This document shows, in pieces, positions 1-64,000 of a stretch of DNA of 64,000 nt. A program made the translations under genes and the position numbers. The notes beneath the pieces were generated by a model, which did no database searches, had not been told where the DNA came from, and was given only the letters and a program-made list of their open reading frames with translations. The stretch is from the NCBI GenBank assembly GCA_033391075.1, contig JAWPMV010000001.1, forward strand, positions 620,001 through 684,000, given 5' to 3'. This stretch comes from Bacteroidia bacterium (GTDB lineage: Bacteria > Bacteroidota > Bacteroidia > J057). Position 1 is the stretch's first letter, and each line of letters begins with the position of its first letter.

Positions 1-1397
1 GCAGCCAGGTTTCGTCTGTAAAAGGCATTAGATTCTTCGGCAGTAGAAAAACCAGCATATTGGCGAATGGTCCAGGGACGCACAGCATACATACTGGAAT
101 AAGGGCCTCTGAGGAAAGGAGGAAGTCCTGCAGCAAAGTCTAAATGATCCAGACTTTCCACATCATCATCCTTATATAAAGATTTGATCTCAATGTCTTC
201 CGGCGTTTCCCAGTTCAATTGGTTTTCTCCAAAAAGATCATCTTCTGAAAAATGAGCTTTCTGCACAAAGGTATCTCCCTGAAAGTCTTTCCAAACCTTA
301 TCGATCAAACGAGTCGTGAGTTCTTCTATATAATAGGCACCTCCAGCCGGATCGAGTACCTGATCAAGGTAGGATTCTTCTCTCAGGAGATGATGAATGT
401 TTCTGCTTAGTCTTTGATTGAGGGCCAGATCGCGATCTTTACCCGGATCAAAATCAGAAAGAATCAGGCCATGAACGCCACCCAGAATGGAAGCGATAGC
501 TGAACTGCTAAGTCTGAGAAGATTGCTATGTTTTTTATTGGGCTCTGTATGCCAAAGAGGGGCATGGGCCATAACGAAAGGAGACTGTAACTCCTTATCG
601 TGAATACCTAAAACTTCCAACATGCGTGCAAAAAGAACCCTAAAGGCACGAAATTTTGCCAATTCCGGGAAAAAGGCAGTATCGACCGGGAAATTGAAAG
701 CCAGGTTCTCTATAATTTCTTTAGTCTCAATTCCTTTGGACTGCATACTCTCGATCAGGTTGAGGCTGCGGATCAGAGCAAAGGTAAGTTGCGCACTGAT
801 TTTTACAGGTGGATCCCAGAGCTCTATACTGAGGGTACGGAAATAAGGAGAAGCTTCACTGCTTTTTACCAACTTGATGAGTTCTTCTGTCGAAGTCTCA
901 CGAGGCGTTGCATAGGTTCCTGTCAAAAAGCTTAAGTCCTGAGATTTGCTTTCCAGGTATTGTTGTAGCTTTTGAATTAATGTTGGGTCGGCATCCCGAG
1001 AGGAGAAATGGAGAGCTGTATCTTTCAGGGAAAAGAAAGGGAGTAATTCCAGAAAATCCTGAGGAGCATCGATATAAAAAGCATGTGCGTCTGCTTCTTC
1101 TGCTGTCCGTAGCTGATCCAGGGGATCTCCATAGCGAAAGGACAATTTCTGGATCAATTGCCAGGGCATGCCCGGAAGATTGAAGAGATTGCCGCGTCTA
1201 AAGGAGGAGAGCCGATCTTTGATTTTGTCAAGATCCGAGTTTCTATAATATGGGGCGAGTTTTATCCCTTTTTCAAATTCCCAATTCAGGTCTTCAAAAC
1301 TTCGGCCCTTGAGATCCTTGACTATTTTTTCTTTCCATTCCTGATCGCTGATTGCAGGAAATTCGGAAAATAATGATTGCTCTCGCTTATTATCCAT
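1..1397 (-). CDS. Methylmalonyl-CoA mutase, small-subunit-like barrel fused to large subunit (5' part only)
   Basis: Reading the minus strand from the ATG at 1397 gives one uninterrupted frame of about 465 codons that runs off the left edge. Residues 1-380 resemble the small subunit (MutA) of adenosylcobalamin-dependent methylmalonyl-CoA mutase: an [11 protein letters not shown]-like start and a barrel ending with [13 protein letters not shown] near residue 349. At about residue 394 the text becomes the beginning of a large subunit (MutB): LNWETPE, then [31 protein letters not shown] and FYRRNLAA at the edge. The B12-like C-terminal domain normally present in the small subunit is missing between them. 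The enzyme family interconverts methylmalonyl-CoA and succinyl-CoA in propionate metabolism. The active-site and cobalamin-binding parts lie outside the window. It is transcribed divergently from the Fe-S carrier gene, with only 105 bp between them. The mutase identity is secure; the domain arrangement is read directly. Confidence 0.9.
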
Positions 1398-1502
1398 AAA
1401 TGCCGATTGCGGTACTGAAACTATCGAAAGGTTAGTGTCCTGTTATTTCCAACTAAATGCGTAAATTTACGTTTACAAAGATTGATTAGCAATTTTCATT
1501 TA

Positions 1503-1856
1503 ATGACAGAATTAACTCCAACACAAGAATCATCCGTTTCTCTGACTCCTACAGCTATTGAAGCCTTAAAGGAAATTCAGCGTACAGATAATCTACCTGC
1601 AGATAAGCCTTTGCGTGTAGGTGTAAAAGGAGGAGGATGCTCCGGCCTGACCTATGTGCTCAGTTTTGATGAAAAGCAGGAGCTGGATGATGAATGGATG
1701 ATAGATGGAATACGTGTGATCATGGATAAGCGGCATGCCCTCTATGTCTATGGCATGGAAGTGGACTACCAGAGTGGACTCAATGACCGGGGATTTATTT
1801 TTAATAATCCCAATGCGAAAGATAGTTGCGGATGCGGGACTTCTTTCTCAACCTGA
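1503..1856 (+). CDS. A-type iron-sulfur cluster carrier (IscA/HesB family)
   Basis: A 117-residue protein of the HesB/IscA/ErpA family, which accepts and passes on Fe-S clusters to apo-proteins in the cytoplasm. The three conserved cysteines are present: C46 in VKGGGCSGLTY and C109/C111 in DSCGCG near the C-terminus. Length is normal for the family. The ATG at 1503 is preferred over an in-frame TTG at 1482, because the extra seven residues are not family-like. It is not next to iscS, iscU or suf genes, so it is a stand-alone carrier. It ends before a strong hairpin at 1883-1909 shared with the convergent SPOR gene. Whether it is IscA-, SufA- or ErpA-like cannot be settled by eye. Confidence 0.93.
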   Translation: MTELTPTQESSVSLTPTAIEALKEIQRTDNLPADKPLRVGVKGGGCSGLTYVLSFDEKQELDDEWMIDGIRVIMDKRHALYVYGMEVDYQSGLNDRGFIFNNPNAKDSCGCGTSFST

Positions 1857-1881
1857 TCAGAATCATGTTTTAATATACACG

Positions 1882-1915
1882 AAAAGGGCCACCATAGCGG
1901 TGGCCCTTTCTTGTT
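1882..1915. terminator. Bidirectional intrinsic terminator
   Basis: A perfect 11-bp stem AAAGGGCCACC / GGTGGCCCTTT (1883-1893 and 1899-1909) with a 5-nt loop. A-rich sequence lies on the left and T-rich on the right, so it can stop transcription both from the Fe-S carrier gene and from the convergent SPOR-domain gene. Confidence 0.85.
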
Positions 1916-1936
1916 TGTTTGGATTTGGATAATTCT

Positions 1937-3073
1937 CTATCTCAGATACACCAGGAATCCTGCCTGTGTACCCGTTGCCGCTCTGTATTGTTCCTGAAAG
2001 GCTCTCGCCTCTGTTTCTGTTGTAAAAGGACCTACCTGAACTTTGTATAAGGCCTTGCCACTATTTTCTTCTTTGTTGATAAAGACATTCTTGCCGAATG
2101 TTTGTTGGAGGTATTCGACATGACTTCTCATGAAGTAACTCTGTTCGAAAGCTCCCGTTTGTATGCCGTAACCGTCAAAGCTGTTTCCATTTTCTTCCTT
2201 CATATCGGGAATAACTTCATAGCTACTGGCTTCTTCCTTTTCCTGCCAGTCAGGATTAATCAGTGCTAGCTCTGATACCCGTTCTTTCTCCGCATTAAAT
2301 TCCTGGATGATATCTTTTCTCTGATGTGGAGCGCCTCCATCTACTTCTTCCTCAAAATCAAAACGCTGACTTACTACCGGATCCAGCTCTAAATAGGTTT
2401 CCTCTTTTACAAAATTTGAGGAAGTTGCCTGACTGGAATAAGTCTCCGGCTGAGCTTCTTCTCTTTGCTCCTGTAAATCTTCTATAATGATACCATCGGA
2501 TTGCGATCCCATAATTCCTTCCCTTGCCGGCTGTGCATTTCCTTCGTAGTTCTGAACCTCAGCTTCTTCAAAAAAGAAGTCACCCAATTCCCTACGAGAG
2601 GTGCTGGACTCTCCATCTTCCTGCTGAATCTCTACTCTTCTACTGGCTCCTCTTTCTGGGAGGAAATTTTGTAATTGTTCATAAAGGGTTTCAGGACTTA
2701 CAAATCCGCTAATCTCAGCTTGCTGCTTGCTGTACTCATCGAAAATGAGAAAGCTTGGCTTATTTACTTCAAAATCTACCGCTTTGTAGCGATCGCTTTT
2801 ATGGGTCCAACTTTCGTCGATCTCATAAATCAAAAAATGCTGCTGGATCAGTTCTCCGAGTTTGCCATCCTGGAAGGTATAGTTTTCTATACCTTTACAG
2901 TCGTCATTTCCTTTAAAGGAAAAATAAAGAATATAAGGGCGGGATTCTTCAAAAGCTTCTTTACGAAGTTGGTCGAAACTTCCTTCATAAAAGGAGAAAC
3001 TTCTGTAATTTAGGGCATGCGCCGAAATGCATAATGATAAGAGCGTAGGAAGAACGATTGCTGCGTATCTCAT
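1937..3073 (-). CDS. Secreted thioredoxin-like protein with C-terminal SPOR domain
   Basis: A 378-residue protein with a signal peptide (hydrophobic run ending SAHALNYRS near residue 20). Residues ~40-140 match a thioredoxin_7/DUF255-like fold: YILYFSF, then CKGIENYTF, FLIYEID, and KPSFLIFDEY at the cis-Pro position. Only the second cysteine of the usual CxxC remains (NDDC), so disulfide oxidoreductase activity is unlikely. A low-complexity acidic and Gln-rich linker covers ~145-300. Residues ~305-378 form a SPOR domain (YGIQTGAFEQ, ALYKVQVGPFTTETEARAF), a fold that binds denuded peptidoglycan strands at division sites. The inferred role is an envelope protein anchored to peptidoglycan by SPOR. 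The pairing of an inactive thioredoxin fold with SPOR is unusual but clearly in one frame. Confidence 0.8.
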   Translation of the reverse strand: MRYAAIVLPTLLSLCISAHALNYRSFSFYEGSFDQLRKEAFEESRPYILYFSFKGNDDCKGIENYTFQDGKLGELIQQHFLIYEIDESWTHKSDRYKAVDFEVNKPSFLIFDEYSKQQAEISGFVSPETLYEQLQNFLPERGASRRVEIQQEDGESSTSRRELGDFFFEEAEVQNYEGNAQPAREGIMGSQSDGIIIEDLQEQREEAQPETYSSQATSSNFVKEETYLELDPVVSQRFDFEEEVDGGAPHQRKDIIQEFNAEKERVSELALINPDWQEKEEASSYEVIPDMKEENGNSFDGYGIQTGAFEQSYFMRSHVEYLQQTFGKNVFINKEENSGKALYKVQVGPFTTETEARAFQEQYRAATGTQAGFLVYLR

Positions 3074-3266
3074 ATCTGAGCGTGCTTGAGTTCCGACAGA
3101 CGGAAAGCTCGATGAAAGGGCGAGTCTTTGTCTATCTGTTCACTCAAGTAGAGGAAAAATATTCCATAAACCAAATAATCAAATCTGTGTATCATTTTTG
3201 TGTTGTAAGATTTGAAATAGGGAATAACAATTCTCTGTATTAGCTTCCGTGAGATAAATTTATCTG

Positions 3267-3274
3267 TATCTTTG
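3267..3274 (+). promoter_or_regulatory. Bacteroidota-type -7 box before the ABC exporter
   Basis: TATCTTTG matches the TAnnTTTG consensus exactly and ends 6 nt before the ATG at 3281, implying an almost leaderless transcript. No clear -33 TTG at the ideal distance was found, so this is a moderate call. Confidence 0.45.
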
Positions 3275-3280
3275 CTGCCG

Positions 3281-5086
3281 ATGAGACCTTTGTTTGCCTT
3301 AAACACTTACATTTGGAAATACAAGTGGCACTTCTTGCTCGGTATTTTCTTCGTTACCTTATCCAATCTTTTTGCGATCTATCCGGCACAAATTATGCGT
3401 CGCGCCATTGACATGGTTGAGGACGTTTTGGGATTTTACGATCAGTTTAAAGGCTTTAAAATTACCGAGCACCTGGATGGTATGTTGGGTAGAAGTCTCT
3501 TGCTTTTTGCAGGCCTGGTGATCTCGGCGGCCCTTATCCGGGGATTGTTTCTTTTCCTGACCAGACAAACCCTAATCGTGATGTCAAGGCTGATAGAGTA
3601 TGATTTGCGCAATGATATCTATGAGCACTTTCAGTCTCTTTCCCTTTCTTTTTACCGGAAGAACAGAACCGGTGATTTGATGGCTCGGATTACGGAGGAT
3701 GTTTCACGTGTGCGGATGTATTTGGGGCCGGGAATTATGTATTCTATCAATACTATTACCCTCTTCGTAGTAGTTACCACTACGATGATCACAGTCAATC
3801 CTGAGCTTACATTTTACGCCTTCATTCCTCTTCCCTTTTTGAGTTATCTGATTTACTATGTGACTTCTATTATCCAGAAAAGAAGTGAGCGAATTCAGGA
3901 ACAACTCTCGCGATTGACCACCATTTCACAAGAAATATTTTCAGGTATACGTGTAGTTAAAGCATATGTACAGGAGTTAGATTCTGCTAAAAAATTCTCG
4001 AACGAATCTGAGGTCTATAAGAAAAGATCTATGCATTTGGCGAGACTCGATGCTTTGTTCATGCCTTTGGTAAGTTTCCTTGTAGGCATGAGTGTAGTAC
4101 TTACTATTTGGGTAGGTGGAGGAAAAGTGATCGGAGGGAGCTTGACGCTTGGCAACATTGCCGAGTTTATCATGTACATCAATCTCATCACCTGGCCGAT
4201 AATCGCGATAGGATGGGTTACGACTTTGGTGCAAAGGGCAGCTGCCAGTCAAAAGCGGCTGAATGAACTGCTGGAACAACGCTCTGAAATTTTATTCCCC
4301 AAAGAAAGCAAAGGAATCGAAAAGGCTGAACTGGAATTTGAAGAAGTTTCCTTTACCTATAAAGAAACAGGCATACACGCACTCAATGATATCAGCTTTA
4401 AGTTGAAACCTGGACAGAAACTGGGGATCGTAGGACCTACCGGATCAGGGAAGTCCAGCCTTTGTGCGATGATTCCTCGTCTATTTGACATAGATCATGG
4501 CAAAATCATCCTGGATGGACAGGAGCTCCAGAAATACGAAAAGGACAAATTGCGTTCAGCTATCGGATATGCACCTCAGGATGTATTTCTCTTTTCCGAC
4601 GATATCAGCAATAATGTGGCCTTTGGTAAACCGGATGCCAGTCAGGAGGAAATAGAACAGGCCACCCAATGGGCCTCTGTCTATGAGAATATCAAAGGTT
4701 TCCCGGAAGGTTTTAAGACATTGGTTGGGGAAAGAGGAGTAACCCTTTCTGGTGGACAGAAGCAAAGAATATCCATTGCCCGTGCCTGGATCAGACTTCC
4801 CAAATTGCTCATCATGGATGATGTGCTTTCGGCAGTTGATACCCGAACGGAAGAAACGGTCCTTCGCCATCTCAAGAACTTTAGAAAAGAACATCCGGAA
4901 GTTGCCGTCATTATGGTGGCCCACAGAATCTCCTGTATTCAGGATGCTGATCAGATTCTGGTCCTGGAAGAAGGAAAGATTACAGAGGCTGGAACCCATG
5001 ATCAATTGCTGGAAAAAGACGGCTACTATGCACGTATATATGAAAAGCAATTGCTGGAATCAGAAAGCCAGCCTAAAGGCCATTGA
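3281..5086 (+). CDS. ABC exporter half-transporter (membrane domain fused to ATPase), MdlA-like
   Basis: A 601-residue half-transporter with an N-terminal six-helix ABC exporter domain (~20-320) and a C-terminal nucleotide-binding domain. Walker A is GPTGSGKSS (~385), the Q-loop is YAPQDVFLFSDD, the signature is LSGGQKQR, and the H-loop is VAHR. The Walker B region reads LLIMDDVLSAVD, so Asp514 stands where the catalytic Glu normally is. That substitution is known from the degenerate site of heterodimeric exporters (BmrC, TM287, MdlA). The protein therefore probably pairs with a second half-transporter, but none is nearby. Substrate (lipid, drug or peptide) cannot be told. The ATG at 3281 fits family N-termini better than the TTG nine bases upstream. 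Confidence 0.92.
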   Translation: MRPLFALNTYIWKYKWHFLLGIFFVTLSNLFAIYPAQIMRRAIDMVEDVLGFYDQFKGFKITEHLDGMLGRSLLLFAGLVISAALIRGLFLFLTRQTLIVMSRLIEYDLRNDIYEHFQSLSLSFYRKNRTGDLMARITEDVSRVRMYLGPGIMYSINTITLFVVVTTTMITVNPELTFYAFIPLPFLSYLIYYVTSIIQKRSERIQEQLSRLTTISQEIFSGIRVVKAYVQELDSAKKFSNESEVYKKRSMHLARLDALFMPLVSFLVGMSVVLTIWVGGGKVIGGSLTLGNIAEFIMYINLITWPIIAIGWVTTLVQRAAASQKRLNELLEQRSEILFPKESKGIEKAELEFEEVSFTYKETGIHALNDISFKLKPGQKLGIVGPTGSGKSSLCAMIPRLFDIDHGKIILDGQELQKYEKDKLRSAIGYAPQDVFLFSDDISNNVAFGKPDASQEEIEQATQWASVYENIKGFPEGFKTLVGERGVTLSGGQKQRISIARAWIRLPKLLIMDDVLSAVDTRTEETVLRHLKNFRKEHPEVAVIMVAHRISCIQDADQILVLEEGKITEAGTHDQLLEKDGYYARIYEKQLLESESQPKGH

Positions 5087-5216
5087 GACAGATTTTTAAC
5101 ATAAATTCAACATATTCCGAAGAATTTACGTTCTAAAAGAGGTAAATACGTTTGGAAAGGAAACAAAGGGGCCAATCAATATCCAACCTGCACTGAAACC
5201 AGGAAATCGATTAGCA

Positions 5217-6020
5217 ATGAAAAATCTTATCACCTCCTTTCTTCTGATCTCCCTCATGCTTCTTGTTGAGGCCTCCTATGGCCAGCGAATGCGCAAGATG
5301 CATAATGATACCTTTCGTCCCGGGGAATTTTTGAAATACAGGGTACATTATGGTTTGATTACCGCCGGATATGCGACTGTGAAAGTGGGTAATCGTATGG
5401 TCAGAGAAAAAGACCGTCCCTGTTATCATATTGTCGTAGAGAATTATACAACCTCCACCTTTGATGTTTTTTATAAGGTCAGGGATAAATATGAATCCTA
5501 TTTTGATCAGGATGCTCTGCTCTCTCTGAGGTTCAATCGCTATATAGAAGAAGGCAAGTTTATCAGTTATACAGAAACTCATTTCGACCACCTCTCTCGT
5601 AAGGCTCGTTATATCAACAATAAAAAGCAGGTTAGCTATTATTCCATCCCGAACAACATACAGGATGTGATTTCAGCTTTCTACTATGCAAGGACCCGTT
5701 ATGATAATCAGGAGATGAAAATTGGAGATCGCATTTCTTTGCAAAACTTCATCGACCGTAAGACGGTAGCCCTTCAAGCCGAATTGAAAAAGCGAGAAGT
5801 AATCAAAGTAGAAGGAGTAAAATACAAGGCCCTCAAATTTAATTTGTTGATAGAAGAAGCCGGTATGGTTACTGATAACAGCAAGATCGAATTCTGGATC
5901 ACAGATGACGAGAATAAAATCCCCATCCGCATCAAAAGTGATCTTCCCATAGGTTCGCTCAAGGCAGATCTGGTTGAAAGCAAAAATCTGCTTCATCCTT
6001 TGAGTGCCGCTAAAGATTGA
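5217..6020 (+). CDS. Periplasmic DUF3108-family protein
   Basis: A 267-residue protein with a typical signal peptide (KNLITSFLLISLMLLVEASYGQ). The body fits the DUF3108 family: FRPGEFLKYRVHYGLITAGYATVKV near the start, a repeated beta-strand pattern, and a C-terminal EFWITDDENKIPIRI strand. Family members are secreted or periplasmic beta-rich proteins; function is not established. It lies 130 bp after the ABC exporter and 37 bp before murB on the same strand, so co-transcription with murB is possible. No catalytic residues are apparent. Confidence 0.8.
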   Translation: MKNLITSFLLISLMLLVEASYGQRMRKMHNDTFRPGEFLKYRVHYGLITAGYATVKVGNRMVREKDRPCYHIVVENYTTSTFDVFYKVRDKYESYFDQDALLSLRFNRYIEEGKFISYTETHFDHLSRKARYINNKKQVSYYSIPNNIQDVISAFYYARTRYDNQEMKIGDRISLQNFIDRKTVALQAELKKREVIKVEGVKYKALKFNLLIEEAGMVTDNSKIEFWITDDENKIPIRIKSDLPIGSLKADLVESKNLLHPLSAAKD

Positions 6021-6057
6021 GCATCTTTGCCTTCCTTAATTTGGAAGCCTTTTTCAC

Positions 6058-7074
6058 ATGCCCCATCTCAAAAGTCAGGTAGATCTTAGCTCATACAATA
6101 CCTTTGGAATAAAGGCCCATGCCCGCTATTGGATAGAGATCATGAATGAAGTGGAGGCGCGTGAATTTCTGATCGATAATATGCGCAATCCTTCTGAACT
6201 CTTTATCCTGGGAGGAGGAAGCAATATTCTGATTCGGGGAGATTTGGATAAAGTGGTTCTGAAGAATAATATTTTGGGAAAGGAACTCATCAGGGAAGAG
6301 GGAGATGATATATATGTTCGGTTTGGGGCAGGGGAAAATTGGCACGAATGTGTCATGCATTGTGTTGAGAATGGATGGGCAGGGATTGAAAACCTGAGTC
6401 TCATCCCCGGAACTATAGGAGCCGCTCCCATTCAAAATATTGGAGCTTATGGCGTGGAGTTGAAAGATGTCTTTGTTTCTCTCGAAGCTATGGATATTCG
6501 AACAGGCATCCTTCGAAGTTTTAACAAGGAGGAATGTAAGTTTGGCTATAGAGATAGCATTTTCAAGGGCTCCGCTAAAGGCAAATACCTGATTACAGGG
6601 GTTATACTTAAGCTTTCTCATTCAGCCCGTCTAAACAGTTCCTATGGAGCCCTGGAAGTTGAGCTGAAGCAAATGGGCGTTCAGGATCCCGGGATCAAAG
6701 AATTGAGTCAGGCTGTGATCAACATTCGCCAATCCAAACTCCCTGATCCAAAAGAAATCGGAAATGCAGGTAGTTTCTTTAAGAATCCCGTAATCAGTAG
6801 AGAAGCCTTTGCCCAAATTCAGCAATCCTATCCTCAGGCTCCTCATTATCCGCAGGAAGAGGGAGTGAAAGTTCCGGCTGGCTGGTTGATCCAAATGTGT
6901 GGATGGAAAGGAAAGCGCTTTGGTACCTATGGGGTACATGAAAAGCAGGCCCTGGTTTTGGTAAATTTTGGAGGGGCAGATGGAAATGAGCTTTATGAAC
7001 TATCCGAAAAAATACTCCAATCCGTACATGAGAAGTTTGGAATCAGCCTGATTCGGGAGGTCAATGTGATTTAA
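6058..7074 (+). CDS. murB: UDP-N-acetylenolpyruvoylglucosamine reductase
   Basis: A 338-residue cytoplasmic flavoenzyme that reduces UDP-GlcNAc-enolpyruvate to UDP-MurNAc with NADPH, the second committed step of peptidoglycan synthesis. FAD-binding motifs are visible: SSYNTFGIKAHA at the start, LGGGSNILI, GAGENWHECV and LIPGTIGAAPIQNIGAYGVE. The substrate-binding part has KLPDPKEIGNAGSFFKNP, with the catalytic Ser in GSFFKNP, and PAGWLIQMCGWKGKRFG. The C-terminal region is the long E. coli-like (type I) form and the length is normal. No other mur gene is adjacent. The start ATG at 6058 gives a standard N-terminus. Confidence 0.97.
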   Translation: MPHLKSQVDLSSYNTFGIKAHARYWIEIMNEVEAREFLIDNMRNPSELFILGGGSNILIRGDLDKVVLKNNILGKELIREEGDDIYVRFGAGENWHECVMHCVENGWAGIENLSLIPGTIGAAPIQNIGAYGVELKDVFVSLEAMDIRTGILRSFNKEECKFGYRDSIFKGSAKGKYLITGVILKLSHSARLNSSYGALEVELKQMGVQDPGIKELSQAVINIRQSKLPDPKEIGNAGSFFKNPVISREAFAQIQQSYPQAPHYPQEEGVKVPAGWLIQMCGWKGKRFGTYGVHEKQALVLVNFGGADGNELYELSEKILQSVHEKFGISLIREVNVI

Positions 7075-7570
7075 GGAAGAAAGATCAAATCCAGGTATCA
7101 AGCTCGCATTCAGATGAAGGGTACATCCTAAAGGAGCTATTAGCTGGAAATTCTACAGATAGGGATGCCAATATCTTTATGCAATCGGATTCCTGGAAAG
7201 TCGCTGATAAGCTAAAGGGGCAAGGCCAATCGAAAAATAAAATTGTGGAAAAGAATTTTTGACACATCCCGGCTAAAGCTTACGTAGCAAAAATCTTGGG
7301 CAGAACAGAAAAGAAAGCAGGTTTTCTTCTATTTGATTTTTTTCGAAAAATTGGAATGCCTTACAAAGAGAATCGATTACTGCCATAAGTACTTGGTTTT
7401 CTGCATTTTTTTCCAGACATTATAAACTAATAACCGCATTTCGGGACCAATTAAAAATCATTCAGAGCTCTTTGTTTTGATGAGGGTATACACGTATTCT
7501 TACGTGGACCCGGGACGCTACTAACTCTATTATCCATTCCAAGTCATTATTTAAAAAAAATTATGTAGTT
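7075..7570. other. Non-coding stretch between murB and the small HTH gene
   Basis: About 500 bp without a convincing gene. A 60-codon open frame on the minus strand (7085-7267) lacks family features. The last 150 bp are A/T-rich, with an A-run directly before the ATG at 7571, as expected of a promoter and leader for the HTH gene. No terminator with a clear stem was found after murB. Confidence 0.5.
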
Positions 7571-7837
7571 ATGACATTAACCTTCAATGAACTTCGCCGC
7601 ATTAAGGACCGTCTACCTGACGGAAGTATGAAGAAAATTGCAAAAGAATTGAATTTGTCAGTTGAAACTGTACGCAACTACTTTGGCGGCACTCATTACT
7701 CTCAAGGAAGACCAACCGGTTTCCACCTTGAGCCCGGACCCGACGGGGGAGTAGTTCTATTAGATGACACCCAGATCTTAGAAATGGCACAGGCAATGCT
7801 TGGAGAGACTCCAGCTACTGCTAGTGCCAGCAGTTAA
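7571..7837 (+). CDS. Small helix-turn-helix DNA-binding protein
   Basis: An 88-residue cytoplasmic protein. Residues ~5-40 form a helix-turn-helix (NELRRIKDRLPDGSMKKIAKELNLSVETVRNYFGG); the second helix LSVETVRNYF resembles a LacI/Fis-type recognition helix. This is followed by a Gly/Pro-rich strand segment (HLEPGPDGGVVLLDDT) and a short C-terminal helix. It is a stand-alone gene with long non-coding flanks and its own strong terminator, suggesting an abundant, independently expressed DNA-binding protein. I recall similar small proteins in Bacteroidota but no established function. Target and role are unknown; both global nucleoid-associated and specific regulator roles are possible. Confidence 0.75.
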   Translation: MTLTFNELRRIKDRLPDGSMKKIAKELNLSVETVRNYFGGTHYSQGRPTGFHLEPGPDGGVVLLDDTQILEMAQAMLGETPATASASS

Positions 7838-7863
7838 AGACACTCTTAAGAAAATTTTAGAAT

Positions 7864-7901
7864 AACAGGTATGAACAGCTGAATTCATACCTGTTTTTTT
7901 A
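7864..7901 (+). terminator. Intrinsic terminator of the small HTH gene
   Basis: A perfect 12-bp stem AACAGGTATGAA / TTCATACCTGTT with an 8-nt loop, running into a T-rich tail, 26 bp after the stop codon. Confidence 0.9.
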
Positions 7902-7916
7902 TGTGCTTTTTTGAAC

Positions 7917-7962
7917 GTGTTCATGTGTTCATGTGTTCATGTGTTCATGTGTTCATGTGTTC
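7917..7962. repeat. Tandem octamer repeat (GTGTTCAT x ~5.75)
   Basis: Five exact copies of GTGTTCAT plus a final GTGTTC, 46 bp without interruption. It lies just beyond a terminator, in non-coding DNA. Because 8 is not a multiple of 3 and the array is perfect, copy number is likely to vary by slippage, but no gene or promoter is obviously affected. Confidence 0.95.
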
Positions 7963-8240
7963 TCGGGTTCAGGAGGGAGAGGTGTTTTTTGTTGTTGTAC
8001 GGCAGTTAGCATTCAACCACAACACCAAAACACTTTTAGAATTCTGAACAAGGAATGGAGATTAAGAAAGGATTCGTGATTTACTTAGTATCCCTAAAAC
8101 CCTTTCGGGGCAAGCCCCATTTCGCTTAATGCTTGATTAATGGAAATGTGCGGCAGTCCTTTCACCCTCAGGCTGTGCGGGTGCGAAAAAAGGGAAAAGG
8201 GCCAGGAGCGGAAGGGTTCACAAAGCAATACAGCGCAGCT

Positions 8241-8340
8241 GTCATTGCGAGGTCAAAACCTGACCGAAGCGATCTCCTTCCCCCAGATATATTTTTAGAG
8301 GTCAAGGGGATTGCTTTCCCGATGATCGAGATCGTACAGA
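8241..8340. repeat. Degenerate dispersed palindromic (REP-like) element
   Basis: The segment begins TCATTGCGAGGT, continues GAAGCGATCTCCTTCCCCC, and later carries GGGGATTGCTTTCCCGA. This is the layout of the CATTGCGAGG...GAAGCAATC palindromic repeats found dispersed in many bacterial genomes: a left arm, a spacer and an inverted GATTGCTT arm. The copy is decayed. Recognition is from memory of the repeat family, not from a second copy in this window. Confidence 0.45.
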
Positions 8341-8372
8341 CTTGGGCTGACAAAGGTTTTTGTCAGCCCAAG
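8341..8372. terminator. Perfect 14-bp stem-loop, terminator-like
   Basis: CTTGGGCTGACAAA (8341-8354) and its exact complement (8359-8372) flank a 4-nt loop. No strong T-tract follows, so it may be part of the adjacent palindromic element rather than a working terminator. It lies 58 bp before the glycosyltransferase start. Confidence 0.55.
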
Positions 8373-8429
8373 TATTAATTCTCTCTCCCACTAATTTGCA
8401 ATCCCGCTTTTTATTTTTCTTTTTCCCGC

Positions 8430-9542
8430 ATGCAAATTCTGCTACTCATTTGTAGTATCTGTTTGCTGCTTTACCTCTGCTTTGTCCTGTGGAGCAGCTG
8501 GAATTTCTCTCGCGGACCTATAGCGGAGAAGCCTCCACAACATTTGGAGCCTTTGCTGAGCGTGCTGATCCCTGCCAGAAATGAAGAAGCGCAAATTGAA
8601 TCCTGCCTGAAAAGTATCCTGGAACAAGTATGTTCGGCCCGCATAGAAGTCTTATTGATAGATGATCATTCTACGGATCGAACACGACTACTTGCTGAGG
8701 CAATGAGGCATGAGTATCCTCAGTTAAGAATCCAGAACTCCGAAGGGAATGGAAAGAAAGCTGCATTAGCTAGTGGGATTAAGGCTGCCAAAGGGAGCAT
8801 TATTTTTCAAATAGATGCCGATTGTCGGGTAGGAAAGAAATGGATGGAAAGTATGTGGGCTTATTTTGAAGCGGGGGCTGATTTTGTCTCAGGCCCGGTC
8901 GCTCTGGAATCAGAAACTCCTTTTCAAACTATGCAGGCATTGGAGTCTATGGGACTAGTAGTCTTCGGAGCAGGTTTTCTCATAGGAGGCAGACCGAATA
9001 TGGCCAATGGAGCAAATATGGCATATCGAAAAGAGGTATTCGAAGAAATACAAGGCTATGAGGGCATTGACCATGTTGCTTCGGGAGATGACGAACTCCT
9101 ATTGCAAAAGATAAGACTGGCTGGCAAGTATAAGATAAGCTTTTGCAAAAAGCCGGAAGCTATTGTTCGCACTACGGCTCCAAAAAACTGGAAGGACTTC
9201 AAGGCTCAGCGCATTCGTTGGGTGAGTAAATCTCGCGCTTATTTACATAAAGGCCCCAATTTGATTCAGGGCATTGCTTATTTGGGCTTCCTGACGTTTC
9301 CCCTCTTACTCGTCGCTTCTTTTCAGGATATTCGCTACTTATATCTGGCAAGTCTCTACTTTCTGATCAAGCTGTGTATAGATCTTATAATCATGCTTCA
9401 GGCTGCTCGATTTTTTCATAACTTGCACATGTTACGCTGGTTTCTGCCATTGACTTTTCTCTACATACCCTATGTAATCTGGATCGGAATGGCGGGTATC
9501 CTGGCAAAAAGCTATAGCTGGAAAGGAAGGAATGTATCATGA
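8430..9542 (+). CDS. Membrane-anchored family 2 glycosyltransferase
   Basis: A 370-residue inverting glycosyltransferase of the GT-A fold. An N-terminal membrane helix (residues 2-25) precedes the catalytic domain: LSVLIPARNEEAQIESCL, VLLIDDHSTD, the metal-binding DAD (IFQIDADCR), GDDELL for the catalytic base region, and QRIRW (the QxxRW motif of processive GT2 enzymes). Two or three membrane helices follow at ~285-360. The likely job is transfer or polymerisation of a sugar on the cytoplasmic face for an exported glycan or glycolipid. The donor is unknown. The stop overlaps the next gene's start (ATGA), implying translational coupling. Confidence 0.88.
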   Translation: MQILLLICSICLLLYLCFVLWSSWNFSRGPIAEKPPQHLEPLLSVLIPARNEEAQIESCLKSILEQVCSARIEVLLIDDHSTDRTRLLAEAMRHEYPQLRIQNSEGNGKKAALASGIKAAKGSIIFQIDADCRVGKKWMESMWAYFEAGADFVSGPVALESETPFQTMQALESMGLVVFGAGFLIGGRPNMANGANMAYRKEVFEEIQGYEGIDHVASGDDELLLQKIRLAGKYKISFCKKPEAIVRTTAPKNWKDFKAQRIRWVSKSRAYLHKGPNLIQGIAYLGFLTFPLLLVASFQDIRYLYLASLYFLIKLCIDLIIMLQAARFFHNLHMLRWFLPLTFLYIPYVIWIGMAGILAKSYSWKGRNVS

Positions 9543-9814
9543 ACAATGAACTCACAGAGCTACAATTTCAAATTCTGGATTCTGTTTATTTTGTCGAAAG
9601 CTTTGACCATATCGTGGAAGAAGCAATGGAGTCTACTGCCGTGGTCAAGGATGAGCTACGGACTATGATTGACCGGGGCCTGATTCAGGTCATGATGTTT
9701 GATAAGGGCAAAGGAGATTTTGTAAGAACCAGCATTTTTGATGCTGATAATATGCAGGAATATTCCTTTCTGGCGACCAAGGATGGATTGTTGAAACACA
9801 ATGGCTTTCGCTAA
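9539..9814 (+). CDS. Small conserved-type protein of unknown function
   Basis: A 91-residue soluble acidic protein with no recognised family signature. The helical N-terminal half (LTELQFQILDSVYFVESFDHIVEEA, then ELRTMIDRGLIQVM) and following strands look like a small winged-helix fold, but no DNA-binding residues stand out. Its ATG overlaps the glycosyltransferase stop by 4 bp and it is followed 24 bp later by the DppC-type permease, so it is expressed with both. The close packing argues it is a real gene. Function not known. Confidence 0.65.
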   Translation: MNNELTELQFQILDSVYFVESFDHIVEEAMESTAVVKDELRTMIDRGLIQVMMFDKGKGDFVRTSIFDADNMQEYSFLATKDGLLKHNGFR

Positions 9815-9838
9815 GTAATGCTTAGATAAAGGAGAACT

Positions 9839-10942
9839 ATGGATAGTCCCCGCCAGCTTGCCTGGAAAAAGTATAAAAAGAATCCTACGGCCCTTTTCGG
9901 CCTGGGCTACTTTTTCCTGTGCCTCATTCTGGCAATCTTTGGCTATCTCTTCAGTCCGGATTCTACTCCCTATGCAAATCGCCAAATCCTGGAGCTTGCC
10001 AAGAAAGCGCCAGGAACACGAGCCTGGATTCTAAAGCTGCCACAAGAAGAAGGGGAGGAAAGTGGATTGCTGGCTCGCATGTTTGTAGGGGCAAAGGCCA
10101 ACTACCGGCCAATTGCAATTCAAGGCTTGGAAAGTATATCCTTGGATGGGGATCGATTGAGCTACACCAATTATGGAGGAGGGGAATTTGATCTGGCTTT
10201 ATCAGAATTTGGATTGGATGCGGCGAGCTTTGACCGAAATAGTTTTCTGGAACAATATGCAGAGGAACTCTTCTTTTTTCTGGGGACGGATGGCTTTGGT
10301 CGAGATCTTTGGAGCAGGATTCTGTTGGGAACCCGAATCAGTTTGACGGTAGGGCTGCTGGCAGTGAGTTTAAGCTTGCTGATCGGGATTGTCCTGGGAA
10401 GTTTTGCTGGCTACTTTGGGGGCTGGGTAGATCGTGTCATTATGTGGTTGATTTCAGTGATGTGGTCATTACCGACTTTGCTGCTGGCCCTTTTAATTAG
10501 TTTTTTATTAGGAAAAGGTTTTTGGCAGGTCTGTATAGCTATCGGTATTTCTATGTGGGTAGAAGTAGCGCGTATTGTTCGGGGGCAAATTCTGAGTGTG
10601 AGGGAGCTACAATACACAGAAGCTGCCAGAGCATTAGGATTTAAAGACCTCAGGATTATGTTTCGCCATGTCCTCCCCAATGTGATCAGTCCGATAATTG
10701 TGGTTGCTGTCGCTAATTTTGGTTCTGCGGTCTTGATTGAGTCGGGATTGAGTTTCTTGGGGATAGGAGTAGAGGTACCAATTCCCAGTTGGGGGAGCAT
10801 GATTGCCGAAGGATATACCTATATTGTTTTTTCTACGGGTAAATGGTTAGCTTTCTTCCCGGGAATAGCATTAATATTGCTTGTGGTTAGTATCAATCTG
10901 ATTGGAATAGGGTTGAGAGATGCTTTAGATGTAAATATATAA
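9839..10942 (+). CDS. ABC transporter permease, DppC/OppC type
   Basis: A 367-residue inner-membrane permease of the dipeptide/oligopeptide class. The first membrane helix (~22-40) is followed by a ~110-residue periplasmic insertion that is longer than in E. coli DppC. The conserved core follows: FGRDLWSRILLGTRISLTVGL, then EAARALGFKDLRIMFRHVLPN (the EAA loop that contacts the ATPases) and GLSFLGIGVEVPIPSWG near the end. A good Shine-Dalgarno-like AAGGAG precedes the ATG. No DppB, DppD, DppF or binding-protein gene is adjacent, so partners must be elsewhere; this split arrangement is common in Bacteroidota. Substrate not deducible. Confidence 0.9.
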   Translation: MDSPRQLAWKKYKKNPTALFGLGYFFLCLILAIFGYLFSPDSTPYANRQILELAKKAPGTRAWILKLPQEEGEESGLLARMFVGAKANYRPIAIQGLESISLDGDRLSYTNYGGGEFDLALSEFGLDAASFDRNSFLEQYAEELFFFLGTDGFGRDLWSRILLGTRISLTVGLLAVSLSLLIGIVLGSFAGYFGGWVDRVIMWLISVMWSLPTLLLALLISFLLGKGFWQVCIAIGISMWVEVARIVRGQILSVRELQYTEAARALGFKDLRIMFRHVLPNVISPIIVVAVANFGSAVLIESGLSFLGIGVEVPIPSWGSMIAEGYTYIVFSTGKWLAFFPGIALILLVVSINLIGIGLRDALDVNI

Positions 10943-10960
10943 GACAATTTGCTTCCAGAA

Positions 10961-12193
10961 ATGTACATGGAGAACGCATATAATACCAATGATCCGAAGA
11001 AGCTGCTTGAATTGAAGCGGATGGAATCAGATGCTATGCTGGATGTATTGAGGAGTATCAACAATGATAACCTTAACATCAAACAGCTATGCATGATCGT
11101 TAGGAATGTCCTTCGTGCGCAGATAGGAGTAAGGAAAATGGTCTTCTTTTATGAATATGAAGGGCTTTGGAAAGAGGGAATGCGTCTGGGTTTTGATCAT
11201 TTTGAACAAGATGCGGTAGACGAACTTCTGGATATTGATAAAATTACGGCTATTGATGCGGCCTCCTTCCCTGAATTGTTTAAACATAAAGTTGAATATA
11301 TCATCCCTTTCATCAATCGGGGAGATACCCATGCTTTTTTTGCGATTGCAGACTTTGCGGATACAGAGGTAGAAGCAGAAGGGGATTTGATCTTTATTGA
11401 ATCAATGGGAACGATCCTTTCAGTTGCCATTCGAAATAAAGAGCTTTTCAAGGAAAAGATGGAGCAGGAGTTTATCCGGAAAGAACTGGAAGTAGCTGAA
11501 ACCATTCAGCGGCAGTTGCTGATTTCGGATTTTCATCGCTTCAAAGAGATAAATGTTTTCGGATTAAATATTCCGCATCACGGCATAGGAGGCGACTATT
11601 ATGACGTGATCAAAAAGCAAAAAGGAACCACCTTTGTTTGTATTGCTGATGTTTCGGGTAAAGGTATAGGAGCTGCTTTATTGATGTCCAATCTACAGGC
11701 TAACCTCAGGGCCCTCGTTGCCCAAACAGATGATATCCGGGAAATTGTTGTTGAGCTGAATAAAGTTCTTTTCAATGTGACTACCGGAGAAAAATTTGTA
11801 ACCCTTTTCCTCGGAAAAATCAACAGCTTTGAAAATACCCTCACCTATATAAATGCTGGTCATAATTACCCCATTTTCATAGGTGCAAAAGAAAATCAGC
11901 GACTAGATAAAGGCTGTACAATTCTGGGGATCATGCCTGAACTTGAACCTGAGAGTCATAGCTTCTCCTACGAAAAAAATGATATCTTATTTATGTTTAC
12001 CGATGGGGTAACTGAACAACATAATCCCCAGGAAGAAATGTTTGGGAGTGAACGTGCAAAAGAACTTGTAAGAAAACATAAGAATAATTCCGCCGGGGAA
12101 ATAATAGAATCCATGCTAGAAGCGTTGGAAGAGTTTGCAGAGACGCAAGTAACTACCGATGACCTTACCATGTTATGTGTTAAATTTTTGTAA
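10961..12193 (+). CDS. GAF-domain SpoIIE/RsbU-type protein phosphatase
   Basis: A ~410-residue cytoplasmic serine/threonine phosphatase. Residues ~20-175 fit a GAF sensory domain, followed by a helical linker (VAETIQRQLL, the typical RsbU lead-in). The PP2C_SIG domain carries the metal-binding motifs GGDYYDV, ADVSGKGIGAALLMS, FTDGVTE and a terminal DDLTMLCVK. Such enzymes dephosphorylate anti-sigma-factor antagonists or other phosphoproteins in response to a signal sensed by GAF. No antagonist, anti-sigma or kinase gene is adjacent, so the pathway is unknown. The ATG at 10961 is chosen; 10967 is also possible, and a TTG at 10949 is less likely. Confidence 0.9.
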   Translation: MYMENAYNTNDPKKLLELKRMESDAMLDVLRSINNDNLNIKQLCMIVRNVLRAQIGVRKMVFFYEYEGLWKEGMRLGFDHFEQDAVDELLDIDKITAIDAASFPELFKHKVEYIIPFINRGDTHAFFAIADFADTEVEAEGDLIFIESMGTILSVAIRNKELFKEKMEQEFIRKELEVAETIQRQLLISDFHRFKEINVFGLNIPHHGIGGDYYDVIKKQKGTTFVCIADVSGKGIGAALLMSNLQANLRALVAQTDDIREIVVELNKVLFNVTTGEKFVTLFLGKINSFENTLTYINAGHNYPIFIGAKENQRLDKGCTILGIMPELEPESHSFSYEKNDILFMFTDGVTEQHNPQEEMFGSERAKELVRKHKNNSAGEIIESMLEALEEFAETQVTTDDLTMLCVKFL

Positions 12194-12295
12194 GAATCGT
12201 AAATTATTTACAAGTAAAACATGTTTATTTAGGGCTAGTTCTTTCGTAATCCCAGACAAAACTGAATTTTTCCTTATTAACCTTTCATCCCACCC

Positions 12296-13690
12296 ATGAG
12301 ATTATTCCGCGAAGATTTATTATCAGGCGTACAGGGCCTGGCTACAGAACTCATTGAAAAAATCGGCACAAAAAAGGCCAAAATTGGTATCGTTGGCCTG
12401 GGCTATGTAGGTATGCCTATAGCCCTGGAATTTTGCAAAAGAGGCTTTGCATGTAAAGGGGTAGATGTCTCAAAACAAAAAGTTGACAGCCTCAATGAGG
12501 GCATAAATTTTATAGAAGATCTCGATGATCAGGAAGTGGCTGAAATGGTGGGAATTGGTCTACTGAGTGCCTCCACAGATTATAATTTTCTGGCTGATAC
12601 AGATGTGATTTTTATCGCTGTACCAACCCCCTTCAATTTGAACAAAGAGCCCGATATCAGCTATATTATTGCTGCGGGAGAAGGTGTTTCTCAAATCCTG
12701 AGACAAGGCCAATTGGTGATCCTGAAAAGTACCACCTTTCCGGGAACCACAGAAGATTATCTTTTACCAGAACTGGAAAAGTCTGGTCTGAATCCTGGCT
12801 CTGACTTCTTTCTGGCTTTTAGCCCAGAACGAGTGGATCCCGGAAATAAAGTTTTCCATACAGGCAATACTCCTATTGTTGTAGGAGGTATGGAAGAAAC
12901 CAGTTCGGTTTTGGCTGGCTTTGTCAACAATCAAATCATCGAAAAGGTGTACCTGGTAGACAATCCTAAAGTTGCCGAACTGGAGAAGTTATTGGAAAAT
13001 ATTTTCAGAAGTGTAAATATAGCCCTTGTCAATGAGCTGGCTTTGCTCTGCGAAAGAATGGGAGGGATCAATGTTTGGGAAGTGATCGAATCAGCTAGTA
13101 CGAAGCCTTTTGGGTATATGAAATTTACGCCTGGACCTGGGGTAGGGGGGCATTGTATTCCGATCGACCCTTATTATCTGTCCTGGTTGGCGAGAGAATA
13201 TGATTTTGAAACAAAATTTATTACTCTGGCAGCCAATGTAAATGAAAGCATGCCCTATCATGTGGCGCAGCAGGTTATCCGAGAGATCGCCCGCCAACCG
13301 ATTGCGCTTGATGAAGCCAAAGTGCTCGTATTGGGGGTTTCCTTTAAGAAAAATGTAAAAGATCTCAGGCATTCACCTTCTGAAGCAATTATCTATCGAT
13401 TGATCGAAGAAGGTATAGAAAATATAGATATCAGTGATCCCTGGGCTCCTGAATATGAAGTTTCCGGTAAGACCTTTTATTCGGTGGACCTTGATCCCGA
13501 AACCCTTGCCTCCTATTCTGTGGTAGTTATGGTGACAGATCACGATGATTTTGATATTCCTTATATCGTCAAGCACTCCCAGGCTGTCATTGATACCCGA
13601 AATATGACACGTGATGTAGTTGAAGGAAGAGAAAAAATAAAACTTCTGGGGCATACTCCTCCACGCCCAAAGTTGATCCCCCAGCATTAG
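12296..13690 (+). CDS. UDP-N-acetyl-hexosamine 6-dehydrogenase (WbpA/WecC-type)
   Basis: A 464-residue enzyme of the UDP-glucose/GDP-mannose dehydrogenase family. It has the NAD-binding GLGYVGMPIALEF, the middle-domain KSTTFPGTTE and SPERVDPGN, NIFRSVNIALVNELA, and the catalytic cysteine in GPGVGGHCIPIDP. The C-terminal domain has GVSFKKNVKDLRHSPS. The SPERVDPGN and GGHCIPIDP wording is nearer to UDP-GlcNAc or UDP-ManNAc 6-dehydrogenases (WbpA, WecC) than to UDP-glucose dehydrogenase. It would supply a uronic acid for a surface polysaccharide. No glycan cluster surrounds it. A strong hairpin ends the unit at 13719-13756. Confidence 0.92.
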   Translation: MRLFREDLLSGVQGLATELIEKIGTKKAKIGIVGLGYVGMPIALEFCKRGFACKGVDVSKQKVDSLNEGINFIEDLDDQEVAEMVGIGLLSASTDYNFLADTDVIFIAVPTPFNLNKEPDISYIIAAGEGVSQILRQGQLVILKSTTFPGTTEDYLLPELEKSGLNPGSDFFLAFSPERVDPGNKVFHTGNTPIVVGGMEETSSVLAGFVNNQIIEKVYLVDNPKVAELEKLLENIFRSVNIALVNELALLCERMGGINVWEVIESASTKPFGYMKFTPGPGVGGHCIPIDPYYLSWLAREYDFETKFITLAANVNESMPYHVAQQVIREIARQPIALDEAKVLVLGVSFKKNVKDLRHSPSEAIIYRLIEEGIENIDISDPWAPEYEVSGKTFYSVDLDPETLASYSVVVMVTDHDDFDIPYIVKHSQAVIDTRNMTRDVVEGREKIKLLGHTPPRPKLIPQH

Positions 13691-13718
13691 ATTGATAGGG
13701 GGAGAATAGGAGGAAATA

Positions 13719-13760
13719 AAAGAGACCGATGTTCAGGCAAGGACATCGGTCTCTTTGCTT
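13719..13760 (+). terminator. Intrinsic terminator of the nucleotide-sugar dehydrogenase
   Basis: A perfect 14-bp stem AAAGAGACCGATGT / ACATCGGTCTCTTT with a 10-nt loop, 28 bp after the stop codon. The T-tail is short, but the stem is long. Confidence 0.8.
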
Positions 13761-13824
13761 TAAACAGAAAAGCTATTTTGTTAAAAAAAGAACAAAATCC
13801 TCACTTAGGGGTTAAGAGATTTTC

Positions 13825-13832
13825 TATATTTG
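13825..13832 (+). promoter_or_regulatory. Bacteroidota-type -7 box before the polyprenyl synthase
   Basis: TATATTTG is an exact TAnnTTTG match ending 9 nt before the ATG at 13842; the mRNA leader would be only a few nucleotides. No well-placed -33 TTG is seen. Confidence 0.5.
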
Positions 13833-13841
13833 CCAGCCACT

Positions 13842-14834
13842 ATGAAGAAATCCACCTTCCTGATGCATTCACACGAATCTCTCAAGAATCTGATAGAATC
13901 TCATTTTGCAAATTTTCCCTTTGATTCTCTCAGTCCCCAAAATTTGTATGAACCCATGTCCTATATCCTCAAAATGAAGGGGAAAAGGATACGACCCATA
14001 TTGACCCTCATGGCCTATAAAGCAGTATCGGGGGATGAGATTGATCGTGCCCTGAATCTGGCAAGCGGAGTAGAGCTTTTTCATAATTTCACCCTGATGC
14101 ATGACGACATCATGGACAAAGCACCCGTTCGTAGGGGTAAGCCGACAGTTCATAAGGTTTGGAATACGGATATCGCCATCCTGAGTGGAGATGCCATGTT
14201 TGCCTATTCTATGGGACTGATTATGCAGGGATTTGAGCAAAGAGCTGCTCAATTGGGATTGGAGTTTTCCAAGGTTGCTATGGAGGTCTGTGAAGGGCAA
14301 ATGGAAGACATGGATTTCGAGGAAAGAAATGATGTTACCATTCCGGAATATCTGGAGATGATCCGGAAAAAGACAGCTGCCCTGCTTGGGGGTTGTATGA
14401 GTCTGGGTGCAATTGCCGGAGGAGCAGATGACCGAATCGTAAAGCTTTTCAGGGCTTTTGGTGAAAGTCTGGGGATCGGATTTCAATTGCAGGACGATCT
14501 GATGGATGCTTTTCCTCCCGAAGGTTTTGGGAAACAGGTAGGTGGTGATATTCTGGTAAATAAGAAAACCTTTCTTGTACTTAAAGCCCTTGAATTGGCA
14601 GAAGGGAAAGAAAAGACTGAGCTTGAATTTTTACTTTCTACCCCTGAAGATCATCCCGATAAAGTAGAAAAGGTCTTGACTATCTTCCGTAAGCTGGACA
14701 TAGAAAATCATACCGCTATCCTGATCAAAAAGTACTTTGATGAAGCTCGAACCATGAGTAAAGAATTAGGCGATTTGACTGATTTTGAAGCCTTAAAAGA
14801 ATATTTGCAGAGTATTTTCAAGCGCAAGCTCTAG
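13842..14834 (+). CDS. Polyprenyl diphosphate synthase (trans-isoprenyl chain elongation)
   Basis: A 330-residue enzyme of the trans-isoprenyl diphosphate synthase family, adding isopentenyl units to an allylic diphosphate. The first Asp-rich motif is MHDDIMD, with GKRIRP upstream; the second is FQLQDDLMD, with GKQVGGDILVNKKTFL after it. A Phe sits five residues before the first Asp motif, a position where bulky side chains tend to limit chain length. That would favour FPP or GGPP over longer products, but this is inference. Likely roles are feeding menaquinone, undecaprenyl carriers or carotenoids. The ATG at 13842 is preferred to a TTG at 13830, which lies inside the -7 box. Confidence 0.92.
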   Translation: MKKSTFLMHSHESLKNLIESHFANFPFDSLSPQNLYEPMSYILKMKGKRIRPILTLMAYKAVSGDEIDRALNLASGVELFHNFTLMHDDIMDKAPVRRGKPTVHKVWNTDIAILSGDAMFAYSMGLIMQGFEQRAAQLGLEFSKVAMEVCEGQMEDMDFEERNDVTIPEYLEMIRKKTAALLGGCMSLGAIAGGADDRIVKLFRAFGESLGIGFQLQDDLMDAFPPEGFGKQVGGDILVNKKTFLVLKALELAEGKEKTELEFLLSTPEDHPDKVEKVLTIFRKLDIENHTAILIKKYFDEARTMSKELGDLTDFEALKEYLQSIFKRKL

Positions 14835-14956
14835 TCCTTTATACAGAATATAAGCCTTTATTCCCACCTGATTTTTTGTGATAGGTTTAAATACTTATTG
14901 ATTTCGGTAATATTACTGGATTGTTTTATTTGATGATTAAAATATTCCAGTAGCTT

Positions 14957-15595
14957 ATGCCATATGAATACATTCTCTATGCTCCAGTTGCCCTGGTCAT
15001 TTTTATCCTGACCATTGGTCTTAGTATTTGGGCATTATTGAATGAAGATTTTAAGGACAAACTTTTGCTCATTCCCTATGACATGCTCATGTATAAGGAG
15101 TACTGGAGGTTGTTGACAAGTGGTTTTATCCATGGAAACCCCCTCCACCTAAGCATGAATATTGTCAGTTTTTATTTCTTTGCTTTCATTCTGGAACATA
15201 GAATAGGACATTGGCAGTTTCTTGTGTTATATATCCTGGGAATGCTTATCAGTAATATAGCAACCAGCATTCGCTATAAGAACGATACTTCTTTTGAAGG
15301 GAGTTTAGGAGCATCAGGAGCTATTAGTGCCATTATCCTGAGTGCAGTCATCGTTAATCCTTACTTAAATTTTGGCCTACCTATTCTGACTGATCTATTC
15401 CCGGTTCTACAACTGCCTGGATATATTATTGCCATTATTTTCCTGATTTACAGTTTGGCCAACAGCTTTAGAACCACTCAAATGCAAATCAATCATGTTG
15501 CGCATTTCTGGGGAGCCTTTAGTGGGATTTTCTTGACTTTTATGATTAAACCCAAGGTTGTTGATATTCTCCACGGCTTTATCACCATGATGTAA
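14957..15595 (+). CDS. Rhomboid-family intramembrane serine protease
   Basis: A 212-residue polytopic membrane protein with about six helices. Rhomboid signatures are in place: WRLLTSGFIHGNPLHLSMN (the WR and HxxxN elements), the nucleophile Ser120 in GASGA, and the partner His183 in NHVAHFWGAFSG. These proteases cleave within or near the membrane segments of their substrates. Substrates are unknown. The gene stands alone between the polyprenyl synthase and a convergent giant surface-protein gene, whose terminator A-run overlaps this gene's stop codon. Confidence 0.93.
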   Translation: MPYEYILYAPVALVIFILTIGLSIWALLNEDFKDKLLLIPYDMLMYKEYWRLLTSGFIHGNPLHLSMNIVSFYFFAFILEHRIGHWQFLVLYILGMLISNIATSIRYKNDTSFEGSLGASGAISAIILSAVIVNPYLNFGLPILTDLFPVLQLPGYIIAIIFLIYSLANSFRTTQMQINHVAHFWGAFSGIFLTFMIKPKVVDILHGFITMM

Positions 15596-15628
15596 AAAAG
15601 GCGCGGCCGCATCAGAAGATACGGCCGC
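15594..15628 (-). terminator. Terminator of the giant repeat-protein gene
   Basis: On the minus strand, a GC-rich stem (7 bp GCGGCCG / CGGCCGC extended by 3 bp past one mismatch, 15603-15628) is followed by six Ts. The same T-run overlaps the rhomboid stop codon on the other strand. Confidence 0.75.
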
Positions 15629-15655
15629 TGTATATAATAAAACCGGGTAGAATTA

Positions 15656-18600
15656 TTACTCAAGGAATAGTCGCTGAGCAGTCATTACCTCTCCACTATA
15701 GAGGTGTACATAGTACAGGCCTCTTCCCCATTTCTCCACATTTAACTGCAGCATACCGGAACGCTCATCGGAACCAGGTTTGTGTACATAGATGAGTTGT
15801 CCTACGTGATTGAGGATTCTAATCTCATCAACCTGAGAACCGGAGGTCCAGTCAAGGTTTAATTCATTGGCAACAGGATTCGGATATGCATTGAGGTAAA
15901 CCGCATCAGTATCTTCTACTTTCAGCTCAGCTACCTGACTATATGCATGACTTCCATCTATGTCCACCATTTTGATACGATAGTAAACCGTATTGTACTC
16001 AAGGAGGGTAACATTCTCATCCAGATACTGATAAGCTCTTGGAGTGAGGCTGTTTCCTGCTGAAGCACTGATGCCTACTTGCTCGAAAGTTCCACCATCA
16101 GCAGAGCGCTCGATTTCGAAATACTTGCTGTTTACTTCCTGGCTGGTTGTCCAGATAAGTTTTGCATCCGGCCCGTTTTGTTCAACGGATAAACTGCTAA
16201 CCAAATCAGCTGGACGATTAATAGGATTGGTGAATACTGTGATATAAACAGTTGCTCTTGAGCAACCCTGAGGATCACAGGCTTCATATACAAACTTATC
16301 CATACCCGTAAATCCAGGTGCAGGTGTATAAGAGAATAGGCCATTCTTCACATTGAAAGAATTCATCATTCCACTGAGAGGTGGTTCAACGAGATTATAA
16401 ATAGCATTTCCTCCATTCGTATTTACGTCATTTATGGCTACACTCCAACGAACCTCCTGGGTCATACCGGTTACTACAGCATCATCCATAGCAATCGGTT
16501 GTCCATTGAGACCTGTATTGCTGGATCTTACATGTAGGATTACTTTGCCGATATCATATTTGGCAGGATTTCCATTGTCGAGGATTTTGTAAGAGAATTC
16601 ATCTCTTCCTATAAATCCTCTGGCGGGTGTATATGTAACACTTCCATTATCATTGTAAACTACGCTGCCATGTAGCGGAGCCTGATTTGGTTCAGGATTG
16701 CTGAGAGGATTGCCGTTTACATCGAAATCATTGTTTGCTACAAAAAGATCGACTGACTTATTTTCCTCTACAGCCATTACATCAGCATTGGCTATCGGAG
16801 CAGCATTCTCTGTGAGATTTCCTTCTGCCAGTACTTCAATGAATACAATAGCTTCAGAACAGATAGGAGGACAGAGGTTGATGTTGCAAACTCTGTAAGT
16901 AAACTCATCTTCTCCTATGAATCCTGGATTAGGAATATAGGTATAAGAACCATCGGCAGCTATTGTTACTGTTCCATCAGAGGGTCCGTTAACCAGAACT
17001 GTATCTACTTCGAGGGTTCCTCCAAATGGGTCAGTATCATTGGTCAGTACATTGCCCGTTACACTGCTGTCTTGAACGACATTGTTGAAGTCATCCAAAG
17101 CCAGTGGACCTGGACACTGAGTTACCTGTGCCTGAACACCATTTGTGTTGAGGTCTCCACATACATTCAAGCCGATCAGGGCATCTACATCAGAAATAGT
17201 GCTAGTACCAAATATGATTGAACTCAAGTCGACATAGTCGGGGCTTGAAGGATTCGTATCAATCACCATTGAATGCATGGTGTAAACACCAATTTGAGAA
17301 GCCTGGAAGCTCGGACTTAAACTACTATCGATGACTACATTGCCAGGCAGGCTAGTCAGGAAGTAAACCACTGTGAATCCAGGAGGAACTACTTCTGTTC
17401 CATCCAACTCTGCAGTAATGTTTGCTGCGGTACCTACTATACAAATCTCAAGGCAGGTATCTCTCAATACCAGGTTTCCTGCATTTGCGCTACAATTAAA
17501 TAAGTAGGTGCCTGCATCCCAGCTCAGGTCAGATACTCCAGAAGTAAAGGTATTCAAGATAGTTTCTCCTGTAGCTGGATCCGGATCAGAATCAATATTG
17601 TCATCGCTTCCCTGATCCTGGCGAGAGATTACAAAACCGCTCGGAAGGCTGGAAGAAACAAATCTTATACTATAATCTCCTCCACGAGCTGCAAACTCAT
17701 AGAGGCCGTTGGGATCTGTTGTTTCTGTAGCGACTACTGCGCCACTGGCATCGAGCAACTCAACGTTTACTCCGGAGATTCCATTCTCTCCAATATCCTG
17801 TATGCCATTTCTATTTGCATCTTCAAACACATAGTCTCCAATGATGGCGCAGGCCTGGAAATTGACCTGAGCAGTATCAGAACTGCTACATCCATTGGTA
17901 GTATCCGTTACGACGAGGGTATATACACCATTTGCTGAAACAAATGGGCTTTGTGCGTTTGAAGTAAATCCAGCAGGACCTGTCCAGGAGAAACTTACAC
18001 TATCTGTGGTGGTCGCGCCAATCAGTTGTACTGAATCAGCACAAACTACATTTACAACACTTGCTTCCACATCTTCTGGTATGGCAATGTCTTCCAATAC
18101 ATTGGTAGTTACTACTGTTGAACATCCTGTTGCAGGATTGGTAACTGTCAGGATATAGGTTCCTGCCTGAGTAGCGTTTGGATTCTGAGCGGTTGAAGTA
18201 AATCCATTTGGACCTGCCCATGAATATGCTGCATTTGGAGTGGAAGACGATCCTGTGAGCTGTACGCTTTGTACCGCACAGGTCAGCGTTCCACCTGTTG
18301 CAGAAGCATCCGGTAGGTTAATATCTTCTGTTACCTGGGCAGTATCGATTGATATACATCCATTCACAGGATTTACAATCGTCAGGATATAAGTTCCGGC
18401 TGTATTTACTGTGGGGTTTTGTGCCCTGGAGGTAAATCCGTTTGGCCCTGCCCAGAAGTAACTCACACCAGCTGTCGAAGAATTCCCCTGAAGTTGTACA
18501 GTATTTTGGGTACAAGTCAGGGTGGCTCCGGTTGCTTGAGCACCCGGAAGAGCACGGTCTTCGATCACAATCACATCCAGACTGGCAGTACATCCATTTA

Positions 18601-21600
18601 CAGGATTTGTTACCGTAAGGGTATAAGTTCCTGCGGCAGATACTGTCGGATTTTGATCCGTGGAAGTAAATCCATTAGGACCGCTCCAACTGTAGCTTAC
18701 GCCAGGCGTTGTAGAGTTTCCGCTCAATTGTGCTGTAGGACTGATACAGTTGATTGTGTCCGTAGCTGCACTAATATTGGGAGCGGTAATATCTTCTGTT
18801 ACGGTCGCAGTTGCTGAAGAGCTACATCCTGTAGCAGGATTTATAACCGTTACAACATAAGCTCCTGCTGCACTTACGACAGGGTTTTGATCTGTTGAAG
18901 TAAAACCATTTGGACCTGTCCAGCTAAAGTTAACTCCATTTGTACCTGAACTCGCTCCAATTTGGACGTTTGTCAGAACACAAGTCAATTGTCCACCGTT
19001 AACCTGAACGCCGGGAGCAGCCGTGCTATCCAAAACGATTGCCGTGGCAGATGCTGTACAACCATTTGTAGGATTAGTTACTGTCAGCATATATGAGCCA
19101 GCAGCATTTACGCTTGGATTTTGCTGCGTTGAGCTAAAACCATTAGGCCCTGTCCAGCTATATGTTACCCCAGCAGTGGTAGAATTCCCACCTAGCTGTA
19201 CATTAGGATTATCACAAGTGATGGCTCCTCCGGTCGCACTTACATCCGGTACATCCGCATCCTGAATGACCTGTGCTGTTGCAACAGATTCACATCCATT
19301 GTTAGGATCAATAACTGTCAGGTTATAAGTCCCCGGGGAATTTACAATTGGGTTCTGTTGTGAAGAACCAAAGCCATTAGGGCCGGTCCATCTAAACAGG
19401 ACACCTGCAGTACCCGAATTGCCACTGATCTGGATGCTGGGATTATTACAGCTTAGGGTTCCTCCGATAGCAGTCGCACCGGGAGGAGTCAAATTCTCAT
19501 CAACAGTAGCCGTATCCAAAGAAGTACAACCACTAATAGTATTGGTAACTAATAAGATATAACTACCGGGCAGGCTTACCTGAGGATCTTCATCTGTAGA
19601 AGTGAATCCATTAGGTCCTGTCCAACTATAGCTTACGCCAAATACTCCTGCAGAACCGTTCAGAGTAACTGTTGGGAAATCGCAATTGATTGTGCCACCA
19701 ACAGCTAAAGCACCAGGCTCTGCAGTATCTTCTATAACAATTGCTGTTGCGGTAGAAGTACAGCCGCTAGCCGGATTTGTAACAGTCAATACATAAGTTC
19801 CTGAATCTGCAACCAGGGGACTTTGGATACTAGCAGTAAATCCATTAGGTCCTGTCCAGCTAAACTGAACACCTGGAAAAGGAGAATCTCCCATGATTTG
19901 AACGGCGCGATTTATACAAGAGGTGATAACATTTCCAATTGCTGTCGCTCCCGGAACGCTTGTATTCATATTTACCGTAGTCGAAGCGGATGAGCTACAA
20001 CCATTGGCTGGATTTGTAACGATGAGCGTATACGTACCGGCAACACTCACTACTGGATTGGAAATACTGGAGGTAAATCCATTAGGTCCAGTCCAGCTAT
20101 AGGTAATTCCAGTAGTCTGTGAATTTCCAACTAATTGAACCGTATTATTAATACAGGTGATGTCTCCTCCTGTAACTGTTACACCGGGGAGATTTGCATC
20201 TTCATCAACCAGAGCTGTATCCGAGGCAGTACAGATACCGGAAGCATCCGTTACTGTTAAGGTGTAAACCCCTGCGGTAGATACGCTTGGATTTTGTTGT
20301 GTGGAAGTGAATCCGCCAGGTCCAGCCCAACTATATGTTACGCCAGCTGCGGTGCTTGAACCACTGAGTTGAACGTTGCTCACTGTACAAGTGATCGTTC
20401 CTCCACTAGCTAAGGCATCAACATTTCCTCCCGATCCTTGTACCATGGCTGTATCAGTTGCGGTACATCCACTTTGAGGATTGGTAACAGTCAGGGTATA
20501 AGTTCCTGCCAGATTGACGATAGGGTTTTGTTGATTTGAAGTAAACCCATTAGGACCTGTCCAGGAATAGCTAACTCCAGCAGTCGTTGAACTTCCGCTG
20601 AGTTGCAAATTGCTTGTTCCACAATTTAGGTTCCCGCCTGTAGCAACAGCAACAGGAAGAGAAGTGTCTTCGCTTACCAGGGCAGTATCAGCACCGGTAC
20701 AAACTCCTCCTGCCGCAGAGACAGTCAAGGTGTATATACCTGCTACACTTACACTTGGATTCTGTTGGGCAGAAGTGAAGCCATTAGGTCCTGTCCAGCT
20801 ATAGCTTACTCCGCTGGAAGTACTGCTGCCGGAAAGCTGCACATTTGGACTGCTACAACTAATTGTGCCACCCATGGCAGTTGCATCCACGTTTCCTCCT
20901 GTTCCGCTTACCAGAGCGGTATCAGAAGAAGTACATCCATTTTGAGGATTGCTTACGGTCAGGGTATAAACGCCATTCGCAGAAACGCTTGGGTTTTGCT
21001 GATTAGAGGTAAAACCATTAGGACCCGTCCAGGAATAACTTACTCCCGCAGTATTAGAAGAGCCGGTAAGTTGAGCTGTTCCAGAAGTACAATTCAAAAT
21101 GCCTCCACTTGCCATTGCTCCCGGAGGACTCACATCTTCCGAGACCAGGGCTGTATCCGATACGCTACAAAATCCACTTGCATCTGTTACAGTCAGGGTA
21201 TAAATACCGGCTGTAGAAACTGTGGGGTTCTGCTGAGTAGAGCTAAAACCATTAGGTCCGCTCCAGTTATATCTAAGGCCAGTACCACTAGCTATTCCGT
21301 TCAACTGAACATTTGGATTGCTACAAGTAATACTACCACCATTTGCTATTGCTGTGATATTGTTTCCACTTCCACTTACTAAAGCAGTATCTGATGCGGT
21401 ACATCCATTGGTTGTGTCTGTGATAACCAGGGTATAAATGCCTGGATCTGTTGCTGAAGGACCGGGGGAAGTAGAAGAAAATCCGTTAGGACCTGTCCAG
21501 TTATATAAGACAGATGCCGGAGTAACGATTGCTGAAAGATGTGCAGGGCCAGAAGCACAAGATACATGACCTCCATGGGCTTCAACCGTAGGATCTTTCT

Positions 21601-22267
21601 TTAACTCTAGTACACCAATCTGATCGCTTGATTGGCAACCTGTACGAGGATCGGTTACAGTAAGTACAAAGGTGCCTTCGTGGTAGGTGTAGGGATTTTG
21701 CTGATTTGAAGAATAGTTCCAGGGACCTGTCCATGAATAGGTAACGCCCGCAGTTGGGGAGCTTCCCATAAGTTGTACGCTATCCACTACACAGGTAATG
21801 ATTCCTCCTCCTGATGCTGTGGCGCCAGGTAAAGGATTGACAGTTTTCGTGACTACATTGCTGGAATACCAGCTTGTACAGGTGGATCTTTTCGCCCTCC
21901 TTCTATACTCGGTGGTTTCGAGAATAGTACCGGGATTGTACCCCCGATTTATGGCTCCACTTATATCTGTCCATGCTCCTCCAGCAGTTCTGGACTGCCA
22001 TTGGTACATGATATATCCTCCAGAGCCGCCATAGGCACTATTGGAATTGGAGATCCAGGTAGGATTGTAGCTTCCGCATTTTGTCTGATTCCCGGAAATA
22101 TATCCTGCGCTACCGATATTGTAGCATTGGGAATAAGAAGCATTTGGAAACATAAACCCAAATAGACCCAGAAAAATAAGGCTTAGCTTGAAGCTGGACC
22201 TTATTGGAACGGAACTGGAAATTTGGAGCTTGGTTCTAAATAAACTAGGTAGAGTATAAAAGGTCAT
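15656..22267 (-). CDS. Giant T9SS-secreted surface protein with 17 tandem ~78-residue repeats
   Basis: A 2203-residue secreted protein. An N-terminal signal peptide with an extended n-region ends near residue 46 (NASYSQ). After a ~100-residue Cys-containing lead comes an array of 17 repeats (~147-1475). Each unit has an early Cys, YSWTGPNGFTS, QNP.VS.AGTYTLTVT and a late GC. The pattern resembles Ig/PKD-like domains stabilised by an internal disulfide. Next come one SdrD B-like module (IGDYVFEDANRNGIQD), three cadherin-like modules (GxVTYTPxxGFxGxDEFxYxV), an FN3-like region and a C-terminal T9SS type A sorting domain (YLNAYPNPVANELNL to the end). The likely role is a long stalk-like adhesin or filament. 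The repeats make recombination and assembly error plausible. Confidence 0.9.
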   Translation of the reverse strand: MTFYTLPSLFRTKLQISSSVPIRSSFKLSLIFLGLFGFMFPNASYSQCYNIGSAGYISGNQTKCGSYNPTWISNSNSAYGGSGGYIMYQWQSRTAGGAWTDISGAINRGYNPGTILETTEYRRRAKRSTCTSWYSSNVVTKTVNPLPGATASGGGIITCVVDSVQLMGSSPTAGVTYSWTGPWNYSSNQQNPYTYHEGTFVLTVTDPRTGCQSSDQIGVLELKKDPTVEAHGGHVSCASGPAHLSAIVTPASVLYNWTGPNGFSSTSPGPSATDPGIYTLVITDTTNGCTASDTALVSGSGNNITAIANGGSITCSNPNVQLNGIASGTGLRYNWSGPNGFSSTQQNPTVSTAGIYTLTVTDASGFCSVSDTALVSEDVSPPGAMASGGILNCTSGTAQLTGSSNTAGVSYSWTGPNGFTSNQQNPSVSANGVYTLTVSNPQNGCTSSDTALVSGTGGNVDATAMGGTISCSSPNVQLSGSSTSSGVSYSWTGPNGFTSAQQNPSVSVAGIYTLTVSAAGGVCTGADTALVSEDTSLPVAVATGGNLNCGTSNLQLSGSSTTAGVSYSWTGPNGFTSNQQNPIVNLAGTYTLTVTNPQSGCTATDTAMVQGSGGNVDALASGGTITCTVSNVQLSGSSTAAGVTYSWAGPGGFTSTQQNPSVSTAGVYTLTVTDASGICTASDTALVDEDANLPGVTVTGGDITCINNTVQLVGNSQTTGITYSWTGPNGFTSSISNPVVSVAGTYTLIVTNPANGCSSSASTTVNMNTSVPGATAIGNVITSCINRAVQIMGDSPFPGVQFSWTGPNGFTASIQSPLVADSGTYVLTVTNPASGCTSTATAIVIEDTAEPGALAVGGTINCDFPTVTLNGSAGVFGVSYSWTGPNGFTSTDEDPQVSLPGSYILLVTNTISGCTSLDTATVDENLTPPGATAIGGTLSCNNPSIQISGNSGTAGVLFRWTGPNGFGSSQQNPIVNSPGTYNLTVIDPNNGCESVATAQVIQDADVPDVSATGGAITCDNPNVQLGGNSTTAGVTYSWTGPNGFSSTQQNPSVNAAGSYMLTVTNPTNGCTASATAIVLDSTAAPGVQVNGGQLTCVLTNVQIGASSGTNGVNFSWTGPNGFTSTDQNPVVSAAGAYVVTVINPATGCSSSATATVTEDITAPNISAATDTINCISPTAQLSGNSTTPGVSYSWSGPNGFTSTDQNPTVSAAGTYTLTVTNPVNGCTASLDVIVIEDRALPGAQATGATLTCTQNTVQLQGNSSTAGVSYFWAGPNGFTSRAQNPTVNTAGTYILTIVNPVNGCISIDTAQVTEDINLPDASATGGTLTCAVQSVQLTGSSSTPNAAYSWAGPNGFTSTAQNPNATQAGTYILTVTNPATGCSTVVTTNVLEDIAIPEDVEASVVNVVCADSVQLIGATTTDSVSFSWTGPAGFTSNAQSPFVSANGVYTLVVTDTTNGCSSSDTAQVNFQACAIIGDYVFEDANRNGIQDIGENGISGVNVELLDASGAVVATETTDPNGLYEFAARGGDYSIRFVSSSLPSGFVISRQDQGSDDNIDSDPDPATGETILNTFTSGVSDLSWDAGTYLFNCSANAGNLVLRDTCLEICIVGTAANITAELDGTEVVPPGFTVVYFLTSLPGNVVIDSSLSPSFQASQIGVYTMHSMVIDTNPSSPDYVDLSSIIFGTSTISDVDALIGLNVCGDLNTNGVQAQVTQCPGPLALDDFNNVVQDSSVTGNVLTNDTDPFGGTLEVDTVLVNGPSDGTVTIAADGSYTYIPNPGFIGEDEFTYRVCNINLCPPICSEAIVFIEVLAEGNLTENAAPIANADVMAVEENKSVDLFVANNDFDVNGNPLSNPEPNQAPLHGSVVYNDNGSVTYTPARGFIGRDEFSYKILDNGNPAKYDIGKVILHVRSSNTGLNGQPIAMDDAVVTGMTQEVRWSVAINDVNTNGGNAIYNLVEPPLSGMMNSFNVKNGLFSYTPAPGFTGMDKFVYEACDPQGCSRATVYITVFTNPINRPADLVSSLSVEQNGPDAKLIWTTSQEVNSKYFEIERSADGGTFEQVGISASAGNSLTPRAYQYLDENVTLLEYNTVYYRIKMVDIDGSHAYSQVAELKVEDTDAVYLNAYPNPVANELNLDWTSGSQVDEIRILNHVGQLIYVHKPGSDERSGMLQLNVEKWGRGLYYVHLYSGEVMTAQRLFLE
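17848..21829 (-). repeat. Array of 17 protein-coding ~234-bp repeats
   Basis: Seventeen consecutive coding units of about 78 codons inside the giant gene. Units 2-7 alternate between two subtypes. Units ending ...SG.GGN carry NPQ.GC or TTNGC, and units ending ...ED... carry DASG.C. This gives a 2-unit (~156-residue) higher-order period. Later units (8-16) are more uniform (NP..GCxSxATAxV.ED). Conserved codons around the WTGPNGFTS core make the DNA itself repetitive. Confidence 0.9.
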
Positions 22268-22626
22268 GTAAGAACTATTTTAACGCCAAATGATCCGGAT
22301 GATTAAACCGGAAACAAGTAAACCTGGAGGCACGTATGCCTTCAAGTCATATCAATCGTGTTTGAATGGATTTGGGTTAAAAAAAAGGTGATCAAATACC
22401 CCTTCACAAATATTGTCAGATATTTTAGATATATCAAATATTTGAAAGAATTTAATTTCCCTATTATTCACATACATAAAACATGCCTAAATTGCCCCAA
22501 AATCAATAAAAATCTGGCTTTTTGTGTGCTTAGCTAAAATTAGTGTTTGAGTGGTGAAGGAAAATTTTTCGAACCAGAAAAGCGAAGTATTAGTTAAGTT
22601 TAATGAATACCATACAATTGTGAACC
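22268..22626. other. Divergent promoter region between giant gene and UbiD gene
   Basis: About 360 bp, A/T-rich, no credible gene. It contains a 12-bp perfect palindrome TCAAATATTTGA at 22434-22445 of unknown meaning. No exact TAnnTTTG box was found on either strand near the start codons. Confidence 0.45.
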
Positions 22627-24462
22627 TTGAAGTACAAAAGTCTTAAATCCTGCGTCAATGATCTGGAAAAAAATGGTCACTTGATGCGAATAAAAGAAGA
22701 AATCGATCCCTATCTGGAAATGGCAGAAATACAGCGAAGGCTGTATGAAGTTCGTGGACCTGCCGTACTTTTCGAAAATGTAAAAGGAAGTCCTTTCCCT
22801 GCAGTCTGTAACTTATTTGGTACAGCTGAGCGATCAAACTTCATTTTTCGATCGACAATTAAACAGGTGAAACGTATCGTTGCAGCAAAAGCAGATCCCA
22901 AAAGTCTTCTGGCTTATCCCTGGGCCTTACCGGCTATTGGACTGGCGGCAAGTAAAGCTCTTCCGCTGAAATCCTGGTTCAAGGCTCCGGTGCTGCATGG
23001 GCAAACTCAATTGGATAAGTTGCCTCAACTGCATTCCTGGCCAATGGATGGAGGGGCTTATATAACCTTGCCCCAGGTTTATACTGAAGATCCGGATGCT
23101 CCTGGTGTTATGAAGTCAAATGTGGGGATGTACAGGATACAGATTTCAGGGAATGAGTTTATCCCGAATGAAGAACTAGGACTTCACTATCAGATTCATC
23201 GAGGGATAGGGGTTCATCATAGTCGAGCTGCTGCAAAAGGAGAAAGACTTAAGGTAAGTATATTCGTTGGGGGGCCACCAGCACACAGCTTTGGCGCGGT
23301 AATGCCTTTGCCTGAGGGGCTTTCTGAATTGATGTTCTCCGGCATGTTTGCCGGGCGGAATTTTCGCTATACCCGTAGAAATGGACATACTCTGTCTTCA
23401 GATGCAGACTTTTGTATAGTAGGGAGTATAGATCCTACAGAAACCAAAGGCGAAGGACCATTTGGAGATCACTTGGGTTACTATAGCCTTAAACATGATT
23501 TTCCTTTGATGAAAGTAGAAGCTGTCTATCATAGAAAGGATGCCATTTGGCCATTCACTGTAGTAGGCAGGCCTCCACAAGAAGATACCAGCTTTGGCGC
23601 ACTTATTCACGAGGTAACTGAAGCCATGGTTCCGGTTTCTGTACCCGGACTCTCTGCTATGCATGCGGTAGATGCAGCAGGAGTGCATCCCTTGCTTCTT
23701 GCTATAGGACATGAAAGATATGTGCCTTATAAAAGCCGGGAACCCCAGGAAATCCTGACCGTCGCAAATGCCGTTCTCGGATTTGGTCAGGCTTCTTTAG
23801 CTAAATATCTTTTAATAGCAGCTAAGGAAGATAAGCCGAATCTGGACATTCACGATATCCCCGCTTTTCTGCAACATATCCTTGAAAGGATCGATCTGCG
23901 AAGAGACCTCCACTTTCAAACCCGAACTACTATGGATACTCTGGATTATTCGGGGATGGGCTTAAATCAAGGTTCGAAATTGGTGATAGCAGCTGCAGGT
24001 GAAAAGAAACGGAAACTTGGAAGTAATTTGCCTCAAAACTTTAGCTTACCCTCTTCCTTCTCTGATCCCCGTATCGTTATGCCTGGGATATTAGCTGTGA
24101 AAAGTGGAGCTTTTAGCAGCTATGAAGAAGCAGCCGTTGAAATGAAAAAGCTGGAAACCCATTTAGCTAATGTAGGAGAGATAGAGGGCCTTCCGCTGAT
24201 TGTGGTTGTGGACGATAGCGAATTTACAGCAGCCAAACTCAACAATTTTCTCTGGGTTTGTTTTACCCGCTCCAATCCATCCCACGATATTTATGGAGTC
24301 AATCAATCCTTTATCCATAAACATTGGGGCTGTGATAATAACCTTATCATTGATGCTAGAATAAAGCCTCATCACGCTCCCCCTTTGATCGAAGATCCTG
24401 AAATCAGCCGAAAAGTAGATCAATTAGCTACTAAGGGAGGTCCATTTGAGGGTATTTTTTAA
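22627..24462 (+). CDS. UbiD-family decarboxylase (prenyl-FMN dependent)
   Basis: A 611-residue member of the UbiD family, which uses prenylated FMN to decarboxylate aromatic or alpha,beta-unsaturated acids. In Bacteroidota, long forms like this are usually annotated as menaquinone-pathway decarboxylases. Cofactor and catalytic motifs are visible: NVGMYRIQISG, HYQIHRGIGVHH, and EGPFGDHLGYYS. A C-terminal extension beyond E. coli UbiD (497 residues) is present. The start appears to be TTG (22627): translation from it gives MKYKSLKSCVNDLEKNGHL, a normal family N-terminus, and no in-frame ATG lies upstream. No UbiX gene is nearby. Substrate not proven from the sequence. Confidence 0.88.
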   Translation: MKYKSLKSCVNDLEKNGHLMRIKEEIDPYLEMAEIQRRLYEVRGPAVLFENVKGSPFPAVCNLFGTAERSNFIFRSTIKQVKRIVAAKADPKSLLAYPWALPAIGLAASKALPLKSWFKAPVLHGQTQLDKLPQLHSWPMDGGAYITLPQVYTEDPDAPGVMKSNVGMYRIQISGNEFIPNEELGLHYQIHRGIGVHHSRAAAKGERLKVSIFVGGPPAHSFGAVMPLPEGLSELMFSGMFAGRNFRYTRRNGHTLSSDADFCIVGSIDPTETKGEGPFGDHLGYYSLKHDFPLMKVEAVYHRKDAIWPFTVVGRPPQEDTSFGALIHEVTEAMVPVSVPGLSAMHAVDAAGVHPLLLAIGHERYVPYKSREPQEILTVANAVLGFGQASLAKYLLIAAKEDKPNLDIHDIPAFLQHILERIDLRRDLHFQTRTTMDTLDYSGMGLNQGSKLVIAAAGEKKRKLGSNLPQNFSLPSSFSDPRIVMPGILAVKSGAFSSYEEAAVEMKKLETHLANVGEIEGLPLIVVVDDSEFTAAKLNNFLWVCFTRSNPSHDIYGVNQSFIHKHWGCDNNLIIDARIKPHHAPPLIEDPEISRKVDQLATKGGPFEGIF

Positions 24463-25160
24463 AGAAAATACCGGTTTTCCATGATTTTTTCAAGAAAAGG
24501 GAAAATTCGGAGAAAAGCCTTAAACAGAGTTCCAAAAAATAGGCTACTCGTTTTCTATAGTAGAGCATCTGAAAATCGATGGCTTATCCTCCTTTTTGGC
24601 TTTCTTATTCGGTCTTCTGAGTCATTGAGGTGATATTTTTACTTGGAATCCCATTTTTTTTCAATTCTCCGAAAAGAAATTCTTATGCGAAATATCTGGA
24701 TTTTGTCTTTTTATTTTTCCCTCATTTTTATCCAAACAGCCTTCCAAAATACTTCATTTTTTTTACTTCATTTTTGAGCTATATCGAAAGGAGATATCCA
24801 TGTTTTTCGAATGTATGCTTCAATGTATAATCTCAAAATGAGGAATATACACATGTGGAATATACCTCTTGTGAGAATGCTCGAATTCAGGGGGGGGGTA
24901 GTATCTTGGATAAATATTTATTATACTGATAATCAATGTTTTGTGCGTATTTTTATTTATATCTGTATTCCGTAGGAAGTAGTAGATCATTTTATGAAAA
25001 ACAGGCCGAAATATTCGATTTTAGAATTAAATATGTGAGATTTTGGCCGGGCTTGTAAATTTCTTCCGCCCTGCGGGCTATTTGAAAATATATAGCGTAA
25101 ATCGTAATATTGTGTATATCACATTATATAATTTTCGAACCAAATCATTTACTCCTGACT
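24463..25160. other. Long A/T-rich intergenic region upstream of the first MarR gene
   Basis: About 700 bp without a credible gene; a 66-codon frame at 24630-24830 is low-complexity Phe/Ser and rejected. It contains two direct copies of GGAATATAC (about 24842 and 24857), a run of nine Gs at 24890-24898, a short GC hairpin (GCCC/GGGC) near 25070 and a MarR-like palindrome at 25107-25127. Confidence 0.5.
25107..25127. promoter_or_regulatory. Candidate MarR operator palindrome
   Basis: ATA-T-TGTG-TATAT-CACA-T-TAT is a 21-bp imperfect palindrome (one mismatched pair) centred 44 bp before the MarR start codon. Spacing and symmetry fit MarR-dimer sites. Autoregulation is inferred. Confidence 0.45.
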
Positions 25161-25619
25161 ATGGAAAGGCAGGTTAATAAACCAGCATGGAATGCTCCTT
25201 CATTTGAGGAAAGTTTGCTTAGACTGAGAACTGTTCACTGGCATCAACAGGACTTTGTACGAAAGAGGTATAAACTTAAACCCGATGAATTCAATATCAT
25301 CTTGCATTTGTTGAAAAACAAGGAGCAGAGAATGAGAGATCTGGGAGACAGATTTCAAATCAAACTAAGTACACTGACCAGCATGGTTGATAAAATTGAG
25401 CAAGCGAGATATGTCAAGAGGCAAAACTCTACCCAGGACCGCAGAGTAGTATATCTTCAATTGACTGAAAAAGGGAAAAGATTGTGCGATAACTATTTTA
25501 CGTACTTAAAAGAAATCTCCTCCCAAATGAGAAAGGTGTTGAATGAAGATCAGCTCAGTGTATTTATAGAAGGTACCAAACGCCTCGAAGAATCTATCAA
25601 GTTATCCGGAGGTTTCTAA
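25161..25619 (+). CDS. MarR-family transcriptional regulator (copy 1 of 3)
   Basis: A 152-residue winged-helix regulator. The recognition region reads MRDLGDRFQIKLSTLTSMVDKIEQARYVKRQNSTQDRRVVYLQLTEKGK, with the MarR wing signature DRRVVYLQLTEKG. The family forms dimers that usually repress nearby genes until a small ligand binds. The ATG at 25161 is preferred over upstream GTG/TTG options, which add an unlike N-terminus. It is followed 35 bp later by a second MarR gene; a third lies at 30.3 kb. All three share an IKLSTLT or MKLSTLT core. A palindrome lies just upstream. Ligand unknown. Confidence 0.88.
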   Translation: MERQVNKPAWNAPSFEESLLRLRTVHWHQQDFVRKRYKLKPDEFNIILHLLKNKEQRMRDLGDRFQIKLSTLTSMVDKIEQARYVKRQNSTQDRRVVYLQLTEKGKRLCDNYFTYLKEISSQMRKVLNEDQLSVFIEGTKRLEESIKLSGGF

Positions 25620-25654
25620 CAGATAGAAGCCGGTAATCCTAGAAATTAAAAGCC

Positions 25655-26080
25655 GTGAACGATTATACGCTCGAAAGCAGTTTAAGCCTATTGCATCAAA
25701 TTTTTAGAAACCGCAAATCCTTCATAGAAAAGAAGTATAAGATCAATGCCTTTGAAATGGACCTGATCATATTTCTGGAGTTTGTTGGGGTAGAGAAAAT
25801 GAAAGAAATCGCTGAATATTTCAGGATGAAACTTTCTACCCTAACCAATGCGATAGATAAATCAGAACAAAAAGGTATTCTAAAAAGAAACTATTCCAGA
25901 ACGGACCGCCGGATTGTCAAGCTAAAAGTGACTGCCAAAGGAAGGCGTCTGTATCAACAGTATCAGGAAGATCTTAAATTGATCGCGTCCCGGATGACTG
26001 AGAATTGGAGTGATAAAGAAATCGCTGATTTTGAAAGCTGCCTGAAAAGTATGCAAGACCTGGAGTATGAGATTGAGTAA
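25655..26080 (+). CDS. MarR-family transcriptional regulator (copy 2 of 3)
   Basis: A 141-residue paralogue of the preceding gene, starting at GTG 25655. The winged helix is MKEIAEYFRMKLSTLTNAIDKSEQKGILKRNYSRTDRRIVKLKVTAKGR. It lies 35 bp downstream of copy 1 in the same direction, so the two are probably one transcript; hetero-dimerisation is possible but speculative. The convergent FtsX-type permease gene ends 260 bp further on. No in-frame ATG would give a full winged helix, so GTG is the best start. Confidence 0.85.
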   Translation: MNDYTLESSLSLLHQIFRNRKSFIEKKYKINAFEMDLIIFLEFVGVEKMKEIAEYFRMKLSTLTNAIDKSEQKGILKRNYSRTDRRIVKLKVTAKGRRLYQQYQEDLKLIASRMTENWSDKEIADFESCLKSMQDLEYEIE

Positions 26081-26340
26081 GTGAATTTATCCCTTTTAGG
26101 CTATATTTCCTTTCCAAGCTTACCAATACACTTTGTCCCGCTCTCAATAACATGAAGAAAGCATTGAATTGTGATCTCTTGAGCAGTAGGTGTGTTACAT
26201 AATCACTGCTTCATCGACTAGTTGTATCCTGCGAGTTCTCAATTGTAAGGTCTGGAAAGCAATTCAATATTTCCCCCTCCAGAACCTTAAAAAGATGTTC
26301 TTCTTTCCTGGATCAATCCTGATGCTACCTTCGACTTGAT

Positions 26341-28965
26341 TTATTCGGTCCTCAAACTTCGCACAGGATTGATAGATGCTGCTTTAAGGATAGTCATGCT
26401 GGTGACGAATAGGCCCAGGAAACAAATGAATAGCGCTGGCAGGAAGACTGAGGAAAACCCAACAGAGATGTGATAGTTAAATGCTGCTGAGAGCATGGTT
26501 TCAGTCAGAAATGATCCTCCCAGAGCTCCTAAAATGGCTGAAATGCATAAGATGAGTGCAAATTCACGATTGATTAATGCAAGGATGTTTCCCATACTTG
26601 CCCCTAATACTTTTCGAACACCAATTTCCTTTATTCTCCTGGCTACATTAAGGCTGGCTAATGAAAAGATCCCCGATATAGATAAAATGATTCCTAAAAG
26701 GGAAAGGAAAAGGAAGATTTTTCCAAAAACTGTATTTCCATACTTAAGATCCTTAAGTATGATGTCATGCTGATACCTGCTTTCAAAAGGTATGTTGGGG
26801 AAATGTTTGTGCCAGCTTCTTTTCAATTGCGAATGGACTTCAGTCAGGTCATTAGCTTGTGTCCTGACCACCATCATCTTATAGTCGGCAGGATCTGAAA
26901 GGTAAAATATATAAGGCTCATCCATTTTTGCCTCGTCGGGATTCTCAAAGTGGTTATTGATAATCCCTACAATTTGTCTGTTGGTCTCTTGAAACTTTAG
27001 GGGTTGAGAAAAAGGATCTTTCATGCCCGTTTTCTCCAAAAAAGCTTCATTAACTAATAATGCCGTTTCTTTATCATATATGCTGTTTGTCTTTAAGCTC
27101 CTACCCTTTATCAGCTCAAAACCCATAGTTTCTACAAAATTTTCGCCTACATCCATTACCCGCACATCAAAGGGCTGGCTTCCTATTTCCACATGACTTT
27201 GCCAGGAGCTACCTATATTAGAAACAGTAGCTCCTACACTCTCTACCTTGGTAGATGTAATGATATCATTTGCTATGATTTCTAATTGTCTTTCCTCCTG
27301 AATAGGGAGGGTGATGATCTGATCTATGGGATACCCATAATCTATGTTTTCCTGAAACTGGATATTCTGAAAGAACATTATGCTTGCAATGAAAAAGATG
27401 ACAGTTAAAGAAAACTGAGAACTAATTAAAATTCTATTCACCCAATTCGTTCCTTTTAGCTTGATAGAGCCTTTAAGTAAATCGGTGGGATGAAGGCGAC
27501 TATTGTATAAAGCAGGATAAATTCCGGCTATCAAGGCGGCCAAAAATATGAGGATAATTAAGCTGATGAATAAGTTGAGTCCATTTAGGTCTTCTAATCC
27601 ATAATTGAGATTCACTAAGCTGATGAATTCGGCTACAATCCAATAGGAAAATATCAGGCCGATGAGCAAGGAAATTATCATCGTTAGCCAGGTTTCAGCC
27701 AGAAACTGCCCCAAAATTTGATGTCGCATAGCACCTACGGATTTTCGGACTCCGATTTCCTTAAATCGTTTGCCTGTCATGGCTATAGAGGTATTTGTGA
27801 GGTTGAAACACGCGATGAGCAAAATCATCAGGGCCATAATCCCCAGAATGAGTAAGGGTAAGGGTCCATTCCTGAGAACAACATACCCACTACCTATCGC
27901 TTCGTCATTAAAGTCTGAATGGAAAGCTTCCAATTGATAAGCTTTAACCTCTACCTCTTTCATCGCTTGATTGCGAACAGCGATATATTTATTCAATTGC
28001 TCACTGAGCTGTGGAGCCATGTCATTAGAAACCAATTTTAGAAAAGTAGAGGGCTCCTGCTTGATAGACCAATCATTGGCTTGCAGGTCATATAAATCAA
28101 GGTAATTTTCAAAGGCTAGCAAGGCCTCAAAAACAAAGCTGCTATTGTCCGGTATTTTGTCTAAAATACCTCCTACCGTCAAGTCGATTTTTTTATTGTT
28201 TTGGAAATGAATGGTCAAGACTTGGCCCATAGCCGATGCATCTCCAAATAATTTCTGAGCAAGTTCATAAGAGAGGAAAATGCTATTTCGATCTTTAAAG
28301 TTTTTGGGATTTCCACTCAACAATGGAAAGTCAAATAGATCAAAGAAGCTCCTGTCAGCAAAGCTAATTCTCTCTCTAAAGCTATTGCCTTCTTCCGTCA
28401 TTATATTTCCTCCGTCAAAAATATATCGGCAATACTGCTCAATTCCTGAAAGCTCTGCTGCTGCCTCGGAGGCCAAAGGGATGGGGGAATTAATGCTTTC
28501 TAGTCTGTTAGCTGTTTTAGTCTCAATATGCTTATGGATTTTAAAAACCCGATCCATCTTTTCGACATCATGGAAATCGTCAAATTCGGTATTGTAGGCA
28601 AGAAATAAATACGCACAAATACAGCAAGCCAGGGAGATGCCAAGCCCCATGGTATTGATGAAATAAGTGAATTTGTTTTTGGCGAAATGCCGAAACGCGA
28701 TTTTTAGATAGGTTTTGTACATGGCAATGTGGAGGGGATAAATCTGTTGGACATTAATCAATGCAAATGGCCTGAGATAGAGAATTACCTGATACCAGTA
28801 ATTGAGTATAGCCTTTGTACGAGTCGAATTTTCTAGCTTATAGCAGAACATTTCGTACAAATCGCCTTCTACCTCTTCGACTAGTTCCTCTTTTAGAAAC
28901 CAGAGAAGGAATCTTTTCGCATACTTCGGAGGTTCAGCTTGATTTGATTTCGTTTTAGGATCCAT
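26341..28965 (-). CDS. FtsX/MacB-type ABC permease with N-terminal prefix domain
   Basis: An 874-residue inner-membrane protein. Residues 1-85 form the soluble permease prefix domain (PPKYAKRFLLWFLKEELVEEVEGDLYEMF) found on Bacteroidota permeases that sit beside PadR genes. Two MacB/FtsX halves follow, each a periplasmic domain plus a membrane unit. The FtsX motifs are FKEIGVRKSVGAMRHQILGQFLAE (~410) and IKEIGVRKVLGASMGNILALI (~785). No ATPase gene is adjacent, so it must borrow one encoded elsewhere. The PadR gene ends 6 bp upstream, so both are made from one transcript under PadR control. The exported substrate is unknown, perhaps a toxic compound or peptide. Confidence 0.9.
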   Translation of the reverse strand: MDPKTKSNQAEPPKYAKRFLLWFLKEELVEEVEGDLYEMFCYKLENSTRTKAILNYWYQVILYLRPFALINVQQIYPLHIAMYKTYLKIAFRHFAKNKFTYFINTMGLGISLACCICAYLFLAYNTEFDDFHDVEKMDRVFKIHKHIETKTANRLESINSPIPLASEAAAELSGIEQYCRYIFDGGNIMTEEGNSFRERISFADRSFFDLFDFPLLSGNPKNFKDRNSIFLSYELAQKLFGDASAMGQVLTIHFQNNKKIDLTVGGILDKIPDNSSFVFEALLAFENYLDLYDLQANDWSIKQEPSTFLKLVSNDMAPQLSEQLNKYIAVRNQAMKEVEVKAYQLEAFHSDFNDEAIGSGYVVLRNGPLPLLILGIMALMILLIACFNLTNTSIAMTGKRFKEIGVRKSVGAMRHQILGQFLAETWLTMIISLLIGLIFSYWIVAEFISLVNLNYGLEDLNGLNLFISLIILIFLAALIAGIYPALYNSRLHPTDLLKGSIKLKGTNWVNRILISSQFSLTVIFFIASIMFFQNIQFQENIDYGYPIDQIITLPIQEERQLEIIANDIITSTKVESVGATVSNIGSSWQSHVEIGSQPFDVRVMDVGENFVETMGFELIKGRSLKTNSIYDKETALLVNEAFLEKTGMKDPFSQPLKFQETNRQIVGIINNHFENPDEAKMDEPYIFYLSDPADYKMMVVRTQANDLTEVHSQLKRSWHKHFPNIPFESRYQHDIILKDLKYGNTVFGKIFLFLSLLGIILSISGIFSLASLNVARRIKEIGVRKVLGASMGNILALINREFALILCISAILGALGGSFLTETMLSAAFNYHISVGFSSVFLPALFICFLGLFVTSMTILKAASINPVRSLRTE

Positions 28966-28971
28966 GCTTAT

Positions 28972-29310
28972 TCAATTACCCCATTGTAAATTATCGATAG
29001 TCAAAGGTGGATACCGTTTCCACAGAGATAATTTGAAATCCCGTGAGAGGATCAAGGCTTCTTGCCCTAAAGCTGTAATCGTATAAACTCTTTTTCTCCT
29101 TCCGCCCCTTTTTGCAGTAGCTCCACCTACTTCAGAGTTTAAAAAACCTTTCTTTTCCAATCTATTTAGGGTTGAATGCATAGCTCCAACTGATATGCTT
29201 CTTCCCATTTCCTCCTTTAGCTCTTTGACTAGGTTGAATGCATATGCTTCCTGACCAAGAATTCCTACTAGCAGAAGAGCTGTTTCTTCAAATTCTCCTA
29301 AACGTTTCAT
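28972..29310 (-). CDS. PadR-family transcriptional regulator
   Basis: A 112-residue winged-helix repressor of the short PadR type. Features are ETALLLVGILGQEAYAFNLVKEL, the recognition helix ISVGAMHSTLNRLEKKGFL, and the wing GGRRKRVYTITALGQEAL. PadR proteins generally repress the transporter gene next to them and release DNA on binding an inducer. Here the permease starts 6 bp after the stop codon. The ATG at 29310 lies at the edge of an 11-bp inverted repeat that brackets a perfect -7 box, consistent with autorepression. Confidence 0.92.
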   Translation of the reverse strand: MKRLGEFEETALLLVGILGQEAYAFNLVKELKEEMGRSISVGAMHSTLNRLEKKGFLNSEVGGATAKRGGRRKRVYTITALGQEALILSRDFKLSLWKRYPPLTIDNLQWGN

Positions 29311-29350
29311 TTCTATTTATTCTATTTTGTAGAACAAATATAAATAGAAA
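29310..29350 (-). promoter_or_regulatory. padR promoter with overlapping operator palindrome
   Basis: TTTCTATTTAT (29310-29320) and its exact complement ATAAATAGAAA (29340-29350) are separated by 19 bp. On the minus strand a perfect -7 box TATATTTG (29342 to 29335) lies within the structure. A dimeric repressor bound here would block the promoter. Which protein binds is inferred from position. Confidence 0.6.
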
Positions 29351-29541
29351 TTTTTTGATTTGCCTTATATGCATGTTTGCAAGGCATGAAGAGTGCCTAA
29401 GTATCCCCTATTTTGAGCCTTATAAATCGAGTATGCATTTTTCAAATAGATGTACTCTATATTTTAATTTATCTCATAAAAGCTGAGCATAATCCTGATT
29501 CAGGGGAGTTCAATTATGCAGCTTTAGGTATCATACAAGCT

Positions 29542-29576
29542 AAAAAGCCTGAATACTCAAAGTATTCAGGCTTTTT
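29542..29576. terminator. Strong intrinsic terminator with no assigned gene
   Basis: A perfect 16-bp stem AAAAAGCCTGAATACT / AGTATTCAGGCTTTTT with a 3-nt loop; T5 tails on both strands. Both neighbouring genes point away from it, so it must end an unrecognised transcript or insulate the region. Confidence 0.85.
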
Positions 29577-30073
29577 GCATTCAAATGCTGCTCACAAGGG
29601 CTTGAAAGTCGCTGATAGCGGAGTATTATCCTGGGCTAAGGAAATATTGTTGATAATACATTTAAGGATAAAAAAATATCAGAATAATTAATCCGTTTTA
29701 AGGGATACAAATTTCGGCAATGTATATTTAGAAGAATTTTGGTATATTTATGACGTTGAATTGAATAATTTATTCTTTTTTGAATAAAATATATTACGGA
29801 AATATGTAGTATATACGATTTCGTTGAATATTTTAGATTAAATTATTATTCAACAATTTAGTTCATTGATAGACAACTATTTAGAAGGAAACACAAGCTT
29901 TCTAGTCAAATTTAAACCGAATAGCGTCTGGCTTTCATAAACTGGTTTTTTATGTTGTGATCTATTTTCATAACATGAATTAGAAATCTGGCTATGCTCA
30001 GATTTTTAATGTGAGACATATTACGCTATTTGGGAATGCAAAAGAAAAATAATAGTCCATTAATTGGTATATT

Positions 30074-30089
30074 ATATAAATAGAAATTT
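30074..30089. promoter_or_regulatory. 16-bp copy of padR operator half-site
   Basis: ATATAAATAGAAATTT here is identical to 29338-29353, which includes one arm of the padR inverted repeat. It lies 165 bp before the third MarR gene. It may be a second binding site; chance in A/T-rich DNA is possible. Confidence 0.35.
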
Positions 30090-30254
30090 ACAATTGTTTT
30101 GGTAATTAGGAATTTTTGAACGATATTTGTTTTGATAATAGTAAATTCAGCAAACAGTTATATTCTGTGAATGGATAAGTCAACCTAAGTAAAACAACCT
30201 AAGAATCACATTTAGTATGAAAACATAAGCTGTAATTGAATAAGTTTAATCCTA

Positions 30255-30704
30255 ATGAATACTGTGAGTAAATTGTTTTCAGAGCCGAGCGCTATCCGAT
30301 TGGAGCGCACGCTGAAAGAGCTGGTCCTAGCCTTTAACAACCAGCGCCTTGACATTCTTAACCGCTACAAAGTTGGTGAACTCGAAGTCGATATCATTCG
30401 TTTTCTGGAGGAGCACGAACAAAAGAAAATGAAAGAAGTCGGAGATTACTTTAAAATCAAACTGAGTACACTGACTAGCACCATCGATAAACTCGAAAAA
30501 AATCGACTGGTCAAAAGAAAAAGTTCTAAGGAGGACAGAAGGGTAATTTATATTAAACCTACCCCCAAAGGACAGGCATTGCTAAATGATTTGGTCAATT
30601 CCACGCATGATGTCGCAGAACAAGTGATACATGGCATTAAAGGACCAGAGTATGATGCTGCAATAAAAGTGCTTGACAAAACCCTTGATCTTATGAAAAA
30701 GTAG
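30255..30704 (+). CDS. MarR-family transcriptional regulator (copy 3 of 3)
   Basis: A 149-residue MarR protein with the winged helix MKEVGDYFKIKLSTLTSTIDKLEKNRLVKRKSSKEDRRVIYIKPTPKGQ. It shares the KLSTLT core and DRR wing with the two MarR genes at 25.2-26.1 kb, from which it is separated by the PadR/permease pair. The ATG at 30255 follows about 900 bp of non-coding DNA. It ends before its own terminator at 30767-30801, so it is monocistronic. Ligand and targets unknown. Confidence 0.9.
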   Translation: MNTVSKLFSEPSAIRLERTLKELVLAFNNQRLDILNRYKVGELEVDIIRFLEEHEQKKMKEVGDYFKIKLSTLTSTIDKLEKNRLVKRKSSKEDRRVIYIKPTPKGQALLNDLVNSTHDVAEQVIHGIKGPEYDAAIKVLDKTLDLMKK

Positions 30705-30766
30705 GGTTCTCTTTGGCGGATTCTATTCCCCCTTGAGTTTTTAAAAATTTAAGATTTATGCTTGAA

Positions 30767-30801
30767 TGCTTGATCCCAATCTGGATCGGGCATTTTTTTT
30801 T
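30767..30801 (+). terminator. Intrinsic terminator of the third MarR gene
   Basis: A 10-bp stem TGCTTGATCC / GGATCGGGCA (two G-U pairs, extendable outwards by A-T pairs), 6-nt loop, followed by nine Ts. Confidence 0.88.
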
Positions 30802-30929
30802 ATCCTTTATTTCTCCAGAATGAAACATTTAGGGAGTGCCTTGAGAATACCTATATAGGGAACGTAATTATATTTCGGACTTTCCCTTTAATAGAAAAAA
30901 AATCTGTAATTTGTTGAAAATTAAGGATA

Positions 30930-31961
30930 ATGGACATTTTGTTATTAAATACAACTACCAACATCCTCTGGGGCTTAGCTGTCATAGCTGGCATAGCTTT
31001 ATTGGCCCTCCTGTATTTCGTTCCTGTGGGCTTATGGATCACCGCTCAATTCTCTGGAGTACGGATAGGGATTTCCCAGTTGATTGGGATGAGGCTGAGA
31101 AGGGTACAACCGAAGGCAATCGTTGATGAACTTATAAAAGCGAATAAAGCCAATCTAAGTGATGTTCGCTTCAATGCTCTGGAGGCCCACTACCTGGCCA
31201 AAGGAAATATTAATCTGGTTATTGATGCATTGATATCTGCAAAATTTGCAGGTATTCCACTGACATTTGAACAGGCAACCGCTATTGACCTTGCTGGTCG
31301 AGATGTGCTGGAAGCTGTAAAGGATTCGGTAAATCCTAAAGTAATAGATTCGCCTGCGGTAGAGGCTGTGGCAAAAGATGGAATCCAGTTGATTGTTAAA
31401 AGCCGGATTACCGTGAGGGCTCAGTTGAATAAACTGGTAGGAGGAGCTGGAGAAGAAACGGTTGTTGCTCGGGTAGGGCAGGGGATTGTTGCAGCCATTG
31501 GTTCTGCAGAGTCTCATGAAGATATCCTCGAAGACCCAACCGTGATTTCTGAGTACATCATGAACCAGGGCTTTACCGCTGGTACGGCTTATCAGGTACT
31601 CTCTATTGATATCGCAGATATTGACATTGGTCGCAGTATTGGTGCGAAACTGAAGGCAGAAGAAGCTGATGCTGATCTTCAGGTTGCAAGAGCCAAAGCG
31701 GAAGAGAAGCGCGCAGATGCTGTGGCAGAGGAACAATATTATAAAGCACGAGTTCAGGAAATGAGAGCTAAACTCATAGAAGCCGAATCGCAGGTGCCTC
31801 TTGCAATTGCAGAAGCATTTCGATTAGGAAACCTAGGGGTTATGGACTATTACAAGTTGGAAAACCTGGATGCTGATACCAAAATGAGAAGATCATTCTC
31901 CGACCTTGAATCCGAATCTCAAGTAGATCCAAATGATAAGCCGGACACTCCTAAATCCTAG
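30930..31961 (+). CDS. floA: Flotillin-like membrane scaffold protein FloA
   Basis: A 343-residue protein of the FloA/YqfA (UPF0365) family. An N-terminal membrane hairpin (~8-35) is followed by family-specific segments: [74 protein letters not shown], and an Ala/Glu-rich coiled coil [21 protein letters not shown]. FloA proteins form membrane microdomain assemblies. The C-terminal tail ([16 protein letters not shown]) is variable. The NfeD-type partner often found upstream of flotillin genes is absent. A small secreted protein gene overlaps the 3' end by 29 bp. Confidence 0.95.
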
Positions 31962-32397
31962 CTTCCTTTACGGATTGATTTTCCCTCTTCTATTCTTGCT
32001 ACAACCAATAGAGCTACAGGCTCAGGAAATTGGCTACAATGAAGCTAAAATTGTCTTTGGTGATCAGAAGATTCTGAAGTTTAGAAAGTACTCTCTCGAG
32101 CTCCTGGATGAAAGTAAAGAAGAGTTACGGCTATTAGCCAAGATGATCAATACTACACCCGGATTGGTGAAAGACAATCTCCTCGTAATTCAAATCTTTA
32201 GTTGCGAAAAGGAACTCAATGTAAAACCGTATCTGGGGGTTTGCAGAGGACAGGTGATTGTTGACTATTTGGAACAACAAATTGGTATGCCCCGAAAGAA
32301 ATGTCTCATTCAGGATGGAGGGCCAAATAGCTATGATAAGGAATGTCTGGCAGGGAGTGGAGCAAATATTTACCTCAAGCCTGGTTGGAAAGGCTAG
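31933..32397 (+). CDS. Small secreted protein, OmpA-C-like
   Basis: A 154-residue protein with a clear signal peptide ([27 protein letters not shown]). The mature part has the helix-strand pattern of an OmpA-like peptidoglycan-binding domain: [50 protein letters not shown], then CLIQDGG. The key Asp and Arg residues of true OmpA domains are only partly evident, so the assignment is tentative. Its ATG at 31933 lies 29 bp inside floA in another frame, which suggests translational coupling. Three or more Cys residues could form disulfides after export. Confidence 0.65.
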
Positions 32398-32928
32398 GGG
32401 AGGAGACCTGGTCATTATTCGCTTTTTCTTTTTCCAATTTAATCAGGAATCTTTCTTCCAGCTATTCTTTTTCCCTTTCTGAGACTTTCAGAAAGGTCCC
32501 CTTTTCCAGCATCTTCAAGCTGATACTTGCATAATGGGTTGCATCGACCTCTATGACATCTCTTGGGCCCCTGAAATAAGGGTCTATTCATAGATCTCAA
32601 TAAATAGTAGGAATATTAGCGCATGGCCGCCTTGGAAAAGCTGTAATAATGAAAGTGGCTTCAAAGCTGTTTAGGGCAAGATGTTAGACTTGCTCGCCTG
32701 ATTGTGATTCTTATAGAATTCTAATTTTCAAAACCACATATTATTTTTATTTAGCGACAAAATGGGCAGGTGGAACCTATAAAAAACATGAGCCCTCTCG
32801 AGTATACGAGAGGGCTCATGTCTAAATATCAAATAAATTCGGATTGTATATGTATCCTGAATTTGCTTTTACTCCTGCAGCGCTGATCTTTCAACTCATA
32901 AGTTCAGATTCAACCCTAACTAATTTCA
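32398..32928. other. Intergenic region between convergent genes
   Basis: About 530 bp between the small secreted-protein gene and recA (both end here). Apart from the terminator at 32781-32821, nothing gene-like is seen; short frames at 32258-32534 are low-complexity Phe/Ser. Confidence 0.6.
32781..32821 (-). terminator. Intrinsic terminator of recA
   Basis: A 15-bp perfect stem ACATGAGCCCTCTCG / CGAGAGGGCTCATGT with a 6-nt loop; reading on the minus strand it is followed by T6. It lies 108 bp beyond the recA stop codon. Confidence 0.85.
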
Positions 32929-33993
32929 TCAGGAGCCTGCCTCAGCTTCAGCTTCTTTCTTCTTGGAAGCTTTAGCTTTTTTGGGACTTTCCTCCCTGAG
33001 ACCTTTAGCAACTAATACTTTGTGCTTGATCTCTTCCATAAGCTCGGGATTATCACCAAGGATATCTTTTACCTTATCCCTGCCTTGTCCAAGCTTGCTT
33101 CCATCGTAGCTAAACCAGGAACCTGCTTTTCCTACAATGTCGAGTTCGACAGCAAGGTCAAGCACTTCGCCTTCATGCGAAACTCCTTTACCAAACATGA
33201 TGTCAAATTCAGCAATACGGAAAGGAGGAGAAACTTTGTTCTTGACAACTTTTACCTTCACACGGTTTCCGATGCTATCTGTACCATCTTTGATCTGAGC
33301 GATCCTTCTGATATCCAGTCTAACGGATGAGTAGAATTTGAGTGCATTACCACCGGTAGTGGTTTCGGGATTTCCGAACATAACTCCGATTTTCTCCCTC
33401 AACTGGTTAATGAAAATACATACACAGTTAGTTTTGGAGATGGCTGCAGTCAGTTTTCTAAGGGCTTGAGACATCAAACGAGCCTGAAGTCCCATTTTGG
33501 ATTCTCCCATTTCTCCTTCAATCTCTGCCTTGGGAGTAAGAGCAGCTACTGAGTCAATGACGATAATGTCAATTGCACTGGAGCGAATGAGGTATTCTGT
33601 GATCTCTAATGCCTGCTCACCATAATCCGGCTGAGAAACATAGAGGTTTTCTGTATCGATTCCGAGTTTTTCCGCATAAGTACGGTCAAAGGCATGTTCT
33701 GCATCTATAAATGCAGCTAATCCTCCATTCTTTTGAGCTTCTGCTATCATGTGCATAGCCAAAGTCGTCTTACCGGAAGATTCTGGTCCGTAGATCTCAA
33801 CGATACGTCCACGGGGAATTCCGCCTATACCGAGAGCGATATCCAGGTTCAAAGAACCTGTTGAGAGAGCAGCGACATCCACGATTGGGTCATCGCTAAG
33901 TTTCATTACTACTCCTTTGCCGTAGGTTTTTTCCAGTTTATCTACGGTCATCTGGAGTGATTTCAGCTTATCTGACATTGCATTTTGCGCCAT
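32929..33993 (-). CDS. recA: Recombinase RecA
   Basis: A 354-residue DNA-dependent ATPase for homologous recombination and SOS induction. The sequence is canonical: Walker A GPESSGKT (69-76), the catalytic-Glu segment [29 protein letters not shown], loop 1 [35 protein letters not shown] (loop 2) and [11 protein letters not shown]. The C-terminus ends in a Lys/Ala/Glu-rich tail ([17 protein letters not shown]) typical of Bacteroidota RecA. The ATG at 33993 is chosen; the one at 33978 is an alternative. No recX or LexA-type box was recognised upstream. Confidence 0.99.
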
Positions 33994-34139
33994 TGCTTTG
34001 CTGTTAAAAGGGTTGAAAACTGATTAGGTTGAAATTGGTTGAAATTTCTTTTGATCTGAGTCTTTTCAGATCTTTGTGTTTCCAGGTAGCAAGGATTTAT
34101 TAAAAATCCTTTCAGGTGCTTTATATTATGACTGTATTA

Positions 34140-34964
34140 CTAAAGTACTTCAGCCGATAATATTCTGATCGTATCCTTAGGTACATTGTAGGTGCTGGTA
34201 GGCATTTTAGAGATATCCATAACGATATCCATTCCTTCAAGTACTTTCCCAAAAAGGGTATAAGTAAAGTCCAGATGAGGTGTTCCTCCCATTTGCATAT
34301 ATAATTGCTTTTGCTTGATGGGATAGGAGAAATCAGTGAAATTCTCTTTTTGGAGAAAATCCTGGAAACTTCCTGAAAAACTACTATCAGCAAGGCTTTG
34401 CTGGAATTTCGTATAAAAATTCCCTCTTCTGAATCCCGTTCCCACAGTTTCCATCGTATCAAGAACTGCTGCATTAACTGTTTTTCCTGTAACGATATAA
34501 AACTGACTCCCTGCCGACTTTCGCTCTTCATTCTCCTCATCAGATTTCCTCGCAGCGCCTATCATACCTCGGGTGTGTACTAACTCTTCTCTAAATTCAG
34601 CATCGAGTTCATAACCGGGGCCTGCTTCCCTGGAAGTATCTATACCTCCATTTCGATAGCGAGGATCACCACTCTGGATCATAAAATCATAAATGATTCT
34701 ATTAAAACTAAGACTATCAAAGAACCCACTCCTTGCCAGTTTTAAAAAATTGGCCTTATGCCTGGGAGTTTCGTCGAATAGTTTCACATGGATATCCCCG
34801 AGATCGGTATGAAGGATGACATCCGCCTTTTCCGTGGGTGCTTTTGTCTCAGGGCTCTTTTCCCCACAGGCAATGAGGCTAAACCCTATCATCAAATAAC
34901 AAAAGTAGCGGGGACATTTATCCAAAATGCTAACTACTTGTGCAAATAAAGAAATAAAATCCAT
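34140..34964 (-). CDS. Lipoprotein cyclophilin-type peptidyl-prolyl isomerase
   Basis: A ~274-residue envelope protein. A hydrophobic segment ends in a lipobox (LIAC), so the Cys is probably lipidated. The cyclophilin fold follows: VILHTDLGDIHVKLFDETPRHKANFLKLARSGFFDSLSFNRII, FMIQSGDP and SAGSQFYIVTGK. An insertion of about 60 residues sits before HLDFTYTLFGKVLEGMDIV. It would catalyse proline isomerisation during folding of exported proteins. The ATG at 34964 is used; a TTG at 34976 is also in frame, and the signal segment is rather long from either. The GroES-like gene upstream is 77 bp away on the same strand. Confidence 0.88.
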   Translation of the reverse strand: MDFISLFAQVVSILDKCPRYFCYLMIGFSLIACGEKSPETKAPTEKADVILHTDLGDIHVKLFDETPRHKANFLKLARSGFFDSLSFNRIIYDFMIQSGDPRYRNGGIDTSREAGPGYELDAEFREELVHTRGMIGAARKSDEENEERKSAGSQFYIVTGKTVNAAVLDTMETVGTGFRRGNFYTKFQQSLADSSFSGSFQDFLQKENFTDFSYPIKQKQLYMQMGGTPHLDFTYTLFGKVLEGMDIVMDISKMPTSTYNVPKDTIRILSAEVL

Positions 34965-35041
34965 AATTCCTAGCAAAAATCTGCAATTATGTTATTTTTA
35001 TTAGTATGTTCTACGTATTTTTTAGCCAGACGCAATTATTT

Positions 35042-35419
35042 TTAGGAAAAGAGGGATTCGTCGCGCTCTAGCATTAATATCGAGTTTTGGGATACTATAT
35101 AATACTTTTCCCCTTCATAGACGACTTCATAGGCTCCTTTCTGTAAGAATATCGCAAGATCTCCCTCTTTCGCCTGAAGGGGTATATATTTAGTAGGATC
35201 TTCAATCGCTTTCCATGCTTCATCCTCCGTAGGAACAGGAATCGGATAACCCGGCCCAACTTTCATCACGTATCCACTACGAACTTTCTCTTTTTCCAAC
35301 ACCCCCGGAGGTAAATAAAGTCCGGTTTCTGTTTTCTCCTGGGCAGAGCGGGGTTTTATAAGAATGCGATCCCCAATGATCACAAGTTTATTAAGTCCTT
35401 TTGATTCTTTATTATTCAT
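35042..35419 (-). CDS. GroES-like co-chaperone family protein
   Basis: A 125-residue protein with the GroES fold: GDRILIKPRSAQEKTETGLYLPPGV, VRSGYVMKVGPG, and GDLAIFLQKGAYEVVYEGEKYYIV. It is about 30 residues longer than housekeeping GroES (~95) owing to an insertion after VGPGYPIPVP. No groEL is adjacent. It is therefore likely the second, divergent GroES-like protein seen in many Bacteroidota rather than the essential chaperonin lid. The ATG at 35419 is chosen because an exact -7 box lies 34-41 bp upstream, inside the longer frame that would start at 35476. Confidence 0.85.
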   Translation of the reverse strand: MNNKESKGLNKLVIIGDRILIKPRSAQEKTETGLYLPPGVLEKEKVRSGYVMKVGPGYPIPVPTEDEAWKAIEDPTKYIPLQAKEGDLAIFLQKGAYEVVYEGEKYYIVSQNSILMLERDESLFS

Positions 35420-35452
35420 TTCTGCTAAGGCAAAGAAAAAATTATCCTTTGA

Positions 35453-35460
35453 CAAAGATA
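35453..35460 (-). promoter_or_regulatory. Bacteroidota-type -7 box for the GroES-like gene
   Basis: TATCTTTG on the minus strand (35460 to 35453), an exact TAnnTTTG match, 33 nt before the ATG at 35419. The -33 element is not well placed. Confidence 0.5.
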
Positions 35461-35946
35461 ACAAAGCTGAGGACAAAGGAAGAAGAAATCCAATGTTTGG
35501 AATTTCTGAAAATGCCAGGCTGAAGAAGGCTATATATGCTTAATTCTATAAGCTCCCCTGTCTAAAGTGTTATGCATGCAGCATATATTTCACGAAATAC
35601 AAAGAAATGAATGAAAAAACTCTATATTGAGAGTAAGGCATTGATTAACAGTTGATTACAAGGGGTTTTCTTGTCGGATGTTATCGATTTTATTTTGTCC
35701 GGCCAACGACAATCCCGCTTTTTTTGGATTTTTTTTAAACCTATAGCCTATGCATTCGTTCTTATAAATGTATAGGAAGTCGGATTGTATTTTGAATAAT
35801 TATTCAAAATCAACAAAAACTTAGCGTTTTCTATTGCTTTATGACTAATTGTTAATATCTTTAGTCATTAGAAGTTCTTAAATCATACTTTTAGCTACTT
35901 GTTTAAATAACTTGAATAAAGTTCTGGCATTTTTAAATACTTGTAT

Positions 35947-36108
35947 TAAATTTGCGTTATAACACAGAGTTTTATTAAATTCGTAGTTAATATAAGTCTT
36001 CGGACTTCACCAAATTAAGAAAATACGTCCTTCGGGATTTTAAGATATTGTGTTTTCATGGTTGTGCTGTAGGGACGGCTCTTATTGAGCCGCTCCCTAT
36101 TCTTTTTT
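35947..36108 (+). ncRNA. Candidate small structured RNA
   Basis: An exact -7 box TAAATTTG (35947-35954) is followed by two short hairpins with UUCG tetraloops: AAGTC-TTCG-GACTT at ~35993-36006, and a second around TCC-TTCG-GGA at ~36028-36037. Then comes a GC-rich hairpin, GTAGGGACGGCTC / GAGCCG(C)TCCCTA (~36069-36099), with a T-rich tail. There is no open frame of note. This layout (promoter, stable hairpins, terminator) fits an independent transcript of about 150 nt. It could alternatively be the first part of the downstream M43 leader. The last hairpin may belong to the GTAGGGAC palindrome family. Confidence 0.42.
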
Positions 36109-36269
36109 GGTGAAAATCTTACCTTTCAAGCCATATATAATTTTATTAGATCAATTACGTTTTCTTTGGAAAATACGGCCCGATTTTTGATCTTGTGGCT
36201 TCTGCCTTTTCAACCTTTCGTATTTCGTACAGAATGCTTTTGTAGTCCTGGACCATTTCTATAGCTGAA

Positions 36270-39200
36270 ATGTACACCAGGATGATTGATCGTAAAAAAT
36301 TTAGGAAAATCCCTATGATTGGTTTTAACAGAACATTAATTGTTCTGACCATCTTCTGTATGTCCTGGCAGACTTCTCTCCTTGCTCAAGATGCTGACTT
36401 AAATGATATTCATACACGTCGGTATCTTGAGGATATAGCTTACCAACAACGTGTGGATCAGATAGAAGCGTTTATTTATCGCAAGAAACTGAGTGGCATG
36501 GATGGTGAGAATATATCTGGGCGCGGTGTGTTAACTATACCTGTCGTCGTGCATATTATGCACAAGCCTAGCGACACCGTACCTAATAATTCCAGTTCCA
36601 ACATTACAGACGACAGGGTAGTTCAGGCCATTGCTGACCTGAACGAGCTCTTTTCGAACTCTTCAACTTTTGGGGGATCTCCCCAATATACTGATGCAGG
36701 TATCTCCAGTGTGGATACAGAAATTCAATTCTGTCTGGCGGAATTTGATCCCCAGGGAAATCCTAGCACGGGAATTACGCGCACAGCTACTGACCTAAGT
36801 GATCTCAAAAGAGATGATGCTTGTCCCGGTCAGATTATTAATCAGGATGAATGCCTGAAATCTTTGAGCTTCTGGAATTCAAATGATTACCTCAATTTAT
36901 GGGTAGTCAATAGCATTTGTACAAGTGCTAGCGGACTGAATGCAGAGTGTGGCCTGACTGGTTATTCCTATAGTGCTGCTGCACATGGACAGACCTATGA
37001 TGGGCCCGTATTGATTTCAAGTGTTATGGGCGCTGCTTCTGAAGATGCTGCCTATGTCGCACATGAAGTTGGGCATTATCTCAATCTGCTGGATACATAC
37101 TATGACCCTCCAGGTCCCAAACCACCCTGCACCAACAACAACTGTTTGTTGGATGGAGATAAGATTTGTGATACTCCTCCTGATTCAGATCCGGCCGCAG
37201 CTTCCTGCTTTGCAAATGAGCGTGTGAACTCCTGTTCGACGGATCTCGATGATCAAAGTGCCAACAATCCTTTTTCAACAGATGTCCAGGATATGTATGA
37301 AAATTACATGGACAATGCTGATGCGGGATGTCGCAACACGTTTACAGCCGGACAAAAAGACCGGATGAGGATCACCCTCTTAGGGGTGCGTTCCAGCCTG
37401 CTTAGTTCCAATGGTTGTGATCTTAGTATTACAAATGCTGCATTGGTAGCCGTAGAAAACCCGGGCGATATCTCCTGTGAGGCAAATTTGAGTCCTCGCG
37501 TAAGAGTAGCTAATACGGGTAGCAATGTGATCGGCTCTATCCTTTTCAGTGCGTTTCTGAACAATAATAATATTGGCTCATACACTTGGACAGGGAATCT
37601 CCCTGCAGGTGATACCCTGGGCATTACCCTCAATCCTTCCAGCCCGATAGCCGGAAGAAATGATCTGAGGATTGTAATTGATGAGGTGAATGGAAGTGCA
37701 GATCAGGATGAGCGGGATAATTTCTGGATCATGAATTTTATAAACGCCAATCATGGCCCGCTGATTCAGGAATTTCCATACTGTGTAGATTTTGAGGATC
37801 CAATTACGATAGAAGATTGGTTACCCGGAGATCTGGACGGAATCATTGGATTTGATTCTTTTGATGGATCAGTCTGTACAAATGCGGGAAACAATAGTTT
37901 ACGCTACAATACAAATGGCCTCTGGAATAATGGTTCTGGACCGGTTGCTTCAGCAGGAGGGACTCGTGATTTCTTCATTGGGCCTCAGTTTGATTTGACA
38001 GGATATGAATCAGCATATATGGAATTTGATGTTGCCTTTAAGGAGTATCGCATAGAGAAAGCTCTGGCGCTGCGAGTTTGGGCGATTGATGATTGTGGGA
38101 ATGCATATAACCTGATGTATGAAAAAAATCAGCAGGCCCTCCAAACTTCAAGTACTCCTTATGATCCTTTCATCCTTGGATGGGAACCCGCTTCCTGTGC
38201 TGACTGGCGAAGAGAGAGTATCTCTCTGGATGCTTTCACAGGAAAGGTGATAAGAATTGTTTTTGATGTGGTTCTGGAATCTGATTTTAGTCAAAACTTC
38301 TATCTGGATAATATTTGCCTGGATGCGATAAAAACTCAACGTTTTTGCACACTCCCTGAAAATATTCCTGATACACCTGGAAATTATGTTGCAACAGATG
38401 TCTGTACAGATGCTGAAGGATGGGTGCATTTTATCAAAAATGCAGCTGCCCAGCCTCGGACCACAGAAAATCTTTTATTGCTTTCCATCAAAAATCCTGA
38501 GGCTCTAGGGGTAGAACTTATCCCGGAACAGGTAAGAGTAAGTATTGCTCCGGAGCACGGAAGCAGTGCATATGATATGAGTGATGCTGATTATGCAGAA
38601 AATATGCATGGTTGGTTTGTGGGAAGTCGATATTTCCACATAGATACTAAGCATATACCATCTAGTCCCTTAGAGATAAGAAGCTATTACTCCGGAAAGG
38701 ATTTTGAAGACCTCAATTTGAGTTTGGATAGCGAACGCAAAATGGAGGACGATCGTCGCTTGTCAATTTTTACCATTGGACCTACGGCTAATGCAAATCC
38801 TGAAGAAGGTCATGCTTCTGTAAATAATGATGTATTTAGAGCTTATCGTAAAGGACCAGAGGCTTCGGCTGAGACCTGGAAATGGGTAGACCATGGTAGG
38901 TACAGATCCGCCAGCTTCTTAGTGGAAGAACTCGGATTTGGGGGAATTGGTAGTGGAGGCGAAGGCCTTGGCTATGGCCCAGGATATCCGGTCGCTTTCA
39001 AGAACTTCTATTTCACCCAAAACCTGGGGAGTGTAGAATTGAAGTGGACCCTGAGTAAAGAAATAAATACAAAATTATTAGAGATATATCGTGCTGATGT
39101 GAATGGAAATGAGGAGAAGCTGCAGGAATTTCAGGCAGCAGGTGATAGCGATACGGAAACTAGCTATAACTATACGGATATACCCAATACAGACGAACCT

Positions 39201-39533
39201 GTGAAATACTACGTCAAAGTAGTTCACAATGACGAACTCGAGATTCTTTCAGAAACGATTACAGCTGGCCTTAACAGAGGCGATTTTGTAAAAGTTTATC
39301 CCAATCCTTCCAATGGTAAATTCAGTTTGGATGTGGTTGCTGAGGAAAATGATAAGATAGAGTTTATCGTATTAAATGCCTCCTGGCAGAGGTTGTATCA
39401 CTTAGCATGGCCTTTCAATGGTTCCAATCCGGAAATCGATATATCCCACCTGCCTCCCGGAGTGTATTTTTATGATGTTTTGATTAGGGAAGAACGTTAT
39501 ATGGGAAAAATAGTATTGATGCCAGGAAAATAG
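36270..39533 (+). CDS. Secreted M43-type metalloprotease with T9SS sorting domain
   Basis: A 1087-residue secreted protein. The signal peptide ends near residue 40 (SLLAQDADL). Residues ~90-370 match the M43 (cytophagalysin/pappalysin) family: LTIPVVVHIMH, DLNELFSN, FCLAE, the zinc site HEVGHYLNLLD (H265-D275), CDTPP, the Met-turn region YENYMDN and FTAGQKDRMR. The third zinc ligand is Asp instead of His and the usual Gly at position 8 is Asn. After a CARDB-like and a jelly-roll-like region (~390-690), the C-terminus has a linker, an FN3-like part and a T9SS type A sorting domain (VKVYPNPSNGKFSL to the end). It is presumed to digest extracellular proteins. Confidence 0.87.
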   Translation: MYTRMIDRKKFRKIPMIGFNRTLIVLTIFCMSWQTSLLAQDADLNDIHTRRYLEDIAYQQRVDQIEAFIYRKKLSGMDGENISGRGVLTIPVVVHIMHKPSDTVPNNSSSNITDDRVVQAIADLNELFSNSSTFGGSPQYTDAGISSVDTEIQFCLAEFDPQGNPSTGITRTATDLSDLKRDDACPGQIINQDECLKSLSFWNSNDYLNLWVVNSICTSASGLNAECGLTGYSYSAAAHGQTYDGPVLISSVMGAASEDAAYVAHEVGHYLNLLDTYYDPPGPKPPCTNNNCLLDGDKICDTPPDSDPAAASCFANERVNSCSTDLDDQSANNPFSTDVQDMYENYMDNADAGCRNTFTAGQKDRMRITLLGVRSSLLSSNGCDLSITNAALVAVENPGDISCEANLSPRVRVANTGSNVIGSILFSAFLNNNNIGSYTWTGNLPAGDTLGITLNPSSPIAGRNDLRIVIDEVNGSADQDERDNFWIMNFINANHGPLIQEFPYCVDFEDPITIEDWLPGDLDGIIGFDSFDGSVCTNAGNNSLRYNTNGLWNNGSGPVASAGGTRDFFIGPQFDLTGYESAYMEFDVAFKEYRIEKALALRVWAIDDCGNAYNLMYEKNQQALQTSSTPYDPFILGWEPASCADWRRESISLDAFTGKVIRIVFDVVLESDFSQNFYLDNICLDAIKTQRFCTLPENIPDTPGNYVATDVCTDAEGWVHFIKNAAAQPRTTENLLLLSIKNPEALGVELIPEQVRVSIAPEHGSSAYDMSDADYAENMHGWFVGSRYFHIDTKHIPSSPLEIRSYYSGKDFEDLNLSLDSERKMEDDRRLSIFTIGPTANANPEEGHASVNNDVFRAYRKGPEASAETWKWVDHGRYRSASFLVEELGFGGIGSGGEGLGYGPGYPVAFKNFYFTQNLGSVELKWTLSKEINTKLLEIYRADVNGNEEKLQEFQAAGDSDTETSYNYTDIPNTDEPVKYYVKVVHNDELEILSETITAGLNRGDFVKVYPNPSNGKFSLDVVAEENDKIEFIVLNASWQRLYHLAWPFNGSNPEIDISHLPPGVYFYDVLIREERYMGKIVLMPGK

Positions 39534-39754
39534 AACTAGTATTGCTTTAACAATTGTTCAAGTTTCTTTCTTGACAATCCTTCTTGCATTCTTACATTTC
39601 CAGGGGAACCATTAGCTCTCATTTTTCATGTGGTACGTTATTTCTTATTAATTTGAATGTCGTTTATTTTCTTATTGGAGAAATTATTCATTCAAAGAAG
39701 AAAATTACATGTAATTAAATAAGAAATAGGTCTGCGCAGCTAATAAATTAATCT

Positions 39755-42700
39755 ATGCACGGTAACTCTACAGTTCTGTATCGTATCATCCGTACCCTCT
39801 CTTTAGGTCTGATTATCCTTTTGATCACGTCCGGTAAGGCACGTGCTACGCACGCAATGGGCTCTGATCTTACATACCGTTGTTTGGGTGGAGATACATA
39901 TGAAATCACCTTGACTATCTATAGGGACTGTGTAGGGTCTGCCTTGACACCGACCCAAAATATTGAAATTCAATCGGCCAGTTGTGGAGTTCCAAACTTT
40001 ATTACCAGAGCCAACCGGGTGAGTATTGTAGAACTTTCTCCCCTTTGCCCGGCTCAGCAACCTTTGAGTACCTGTAATGGAGGCCCCCTGCCTGGTGTAG
40101 AGGAACATAAATATTCCTTTATTTATACTTTCCCTCAACAATGTACTGACTGGCAGATAAGCTGGCAATTGTGCTGTAGAAACTTTGCGATCACAAACTC
40201 TGTGATCAATACCAATACCAGGATGTACATCGAGTCTTTCCTCGATAACTCCAGCGTTACTTGTAATAGTTCTCCTACCTTCACCGTACCTCCCGTACCT
40301 TATCTTTGTGATGGAGAATTATTTTTTTACAACAATGGGGCAGTAGATCCAGATGGAGATTCTCTGGCTTTCGAATTGATCGACCCTTATGATTATATCT
40401 TTGGCGTTCCAACGATCATTCCATATCAGCCGGGTTTCAGTGCGACAGTACCCATGGCGACAGCCCCTGTCAATAACTTTAACTTCGATACCCAATCCGG
40501 CCAGATTTCCTTTACGCCTAATGGCCTGCAACAGGGAATCGTGGCTCTGTTGGTGAAAGAATACCGCAAAGGAATTCTCATTGGAACTACAATGCGGGAC
40601 CTGCAAATGGTTGTAATTAATTGTTTCAACCAGGCGCCTACCATCACCCCTCCTTTTAATATAACGGGAGGACAATACAATGGTAATACCTTTTCTGTTT
40701 GTGCAGGGAGTACCCTGGAATTTGACCTGGTTGCGACAGACCCGGATCAATTTAATATCCTGACCTTTACTTCAACCCTGGCTCAGGCTATTCCGGGTGC
40801 AACAATAACTGTCGCAGGTACCAACCCTCTGCGAATTAATTTTAGCTGGCCGACCAGCATTGCTGATTTAGGCAACTACTTTTTTACCTCTACGATAGAG
40901 GACGATGGATGTCCTATAACAGCAAAATTGGTCATCGGTGCCAATATCATAGTTCAGGAAGGGGAAGTACTTCCTACGCAAGAACGAAAGATTTGTCCGG
41001 TAACTACGCAGAATATTCAGCTTACCAGTTCTATTCCCAACAATGGAGGAACTTATAGCTGGTCGCCAACTACGGGTCTTTCCAATCCTAATATCAGAAA
41101 CCCGATAGCATCTGTAGATAGCTCGGCAACCTATACCGTTACTTATACTCCTGCATTTGGATGTCCGATCATAGAGCCTTTTGAAATTACTTCTGAAGGA
41201 ACCCTGGAGGTGGATACTGATTCCCTCAGATTATGTCTGGGAGATTCCGCTCAATTGCAGGCTTCATTTAGGTTAAATGGTCCACCTGTTCCCGTTACTT
41301 TTTCCTGGGAACCGCTTGGAGCGATCAATGATCCTACTTTGAGAAACCCAACCGTTTCTCCTACTCAGACAACGATGTACTATGTCACAGCTTCTACCTT
41401 GACCTGTGATTTTACAGACTCTGTCCTGGTGATTGTAGATTCATTGCCGCAATTGAATCCCATCGCAGATGAAAGCATTTGTGAAGGAGACTCGGTGCAA
41501 CTTCAGGCGACAGGATCTAATGTAGGACAGGCCGTTTACAGATGGAATCCGGTGATTGGATTGAGTGATCCTAATATCGCAGATCCTATTGCCAGTCCTA
41601 TATCGACAACTACCTATCGAGTAATTGCAGATAATACCTGTTCTTCGGATACCCAATTTGTTACGGTAACGGTTTTTGATCCTTTATTTGCCACGACTTC
41701 TATAGTTGATGTGAGTTGCACTGGAGGATCTGATGGATCGGTTACAGCCGTATTGAATGGGGGAGGAGGTAACCCGACCTTTAACTGGCAACCTGGTGGA
41801 GCCAATAGTCAGAGAATTGACAATTTACCCGCAGGAACCTATACCTTGTTTGTATCGGATCAGGCAAATTGTAGAGATACCATTGTAAGCACGGTTGCTG
41901 AACCAAGTCCCGTCGTGATCAGTCTGGTAGATTCTATGGACATTGCCTGTACGGGTGATTTTAGTGGGATGATTGAAATTGCCGCAAGCGGAGGAACGCC
42001 GGATTATGAATACAGCATCGATGGAACCACCTGGTTCTCATCCGGGGTATTTATGAGTCTGGGTGCTGGGTCTTATACCTTCCAGGCCAGAGATGCCAAT
42101 GATTGTATTGCGAACTTTGGTCCGGTTGTTTTAACTGAGCCGGCTTTGCCAGTTCTGGGAGTTCTGGTAAATCGAATCAATACGGATTGTATAACCTCGG
42201 CAGGGGAAATCACCCTGGGAGGAAGCGGAGGAGTTGGACCTTACACCTTCTCCCTGGATGGAATGATCTATACCGCTGATAGTACCTTTACGGGCTTACC
42301 TCCGGGTGCTTACCTGGGATGGGTACAGGACAGTCGGGGATGTACGGATACAATATCTGCAATTATTCAGGACATAGCTGATCCTTTCCTTCAAGTTGAC
42401 TCGATAAGACAAGTTACTTGCTTCGGTGGAAATGATGGTTTTATAAGTGTGGTCGCCGGTGGAGGGATTCCTGCTTACCAATACGCAATCAATGGTGGCC
42501 CATTAGGAAATGCTACAAGCTTTCCCAACCTCGTTGCCGGTATCTATACTATTCGTTTGATTGATGCTAATAATTGTGAGTTCACCATTTCAGTTGAAAT
42601 TTCCCAACCGGATTCTTTAATTCTTGATTTGGGGCTAAAGGAAGATATCGATTGTAATGGAAATAATAATGGATCTATCCGACTGAATGCTAGTGGAGGA

Positions 42701-44548
42701 ACCATTCCTTATGAATTCAATATTAATGGGGGAACCTTTAATTCATCGGATCTCTTTGAAAACTTAAATGCAGGTACTTATAATCTGACGGTAAGAGATG
42801 ATAATGCCTGTACAGCTGACCTTTCTGTAGATATTCTCGAGCCATTGCCCCTTCAGTTTGGAGGTCAGGGTAGAGATGTCTTGTGTTTTGGAGAAAGCTC
42901 AGGAGAAGTAAACTTGAATGCGAGTGGAGGTACTCAACCCTATCAATTCTCATTTGACAATATCAATTTCATCCAGCAGGACAGTTTTAGGAACCTACCT
43001 GCAGGATCATATGACTATTATATCAGAGATGATAATGGTTGTAAAGATAGCTTAAGCATTACCTTGACAGAGCCAACAGAGGTAGTTGCAACTTTGGTTG
43101 AAGCCGTGGATTTGCTATGTTTTGATGTGCCTTCCGGTAGCATTGAAATTGCTGCGAGTGGTGGTACGGCTCCCTATACTTATTCGAGAAACGCAGGTCA
43201 GACCTATGTAGTCTCTCCCTTATTCACCGAGTTAGGCGTTGGGAACTATACCTTATTAGCCAGGGATAACAATGGCTGTGTGGCAGAAGTGACTGCAGAC
43301 CTTCAACAACCCCCGGATTTAGCGGGAGATGTAATGAAGCAGGACATTACCTGTTTTGGAGATAGTAATGGTGTGGCGGAAGCACTTGTTCAGGGGGGTA
43401 CCCTGGGATACTCTTTCGAGTGGTCAACTGGAGCTACAGGTCCTCGTGTTCAGAACCTCGGACCGGGCAACTACATTGTGGCTGTTACTGATATGAATGG
43501 TTGCCAGATATCTCTAAGTACAGAGATATTCGAACCCCCTCTTCTGGAGTTTGATACCGCAATGATCGAAGACGTAACCTGCTTCGATGGAACGGATGGA
43601 CGCCTGGAAGTAAGTGTGACGGGTGGTTTGCCTCCCTATAATTTTGATTGGTCTAATGGAGGTACGGATTCTATTCAAATGAATATCCCGGCAGGAGATT
43701 ATACCCTGATGGTGTCTGATTCTAATAACTGTACCATCGACACCCTCCTGGTCGTCGCTCAGCCTGAACCGATTGTAATCAATCTGGTTGATGCAGAAGA
43801 TTCCTTCTGTGATTTACCTAATGGTTCGATTACAATTATTGCTGAAGGAGGTACACCCGAGTATCAATACACCTGGTTGACATCTCCCCCAATACAGGGC
43901 AATATGCTGGTAGATGTATACGGAAGTCCTACAGCAGGACCTTATACCATGTTGGTGGTTGACGATAATGGCTGTAGAGATTCTGCAACCTTCGAAATAG
44001 ATGCCCTCCCTGTTCCTATAGCAGATTTTACGACAGATTTTGCACCCCTGGATAGCATTATCATTCCCGGTACCATGGGAGTTAATTTTATAAACCTTTC
44101 TCAAAATGCAACATCCTATCTATGGGACTTTGGTGATGGGGGAGGTTCTACAGAAGAGAATCCCAATCATGTCTACGAATCAGAAGGAACCTATACGGTA
44201 ACCTTGATTGCATATGATGATAATCTCGCTTGTCCGGATACCGCAAGCCTGACATTTACCCTCTTGCCTCCGGGCGCGATTTATGTCCCCAATGCCTTCT
44301 CTCCTAATGATGATGGAATAAATGACAACTTTTTTCCTAAAGGTGTAGGAGTAGTTCGGATGAAAATGGATATTTTTGACCGCTGGGGGAAACACCTGAC
44401 GACCCTAAACAGTCTGGGAGATAGATGGCCTGGTACCAATGCAAATGGAAATCCTGTACAGGAAGGCGTGTATGTTTGGTATATTGAAGCTACCTTGAAC
44501 GATGGGACTGTGTTTCGAAGGGCAGGTACAGTGACCCTCTTCAGGTAA
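39755..44548 (+). CDS. Large T9SS surface protein with SprB repeats, PKD and gliding-type C-terminus
   Basis: A 1597-residue secreted protein. After the signal peptide, the N-terminal module begins THAMGSDLTYRCLGGDTYEI, a Cys-rich domain seen at the start of many Bacteroidota gliding-associated proteins. Ig-like regions (~300-640) follow. Then come ten SprB-type repeats (~645-1415) of ~75-78 residues, each with I.C.G...G.I...ASGG..PY.FS......F..L..G.Y.....D.N.C and an EP boundary. Next is one PKD domain (SYLWDFGDGGGSTEENPNHVY) and the T9SS type B (CHU_C) terminus (IYVPNAFSPNDDGINDNF to the end). SprB-like proteins are cell-surface adhesins used in gliding or attachment. The pseudouridine synthase gene begins 9 bp later. 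Confidence 0.92.
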   Translation: MHGNSTVLYRIIRTLSLGLIILLITSGKARATHAMGSDLTYRCLGGDTYEITLTIYRDCVGSALTPTQNIEIQSASCGVPNFITRANRVSIVELSPLCPAQQPLSTCNGGPLPGVEEHKYSFIYTFPQQCTDWQISWQLCCRNFAITNSVINTNTRMYIESFLDNSSVTCNSSPTFTVPPVPYLCDGELFFYNNGAVDPDGDSLAFELIDPYDYIFGVPTIIPYQPGFSATVPMATAPVNNFNFDTQSGQISFTPNGLQQGIVALLVKEYRKGILIGTTMRDLQMVVINCFNQAPTITPPFNITGGQYNGNTFSVCAGSTLEFDLVATDPDQFNILTFTSTLAQAIPGATITVAGTNPLRINFSWPTSIADLGNYFFTSTIEDDGCPITAKLVIGANIIVQEGEVLPTQERKICPVTTQNIQLTSSIPNNGGTYSWSPTTGLSNPNIRNPIASVDSSATYTVTYTPAFGCPIIEPFEITSEGTLEVDTDSLRLCLGDSAQLQASFRLNGPPVPVTFSWEPLGAINDPTLRNPTVSPTQTTMYYVTASTLTCDFTDSVLVIVDSLPQLNPIADESICEGDSVQLQATGSNVGQAVYRWNPVIGLSDPNIADPIASPISTTTYRVIADNTCSSDTQFVTVTVFDPLFATTSIVDVSCTGGSDGSVTAVLNGGGGNPTFNWQPGGANSQRIDNLPAGTYTLFVSDQANCRDTIVSTVAEPSPVVISLVDSMDIACTGDFSGMIEIAASGGTPDYEYSIDGTTWFSSGVFMSLGAGSYTFQARDANDCIANFGPVVLTEPALPVLGVLVNRINTDCITSAGEITLGGSGGVGPYTFSLDGMIYTADSTFTGLPPGAYLGWVQDSRGCTDTISAIIQDIADPFLQVDSIRQVTCFGGNDGFISVVAGGGIPAYQYAINGGPLGNATSFPNLVAGIYTIRLIDANNCEFTISVEISQPDSLILDLGLKEDIDCNGNNNGSIRLNASGGTIPYEFNINGGTFNSSDLFENLNAGTYNLTVRDDNACTADLSVDILEPLPLQFGGQGRDVLCFGESSGEVNLNASGGTQPYQFSFDNINFIQQDSFRNLPAGSYDYYIRDDNGCKDSLSITLTEPTEVVATLVEAVDLLCFDVPSGSIEIAASGGTAPYTYSRNAGQTYVVSPLFTELGVGNYTLLARDNNGCVAEVTADLQQPPDLAGDVMKQDITCFGDSNGVAEALVQGGTLGYSFEWSTGATGPRVQNLGPGNYIVAVTDMNGCQISLSTEIFEPPLLEFDTAMIEDVTCFDGTDGRLEVSVTGGLPPYNFDWSNGGTDSIQMNIPAGDYTLMVSDSNNCTIDTLLVVAQPEPIVINLVDAEDSFCDLPNGSITIIAEGGTPEYQYTWLTSPPIQGNMLVDVYGSPTAGPYTMLVVDDNGCRDSATFEIDALPVPIADFTTDFAPLDSIIIPGTMGVNFINLSQNATSYLWDFGDGGGSTEENPNHVYESEGTYTVTLIAYDDNLACPDTASLTFTLLPPGAIYVPNAFSPNDDGINDNFFPKGVGVVRMKMDIFDRWGKHLTTLNSLGDRWPGTNANGNPVQEGVYVWYIEATLNDGTVFRRAGTVTLFR

Positions 44549-44557
44549 GCTGATCAT

Positions 44558-45649
44558 ATGAAAAAACCCATAGATGCCTTCAAAAGGCATTATTCATCCA
44601 AAGAAGAGTTTGAAAGCTTTGATCGAGATGGGGATCATGGGGACGACAATCTCCATGAACACTATACCCTCATTGCTCAAAGTGGGCAAAAACCTGTTCG
44701 TGTAGATAAATTTCTGGCGAACCTTCTGCCCTTTACCTCACGTTCTCGCATCAAGAATGCCTCTCGTGCTGGCTCTATCAGTGTCAATGATCAGGAGGTG
44801 AAAGTATCTTATAAAGTAAAGCCCGGAGATACGGTAAAATTGATGTTGCCCTATCCTCCGAATCCCAAATTGGAGCCGGAAAATATTCCTTTGGATATCC
44901 GATACGAAGATGATTCCTTTATCATTTTGCATAAACCTCCCAAAATGGTCTGTCATCCCAGCTTTGGCCACCGAACGGGGACTTTGGTACATGGGCTTAT
45001 CTATTACTTTGAGAACCTTCCGGTTTCGCCTAAAGAAAAAGAACATACCCGACCCGGTCTGGTGCATAGGCTGGATCGGGATACCAGTGGCATCATGGTG
45101 ATTGCCAAGGAGGAATATGCCATGGCTCACCTTTCCAAACAATTCTTTGACCGCACATCCGATCGAACCTATCAAGCCCTTGTTTGGGGAGACGTGAAAG
45201 AAGATGAAGGAAGGATTGAGACCCATATCGGGCGACACCCCAAAAAGAGAAAATTGTGGTTTGCTTTTCCTGATGGAAGCGAAGGGAAACATGCAGTTAC
45301 TCATTACAAAGTGCTGGAGCGCTATGGCATTGCTACTTTGGTCGAATGCAAACTGGAGACCGGTCGCACCCATCAGATCCGTGTACACATGAAATACCTG
45401 GGGCACACCCTTTTCATGGACATAGAATATGGGGGAGATAAAATTCTCAAAGGACCCCAGACCAAAAAGTATCAACAATTTATTCGAAACTGTTTTGATA
45501 TCCTCTCACGGCAGGGACTCCATGCCAAAACCTTGAGTATTGATCATCCCTATAAAAAAGAGCGGATGCACTTCGAAAGTGAGCTTCCAGAAGACATGCA
45601 GGGAGTGATCAATAAACTACGTGCCTGGAGCCAAAACTCAACATTATAG
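44558..45649 (+). CDS. RluD-type 23S rRNA pseudouridine synthase
   Basis: A 363-residue RNA-modifying enzyme of the RluA family. A long acidic N-terminal extension (~1-50) precedes an S4-like RNA-binding domain (RVDKFLANLLPFTSRSRIKNASRAGSISVN). The catalytic domain carries the Asp in RPGLVHRLDRDTSGIMVIAK and motif III ECKLETGRTHQIRVHM. RluD makes pseudouridines in helix 69 of 23S rRNA; other RluA-type specificities cannot be excluded by eye. It follows the giant SprB-repeat gene by 9 bp, so read-through from that gene is possible. Confidence 0.93.
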   Translation: MKKPIDAFKRHYSSKEEFESFDRDGDHGDDNLHEHYTLIAQSGQKPVRVDKFLANLLPFTSRSRIKNASRAGSISVNDQEVKVSYKVKPGDTVKLMLPYPPNPKLEPENIPLDIRYEDDSFIILHKPPKMVCHPSFGHRTGTLVHGLIYYFENLPVSPKEKEHTRPGLVHRLDRDTSGIMVIAKEEYAMAHLSKQFFDRTSDRTYQALVWGDVKEDEGRIETHIGRHPKKRKLWFAFPDGSEGKHAVTHYKVLERYGIATLVECKLETGRTHQIRVHMKYLGHTLFMDIEYGGDKILKGPQTKKYQQFIRNCFDILSRQGLHAKTLSIDHPYKKERMHFESELPEDMQGVINKLRAWSQNSTL

Positions 45650-45840
45650 GACGGGCTTCACTGTTTAAACACGAATTTTTAATTTTTTTTGCTACTATTT
45701 TTCTACTCGAAATGGTTTACGTAATCGATTTCGCTCTGGAAAGCTTGATTTTCAACTAAATAGCAGCTTGACACGCATTGAAAAATAAGCGAACTTTAAA
45801 GCTGTAGTTAGTATTTATATAGCAATTTTTGAGGAAAGTA

Positions 45841-45883
45841 GAGGTGCACGTGGTATTTTGCCTGTGTACCTCACCTTTTTTTT
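45841..45883 (+). terminator. Terminator-like hairpin directly before the glpD start codon
   Basis: GAGGTGCAC (45841-45849) pairs with GTGTACCTC (45864-45872) with one G-U pair and a 14-nt loop, followed after three bases by eight Ts (45876-45883). The glpD ATG begins at 45887. Either this ends an upstream transcript or it attenuates glpD. Confidence 0.7.
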
Positions 45884-45886
45884 ATT

Positions 45887-47548
45887 ATGAATGTTTTTGC
45901 AAGCAAGAAGAGACCCAAGCTTCTCAAAAAATTAGCGAATACTACTTATGATCTGCTGGTGATAGGAGGAGGTGCAACTGGCTCCGGGATCGCTTTGGAT
46001 GCTGCTTCAAGAGGGCTGAGTACGGCTCTGATTGACAAACAGGATTTTGCCGCAGGTACAAGCAGCCGTTCTACCAAACTCATTCATGGAGGTTTACGCT
46101 ATCTCAAGCAATTTGAAGTTGCTTTGGTTAGAGAAGTCGGGAGAGAAAGAGCCATTGTACATAAACTGGCCCCTCATCTGGTAGTGTCTGAAAAGATGCT
46201 CCTTCCCTTGATCAAAGGTGGGACTTATGGAAAGCTTGCAACTTCTTTGGGCTTGATGGTTTATGATGTATTGGCTGGGGTAGAAAGTGTAGACCAGCGT
46301 GTGATGCTGAGCAAGGAAGAAAGCCAGGAATTGGAGCCTTTGTTGAATGAAGAATTGCTGGAAGGTTCCGGTTTTTATGCAGAATACAGAACAGATGATG
46401 CACGCCTGAGCCTGGAAGTGTTAAAGACCGCTGCCCTATACGGAGCTCATTCTGCCAACTATGTGGAGGCAAATGATTTCGTCTACGAAGATAAATTGGT
46501 TTGCGGTGCCAATTGTACGGATCTGCTTACCGGAGAAAGCTTTGAAATAAAGGCTAAGCAAGTAGTGAATGCAGCCGGGCCCTGGGTGGATGAGCTAAGA
46601 GAGAAAAACAATTCTTTGGAAGGCAAACATTTATTCCTCTCAAAAGGGGTGCATATCGTTTTGCCACACGAGAAATTTCCGATAAAAAATTCTATCTATT
46701 TTGATGTGCCCGACGGAAGGATGCTATTTGCCATTCCCCGTGGAAAGATCACTTATCTGGGGACGACTGATACTCCTTACAAAGGAAACAAGGAAAACCC
46801 TCGTACCTACAAGGAGGATGTAGAATATCTCATCAATGGACTTACCCATGTTTTCCCATCCATTCAGTTGAAAGTGGAGGATGTGATTTCCAGCTGGGCA
46901 GGTCTGAGGCCGCTGATCCACGAAGAAGGGAAATCAGCCTCCGAAATTTCGCGTAAGGATGAGATTTTTATTTCCGATTCAAATCTGGTTTCCATAGCTG
47001 GAGGAAAACTCACCGGCTATCGGAAAATGGCTGAAAGGGTAGTGGATGAAGTAGCTGATCGCTTGAAAAGGAAGTATAAAATAAAAAGTAAGAAATGTAA
47101 AACCCACAAGATCATCATTTCAGGTGGAGGTTATTCCAGTGATGAAGAGGTGAAATCTTATATAGAAAAGATTAGCGATCGTCTGGAATCCTTCAATTTT
47201 GATGTGTATGTTGCAGGGTATTTGGTCCACAATTATGGGAAACAAACAGATCGTATAATTGACCACTTTATCGAGCAGGAAAATCATACAGAGTTTGGAC
47301 TTATTTCTTCAGAATTGTGGTACGGATTGAATTTTGAAATGGTAAACGCTGCTATGGATTTCTTTAGCAGAAGAACTGGAAGACTATATTTTAACATACA
47401 AAGCATAAAAGATCATAAAGAAGCACTTCTTGCTATAATGAGAGATCATCTTGGCTGGTCAGAAGAAAGATACCAGCAAGAACTCAAATGGGTTGATCAG
47501 GCGGTTGAAGAAGCTTCACATTTCCCCCCCGAACCCCAAACAACCTGA
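45887..47548 (+). CDS. glpD: FAD-dependent glycerol-3-phosphate dehydrogenase
   Basis: A 553-residue membrane-associated flavoenzyme oxidising glycerol-3-phosphate to dihydroxyacetone phosphate and passing electrons to menaquinone. It shows the FAD dinucleotide motif LLVIGGGATGSGIALDAASRG, KQDFAAGTSSRSTKLIHGGLRYL, VVNAAGPWVD, the substrate-site TYLGTTDTPYKG and SWAGLRPLIHEEGKSASEISR, and SIAGGKLTGYRKMAERV. Length is typical. No glpF or glpK is adjacent. The downstream GH31 gene is separated by a strong terminator (47621-47677). Expression may be controlled by the hairpin just ahead of the start codon. Confidence 0.96.
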   Translation: MNVFASKKRPKLLKKLANTTYDLLVIGGGATGSGIALDAASRGLSTALIDKQDFAAGTSSRSTKLIHGGLRYLKQFEVALVREVGRERAIVHKLAPHLVVSEKMLLPLIKGGTYGKLATSLGLMVYDVLAGVESVDQRVMLSKEESQELEPLLNEELLEGSGFYAEYRTDDARLSLEVLKTAALYGAHSANYVEANDFVYEDKLVCGANCTDLLTGESFEIKAKQVVNAAGPWVDELREKNNSLEGKHLFLSKGVHIVLPHEKFPIKNSIYFDVPDGRMLFAIPRGKITYLGTTDTPYKGNKENPRTYKEDVEYLINGLTHVFPSIQLKVEDVISSWAGLRPLIHEEGKSASEISRKDEIFISDSNLVSIAGGKLTGYRKMAERVVDEVADRLKRKYKIKSKKCKTHKIIISGGGYSSDEEVKSYIEKISDRLESFNFDVYVAGYLVHNYGKQTDRIIDHFIEQENHTEFGLISSELWYGLNFEMVNAAMDFFSRRTGRLYFNIQSIKDHKEALLAIMRDHLGWSEERYQQELKWVDQAVEEASHFPPEPQTT

Positions 47549-47620
47549 AATTCTCTCTAAAAGTCTTGTCAATTATCAAGAACAATTGGCGAGTGATTTT
47601 TAGATAGGATTGATAATTTA

Positions 47621-47677
47621 GCCCCGAGAATAAAGAAAAAACCGATTCGGTCTTTTTCTCGTTTGGGCATTTTTTTT
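47621..47677 (+). terminator. Intrinsic terminator of glpD
   Basis: An extended stem with outer GCCC/GGGC, AGA/TCT and AAGAAAAA.CCG / CGGTCTTTTT pairing, small interior bulges, and an eight-T tail, 73 bp after the stop codon. Confidence 0.85.
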
Positions 47678-47712
47678 GTCAGTAAAAAAGAATTCTAGCA
47701 TACAATCCAAAT

Positions 47713-50157
47713 ATGAGTGGTAAATCGGTCGTAAAAAAACCTTCCTATTCTCCCGGCAACCTGATTTCATGGAGCCGTGATCAACAAACGTTTAATTTTT
47801 CTTGTGACAAAGGGGTTATTCTGCAGGTAATTGTCCTGGGAGATGATATGATTCGTTTCCGTTTCCAAACCCAGGGTTATATAGAAAAGGATTTTTCCTA
47901 TGCCATTGATCCGGCTTTTGAACAGAGGCCTACAGAGATCCTGGCGGAGGAAAAGACTCAATATGTCGAATTGAAGACCTCTTTGCTGAAAGTGCAGGTT
48001 CACAAATCTGGCCTGAGGCATACTGTCAAAGATAAAAAAGGAAACATCCTCATGGATGACGACAAAGGCTTTCACTGGGAGGAAGATTCTTATGGAAGTG
48101 ATATCGTAATGATGAGTAAGGTTTCGCACGAAGATGAGTATTATTTTGGCCTGGGAGATAAAAGCTGTGCCCTCAATCTTAGAGGGGAGCGCTTGAACAA
48201 CTGGGCGACAGACAGTTTTGGCTATGGTCCGGAAACTGATCCGCTATATCGGGCGATTCCCTTTTACTTCAGCCTTTTTGATGGAAGGTCTTATGGAATC
48301 TTTTTCGACAATAGCTTTAGGTCCTATTTTGATTTTGCTGCCGAAAGGGAGGACGCTACCAGTTTTTGGGCGCATGGAGGAGAGATGAACTATTATTTCA
48401 TCTATGGGCCTGAAATGATGCAGGTAGCAGAAAGATATACCGACCTGACAGGAAGACCCGAATTGCCCCCATTGTGGGCTTTAGGCTTTCATCAATGTAA
48501 GTGGAGTTATTATCCGGAAGCAGAGGTAAAATCTATTGCAGAAGAGTTTAGAAGCAGAAAAATTCCCTGTGATGCCATCTATCTCGATATCGACTATATG
48601 GATGGATATCGATGCTTTACCTGGAATCTGGATCATTTCCCCGATCCCCCCCGCATGATCGCTGAGTTGAAGGAACAGGGATTCGAAACGGTAGTCATGA
48701 TCGATCCGGGAATCAAAGTTGACCCGGATTACTTTGTATACAAAGAAGGAATAGAAAATGATTATTTCGCCAGACGCATGGACGGTCCTTACCTCAAAGG
48801 AAAAGTCTGGCCGGGCGATTGTTATTTCCCGGATTATACTCGTCCGGAAGTGCGGGAATGGTGGGGAGGTCTTTACAAAGATCTGATCCGTAAAGTGGGG
48901 ATCAGTGGATTCTGGAATGATATGAATGAACCTGCATTCTTTGGGGTGGATAGTAAAACCGCGCCTATGGATGCTCGATTTGATTATGACGGACATCCCG
49001 GTAGCCATAGAAAGGCACACAATATTTATGGCATGCAGATGTCTCGTGCTTCTTATGACGGTATCAAAGAACTGAGTTACCCCAAACGTCCTTTTCTGAT
49101 TACCAGAGCTACCTATTCCGGAGGGCAACGTTTTGCTTCCGTTTGGACGGGTGATAATAATGCTACCTGGGAGCATTTGCAATTAGCCAATACTCAATCT
49201 CAGCGAATGAGTATTTCAGGATTCTCATTCATAGGTTCTGATATCGGAGGCTTCAACGGCGTTCCTGATGGAGAACTATTCACTCGCTGGGTACAGGTGG
49301 GCATGTTCCATCCTTTATTCCGGGTTCACTCCATCGGCTTCAATGATGTAGGAGATGATGAAATCGATGAAGAGGTTCTTGAGAAAAATAAAGCCAGTGA
49401 GCTGAACAGAGATCAGGAACCCTGGTCTTTTGGAGAACCCTATACTGCGGCAGTCAAGAAAGCCATTGAATTGCGCTACAAACTGCTTCCATATCTTTAT
49501 ACAGCATTCTATCAATATAGCAGCAAAGGAACTCCCATTCTGAGACCTGGTTCATTTCTGGATCAACATGATCCCGAAACCCTCGACCGCATGGAAGAAT
49601 TTTGCTTTGGAGATCATATCCTGGCTTGTCCTATTTCGGAGAAAGGGGCCGAAGGTCGATATCTCTACTTACCCAAAGGTCAGTGGTATTGTTACCGCTC
49701 TGAAAAGCCCATTTTGGGAGAGCAGGAGATTTGGACAGATACGGCTTTGGATGAAATTCCGATGTACATTCGGGCAGGTGCAGTCATCCCAACGGCTCCC
49801 GTCATGCAGTATAGCAGCGAGAAAAAGATTGAGGTGCTTTCTCTGCATGTATATTATAAGAATGGTAAGGAAAGTAGTCAGCTGTATGCTGATGCAAATG
49901 AAGGCTATGATTATCAGGAAGGTGGCTATACCCTTCGAAACTTTCATACCAAGGGAGGCACGCTTTCTTTTGGTTTGAAACAGGAGATTGAAGGGAACTT
50001 TAAACCAGACTATGATAAGTTTAAAGTAGTTTTCCATGGCCTTCCGTTCAAAGCTGATAAGTGTATGGTGGATGGAAAGCCTGTAGAAATCAGCTTCACA
50101 CCATTTACTACGGATGTGATCGTTGACCGCGACTTTACACAAATCGAAATCGCATAA
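47713..50157 (+). CDS. Glycoside hydrolase family 31 (alpha-glucosidase type)
   Basis: An 814-residue retaining glycosidase. N-terminal beta-sandwich (~20-240) with YYFGLGDKSCALNLRGERLNNWATDSFGY, then the catalytic barrel. The nucleophile is Asp403 in the GH31 signature WNDMNEPAFF; the acid/base is Asp481 in WTGDNNATWEHL. HQCKWSYYPE and IDYMDGYRCFTW line the subsite. C-terminal beta domains follow. No signal peptide is visible, so it appears cytoplasmic, unlike many Bacteroidota GH31 enzymes placed in polysaccharide utilisation loci. No SusC/SusD pair is near. It would release glucose from alpha-glucans or maltooligosaccharides; exact linkage preference is unknown. Confidence 0.93.
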   Translation: MSGKSVVKKPSYSPGNLISWSRDQQTFNFSCDKGVILQVIVLGDDMIRFRFQTQGYIEKDFSYAIDPAFEQRPTEILAEEKTQYVELKTSLLKVQVHKSGLRHTVKDKKGNILMDDDKGFHWEEDSYGSDIVMMSKVSHEDEYYFGLGDKSCALNLRGERLNNWATDSFGYGPETDPLYRAIPFYFSLFDGRSYGIFFDNSFRSYFDFAAEREDATSFWAHGGEMNYYFIYGPEMMQVAERYTDLTGRPELPPLWALGFHQCKWSYYPEAEVKSIAEEFRSRKIPCDAIYLDIDYMDGYRCFTWNLDHFPDPPRMIAELKEQGFETVVMIDPGIKVDPDYFVYKEGIENDYFARRMDGPYLKGKVWPGDCYFPDYTRPEVREWWGGLYKDLIRKVGISGFWNDMNEPAFFGVDSKTAPMDARFDYDGHPGSHRKAHNIYGMQMSRASYDGIKELSYPKRPFLITRATYSGGQRFASVWTGDNNATWEHLQLANTQSQRMSISGFSFIGSDIGGFNGVPDGELFTRWVQVGMFHPLFRVHSIGFNDVGDDEIDEEVLEKNKASELNRDQEPWSFGEPYTAAVKKAIELRYKLLPYLYTAFYQYSSKGTPILRPGSFLDQHDPETLDRMEEFCFGDHILACPISEKGAEGRYLYLPKGQWYCYRSEKPILGEQEIWTDTALDEIPMYIRAGAVIPTAPVMQYSSEKKIEVLSLHVYYKNGKESSQLYADANEGYDYQEGGYTLRNFHTKGGTLSFGLKQEIEGNFKPDYDKFKVVFHGLPFKADKCMVDGKPVEISFTPFTTDVIVDRDFTQIEIA

Positions 50158-50161
50158 ATGA

Positions 50162-50189
50162 GTAGGGACAGAATATCATCTGTCCCTAC
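50162..50189. repeat. 28-bp palindromic repeat, copy A
   Basis: GTAGGGACAGA-(6 nt)-TCTGTCCCTAC, a perfect 11-bp inverted repeat. A copy with 25 of 28 bases identical is at 52665-52692, so it is a dispersed palindromic element rather than a gene-specific terminator. Confidence 0.8.
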
Positions 50190-50214
50190 CATTAGCTCTA
50201 TATAAGTTATACAG

Positions 50215-50245
50215 GGGTCAGCCTTTTAAGCTGACCCATTTTTTA
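50215..50245 (+). terminator. Intrinsic terminator of the GH31 gene
   Basis: GGGTCAGC / GCTGACCC stem with a 7-nt loop, followed by ATTTTTTATT. The T-run overlaps the stop codon of the convergent permease. Confidence 0.8.
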
Positions 50246-52639
50246 TTCATACTTAAGGGCCTTGACCGGATCAGAAACCGCAGCCAAATAGGCTTGATGA
50301 CTTACCGTAATCAAAGCAATAGTCAAGGCGATCATAGCTGCCATTACAAATGGCATCCAGGGCATATCGATTTGATAGGAGAAACCCGATAGCCAATTTC
50401 TCGCCAGTAGGAGAGAAGCAGGCCATGCAATGATATTTGCCAGCAGGACCAATCGGAGAAAGTCGCTGGAAAGCATTTGCATCAATTGTGGGATAGAAGC
50501 TCCCAGGACTTTGCGAATCCCAATTTCCTTGGTTCTTTGCTCTGCCGTAAATGCTGCCAATCCATAAAGCCCCATACAGGAAATGATAATAGCGAGAATG
50601 GTCAGGTAGAGAAACATGGTCCCAAAGTTTTTTTGCTGTTCAAAGAGTTCTCCAAAATCAGCATTTAGAAATGAATACCTGAAAGGATGAGAGGGCTCAA
50701 ATTTGCTCCAGGTACTTTCAATATTTGCAATGGTTTCAGACATATTCTCCGGAGCGATCTTTATGGATGCCCAGAAAAGCCTATTGCGGGTAGACAAGAC
50801 CATGGGCTTAATCTCCATATTGAATCCTTCAATATGAAAATCCTTTACCACACCTATGATCGGACCATAATTATTCTCTCCCGGAAAACCCAATTTTTTA
50901 TTCAAGGGATCGCTAAGGCCGTATTTCTCTATAGCTGTCTCATTCAGGATATAGCGGGTGATTGAATCTGTATCCAATTCTTTTCTGAATGTCTCACCTT
51001 CCACCAATTCCAGGCCTAAGGTTTCTATAAAATTGTAATCCACTTCAAGATTCCATAGGGGCAAATGATCTTCGGTATTTTCGACATTGTACATATTCTG
51101 ATTGGCACTCTGTCCCGGTAAGTAGGTAGAACGAGCTACATGCAGGACATTTGGTATTTGCTCAAATTCACTTACATAATCATCAAAGCTCGCTTCCATC
51201 TTATCTGTTTGAATAGGAGCGATCAGTACCTGATCCCCTTCAAATCCCAGATCTTTGTTTTGCATAAAGGAGATTTGAAGAAAAATAATACTCATGCCGA
51301 TGATGAGGATGATGGAAGCCGCAAACTGAACAACTACCAGGCTCTTGCGGAAAAGGGCTCCTTCTTTGGTTTTGCTTAAGTCTCCTTTCAGAATCTTTAT
51401 GGGTTGGAAGCCTGAGAGGAAAAGGGCGGGATAACTACCAGAGAAAAGTCCATAGATCAGGGTGACGATCAATGCAAATCCGAGGGTAGCCATAAAACCA
51501 TCTCCCAACAGTTCTAAATCCGTATCCATTACCTGGTTGAAACCCGGAAGGAAGAATTCAACCATGATGAAGGCAATAAAAAGAGCCATGATGCTCTGGA
51601 TGACCGATTCAATTAGAAATTGGGAGATCAACATGCCACGACTGGCACCTGATACTTTTCTAATGCCCACTTCCTTGGCTCTTTTGGAAGATCTAGCAGT
51701 GGAAAGGTTCATGAAATTGATGCCCGCAATCAGGAGTACGAGAAAGGCAATTGCTATGAAGGCATATACATAAATTGCATCTCCATTCTGTTCAATTTCC
51801 CATTCTCTGGCCGAGTGGAGGTGAATGCTTTCGATAGGGTGCATTTCATATTCGAAACTATTACCCTCCGCCATAAAATCTTCTATGGGCATTTGAATAA
51901 ATTGCTCAACTTCCGGTCCCATATAGCCCATGAAAGTTTCTGCTGCCTTAGCGAGGAAATCATCAGGATTAGTCCCTTCCTGCAGTTTGACATAGGTATA
52001 ATTATTATTGCTGGACCATTGATTGCGAATGCCATTATTGGAGATGAAGAAATTGAAATGGAAATGGGATTTTCCATTTGGCTCTTTAACAACTCCCCGG
52101 ACAATGTAATCCGATCTGTCATCATAGCGAATCACCTTTCCCATAGGATTCTCAGAATCAAAGAATTTTTGTGCGGTTTCTTCCGTAAGTACAATCGCAT
52201 TATCTTCTTTCAAGGCAGTTTCAGGATCACCATGGACAAATTCATAATTGAAAACCGTAAAGAACAAGGAATCTGCACGTGTTCCTTCTTCGATGTAGAT
52301 TTTCTTCTCTTGCTCATAGGCCAGTAAAATTTCCTGATCGATGGGGCGAATTCTAGCCGCTGTGATCACTTCCGGAAATTCTGTTCGGAGAGAATTAGCC
52401 ATAGGACTACAGGATACGGGAGCATCTATATTCATGCCCATCATATTGGCTTTTATCCCAAAACGATAAATCCGCTGGTAGTCATTTACATGCTTTTCGT
52501 AGCTGGTCTCATCTTTCACGTACAGAAAAACGATGATACTGACCATCAGTCCCAATGCGAGGCCTATGATATTAATTGCGGAATAGGCTTTATTTTTTAG
52601 AAGGGTTCGGAGGGCAACCTTCACATAATTCTTAAACAT
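50243..52639 (-). CDS. MacB/FtsX-type ABC permease (tandem copy 1)
   Basis: A 798-residue permease. An N-terminal helix (INIIGLALGLMVSIIVFLYV, ~21-41) leads to a MacB-type periplasmic domain. Two FtsX membrane units follow: AKEVGIRKVSGASRGMLISQFLIES (~325) and TKEIGIRKVLGASIPQLMQMLSSDFL (~705). It is a clear paralogue of the next gene (52711-55113). The C-terminal membrane part is almost identical between the two; the periplasmic part around residues 490-650 differs more. With the ATPase and HlyD-type adaptor just upstream in transcription, it forms a tripartite exporter. Unlike the PadR-linked permease at 26.3 kb, it lacks a prefix domain. Confidence 0.93.
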   Translation of the reverse strand: MFKNYVKVALRTLLKNKAYSAINIIGLALGLMVSIIVFLYVKDETSYEKHVNDYQRIYRFGIKANMMGMNIDAPVSCSPMANSLRTEFPEVITAARIRPIDQEILLAYEQEKKIYIEEGTRADSLFFTVFNYEFVHGDPETALKEDNAIVLTEETAQKFFDSENPMGKVIRYDDRSDYIVRGVVKEPNGKSHFHFNFFISNNGIRNQWSSNNNYTYVKLQEGTNPDDFLAKAAETFMGYMGPEVEQFIQMPIEDFMAEGNSFEYEMHPIESIHLHSAREWEIEQNGDAIYVYAFIAIAFLVLLIAGINFMNLSTARSSKRAKEVGIRKVSGASRGMLISQFLIESVIQSIMALFIAFIMVEFFLPGFNQVMDTDLELLGDGFMATLGFALIVTLIYGLFSGSYPALFLSGFQPIKILKGDLSKTKEGALFRKSLVVVQFAASIILIIGMSIIFLQISFMQNKDLGFEGDQVLIAPIQTDKMEASFDDYVSEFEQIPNVLHVARSTYLPGQSANQNMYNVENTEDHLPLWNLEVDYNFIETLGLELVEGETFRKELDTDSITRYILNETAIEKYGLSDPLNKKLGFPGENNYGPIIGVVKDFHIEGFNMEIKPMVLSTRNRLFWASIKIAPENMSETIANIESTWSKFEPSHPFRYSFLNADFGELFEQQKNFGTMFLYLTILAIIISCMGLYGLAAFTAEQRTKEIGIRKVLGASIPQLMQMLSSDFLRLVLLANIIAWPASLLLARNWLSGFSYQIDMPWMPFVMAAMIALTIALITVSHQAYLAAVSDPVKALKYE

Positions 52640-52664
52640 TGTGGAAGCTATTTAAGGTGAAAAG

Positions 52665-52692
52665 GTAGAGACAGAATAAAATCTGTCCCTAC
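52665..52692. repeat. 28-bp palindromic repeat, copy B
   Basis: GTAGAGACAGA-(6 nt)-TCTGTCCCTAC between the two permease genes, one mismatch in the stem. It matches copy A at 50162-50189 at 25 of 28 positions. A shorter relative of the same GTAGGGAC...GTCCCTAC style occurs at ~36069-36099. Confidence 0.78.
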
Positions 52693-52710
52693 TGAAATGT
52701 GGTGAAATTA

Positions 52711-55113
52711 TTATTCGTATTTCAGGGCTTTAACCGGATCAGATACGGCAGCCAGATAAGCTTGATGACTTACTGTAACCATAGCGATCAGCAAAGCGGC
52801 CAATGCTGCCAGGATGAAAGGCAGCCAGGGCATGTCGATTTGATAGGAGAATCCCGATAGCCAATTTCTCGCAAGCAAAAGGGAGGCAGGCCAGGCAATG
52901 ATATTGGCCAGCAAAACCAGTTTCAAAAAATCACTGGACAGCATCTGCATGAGTTGAGGGATGGAAGCACCCAGAACTTTGCGTATGCCAATCTCCTTGG
53001 TCTTTTGTTCAGCAGTAAAAGCCGCCAATCCATAGAGTCCCATGCAGGAAATGATGATGGCCAGGATGGTTAAATAAAGGAACATGGTTCCAAAATTCTC
53101 CTGTTGCTCGAAGAGAGAACCAAAGCTTGCATCTAAAAAGGTGTAGCGGAAAGGATGAGAAGGCTCTACTGTCGTCCAGACTTTTTCTACTGAAGCTATC
53201 GTCTCACTCATATTTTCAGACTCCAACTTGAAGGAAGTCCACCAAAGATTGGAGCGAGTAGAAAGGATCATAGGTTTGATGTCGGAAGTAAATCCTTCAA
53301 TGTGAAAATCCTTTACCACTCCTATCACCTTGCCATACTTTTTCTGACCATTGTCGAAAGGATTAACGACTCGTTTTCCTATAGGATTTTCTATGTTAAA
53401 ACTTCTTACTGCAGCTTCATTAAAGATATAGGTTGTTGTTGAGTCATCTTCCAGTTCTTTTCGGAAGGCTTCCCCATCTGCCATTTCTAGTCCCAGGGTT
53501 TCAATAAAACCATAATCCACTTCCATATTCCATAAGGGAAGTTGTTCCTTTCGCCCTTCCAACTCAAACATATTCTGATTGGGGGTATCTCCGGGTAAAT
53601 AAGAAGATCTCGCAACACCCAAAACCCCAGGAATCTTCTCAAATTGCCCTTTAACATCCTCGAAGGTTTCTGCCACCTTATTCGTCTGTATTGGAACTAC
53701 CATTACCTGATCTCCTTCAAATCCCAGATTTTTATTATGCATAAAAGAGATTTGGAGGAAAATGACACTCATACCGATGATGAGGATAATGGAAGCAGCA
53801 AATTGAACCACAACCAGGGCTTTTCTAAAAAAGGCTCCTTCTTTGGTTTTGGTCATATCACCTTTCAAAATCTTGATTGGCTGAAAGCCGGAAAGAAATA
53901 GGGCTGGATAACTACCGGAGAATAATCCATAAATCAAGGTAACCAATAAGGCAAAACCCAGGGTAGTCCCAAAACTTTCGTTTAGTAGCACAAGGTCAGT
54001 ATTCATCACCTGGTTGAAACCTGGTAAAAAGAATTCGACCATGATAAAAGCCAAAAACAGGGCAATGATGCTTTGGAGGATGGACTCAATCAAAAATTGA
54101 ATTACCAACATAGCTCTACTGGCTCCGGAGACTTTTCGGATCCCTACTTCTTTCGCTCGTTTTGAAGAACGGGCGGTAGAAAGGTTCATGAAGTTGATAC
54201 CTGCAATGAGCAAAACCAGAATAGCAACAGCAATAAATACATAGATATACATGATATCACTGTTTTGCTTAAGCTCCCAGTCTCTATGAGAGTGGAGGTG
54301 GATACTGGCAATGCTATGCATGTCATATTCAAAGCTATTCCCTCCCTCCAGAAATTCCTCCATGGTGATTTGTAGAAATTGCTCGACATTGGGCTTTATA
54401 TAGCCCGTGAACTTTTCAGACATTTTATCTCGAAAAGCTATCTGATCAACTTCGGGCCTCAGCTTCACATAGGTATAAAAATTGTTGCTGATCCAGACGG
54501 GTTGTAGGTCATTCTGCGGAATGAAAAAGTCGAAATGAAAATGGCTTTTCCCTTCTGGTTCGGCAACTATCCCTGCCACGATGTAATCCTGGCGATCATC
54601 ATAGCGAATGATCTTACCCATAGGATTTTCGTCCCCAAAGAATTTACGCGCAGTTTCTTCTGTGAGAACCATAGAATTGTCGTCCTTCAGGGCCGCCTCA
54701 GGATCTCCATGAAGGAAGGTGTAGTCAAAAATCTGAAAGAAAAAACTATCGGCTCTTGTACCATCCTGGATATAGATTTTCTTGTCTTCATGGGCCAGCA
54801 TGATCTCCTGGCGCATGGGACGAGTTCGTGTAGCAGTAATAACTTCTGGAAATTCAGTTCGCAAGGAGTTGGCCATGGGATTACAGGATACCGGAGCATC
54901 CATATCCAGGCCCATCAGACTTGCTTTGATCCCTATGCGGTAGATTTGATCATAGTCCTTGATATGCTTCTCATAGCTGGTTTCATCTTGTACATAGAGG
55001 AAAACGATGATACTCACCATGAGTCCCAGGGCCAGGCCCAGGATATTTATCGCGGAATATGCTTTATTTTTGGTAAGGTTGCGAAAAGCTACCTTAAGAT
55101 AATTTTTTAGCAT
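52711..55113 (-). CDS. MacB/FtsX-type ABC permease (tandem copy 2)
   Basis: An 800-residue paralogue of the preceding permease with the same layout: N-terminal helix (INILGLALGLMVSIIVFLYV), MacB periplasmic domain, AKEVGIRKVSGASRAMLVIQFLIES and TKEIGIRKVLGASIPQLMQMLSSDFLKL units, each with helices after it. It lies 71 bp upstream of copy 1 (in transcription order) and 116 bp after the ATPase gene. The two permeases could act as a heterodimer on one ATPase pair, or as alternative homodimers with different substrates. Tandem permeases like this are frequent in Bacteroidota exporter loci. Confidence 0.93.
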   Translation of the reverse strand: MLKNYLKVAFRNLTKNKAYSAINILGLALGLMVSIIVFLYVQDETSYEKHIKDYDQIYRIGIKASLMGLDMDAPVSCNPMANSLRTEFPEVITATRTRPMRQEIMLAHEDKKIYIQDGTRADSFFFQIFDYTFLHGDPEAALKDDNSMVLTEETARKFFGDENPMGKIIRYDDRQDYIVAGIVAEPEGKSHFHFDFFIPQNDLQPVWISNNFYTYVKLRPEVDQIAFRDKMSEKFTGYIKPNVEQFLQITMEEFLEGGNSFEYDMHSIASIHLHSHRDWELKQNSDIMYIYVFIAVAILVLLIAGINFMNLSTARSSKRAKEVGIRKVSGASRAMLVIQFLIESILQSIIALFLAFIMVEFFLPGFNQVMNTDLVLLNESFGTTLGFALLVTLIYGLFSGSYPALFLSGFQPIKILKGDMTKTKEGAFFRKALVVVQFAASIILIIGMSVIFLQISFMHNKNLGFEGDQVMVVPIQTNKVAETFEDVKGQFEKIPGVLGVARSSYLPGDTPNQNMFELEGRKEQLPLWNMEVDYGFIETLGLEMADGEAFRKELEDDSTTTYIFNEAAVRSFNIENPIGKRVVNPFDNGQKKYGKVIGVVKDFHIEGFTSDIKPMILSTRSNLWWTSFKLESENMSETIASVEKVWTTVEPSHPFRYTFLDASFGSLFEQQENFGTMFLYLTILAIIISCMGLYGLAAFTAEQKTKEIGIRKVLGASIPQLMQMLSSDFLKLVLLANIIAWPASLLLARNWLSGFSYQIDMPWLPFILAALAALLIAMVTVSHQAYLAAVSDPVKALKYE

Positions 55114-55138
55114 GTTTGACTGTTGAAATAATCAGAGT

Positions 55139-55232
55139 AAAAGTTCAAGTTCAGGTGCAAGGATCAAGTTCAATTGAGCTTTGGAGCTATCAATCAGTTG
55201 AACTTGCTCTTGAAATTTGATCTTGCACTTTA
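55139..55232. repeat. Imperfect inverted repeat between ATPase and permease genes
   Basis: GTGCAAGGATCAAGTTCAA on the left is partly matched by the complement of the right side (TTGAACTTG and TTTGATCTTGCACTT). CAAGTTCA also recurs directly. It could form a long irregular hairpin and lower permease expression relative to the ATPase; this is speculative. Confidence 0.4.
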
Positions 55233-55922
55233 TATCGCCTGGGCCTTGGTCGCATTGCGCTCAGATACAATCTGGCCATCCAGTAAATTCACAATACGGC
55301 TGGAATAACTTGCATCATTGGCGGAGTGTGTAACCATGATGATGGTAGTTCCGGCTTCATTCAATTCGCAGAGGAGCTCCATGACTTCATTACCATTGGA
55401 ACTATCCAGATTTCCCGTAGGCTCATCCGCCAGGATAACTTCAGGATTGGTTACCAAAGCTCTGGCTACCGCTACTCTTTGTTGCTGACCTCCCGAAAGT
55501 TGCTGAGGAAAATGATTGGAACGATGAGCAATACCTATTCTTTCCAAAATCTCATTTACTTTTTCCTTTCTTTCCTTTGCAGAAATCTTGTTGTAAATGA
55601 GAGGAAGCTCGACATTTTCAAAAACTGTCAGTTCGTCAATGAGGTTGAAGTTCTGAAAGACAAATCCGAAATGTTTTTTACGGACTTTTGATCTTTCTCT
55701 TTCGCTAAGGTTGGCCATTTCTTCACCAAGGAACCCATAGGAGCCTTTTTCTGGCTTGTCCAAAAGTCCAAGGATGTTGAGCATAGTAGATTTTCCACAA
55801 CCCGAAGGTCCCATTACGGATACAAATTCGCCTTTTGAAATCTCGATACTGATCTCATTGAGGGCAGTAGTTTCGATTTCGTCGGTTCTGTAGATTTTGC
55901 TCAGGGCTTTTAAAGTAATCAT
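55230..55922 (-). CDS. ABC transporter ATPase, MacB/LolD type
   Basis: A 230-residue ATPase with Walker A GPSGCGKST, Q-loop FVFQNFNLI, signature LSGGQQQR, Walker B VILADEPTGNLDS and switch His VTHS. The GNLDS sequence and overall length are typical of the MacB/LolD/FtsE class that powers FtsX-type permeases by mechanotransmission. It is encoded 12 bp after the HlyD-type adaptor gene and before the two permeases, so it probably drives both. The catalytic Glu is present, so it should be active. Confidence 0.96.
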   Translation of the reverse strand: MITLKALSKIYRTDEIETTALNEISIEISKGEFVSVMGPSGCGKSTMLNILGLLDKPEKGSYGFLGEEMANLSERERSKVRKKHFGFVFQNFNLIDELTVFENVELPLIYNKISAKERKEKVNEILERIGIAHRSNHFPQQLSGGQQQRVAVARALVTNPEVILADEPTGNLDSSNGNEVMELLCELNEAGTTIIMVTHSANDASYSSRIVNLLDGQIVSERNATKAQAI

Positions 55923-55934
55923 ATCAATGTTGAA

Positions 55935-57191
55935 TTATTGGCTAAGGATGATCTTTTCATATTCTTTATAGGCTTCATAGGAGGAAGTGATTATTTCTTC
56001 ACCTTCCTCAAGTCCTTCAAGAACCTCATAGTAACTGGGGTTCATGCGTCCGATACGTATTGTTCTTTTATATGCTTCTTTCTTTTGGGGCCCGACGACA
56101 TATACAAACTGTCCTCCGGAACTATGGAAATAAGCCCCCCGAGGAATTTTGACGGCCATACTGGCTTCAGATAATTCAAGCCTGACCTGTACAGATAGGC
56201 CTGTCCGTATGGCTTCAGGTGCTTTTTCTACAAAAAGGAGGTCAATCTCAAAGTTGCCGGCTATCACCTCTGGGAGAACTTTTTTAACTTCTAATTCAAC
56301 CAGATTTCCATCAAAGGAAAATCGAGCCCTTTGTCCAGGCTTTACCTGACTCAGATAAAATTCATTTACCTGTCCTTTTACTTTATATCCTTTGAGGACA
56401 TCTATTTTAGCTATGGTTTGATTAGGGGAAAAAGATTCTCCTATGACTGGATCGAAGGAGGAAAGTCTACCACTAACAGGCGCTCTCACTTGCAGACGTT
56501 CCATATTTTCATGGATGACTTCCAGGTTTCTTTCCATGAGTACCAATGAACGATTGATTCGTCTGAGCTGCACTTCATTATTCTTACCGGTTACATTTAC
56601 ATTGTCCTGAAGGAAATCTTTTTTCTTCAGGCGGTATTCGTAATCCCCCTGGCTATCGAGAAAGTCATTCTCCGGAATGACGCCTCCCTCAAAAAGCTGA
56701 GTGTCTACCTGAAAGTCTCGCTCATCATTTTGGAGTTGATACTGGATATCGATCAGAGATTCCTGCAGGTTCCTCTGATCTTTATCCAAAGCCAGTTTCA
56801 GATTTTGGAGATTGTTCATCTGTTCTACAATAGCAGTCTCTTGGGTCATATATCCCAGCATCACAGAAGGATTGGCGAGTTTCAGAAGGGGAGTACCGGC
56901 CTTCACGACGACACCGTCCTCAATGAAGACCTTTTCAACGGTACCCCCTTCGGGTGTATTGACCAGGACGGAACTGATCGGTTCTAATGTTCCGTCAATT
57001 AATATGATATCTTGAAATTCTGCACGCTCGGCTGTGCGAATCGAGATGCCGGAGGAATCGAGATTTAGCTTATAAACCTTCTCACTCATGGCTGAGTATC
57101 CCCAGGCTGAAAGGGCCAGTACCATCAGGCCTCCCAGGAGATAGAAAGTCTTGCGCTGACTCCATTTTTTCTTTTCGATCTTTTTATCCAT
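55935..57191 (-). CDS. HlyD/RND-type periplasmic adaptor protein
   Basis: A 418-residue membrane-fusion protein. An N-terminal membrane anchor (~15-35) precedes a lipoyl half (GTLEPISSVLVNTPEGGTVEKVFIEDGVVVKAGTPLLKL). A long coiled-coil hairpin (~120-240, LKLALDKDQRNLQESLIDIQYQL) is followed by the second lipoyl half (LQVRAPVSGRLSSFDPVIGESFSPNQTIAKI), a beta-barrel and a membrane-proximal domain. It links the inner-membrane permease to an outer-membrane channel. No TolC-like gene is in the locus. As the first gene of the operon it follows the candidate sigma-54 promoter and enhancer at 57239-57358. Confidence 0.94.
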   Translation of the reverse strand: MDKKIEKKKWSQRKTFYLLGGLMVLALSAWGYSAMSEKVYKLNLDSSGISIRTAERAEFQDIILIDGTLEPISSVLVNTPEGGTVEKVFIEDGVVVKAGTPLLKLANPSVMLGYMTQETAIVEQMNNLQNLKLALDKDQRNLQESLIDIQYQLQNDERDFQVDTQLFEGGVIPENDFLDSQGDYEYRLKKKDFLQDNVNVTGKNNEVQLRRINRSLVLMERNLEVIHENMERLQVRAPVSGRLSSFDPVIGESFSPNQTIAKIDVLKGYKVKGQVNEFYLSQVKPGQRARFSFDGNLVELEVKKVLPEVIAGNFEIDLLFVEKAPEAIRTGLSVQVRLELSEASMAVKIPRGAYFHSSGGQFVYVVGPQKKEAYKRTIRIGRMNPSYYEVLEGLEEGEEIITSSYEAYKEYEKIILSQ

Positions 57192-57238
57192 GTATCAGGT
57201 TTGTTTGTCTACTGGCTTGTGCCAATGACAATTAGAAG

Positions 57239-57254
57239 TACCAAGGACATACCA
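57239..57254 (-). promoter_or_regulatory. Candidate sigma-54 promoter of the exporter operon
   Basis: On the minus strand TGGTATGTCCTTGGTA matches the -24/-12 consensus TGGCAC-N5-TTGCA at the GG and several other positions, though the -12 GC reads GT. It ends about 48 bp before the adaptor ATG. An NtrC-family activator gene is the divergent neighbour, which makes this reading attractive. Confidence 0.4.
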
Positions 57255-57325
57255 AAAGATTTTTTTTCGCTAAATGATTGAAATGCAACCATCTGAGGTT
57301 TGTATCGTCTTTCCTTTGTGTTCGC

Positions 57326-57358
57326 TATCGGACAATCGGGTGACCGATACCGGACAAT
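57326..57358. promoter_or_regulatory. Candidate enhancer (UAS) for the NtrC-family regulator
   Basis: Two direct repeats TA(T/C)CGGACAAT start exactly 22 bp apart (57326 and 57348), about two helix turns. Between them lies a perfect inverted repeat ATCGG-GTGA-CCGAT. The site is ~75-100 bp upstream of the candidate sigma-54 promoter, a normal enhancer distance, and ~36 bp before the regulator gene. Confidence 0.55.
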
Positions 57359-57393
57359 TTGCAGTTTTTTAAGTGCGCTTTTAGATACGTCAA

Positions 57394-58764
57394 ATGAAGA
57401 AAACTACTGCCACCATTTTGGTCATCGATGATGATGACGATGTTTTGTTGTCAGCCGAATTATTGCTGAAGCGAAACTACACCCGTATTCTCACGGACTC
57501 GCATCCGCGTGACCTTAACCGACTGATTTCCACCGAGAAACCGGATTTGATATTGCTCGATATGAACTATCGTGTCGGCTTTAATGATGGGGAAGAAGGC
57601 CTCTATTGGTTGAGCCATATTCATGATATAAATCCTGAAATTCCGGTGATCCTAATGACCGCTTATGGGGAGGTTGAACTGGCTGTTCAGGCTTTGAAAA
57701 TGGGAGCCAATGATTTCATTTTAAAGCCCTGGAAAAACGAGCAGCTTCTGGAGAAAATTGAGAAAGCTTTGGAACAATCAGCTTCAAATAGTTCTCGATT
57801 GAAGAAAAAAAATAAAAATTTTCAGGAGCAAAGCCAGGAAGAATTTCGCTTTGTGATTGGGGAGTCTGATGCTATGAAAGAAGTCATGCAGGTAGTCGGA
57901 AAAGTGAGTGCAACTACTGCCAATGTACTGCTTCTCGGAGAGAGCGGAACGGGCAAGCAACACATTGCCCGGAAGATTCATGCGATGTCAGAACGAAAGG
58001 ATAAAGCCTTTGTCCATGTGGATCTGGGTTCTCTTTCTGAAACCCTCTTTGAAAGCGAATTATTTGGTCATCGAAGAGGAGCTTTCACAGATGCAAAAGA
58101 AGATAAAAAAGGCCGCTTTGAAATGGCAGCCGGGGGCACCATATTCCTGGATGAAATTGGGAATTTACCCCTTAACCTCCAGGCAAAATTATTAGGTGTA
58201 TTGCAGGATCGGAAAGTAAGCAGGATCGGGGAAGGGGAGGAAAGAAAGGTCGATGCGCGATTCATTTTTGCAACCAATGCACCCCTTGCTCAATGGGTCG
58301 ATGAAGGTAAATTTCGCGAAGACTTGATGTATCGCATCAATACCATAGAAGTATCCCTGCCACCTTTGCGAGAGCGAAAGGATGATATTCGAGAATTCAT
58401 CAAATACTACGTAAGATTTTATGCTGCCAAATATGATAAAGTAGGCTTGAAAGTAGAGAAAGGCGCTTGTCAATTGCTGAAAACCCATAATTGGCCTGGC
58501 AATATCCGTGAGCTGCAACATGCCATCGAAAGAGCAGTAATTATGTCTGAAGGGGATGAGATAAAGGTCAAGGATTTTAAACTGAAAAAAACAGCCTCGG
58601 GAAATGGAAGTATGGACTTGGAAAACTTAAACATTCAGGACATTGAAAAACTCCTGATTGATAAAGCCCTTTCCAAACATAGGGGGAATATCAGTAAGGC
58701 AGCCAAAGACCTGGGGCTGACACGCGCAGCACTCTACAGGCGCATGGAAAAATACAATCTCTAA
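57394..58764 (+). CDS. NtrC-family sigma-54 response regulator
   Basis: A 456-residue regulator with three domains. The receiver has an acidic pocket VIDDDDDVL and the phospho-acceptor Asp56 in ILLDMNY. The AAA+ domain has Walker A GESGTGKQ, the sigma-54-contacting loop GAFTDA, Walker B GGTIFLDEIGNLP and the R-finger region FREDLMYRIN. The Fis-type HTH is at the end (NISKAAKDLGLTRAALYRRMEKYNL). It activates sigma-54 promoters after phosphorylation by its partner kinase, encoded 10 bp downstream. The divergent exporter operon and the enhancer-like repeats between them are the likely target. Confidence 0.96.
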   Translation: MKKTTATILVIDDDDDVLLSAELLLKRNYTRILTDSHPRDLNRLISTEKPDLILLDMNYRVGFNDGEEGLYWLSHIHDINPEIPVILMTAYGEVELAVQALKMGANDFILKPWKNEQLLEKIEKALEQSASNSSRLKKKNKNFQEQSQEEFRFVIGESDAMKEVMQVVGKVSATTANVLLLGESGTGKQHIARKIHAMSERKDKAFVHVDLGSLSETLFESELFGHRRGAFTDAKEDKKGRFEMAAGGTIFLDEIGNLPLNLQAKLLGVLQDRKVSRIGEGEERKVDARFIFATNAPLAQWVDEGKFREDLMYRINTIEVSLPPLRERKDDIREFIKYYVRFYAAKYDKVGLKVEKGACQLLKTHNWPGNIRELQHAIERAVIMSEGDEIKVKDFKLKKTASGNGSMDLENLNIQDIEKLLIDKALSKHRGNISKAAKDLGLTRAALYRRMEKYNL

Positions 58765-58774
58765 TTCGCTTTTT

Positions 58775-60163
58775 GTGATAAAACGATTCTCCATTCAGAT
58801 CATCATACGGGTCATCATGCTCTTGGCAAGTTGTCTGGTACTGGCCTATTTTTATTCGAGTGGCTATTGGTTTAGCCTGGCAGGTTTGATGATCCTGATC
58901 GCTATACAGGTTTACACCCTCAATGATTATGTCAATGATACCAATCATTCCCTTTCCAAATTTCTGGATGCCCTGAAAAGTGAGGATTATTCTGTCTACT
59001 TTTCTCCATCTTCCAAAGGGAGTTCTTTCACCGAACTATATCGTGACTTTAACACCATCATTTCCATTTATAAAAAGAATAAAGTAGAGAAGGACGCCCA
59101 GCACAAGCATTTCCAGCAAATCCTGGAATACATACGACTCGGAGTGATTTCGATCAATCAGGAAGATCTGGAGGAAGAGCAGAGCATTCATGAGATCCTC
59201 TTTTTCAATACAGCTGCGGGCGAAATTTTGGGACAACCCAAGCATAAATACTGGCACAGACTGGAGAGACAAGTACCCTGGTTTGGCAAAGAAATCAGGC
59301 AATTGAAGGATGGTGGCAAGAAATTGCTGGACTTGGAAATGGGAGGGGAAAGGAAACAACTTTCCCTCAATGTGATCAAGGTCCGATTTATGGAGAAAGC
59401 CAATTTGATTATCAGTTTTCAAGACATCAATTCGGAAATTGAGCAAAAGGAAATAGAAGCCTGGCACAATGTGATCCGGGTATTGGCGCATGAAATGATG
59501 AATTCTTTTACTCCCGTAAGCTCTCTGGCCTCTACCATCAAATCCATGACGGAAAATGGCAATGGAAGGCTCATCGAGATGGATCATATCAATGAGGAAG
59601 CTATTCGGGATATCAATCTGGCTGCCAGCACAATCAATAAACGCTCAGAAGGCCTGATGGAATTTGTCAATGACTATCGAACCATTTCTCAGGTTCCGGT
59701 TCCGCGGATTGAGCCGGTCAATGTAAAAGAATTTCTGAAGGGCATTTATTTCCTGATGAAACCGAGCCTGAAGGAAAAATCCATCACCCTCATTCCTGCC
59801 AAAGTGCCCCCCAAAGCAACTTTGTACATAGATGAAAAAATGATCGAGCAGGTTCTGATCAACCTTATCGGGAATAGTATTCATGCCCTTTCCCATAAAG
59901 CCGATCGCTGTATCAAATTTAGTTATGAATTGAAACCGGGGCAGAGCATATTGAGCATAGAAGACAATGGGAAAGGAATTCCGGATGAGATCCTCAAGCA
60001 GGTATTTATCCCATTTTTTACTACCCGTAAAGATGGATCCGGTATCGGTCTGAGTTTATCCAAGACCATCATGCGCCAACACAAAGGACATTTGTTGATC
60101 AATTCTCAGGAAGGCCAGTTTACCCAGATTTCCCTGGTGTTTAATAATCCGGATTTTAGCTAA
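58775..60163 (+). CDS. Membrane sensor histidine kinase
   Basis: A 462-residue kinase starting with GTG (58775). Two closely spaced helices (~9-50) with almost no periplasmic loop suggest sensing within the membrane or the cytoplasm. A PAS-like segment (~110-215) precedes the H-box VLAHEMMNSFTPVSSL. The ATPase domain has N-box NLIGNSIHAL, G1 DNGKGIPDE, F-box FFTTR and G2 GSGIGLSLSK. The LAHEMMNSFTP form is typical of Bacteroidota kinases paired with NtrC regulators that control efflux. It follows its response regulator by 10 bp. Stimulus unknown, possibly envelope stress or a membrane-active compound. Confidence 0.95.
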   Translation: MIKRFSIQIIIRVIMLLASCLVLAYFYSSGYWFSLAGLMILIAIQVYTLNDYVNDTNHSLSKFLDALKSEDYSVYFSPSSKGSSFTELYRDFNTIISIYKKNKVEKDAQHKHFQQILEYIRLGVISINQEDLEEEQSIHEILFFNTAAGEILGQPKHKYWHRLERQVPWFGKEIRQLKDGGKKLLDLEMGGERKQLSLNVIKVRFMEKANLIISFQDINSEIEQKEIEAWHNVIRVLAHEMMNSFTPVSSLASTIKSMTENGNGRLIEMDHINEEAIRDINLAASTINKRSEGLMEFVNDYRTISQVPVPRIEPVNVKEFLKGIYFLMKPSLKEKSITLIPAKVPPKATLYIDEKMIEQVLINLIGNSIHALSHKADRCIKFSYELKPGQSILSIEDNGKGIPDEILKQVFIPFFTTRKDGSGIGLSLSKTIMRQHKGHLLINSQEGQFTQISLVFNNPDFS

Positions 60164-60245
60164 GCTTTCTCGCCATCATAAAAAAACTGCCATCCCAGCC
60201 TTAAACTAAGAGCCAGGATGAAATTTTTAACATAGAGACCAGGAT

Positions 60246-61937
60246 TTATCTAATCCGATACTCAATCAAGCCCTCCAGGACATAGCGTTTTACTCCATCT
60301 GAATGGATGAGCACCTTGCCTTTAGCGGTAGTTCCCCACTTTAGTTTCCCATTCTTTTTGAAGTTTTTGAGTTTGGTTTTTTCTTTGATGTCAGGGGTAT
60401 GGCCAACGAAAGGTCTGACCCAGAGCACCCTTTGTTTGTCTTCAGTAGGTTTGGTGGAAGGGTCATGGACAGAAAGTAAAGTGGCATCCGAATTCTTTAG
60501 ATCTCCCTTGGTATTCAGGCCATAACCGACCACGGTAACATAGTGTCCGCCCGTTCTGTGGAATTCCTTTTTCTCTGCTTCATATCGTCCCCAAAGAAGA
60601 ATGCAGATAGATTTAGGGTTGATGACTCGTTTTTTAAAAGCTTCAACATCCAGGGATTCCTGATTTGGCTTATAGGTCAGATAATCCAGATTTTTAAGGG
60701 AATTATGATCCGATGTCGCACTTATATGCTCAATGTATGCACCCTCCAATTTATAGCCTTTTTCTTCGATATAGCGCTTCACGGATCTGGTCATATCAAG
60801 CATGCTTGTTCCTCCTCCGAAAGCATCCATATAATCCTCACTTCCCAAAAGCTTAACCATCTCAATCTGTGAGTTTTTGTGCGCCAGTTTCGGATAGCCA
60901 TTTTTGATCAAATACATCATACTATTGGAAACGGCGGTCGGCCCACAAAAGGAATTACTGGCAAACTCCAATTCCTTTTTCTGCTTCTTGGTGAATTTTC
61001 GTGAGTTTTTGTATTCCTCGATCTTGGGCATGTGCTGCCATATGTCTTCGGTTTCCTCAAACTTCCCGCTATAAAAATCGGGGGCATGAATGACTCCTTT
61101 TTCTGCAGAAATTTCTATATCTACCAATCTAACACCTTCTGTTTTTTTGAGGGCATCTCTTTGGGCCTTGAAACTATACCATACGAGATTACTCCAGAAA
61201 GACTCTTTGGGTGATTTACCTCCATTTTTATAGCTTCGGTAAATGGCCATGAAGTACTTTTTCCCTTTGTAGCTATATTTTTCATAGTCCATCATCCGTA
61301 GCCCACTTTTCCGCTTTTTTCTCCTATCACTATTGAAACTTTCCCATTTATCATAAGAAACCAATTGGGTAGATTTATCAGCTCCTTTGCTATAAATTGC
61401 CAGAAACTGAAACTTCGCATCCCTGGTTTTGAAGGGATCCATATCTGTGAGAAAGGCCTTCTTGTTTTTATATTTTTTTGCCTGACTAAATAAATCTGAG
61501 CGATTTTTGAATTTGTGGATGTACTGCTCTCGTTTCCCTTTGGCAAAAAGACCGATGTAGATTCGTTTACCATTTCGGTTGAGCATAGATTCAATATCAT
61601 CCAGATAGTAGCCTTTCTTTGCTTCTTCTTCGAAGAGCTTGACAAATTCATTCCATCCTGATCTGCTTATGATTTTACTATGGACTTTGGTTTTCATCCA
61701 AATGCCCCAAAAGCGACCAGATTTGCCTTTTTTGACATGCTTGCCTTCAAAATCAGTCAATTGATAGCCTTTGGATCGTAGTTCTTTGTGCTTGGCGATA
61801 AAACTATCCCAACTGGCATTGTTCCAGTAAGTAACGGGAACGCTTACTTCCCGAAAGACGCCGGAAAAAGAAACTTGTGAAAAGCTGAGGGAAGAGCAAA
61901 GGAGGATAAAGAATAAAGAGAGTAAGCTGCGTTTCAT
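60246..61937 (-). CDS. Secreted C39-like cysteine peptidase with five BTRD-like repeats
   Basis: A 563-residue protein with a signal peptide (KRSLLSLFFILLCSSLSFSQ). Residues ~42-280 contain five degenerate ~40-50-residue repeats of the type W..F...(K/E)..A.KGY.L.D(F/I)E......(G)(R/K)....G(I/L)(W/F)...., resembling bacterial tandem repeat domain 1. The C-terminal domain (~325-510) fits the peptidase C39-like papain fold: Cys331 in SFCGPTAVSNSM, His465 in GGHYVTVVGYG and Asp492 in SVHDPST. The C-terminus ends in a basic tail region with no T9SS sorting sequence. It may be a secreted or periplasmic protease or bacteriocin-type peptidase. The substrate is unknown. Confidence 0.78.
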   Translation of the reverse strand: MKRSLLSLFFILLCSSLSFSQVSFSGVFREVSVPVTYWNNASWDSFIAKHKELRSKGYQLTDFEGKHVKKGKSGRFWGIWMKTKVHSKIISRSGWNEFVKLFEEEAKKGYYLDDIESMLNRNGKRIYIGLFAKGKREQYIHKFKNRSDLFSQAKKYKNKKAFLTDMDPFKTRDAKFQFLAIYSKGADKSTQLVSYDKWESFNSDRRKKRKSGLRMMDYEKYSYKGKKYFMAIYRSYKNGGKSPKESFWSNLVWYSFKAQRDALKKTEGVRLVDIEISAEKGVIHAPDFYSGKFEETEDIWQHMPKIEEYKNSRKFTKKQKKELEFASNSFCGPTAVSNSMMYLIKNGYPKLAHKNSQIEMVKLLGSEDYMDAFGGGTSMLDMTRSVKRYIEEKGYKLEGAYIEHISATSDHNSLKNLDYLTYKPNQESLDVEAFKKRVINPKSICILLWGRYEAEKKEFHRTGGHYVTVVGYGLNTKGDLKNSDATLLSVHDPSTKPTEDKQRVLWVRPFVGHTPDIKEKTKLKNFKKNGKLKWGTTAKGKVLIHSDGVKRYVLEGLIEYRIR

Positions 61938-62123
61938 GTAAATATTTATCTATTTAAAACTTAGTAAAATTTTTCGTTTGATGTAGATGGACAATTTTGA
62001 ACCGTCAAAAAAATCACTTGAATTTCCTCTAGGGAAGCAGAAGGCCGTATTTATGCTCAATTCATGGCTTTCAGCTTTGAGCAATTCCCTGTAACTTATC
62101 CGGATGTTTAAAGATTTCTTTGC

Positions 62124-62954
62124 ATGGGAAAGATTCTAAAAGAACCACTACTACACTTCCTGATTGTAGGTGCCTGCCTCTTTTTACTATACGAATGCAG
62201 CAATAAAAATACATCGGCTAATCGAGCTCAGATTATTCTTACGAATGCTGATCTGGAGCAGATGATTACAGCCTATGAAAATAATTGGAGCCAGGTCCCG
62301 GATACTCAGACTCTGAGAGGGCTGGTGGATGAGCATGTGCGGGGGGAAATCATGTATCAGGAAGCCTTACATCTTGGTCTTGAACACAATGATGAGATCA
62401 TCAAAAGACGACTTCGTCAGAAGTATGAGTTTTTAGTAAAAGACCTGTCCAGTATTCAACAGCCTGAAACAGAAGAACTGGAACGATTTTATGAGGAGCA
62501 TGCAGAATCCTATCAGTCTGCTCGAAAGATGAGTTTTTCCCACATCTACTTTAGCCCGGACAAAAGAAAAGAACCTCTGCTAGATGCACAGAAGCTATTG
62601 AAAGAGGTATCGAATAAAGACGTGAAGCCTGAAGCTTATGGAGATGATTTTCATTTGCAGCAGTTTTATGCTTCTCGCGACTATCGGGAGATTGTTCAGA
62701 ATTATGGCAAGCAGTTTAGCGATACCCTTTTTAGCCAATCATCCACAGGTTGGCAAAAGCCTATCCTTTCTGGATATGGGGTACATCTTGTACATATTTC
62801 TTCCATAGAAGAACCCGAATCTATTCCTTTTCCTGAGGTCAAGAATCTGGTCTTACAGGATTGGAAAGCAGAGCAACTCAAGCGCTTCAATGATGAGCTT
62901 TACGAAAGCTTATTAGGCAATTATGAAGTGATTCATCAGCATGATTTCTTTTAA
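62124..62954 (+). CDS. Membrane-anchored parvulin-type peptidyl-prolyl isomerase
   Basis: A 276-residue protein. An N-terminal membrane anchor (KEPLLHFLIVGACLFLLYECS) is followed by a helical chaperone-like region (LRGLVDEHVRGEIMYQEALHLGLEHNDEIIKRRLRQKYEFL) typical of PpiC/SurA-like proteins. A parvulin-like domain follows (ARKMSFSHIYFSP, GWQKPILSGYGVHLVHISSI). It would help fold exported proteins. Its stop overlaps the start of the HupE/UreJ-family gene by one base (TAATG). I recall such isomerase-HupE pairs as conserved neighbours in other bacteria. It may assist that membrane protein. Confidence 0.85.
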   Translation: MGKILKEPLLHFLIVGACLFLLYECSNKNTSANRAQIILTNADLEQMITAYENNWSQVPDTQTLRGLVDEHVRGEIMYQEALHLGLEHNDEIIKRRLRQKYEFLVKDLSSIQQPETEELERFYEEHAESYQSARKMSFSHIYFSPDKRKEPLLDAQKLLKEVSNKDVKPEAYGDDFHLQQFYASRDYREIVQNYGKQFSDTLFSQSSTGWQKPILSGYGVHLVHISSIEEPESIPFPEVKNLVLQDWKAEQLKRFNDELYESLLGNYEVIHQHDFF

Positions 62955-64000
62955 TGAGTGTCATTTATTCCTATAAAGATTCAAGTTCAGCTAAGTCTAG
63001 CCCCAAAAAAACGAGCTGGGGATGGGACACAAATAAAGCGACTGGAAATGCGGGAGGCCTTGGTTTTTTCGTTCCGATTTTCCGGCACTTTGCTAAAAAG
63101 TGGCAAGAGAATTCTATTAGAGTTAAAAAAATAACTGTTTTCCTGATCCTGCTAATAGAGAGTAATCTATTGGTAGCCCACGAAATCAGACCGGCCTATC
63201 TAAGAATAGACCAAAAAACAGATTCGACCTACGAATTGACCTGGAAGATACCGACCCTTGAGAATATGGTGCCGATTATTGTACCTGTTTTTGAGGAAGG
63301 ATTTGTCATGCAGGAGAAAGACTTTGATCGATTGGCTTCGGCTGCAATTCGGAAGTATGAATTGCTAGGGAAAGAAAGCTTAGCCGGAAAGAAGATTCGG
63401 ATAGATCGTTTGGAGGAAACCCTGATTGATGCTTTGGTACAAATCCAGTTGCTCAATGGAAATAGTTATAGTTTTCTCCTCCAACCGGACAATCCTGAAA
63501 AAGTAATTCCGATTGAACCGAGTAGGGGAGAAGTGGCGATTTTGTATTTGACCTTGGGGGTGGAGCATATTTTGATTGGCTACGATCATTTGCTTTTTGT
63601 GCTGGGCTTATTGCTGCTTTTGTCTGGCTTTGGTACGCTATTGAAAACTATAACTTCTTTTACCATAGCGCATAGCATTACGCTCGGAATTGCGGCTATG
63701 GGTTGGTTTGCTCTGCCACAAGCACCGGTGGAGGCAGTGATTGCTTTGAGTATTCTCTTTTTGGCGAAAGAATATTTGCGCGTATTGAATGGAGAAAAAA
63801 GTCTGAGTGCCCAGTATCCCTGGTTGGTAGCTTTTGTTTTTGGACTGTTGCACGGCTTTGGTTTTGCAGGCGCTTTACAGGAAATCGGCTTTCCCCAGCA
63901 GGACGTTCCATTAGCGCTCTTTACCTTTAATGTGGGCGTCGAATTGGGGCAGATTCTTTTCGTAGCTTTTGTTTACCTCCTCCTTTTCCTCCTCAAGAAG
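62954..64000 (+). CDS. HupE/UreJ-family membrane protein (3' end cut by window)
   Basis: An open frame of 349 codons continuing past the right edge. From ATG 62954 there is a 57-residue polar lead before a hydrophobic segment (VKKITVFLILLIESNLLVAHEIRPAYLRI) that looks like a signal peptide. A soluble beta-rich region (~75-195) follows, then the HupE/UreJ_2 membrane domain: LGVEHILIGYDHLLFVLGLLLLLSGFG, TSFTIAHSITLGIAA and FVFGLLHGFGFAGAL, rich in His and Asp as in metal-transporting relatives. It is translationally coupled to the isomerase gene. Nickel or other metal transport is inferred from the family only. Confidence 0.85.
   Translation, partial: MSVIYSYKDSSSAKSSPKKTSWGWDTNKATGNAGGLGFFVPIFRHFAKKWQENSIRVKKITVFLILLIESNLLVAHEIRPAYLRIDQKTDSTYELTWKIPTLENMVPIIVPVFEEGFVMQEKDFDRLASAAIRKYELLGKESLAGKKIRIDRLEETLIDALVQIQLLNGNSYSFLLQPDNPEKVIPIEPSRGEVAILYLTLGVEHILIGYDHLLFVLGLLLLLSGFGTLLKTITSFTIAHSITLGIAAMGWFALPQAPVEAVIALSILFLAKEYLRVLNGEKSLSAQYPWLVAFVFGLLHGFGFAGALQEIGFPQQDVPLALFTFNVGVELGQILFVAFVYLLLFLLKK

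Follow-up and report, generated by a model that had tools for sequence, protein, structure and literature searches.

A BTRD repeat barrel joined to a C39-like cysteine peptidase domain in a protein encoded by a Bacteroidia genome

The P0001 gene and its surroundings

The window, the whole 64,000-nucleotide stretch of a Bacteroidia genome that we analyzed, contains at positions 60246..61937 of the minus strand a gene encoding a protein of 563 amino acids (plus stop), referred to here as P0001. For this open reading frame (ORF), the first-pass annotation had singled out Cys331, His465, and Asp492; we found the frame and all three residues in those places, with the His in a GGH motif and the Asp in an HDP motif. 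The ORF also has a full-length homolog of the same architecture, P0002, in genome G006 (record JALEFZ010000006.1), to which it aligns by BLASTP with an E value of 2e-48 and 26% identity.

The N terminus of P0001 resembles a signal peptide. Residues 1 to 21 (61875..61937, minus strand) comprise MKR, a hydrophobic stretch, and SFSQ, with a putative cleavage site. The possibility that P0001 is a lipoprotein was rejected because this region, inspected by eye, has no lipobox. Export by the type IX secretion system (T9SS) was also rejected, as comparison with NCBIfam gave no match to a sorting tail at an E value of ≤1. Just outside the window, two adjacent and similar genes (L051:8262-9041 and 9081-9959, minus strand) each encode a T9SS sorting tail (TIGR04183). 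The lack of a recognizable tail in P0001, though two nearby gene products carry one, makes the periplasm a likelier location for the protein than the cell surface, judging from these sequences.

The gene next to the P0001 stop codon encodes a kinase and is convergent, with its own stop 82 bases away; on the other side, a PPIC-type gene starting at 62124 is divergent. This arrangement, convergent on one side and divergent on the other, suggests that the P0001 gene is probably monocistronic. A scan of positions 60100-62200 for promoters and terminators returned fewer sites than the mean of shuffled sequences. Within 52711-60163 of the window lies a MacB-type ABC set on the minus strand (permease, ATPase, and HlyD-like protein), and genes for a sigma-54 response regulator and a histidine kinase adjoin it on the plus strand.

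The N-terminal BTRD repeats and their barrel

The front half of P0001 is made of repeats. The Pfam family BTRD1 (PF17660), named "polyglycine hydrolase-like, structural repeat," matched the whole protein at 29.7 bits against a cutoff of 23 (E value of 5.9e-7), with two stretches significant singly. A repeat hidden Markov model (HMM) trained on 22 units from six relatives, with P0001 outside the training set, found five units in register in P0001 with a total of 78.6 bits, compared with 5.5 bits for the best of 200 shuffled copies; this model favors D-hydrophobic-[E/D] because its training units were cut with a pattern that required it. The front half of P0001 is a true BTRD1 region and not a chance resemblance. 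Three rounds of HMM iteration, in which P0001 itself was taken in, placed the limits of the units, all on the minus strand, at residues 24-65 (unit 1; 61743..61868; 45.9 bits), 75-117 (unit 2; 61587..61715; 39.1 bits), 127-170 (unit 3; 61428..61559; 28.2 bits), 178-223 (unit 4; 61269..61406; 37.9 bits), and 240-275 (unit 5; 61113..61220; 25.3 bits). The five repeats that had been described as WxxF...KGYxLxDxE are thus real as units, but the consensus was drawn too tightly: KGYxL occurs in only two of the five and WxxF in four, and D-x-[E/D] is the part common to every unit.

Single units are weak, and a stretch-by-stretch BTRD1 search of the genome at an E value of ≤0.001 missed P0001, listing instead three stretches of another protein. 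Counts of BTRD1 across genomes are therefore lower bounds: matches occurred in at least 6 of 60 relatives and at least 4 of 395 genomes of the phylum.

We modeled P0001 with AlphaFold2 from a two-row alignment. Although mean pLDDT was 47.1 overall, most of the barrel reached useful confidence, with four EHEE units modeled well and the fifth at low confidence. When the model was compared with the PDB using Foldseek, 7tpu_A was the sole match at an E value of ≤0.001, and VIA-align superposed the model on the 7tpu N-domain with a Z score of 14.6 (rmsd of 4.5 over 218 residues), the next score being 5.9. Identity between the two barrels in the structural alignment is 10%, and a profile search connects them at an E value of 0.0061; searches of solved structures by sequence, with whole P0001 and with a profile of its C-terminal domain, returned nothing convincing. 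The 7tpu N-domain is described as five EHEE repeats forming a barrel-like structure, and its authors state that the similar predicted proteins they identified all lacked functional characterization and that the function of the fold is a matter for future work (PMC9912923). With BTRD1 above the Pfam cutoff and a modeled barrel that matches this domain, the earlier identification of the front half as BTRD-like holds.

To which catalytic domains the barrel is joined was surveyed in 15 proteins, namely, P0001, P0002, and 13 more that our searches had retrieved. A beta-lactamase-type domain of family PF00144 is the partner in six (L005, L006, L008, L009, L013, and L052) and a PF13354 domain in one (L023). 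Two carry an M23 peptidase, which scored 37.0 bits in L053 and 27.0 bits, just under the cutoff of 28.7, in L003. C39-like domains account for another two, and in L050 a caspase domain sits behind Ig-like domains. The remaining three (L007, L028, and L004) have no recognizable catalytic domain, and L004 is itself below the BTRD1 cutoff at 16.5 bits. The barrel can lie on either side of the catalytic domain. Since it also occurs on beta-lactamase-type, M23, and caspase domains in the sampled relatives, the BTRD barrel behaves as an exchangeable module. The caspase in L050 is a second cysteine-peptidase partner, of a type unrelated to C39.

Three of the surveyed proteins have architectures that we record here in full. 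The L050 protein (631-3135, minus strand, genome G017) opens with a signal peptide-like segment and combines BTRD repeats with Ig-like domains and a caspase domain of the Peptidase_C14 family. In the L053 protein (97-2040, plus strand, genome G272), a single chain carries a LamG-like domain, an M23 peptidase, and BTRD repeats at the C terminus. The window's own genome encodes one more BTRD protein besides P0001, and its partner domain is of the beta-lactamase type (L008:1399-3390, plus strand, G000 contig C3).

One residue of the repeats stands out. In the eight barrels that we aligned, whose partners are C39-like, M23, PF00144, or none, each of the five repeats keeps the Asp of the L-x-D-x-E strand without exception (D62, D114, D165, D217, and D273 in P0001); the other seven of the 15 (L004, L008, L023, L028, L050, L052, and L053) were left out of this alignment. 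A pattern count covering all 15 proteins showed that L023, too, has five L-x-D-x-[E/D]-like strands, whereas L004 has three, L050 has them in mixed places, and L008, L028, L052, and L053 have at most one each. In 7tpu, the Asp is present in only part of the aligned stretches. Because the pattern count is so uneven across the 15 proteins, the 5-fold Asp marks a subgroup of barrels and is not a general feature. Within these strands hydrophobic and polar residues alternate, which suggests that the Asp and Glu point away from the helices and toward the center of the barrel.

The C-terminal C39-like domain

The back half of P0001 was compared with known peptidase families. The domain spans approximately residues 291-510 (60408..61067, minus strand), limits that come from homology and profile comparison. 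Its direct Pfam score is weak, with P0001 reaching 12.2 to 13.9 bits on Peptidase_C39_2 (PF13529) against a cutoff of 24, and P0002 had no C39 match in Pfam. The C-terminal domain of P0002 has relatives that are stand-alone proteins on two Deinococcus plasmids, one of them annotated as "C39 family peptidase." The Deinococcus protein P0004 (WP_249395661.1), which shares 30% identity with the C-terminal domain of P0001 (E value of 5e-21 for the pair), passes the PF13529 cutoff at 25.1 bits; P0003, the other Deinococcus homolog, falls below it at 16.4 bits.

Four residues of the predicted papain-like active site are invariant in a four-row alignment that spans two phyla: Gln301 (codon 61035..61037), the predicted oxyanion-hole residue; Cys331 (60945..60947), the predicted nucleophile; His465 (60543..60545), the predicted catalytic base; and Asp492 (60462..60464), the predicted third residue (all codons on the minus strand). 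They are also invariant in a nine-row alignment in which the two Deinococcus rows were swapped for seven viral C39-like rows. The invariance of the four residues, together with the passing score of P0004, supports, at the level of sequence, the first-pass assignment of the back half as C39-like.

The four-row profile was then compared with several sets of domains: 14 of 15 viral loci (7 lysin-type, 6 papain-like, and 1 LysA-like, with L135 left out as partial), 17 of 20 PF03412 loci, 16 of 20 NLPC_P60 loci, and 6 of 30 PF13529 loci, 13 of the latter having been cut out first and others judged by eye to be partial, papain-type, or in other frames. Against the viral lysin-type C39 domains, the profile gave a probability of 95.9 over 34 columns corresponding to the Gln-Cys segment. 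The viral loci had been fetched with a His-motif pattern, so matches around the His are partly selected; the Gln-Cys segment lies outside that selection. The probability was 84.1 for the LysA-like viral domain and 73.6 for the papain-like viral domains, as high as for the bacteriocin-type C39 domains, which gave 70.9 over 111 columns with Gln, Cys, His, and Asp aligned. NlpC/P60 scored 0.28, and the highest value from 40 column shuffles per set was 3.98. Six WCWAA-type C39_2 proteins of relatives reached 34.4 with the four-row profile (41.6 in an earlier comparison), and the two-row profile gave 17.7 against the bacteriocin-type set. Structure prediction added little for this half: the domain appears in the AlphaFold2 model as low-confidence blocks with pLDDT of ~22 to 41, and a dedicated model that included the seven viral rows had a mean pLDDT of 40.3. 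A VIA comparison of the low-confidence domain model gave one row with a Z score of ≥2, Atg4B at 2.4; we take Atg4B to be a papain-like protease and treated this row as noise.

Could the domain catalyze something other than peptide hydrolysis? The BtrH_N acyltransferase is described as close kin of the C39 families, with phytochelatin synthase placed in the same section (PMC10318531), and P0001 might by analogy be an acyltransferase, amidase, or transpeptidase. We consider this improbable, given that, among the viral, PF03412, NLPC_P60, and PF13529 sets compared, the profile matched domains of peptidase C39 and of lysin-type C39_2, and that Gln, Cys, His, and Asp are all retained. P0001 is probably a working thiol peptidase.

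The C39 resemblance, together with the MacB-type ABC genes some 3 to 7.5 kb away, raises a second alternative, namely, that P0001 is a maturation peptidase that trims an exported leader peptide in the manner of bacteriocin systems. This domain, however, belongs to a protein whose start resembles a signal peptide, and not to an ABC exporter, and the ORF translations around P0002 look different from those around P0001. The bacteriocin-type peptidase family PF03412, found in 13 of 40 genomes searched, was undetected in the window's genome, consistent with the first-pass view that bacteriocin processing is not implied. Its remark that no C39-domain ABC exporter is adjacent was borne out as well: the nearby ABC genes are of the MacB type, and Pfam detected no peptidase domain in them. 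With no PF03412 exporter peptidase detected in the genome and MacB-type genes as the nearest ABC genes, bacteriocin leader processing was set aside as unlikely, and we give a maturation role of any such kind hardly any weight.

Occurrence, proposed function, and comparison with known systems

To learn how widely the BTRD-C39 architecture occurs, we searched several collections. P0002, from a genome of the same family, was the one other protein found with the full architecture. Among 60 relatives, P0001 matched proteins in 6 genomes, and 2 of the 60 (the window's genome and G006) had the full architecture; among 296 genomes of the phylum there were 2 matches, one being the window's genome and the other confined to the repeats. 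A search of 13 family genomes with the two-row alignment matched 5, again with the full architecture in 2. The C-terminal domain searched against 395 genomes of the class matched 3, comprising the window's genome, G006, and one false match, G177 (L027, E value of 2e-4), which was dropped because it shows no such domain and the ORFs beside it read as a histidine kinase and other proteins. The four-row C-domain search of 395 phylum genomes returned the window's own genome only, and a scan of genome contigs yielded one locus (L014), whose protein is that of L002 in G006. No relative was found in viral contigs searched with P0001 or its alignments, in plasmids searched with P0001 at an E value of 1e-5, or in phages searched with P0001, P0002, and P0004; in plasmids, P0004 matched only the two Deinococcus records. 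The BTRD-C39 combination is rare but genuine, and we found no description of it in the open-license literature searched, most of which was represented by listings.

P0001 very probably has a BTRD plus C39-like architecture. Our main reading, to which we assign a probability of roughly 0.6, is that it is an exported C39-type cysteine peptidase, most likely periplasmic, whose barrel docks on the target. The protein would be exported via Sec and processed by signal peptidase I. It would dock on its target through the N-terminal five-unit barrel, while its papain-like domain at the C terminus would cut a peptide bond using Cys331, His465, and Asp492, with Gln301 in the oxyanion hole.

As for the substrate, a stem or bridge peptide of peptidoglycan is our tentative favorite, though as a specific proposal it is less than an even bet. 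It is favored because BTRD barrels have M23 and PBP-like partners, because two viral proteins combine a glucosaminidase with C39_2, and because Peptidase_C39_2 occurs in endolysins. A domain scan of these viral proteins, L136 and L139, found a glucosaminidase and a Peptidase_C39_2 domain in each, and Peptidase_C39_2 is listed as one of the endolysin domains (PMC13284279). Five further viral loci (L133, L141, L142, L143, and L144) resemble L136 and L139 by sequence.

The caspase partner and the protein-linker substrate of the fungal enzymes argue against a role confined to the wall, and with beta-lactamase-type partners of the barrel as well, the case for peptidoglycan is indirect. The enzyme might instead be a general secreted peptidase, with the barrel binding an exosite on a protein and the C39 domain cutting a Gly-rich or flexible linker. 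The only characterized barrel enzymes that we met in the literature cleave a polyglycine linker in the maize chitinase ChitA, and it has been speculated that the N-domain of these enzymes positions the substrate or binds an exosite (PMC9912923); bacteriocin-type C39 peptidases, for their part, remove double-glycine leaders (PMC10318531). The barrel of P0001 is nevertheless far in sequence from the fungal one, as its profile E value indicates, and we regard a linker-cutting role as somewhat unlikely.

The docked, exported peptidase of our main reading could also be one case of a broader scheme, in which the barrel is a general targeting ring of exported envelope hydrolases and has been exchanged between catalytic domains of the serine, metallo-, and cysteine types; in the subgroup that includes P0001, the Asp ring would be its ligand site, and P0001, as the C39-type member, would cut either peptidoglycan or Gly-rich peptides. 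This scheme as a whole is speculative, and we hold it doubtful. The presence of the same barrel on catalytic domains of unrelated chemistry nonetheless means that its ligand can be asked about independently of the enzyme, and the BTRD-C39 pairing offers one more handle on the purpose of the barrel. If the target is the cell wall, the barrel would be a new wall-targeting module.

Each half of P0001 has counterparts in known systems. The Deinococcus protein WP_249395661.1 and its relative WP_239052465.1 share the homologous C-terminal domain and a signal peptide-like start, but they are stand-alone proteins with no BTRD barrel. The viral proteins L136 and L139 have a C39_2 domain in which Gln, Cys, His, and Asp align with those of P0001 and are invariant; their partner domain, however, is a glycosidase, and BTRD is absent from both as scanned. 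With bacteriocin-type Peptidase_C39 (PF03412), P0001 shares the alignment of four catalytic positions, but it has no adjacent peptide exporter and no ABC transporter domain (none in Pfam at an E value of ≤1), and it begins with a signal peptide-like sequence. Similarity to Peptidase_C39_2 (PF13529) extends to the motifs CGPTA...GGHYVT..GY...HDP and to the conservation of Gln, Cys, His, and Asp in that order; P0001 differs in scoring under the family cutoff and in bearing a BTRD barrel. Finally, the fungal polyglycine hydrolases (Fvan-cmp, PDB 7tpu) have the same layout, an N-terminal barrel of five EHEE repeats followed by a secreted hydrolase domain. No PF00144 domain was found in P0001 by Pfam at an E value of ≤1: the catalytic half of the fungal enzymes is of the serine beta-lactamase type, whereas that of P0001 is of the C39 cysteine type.
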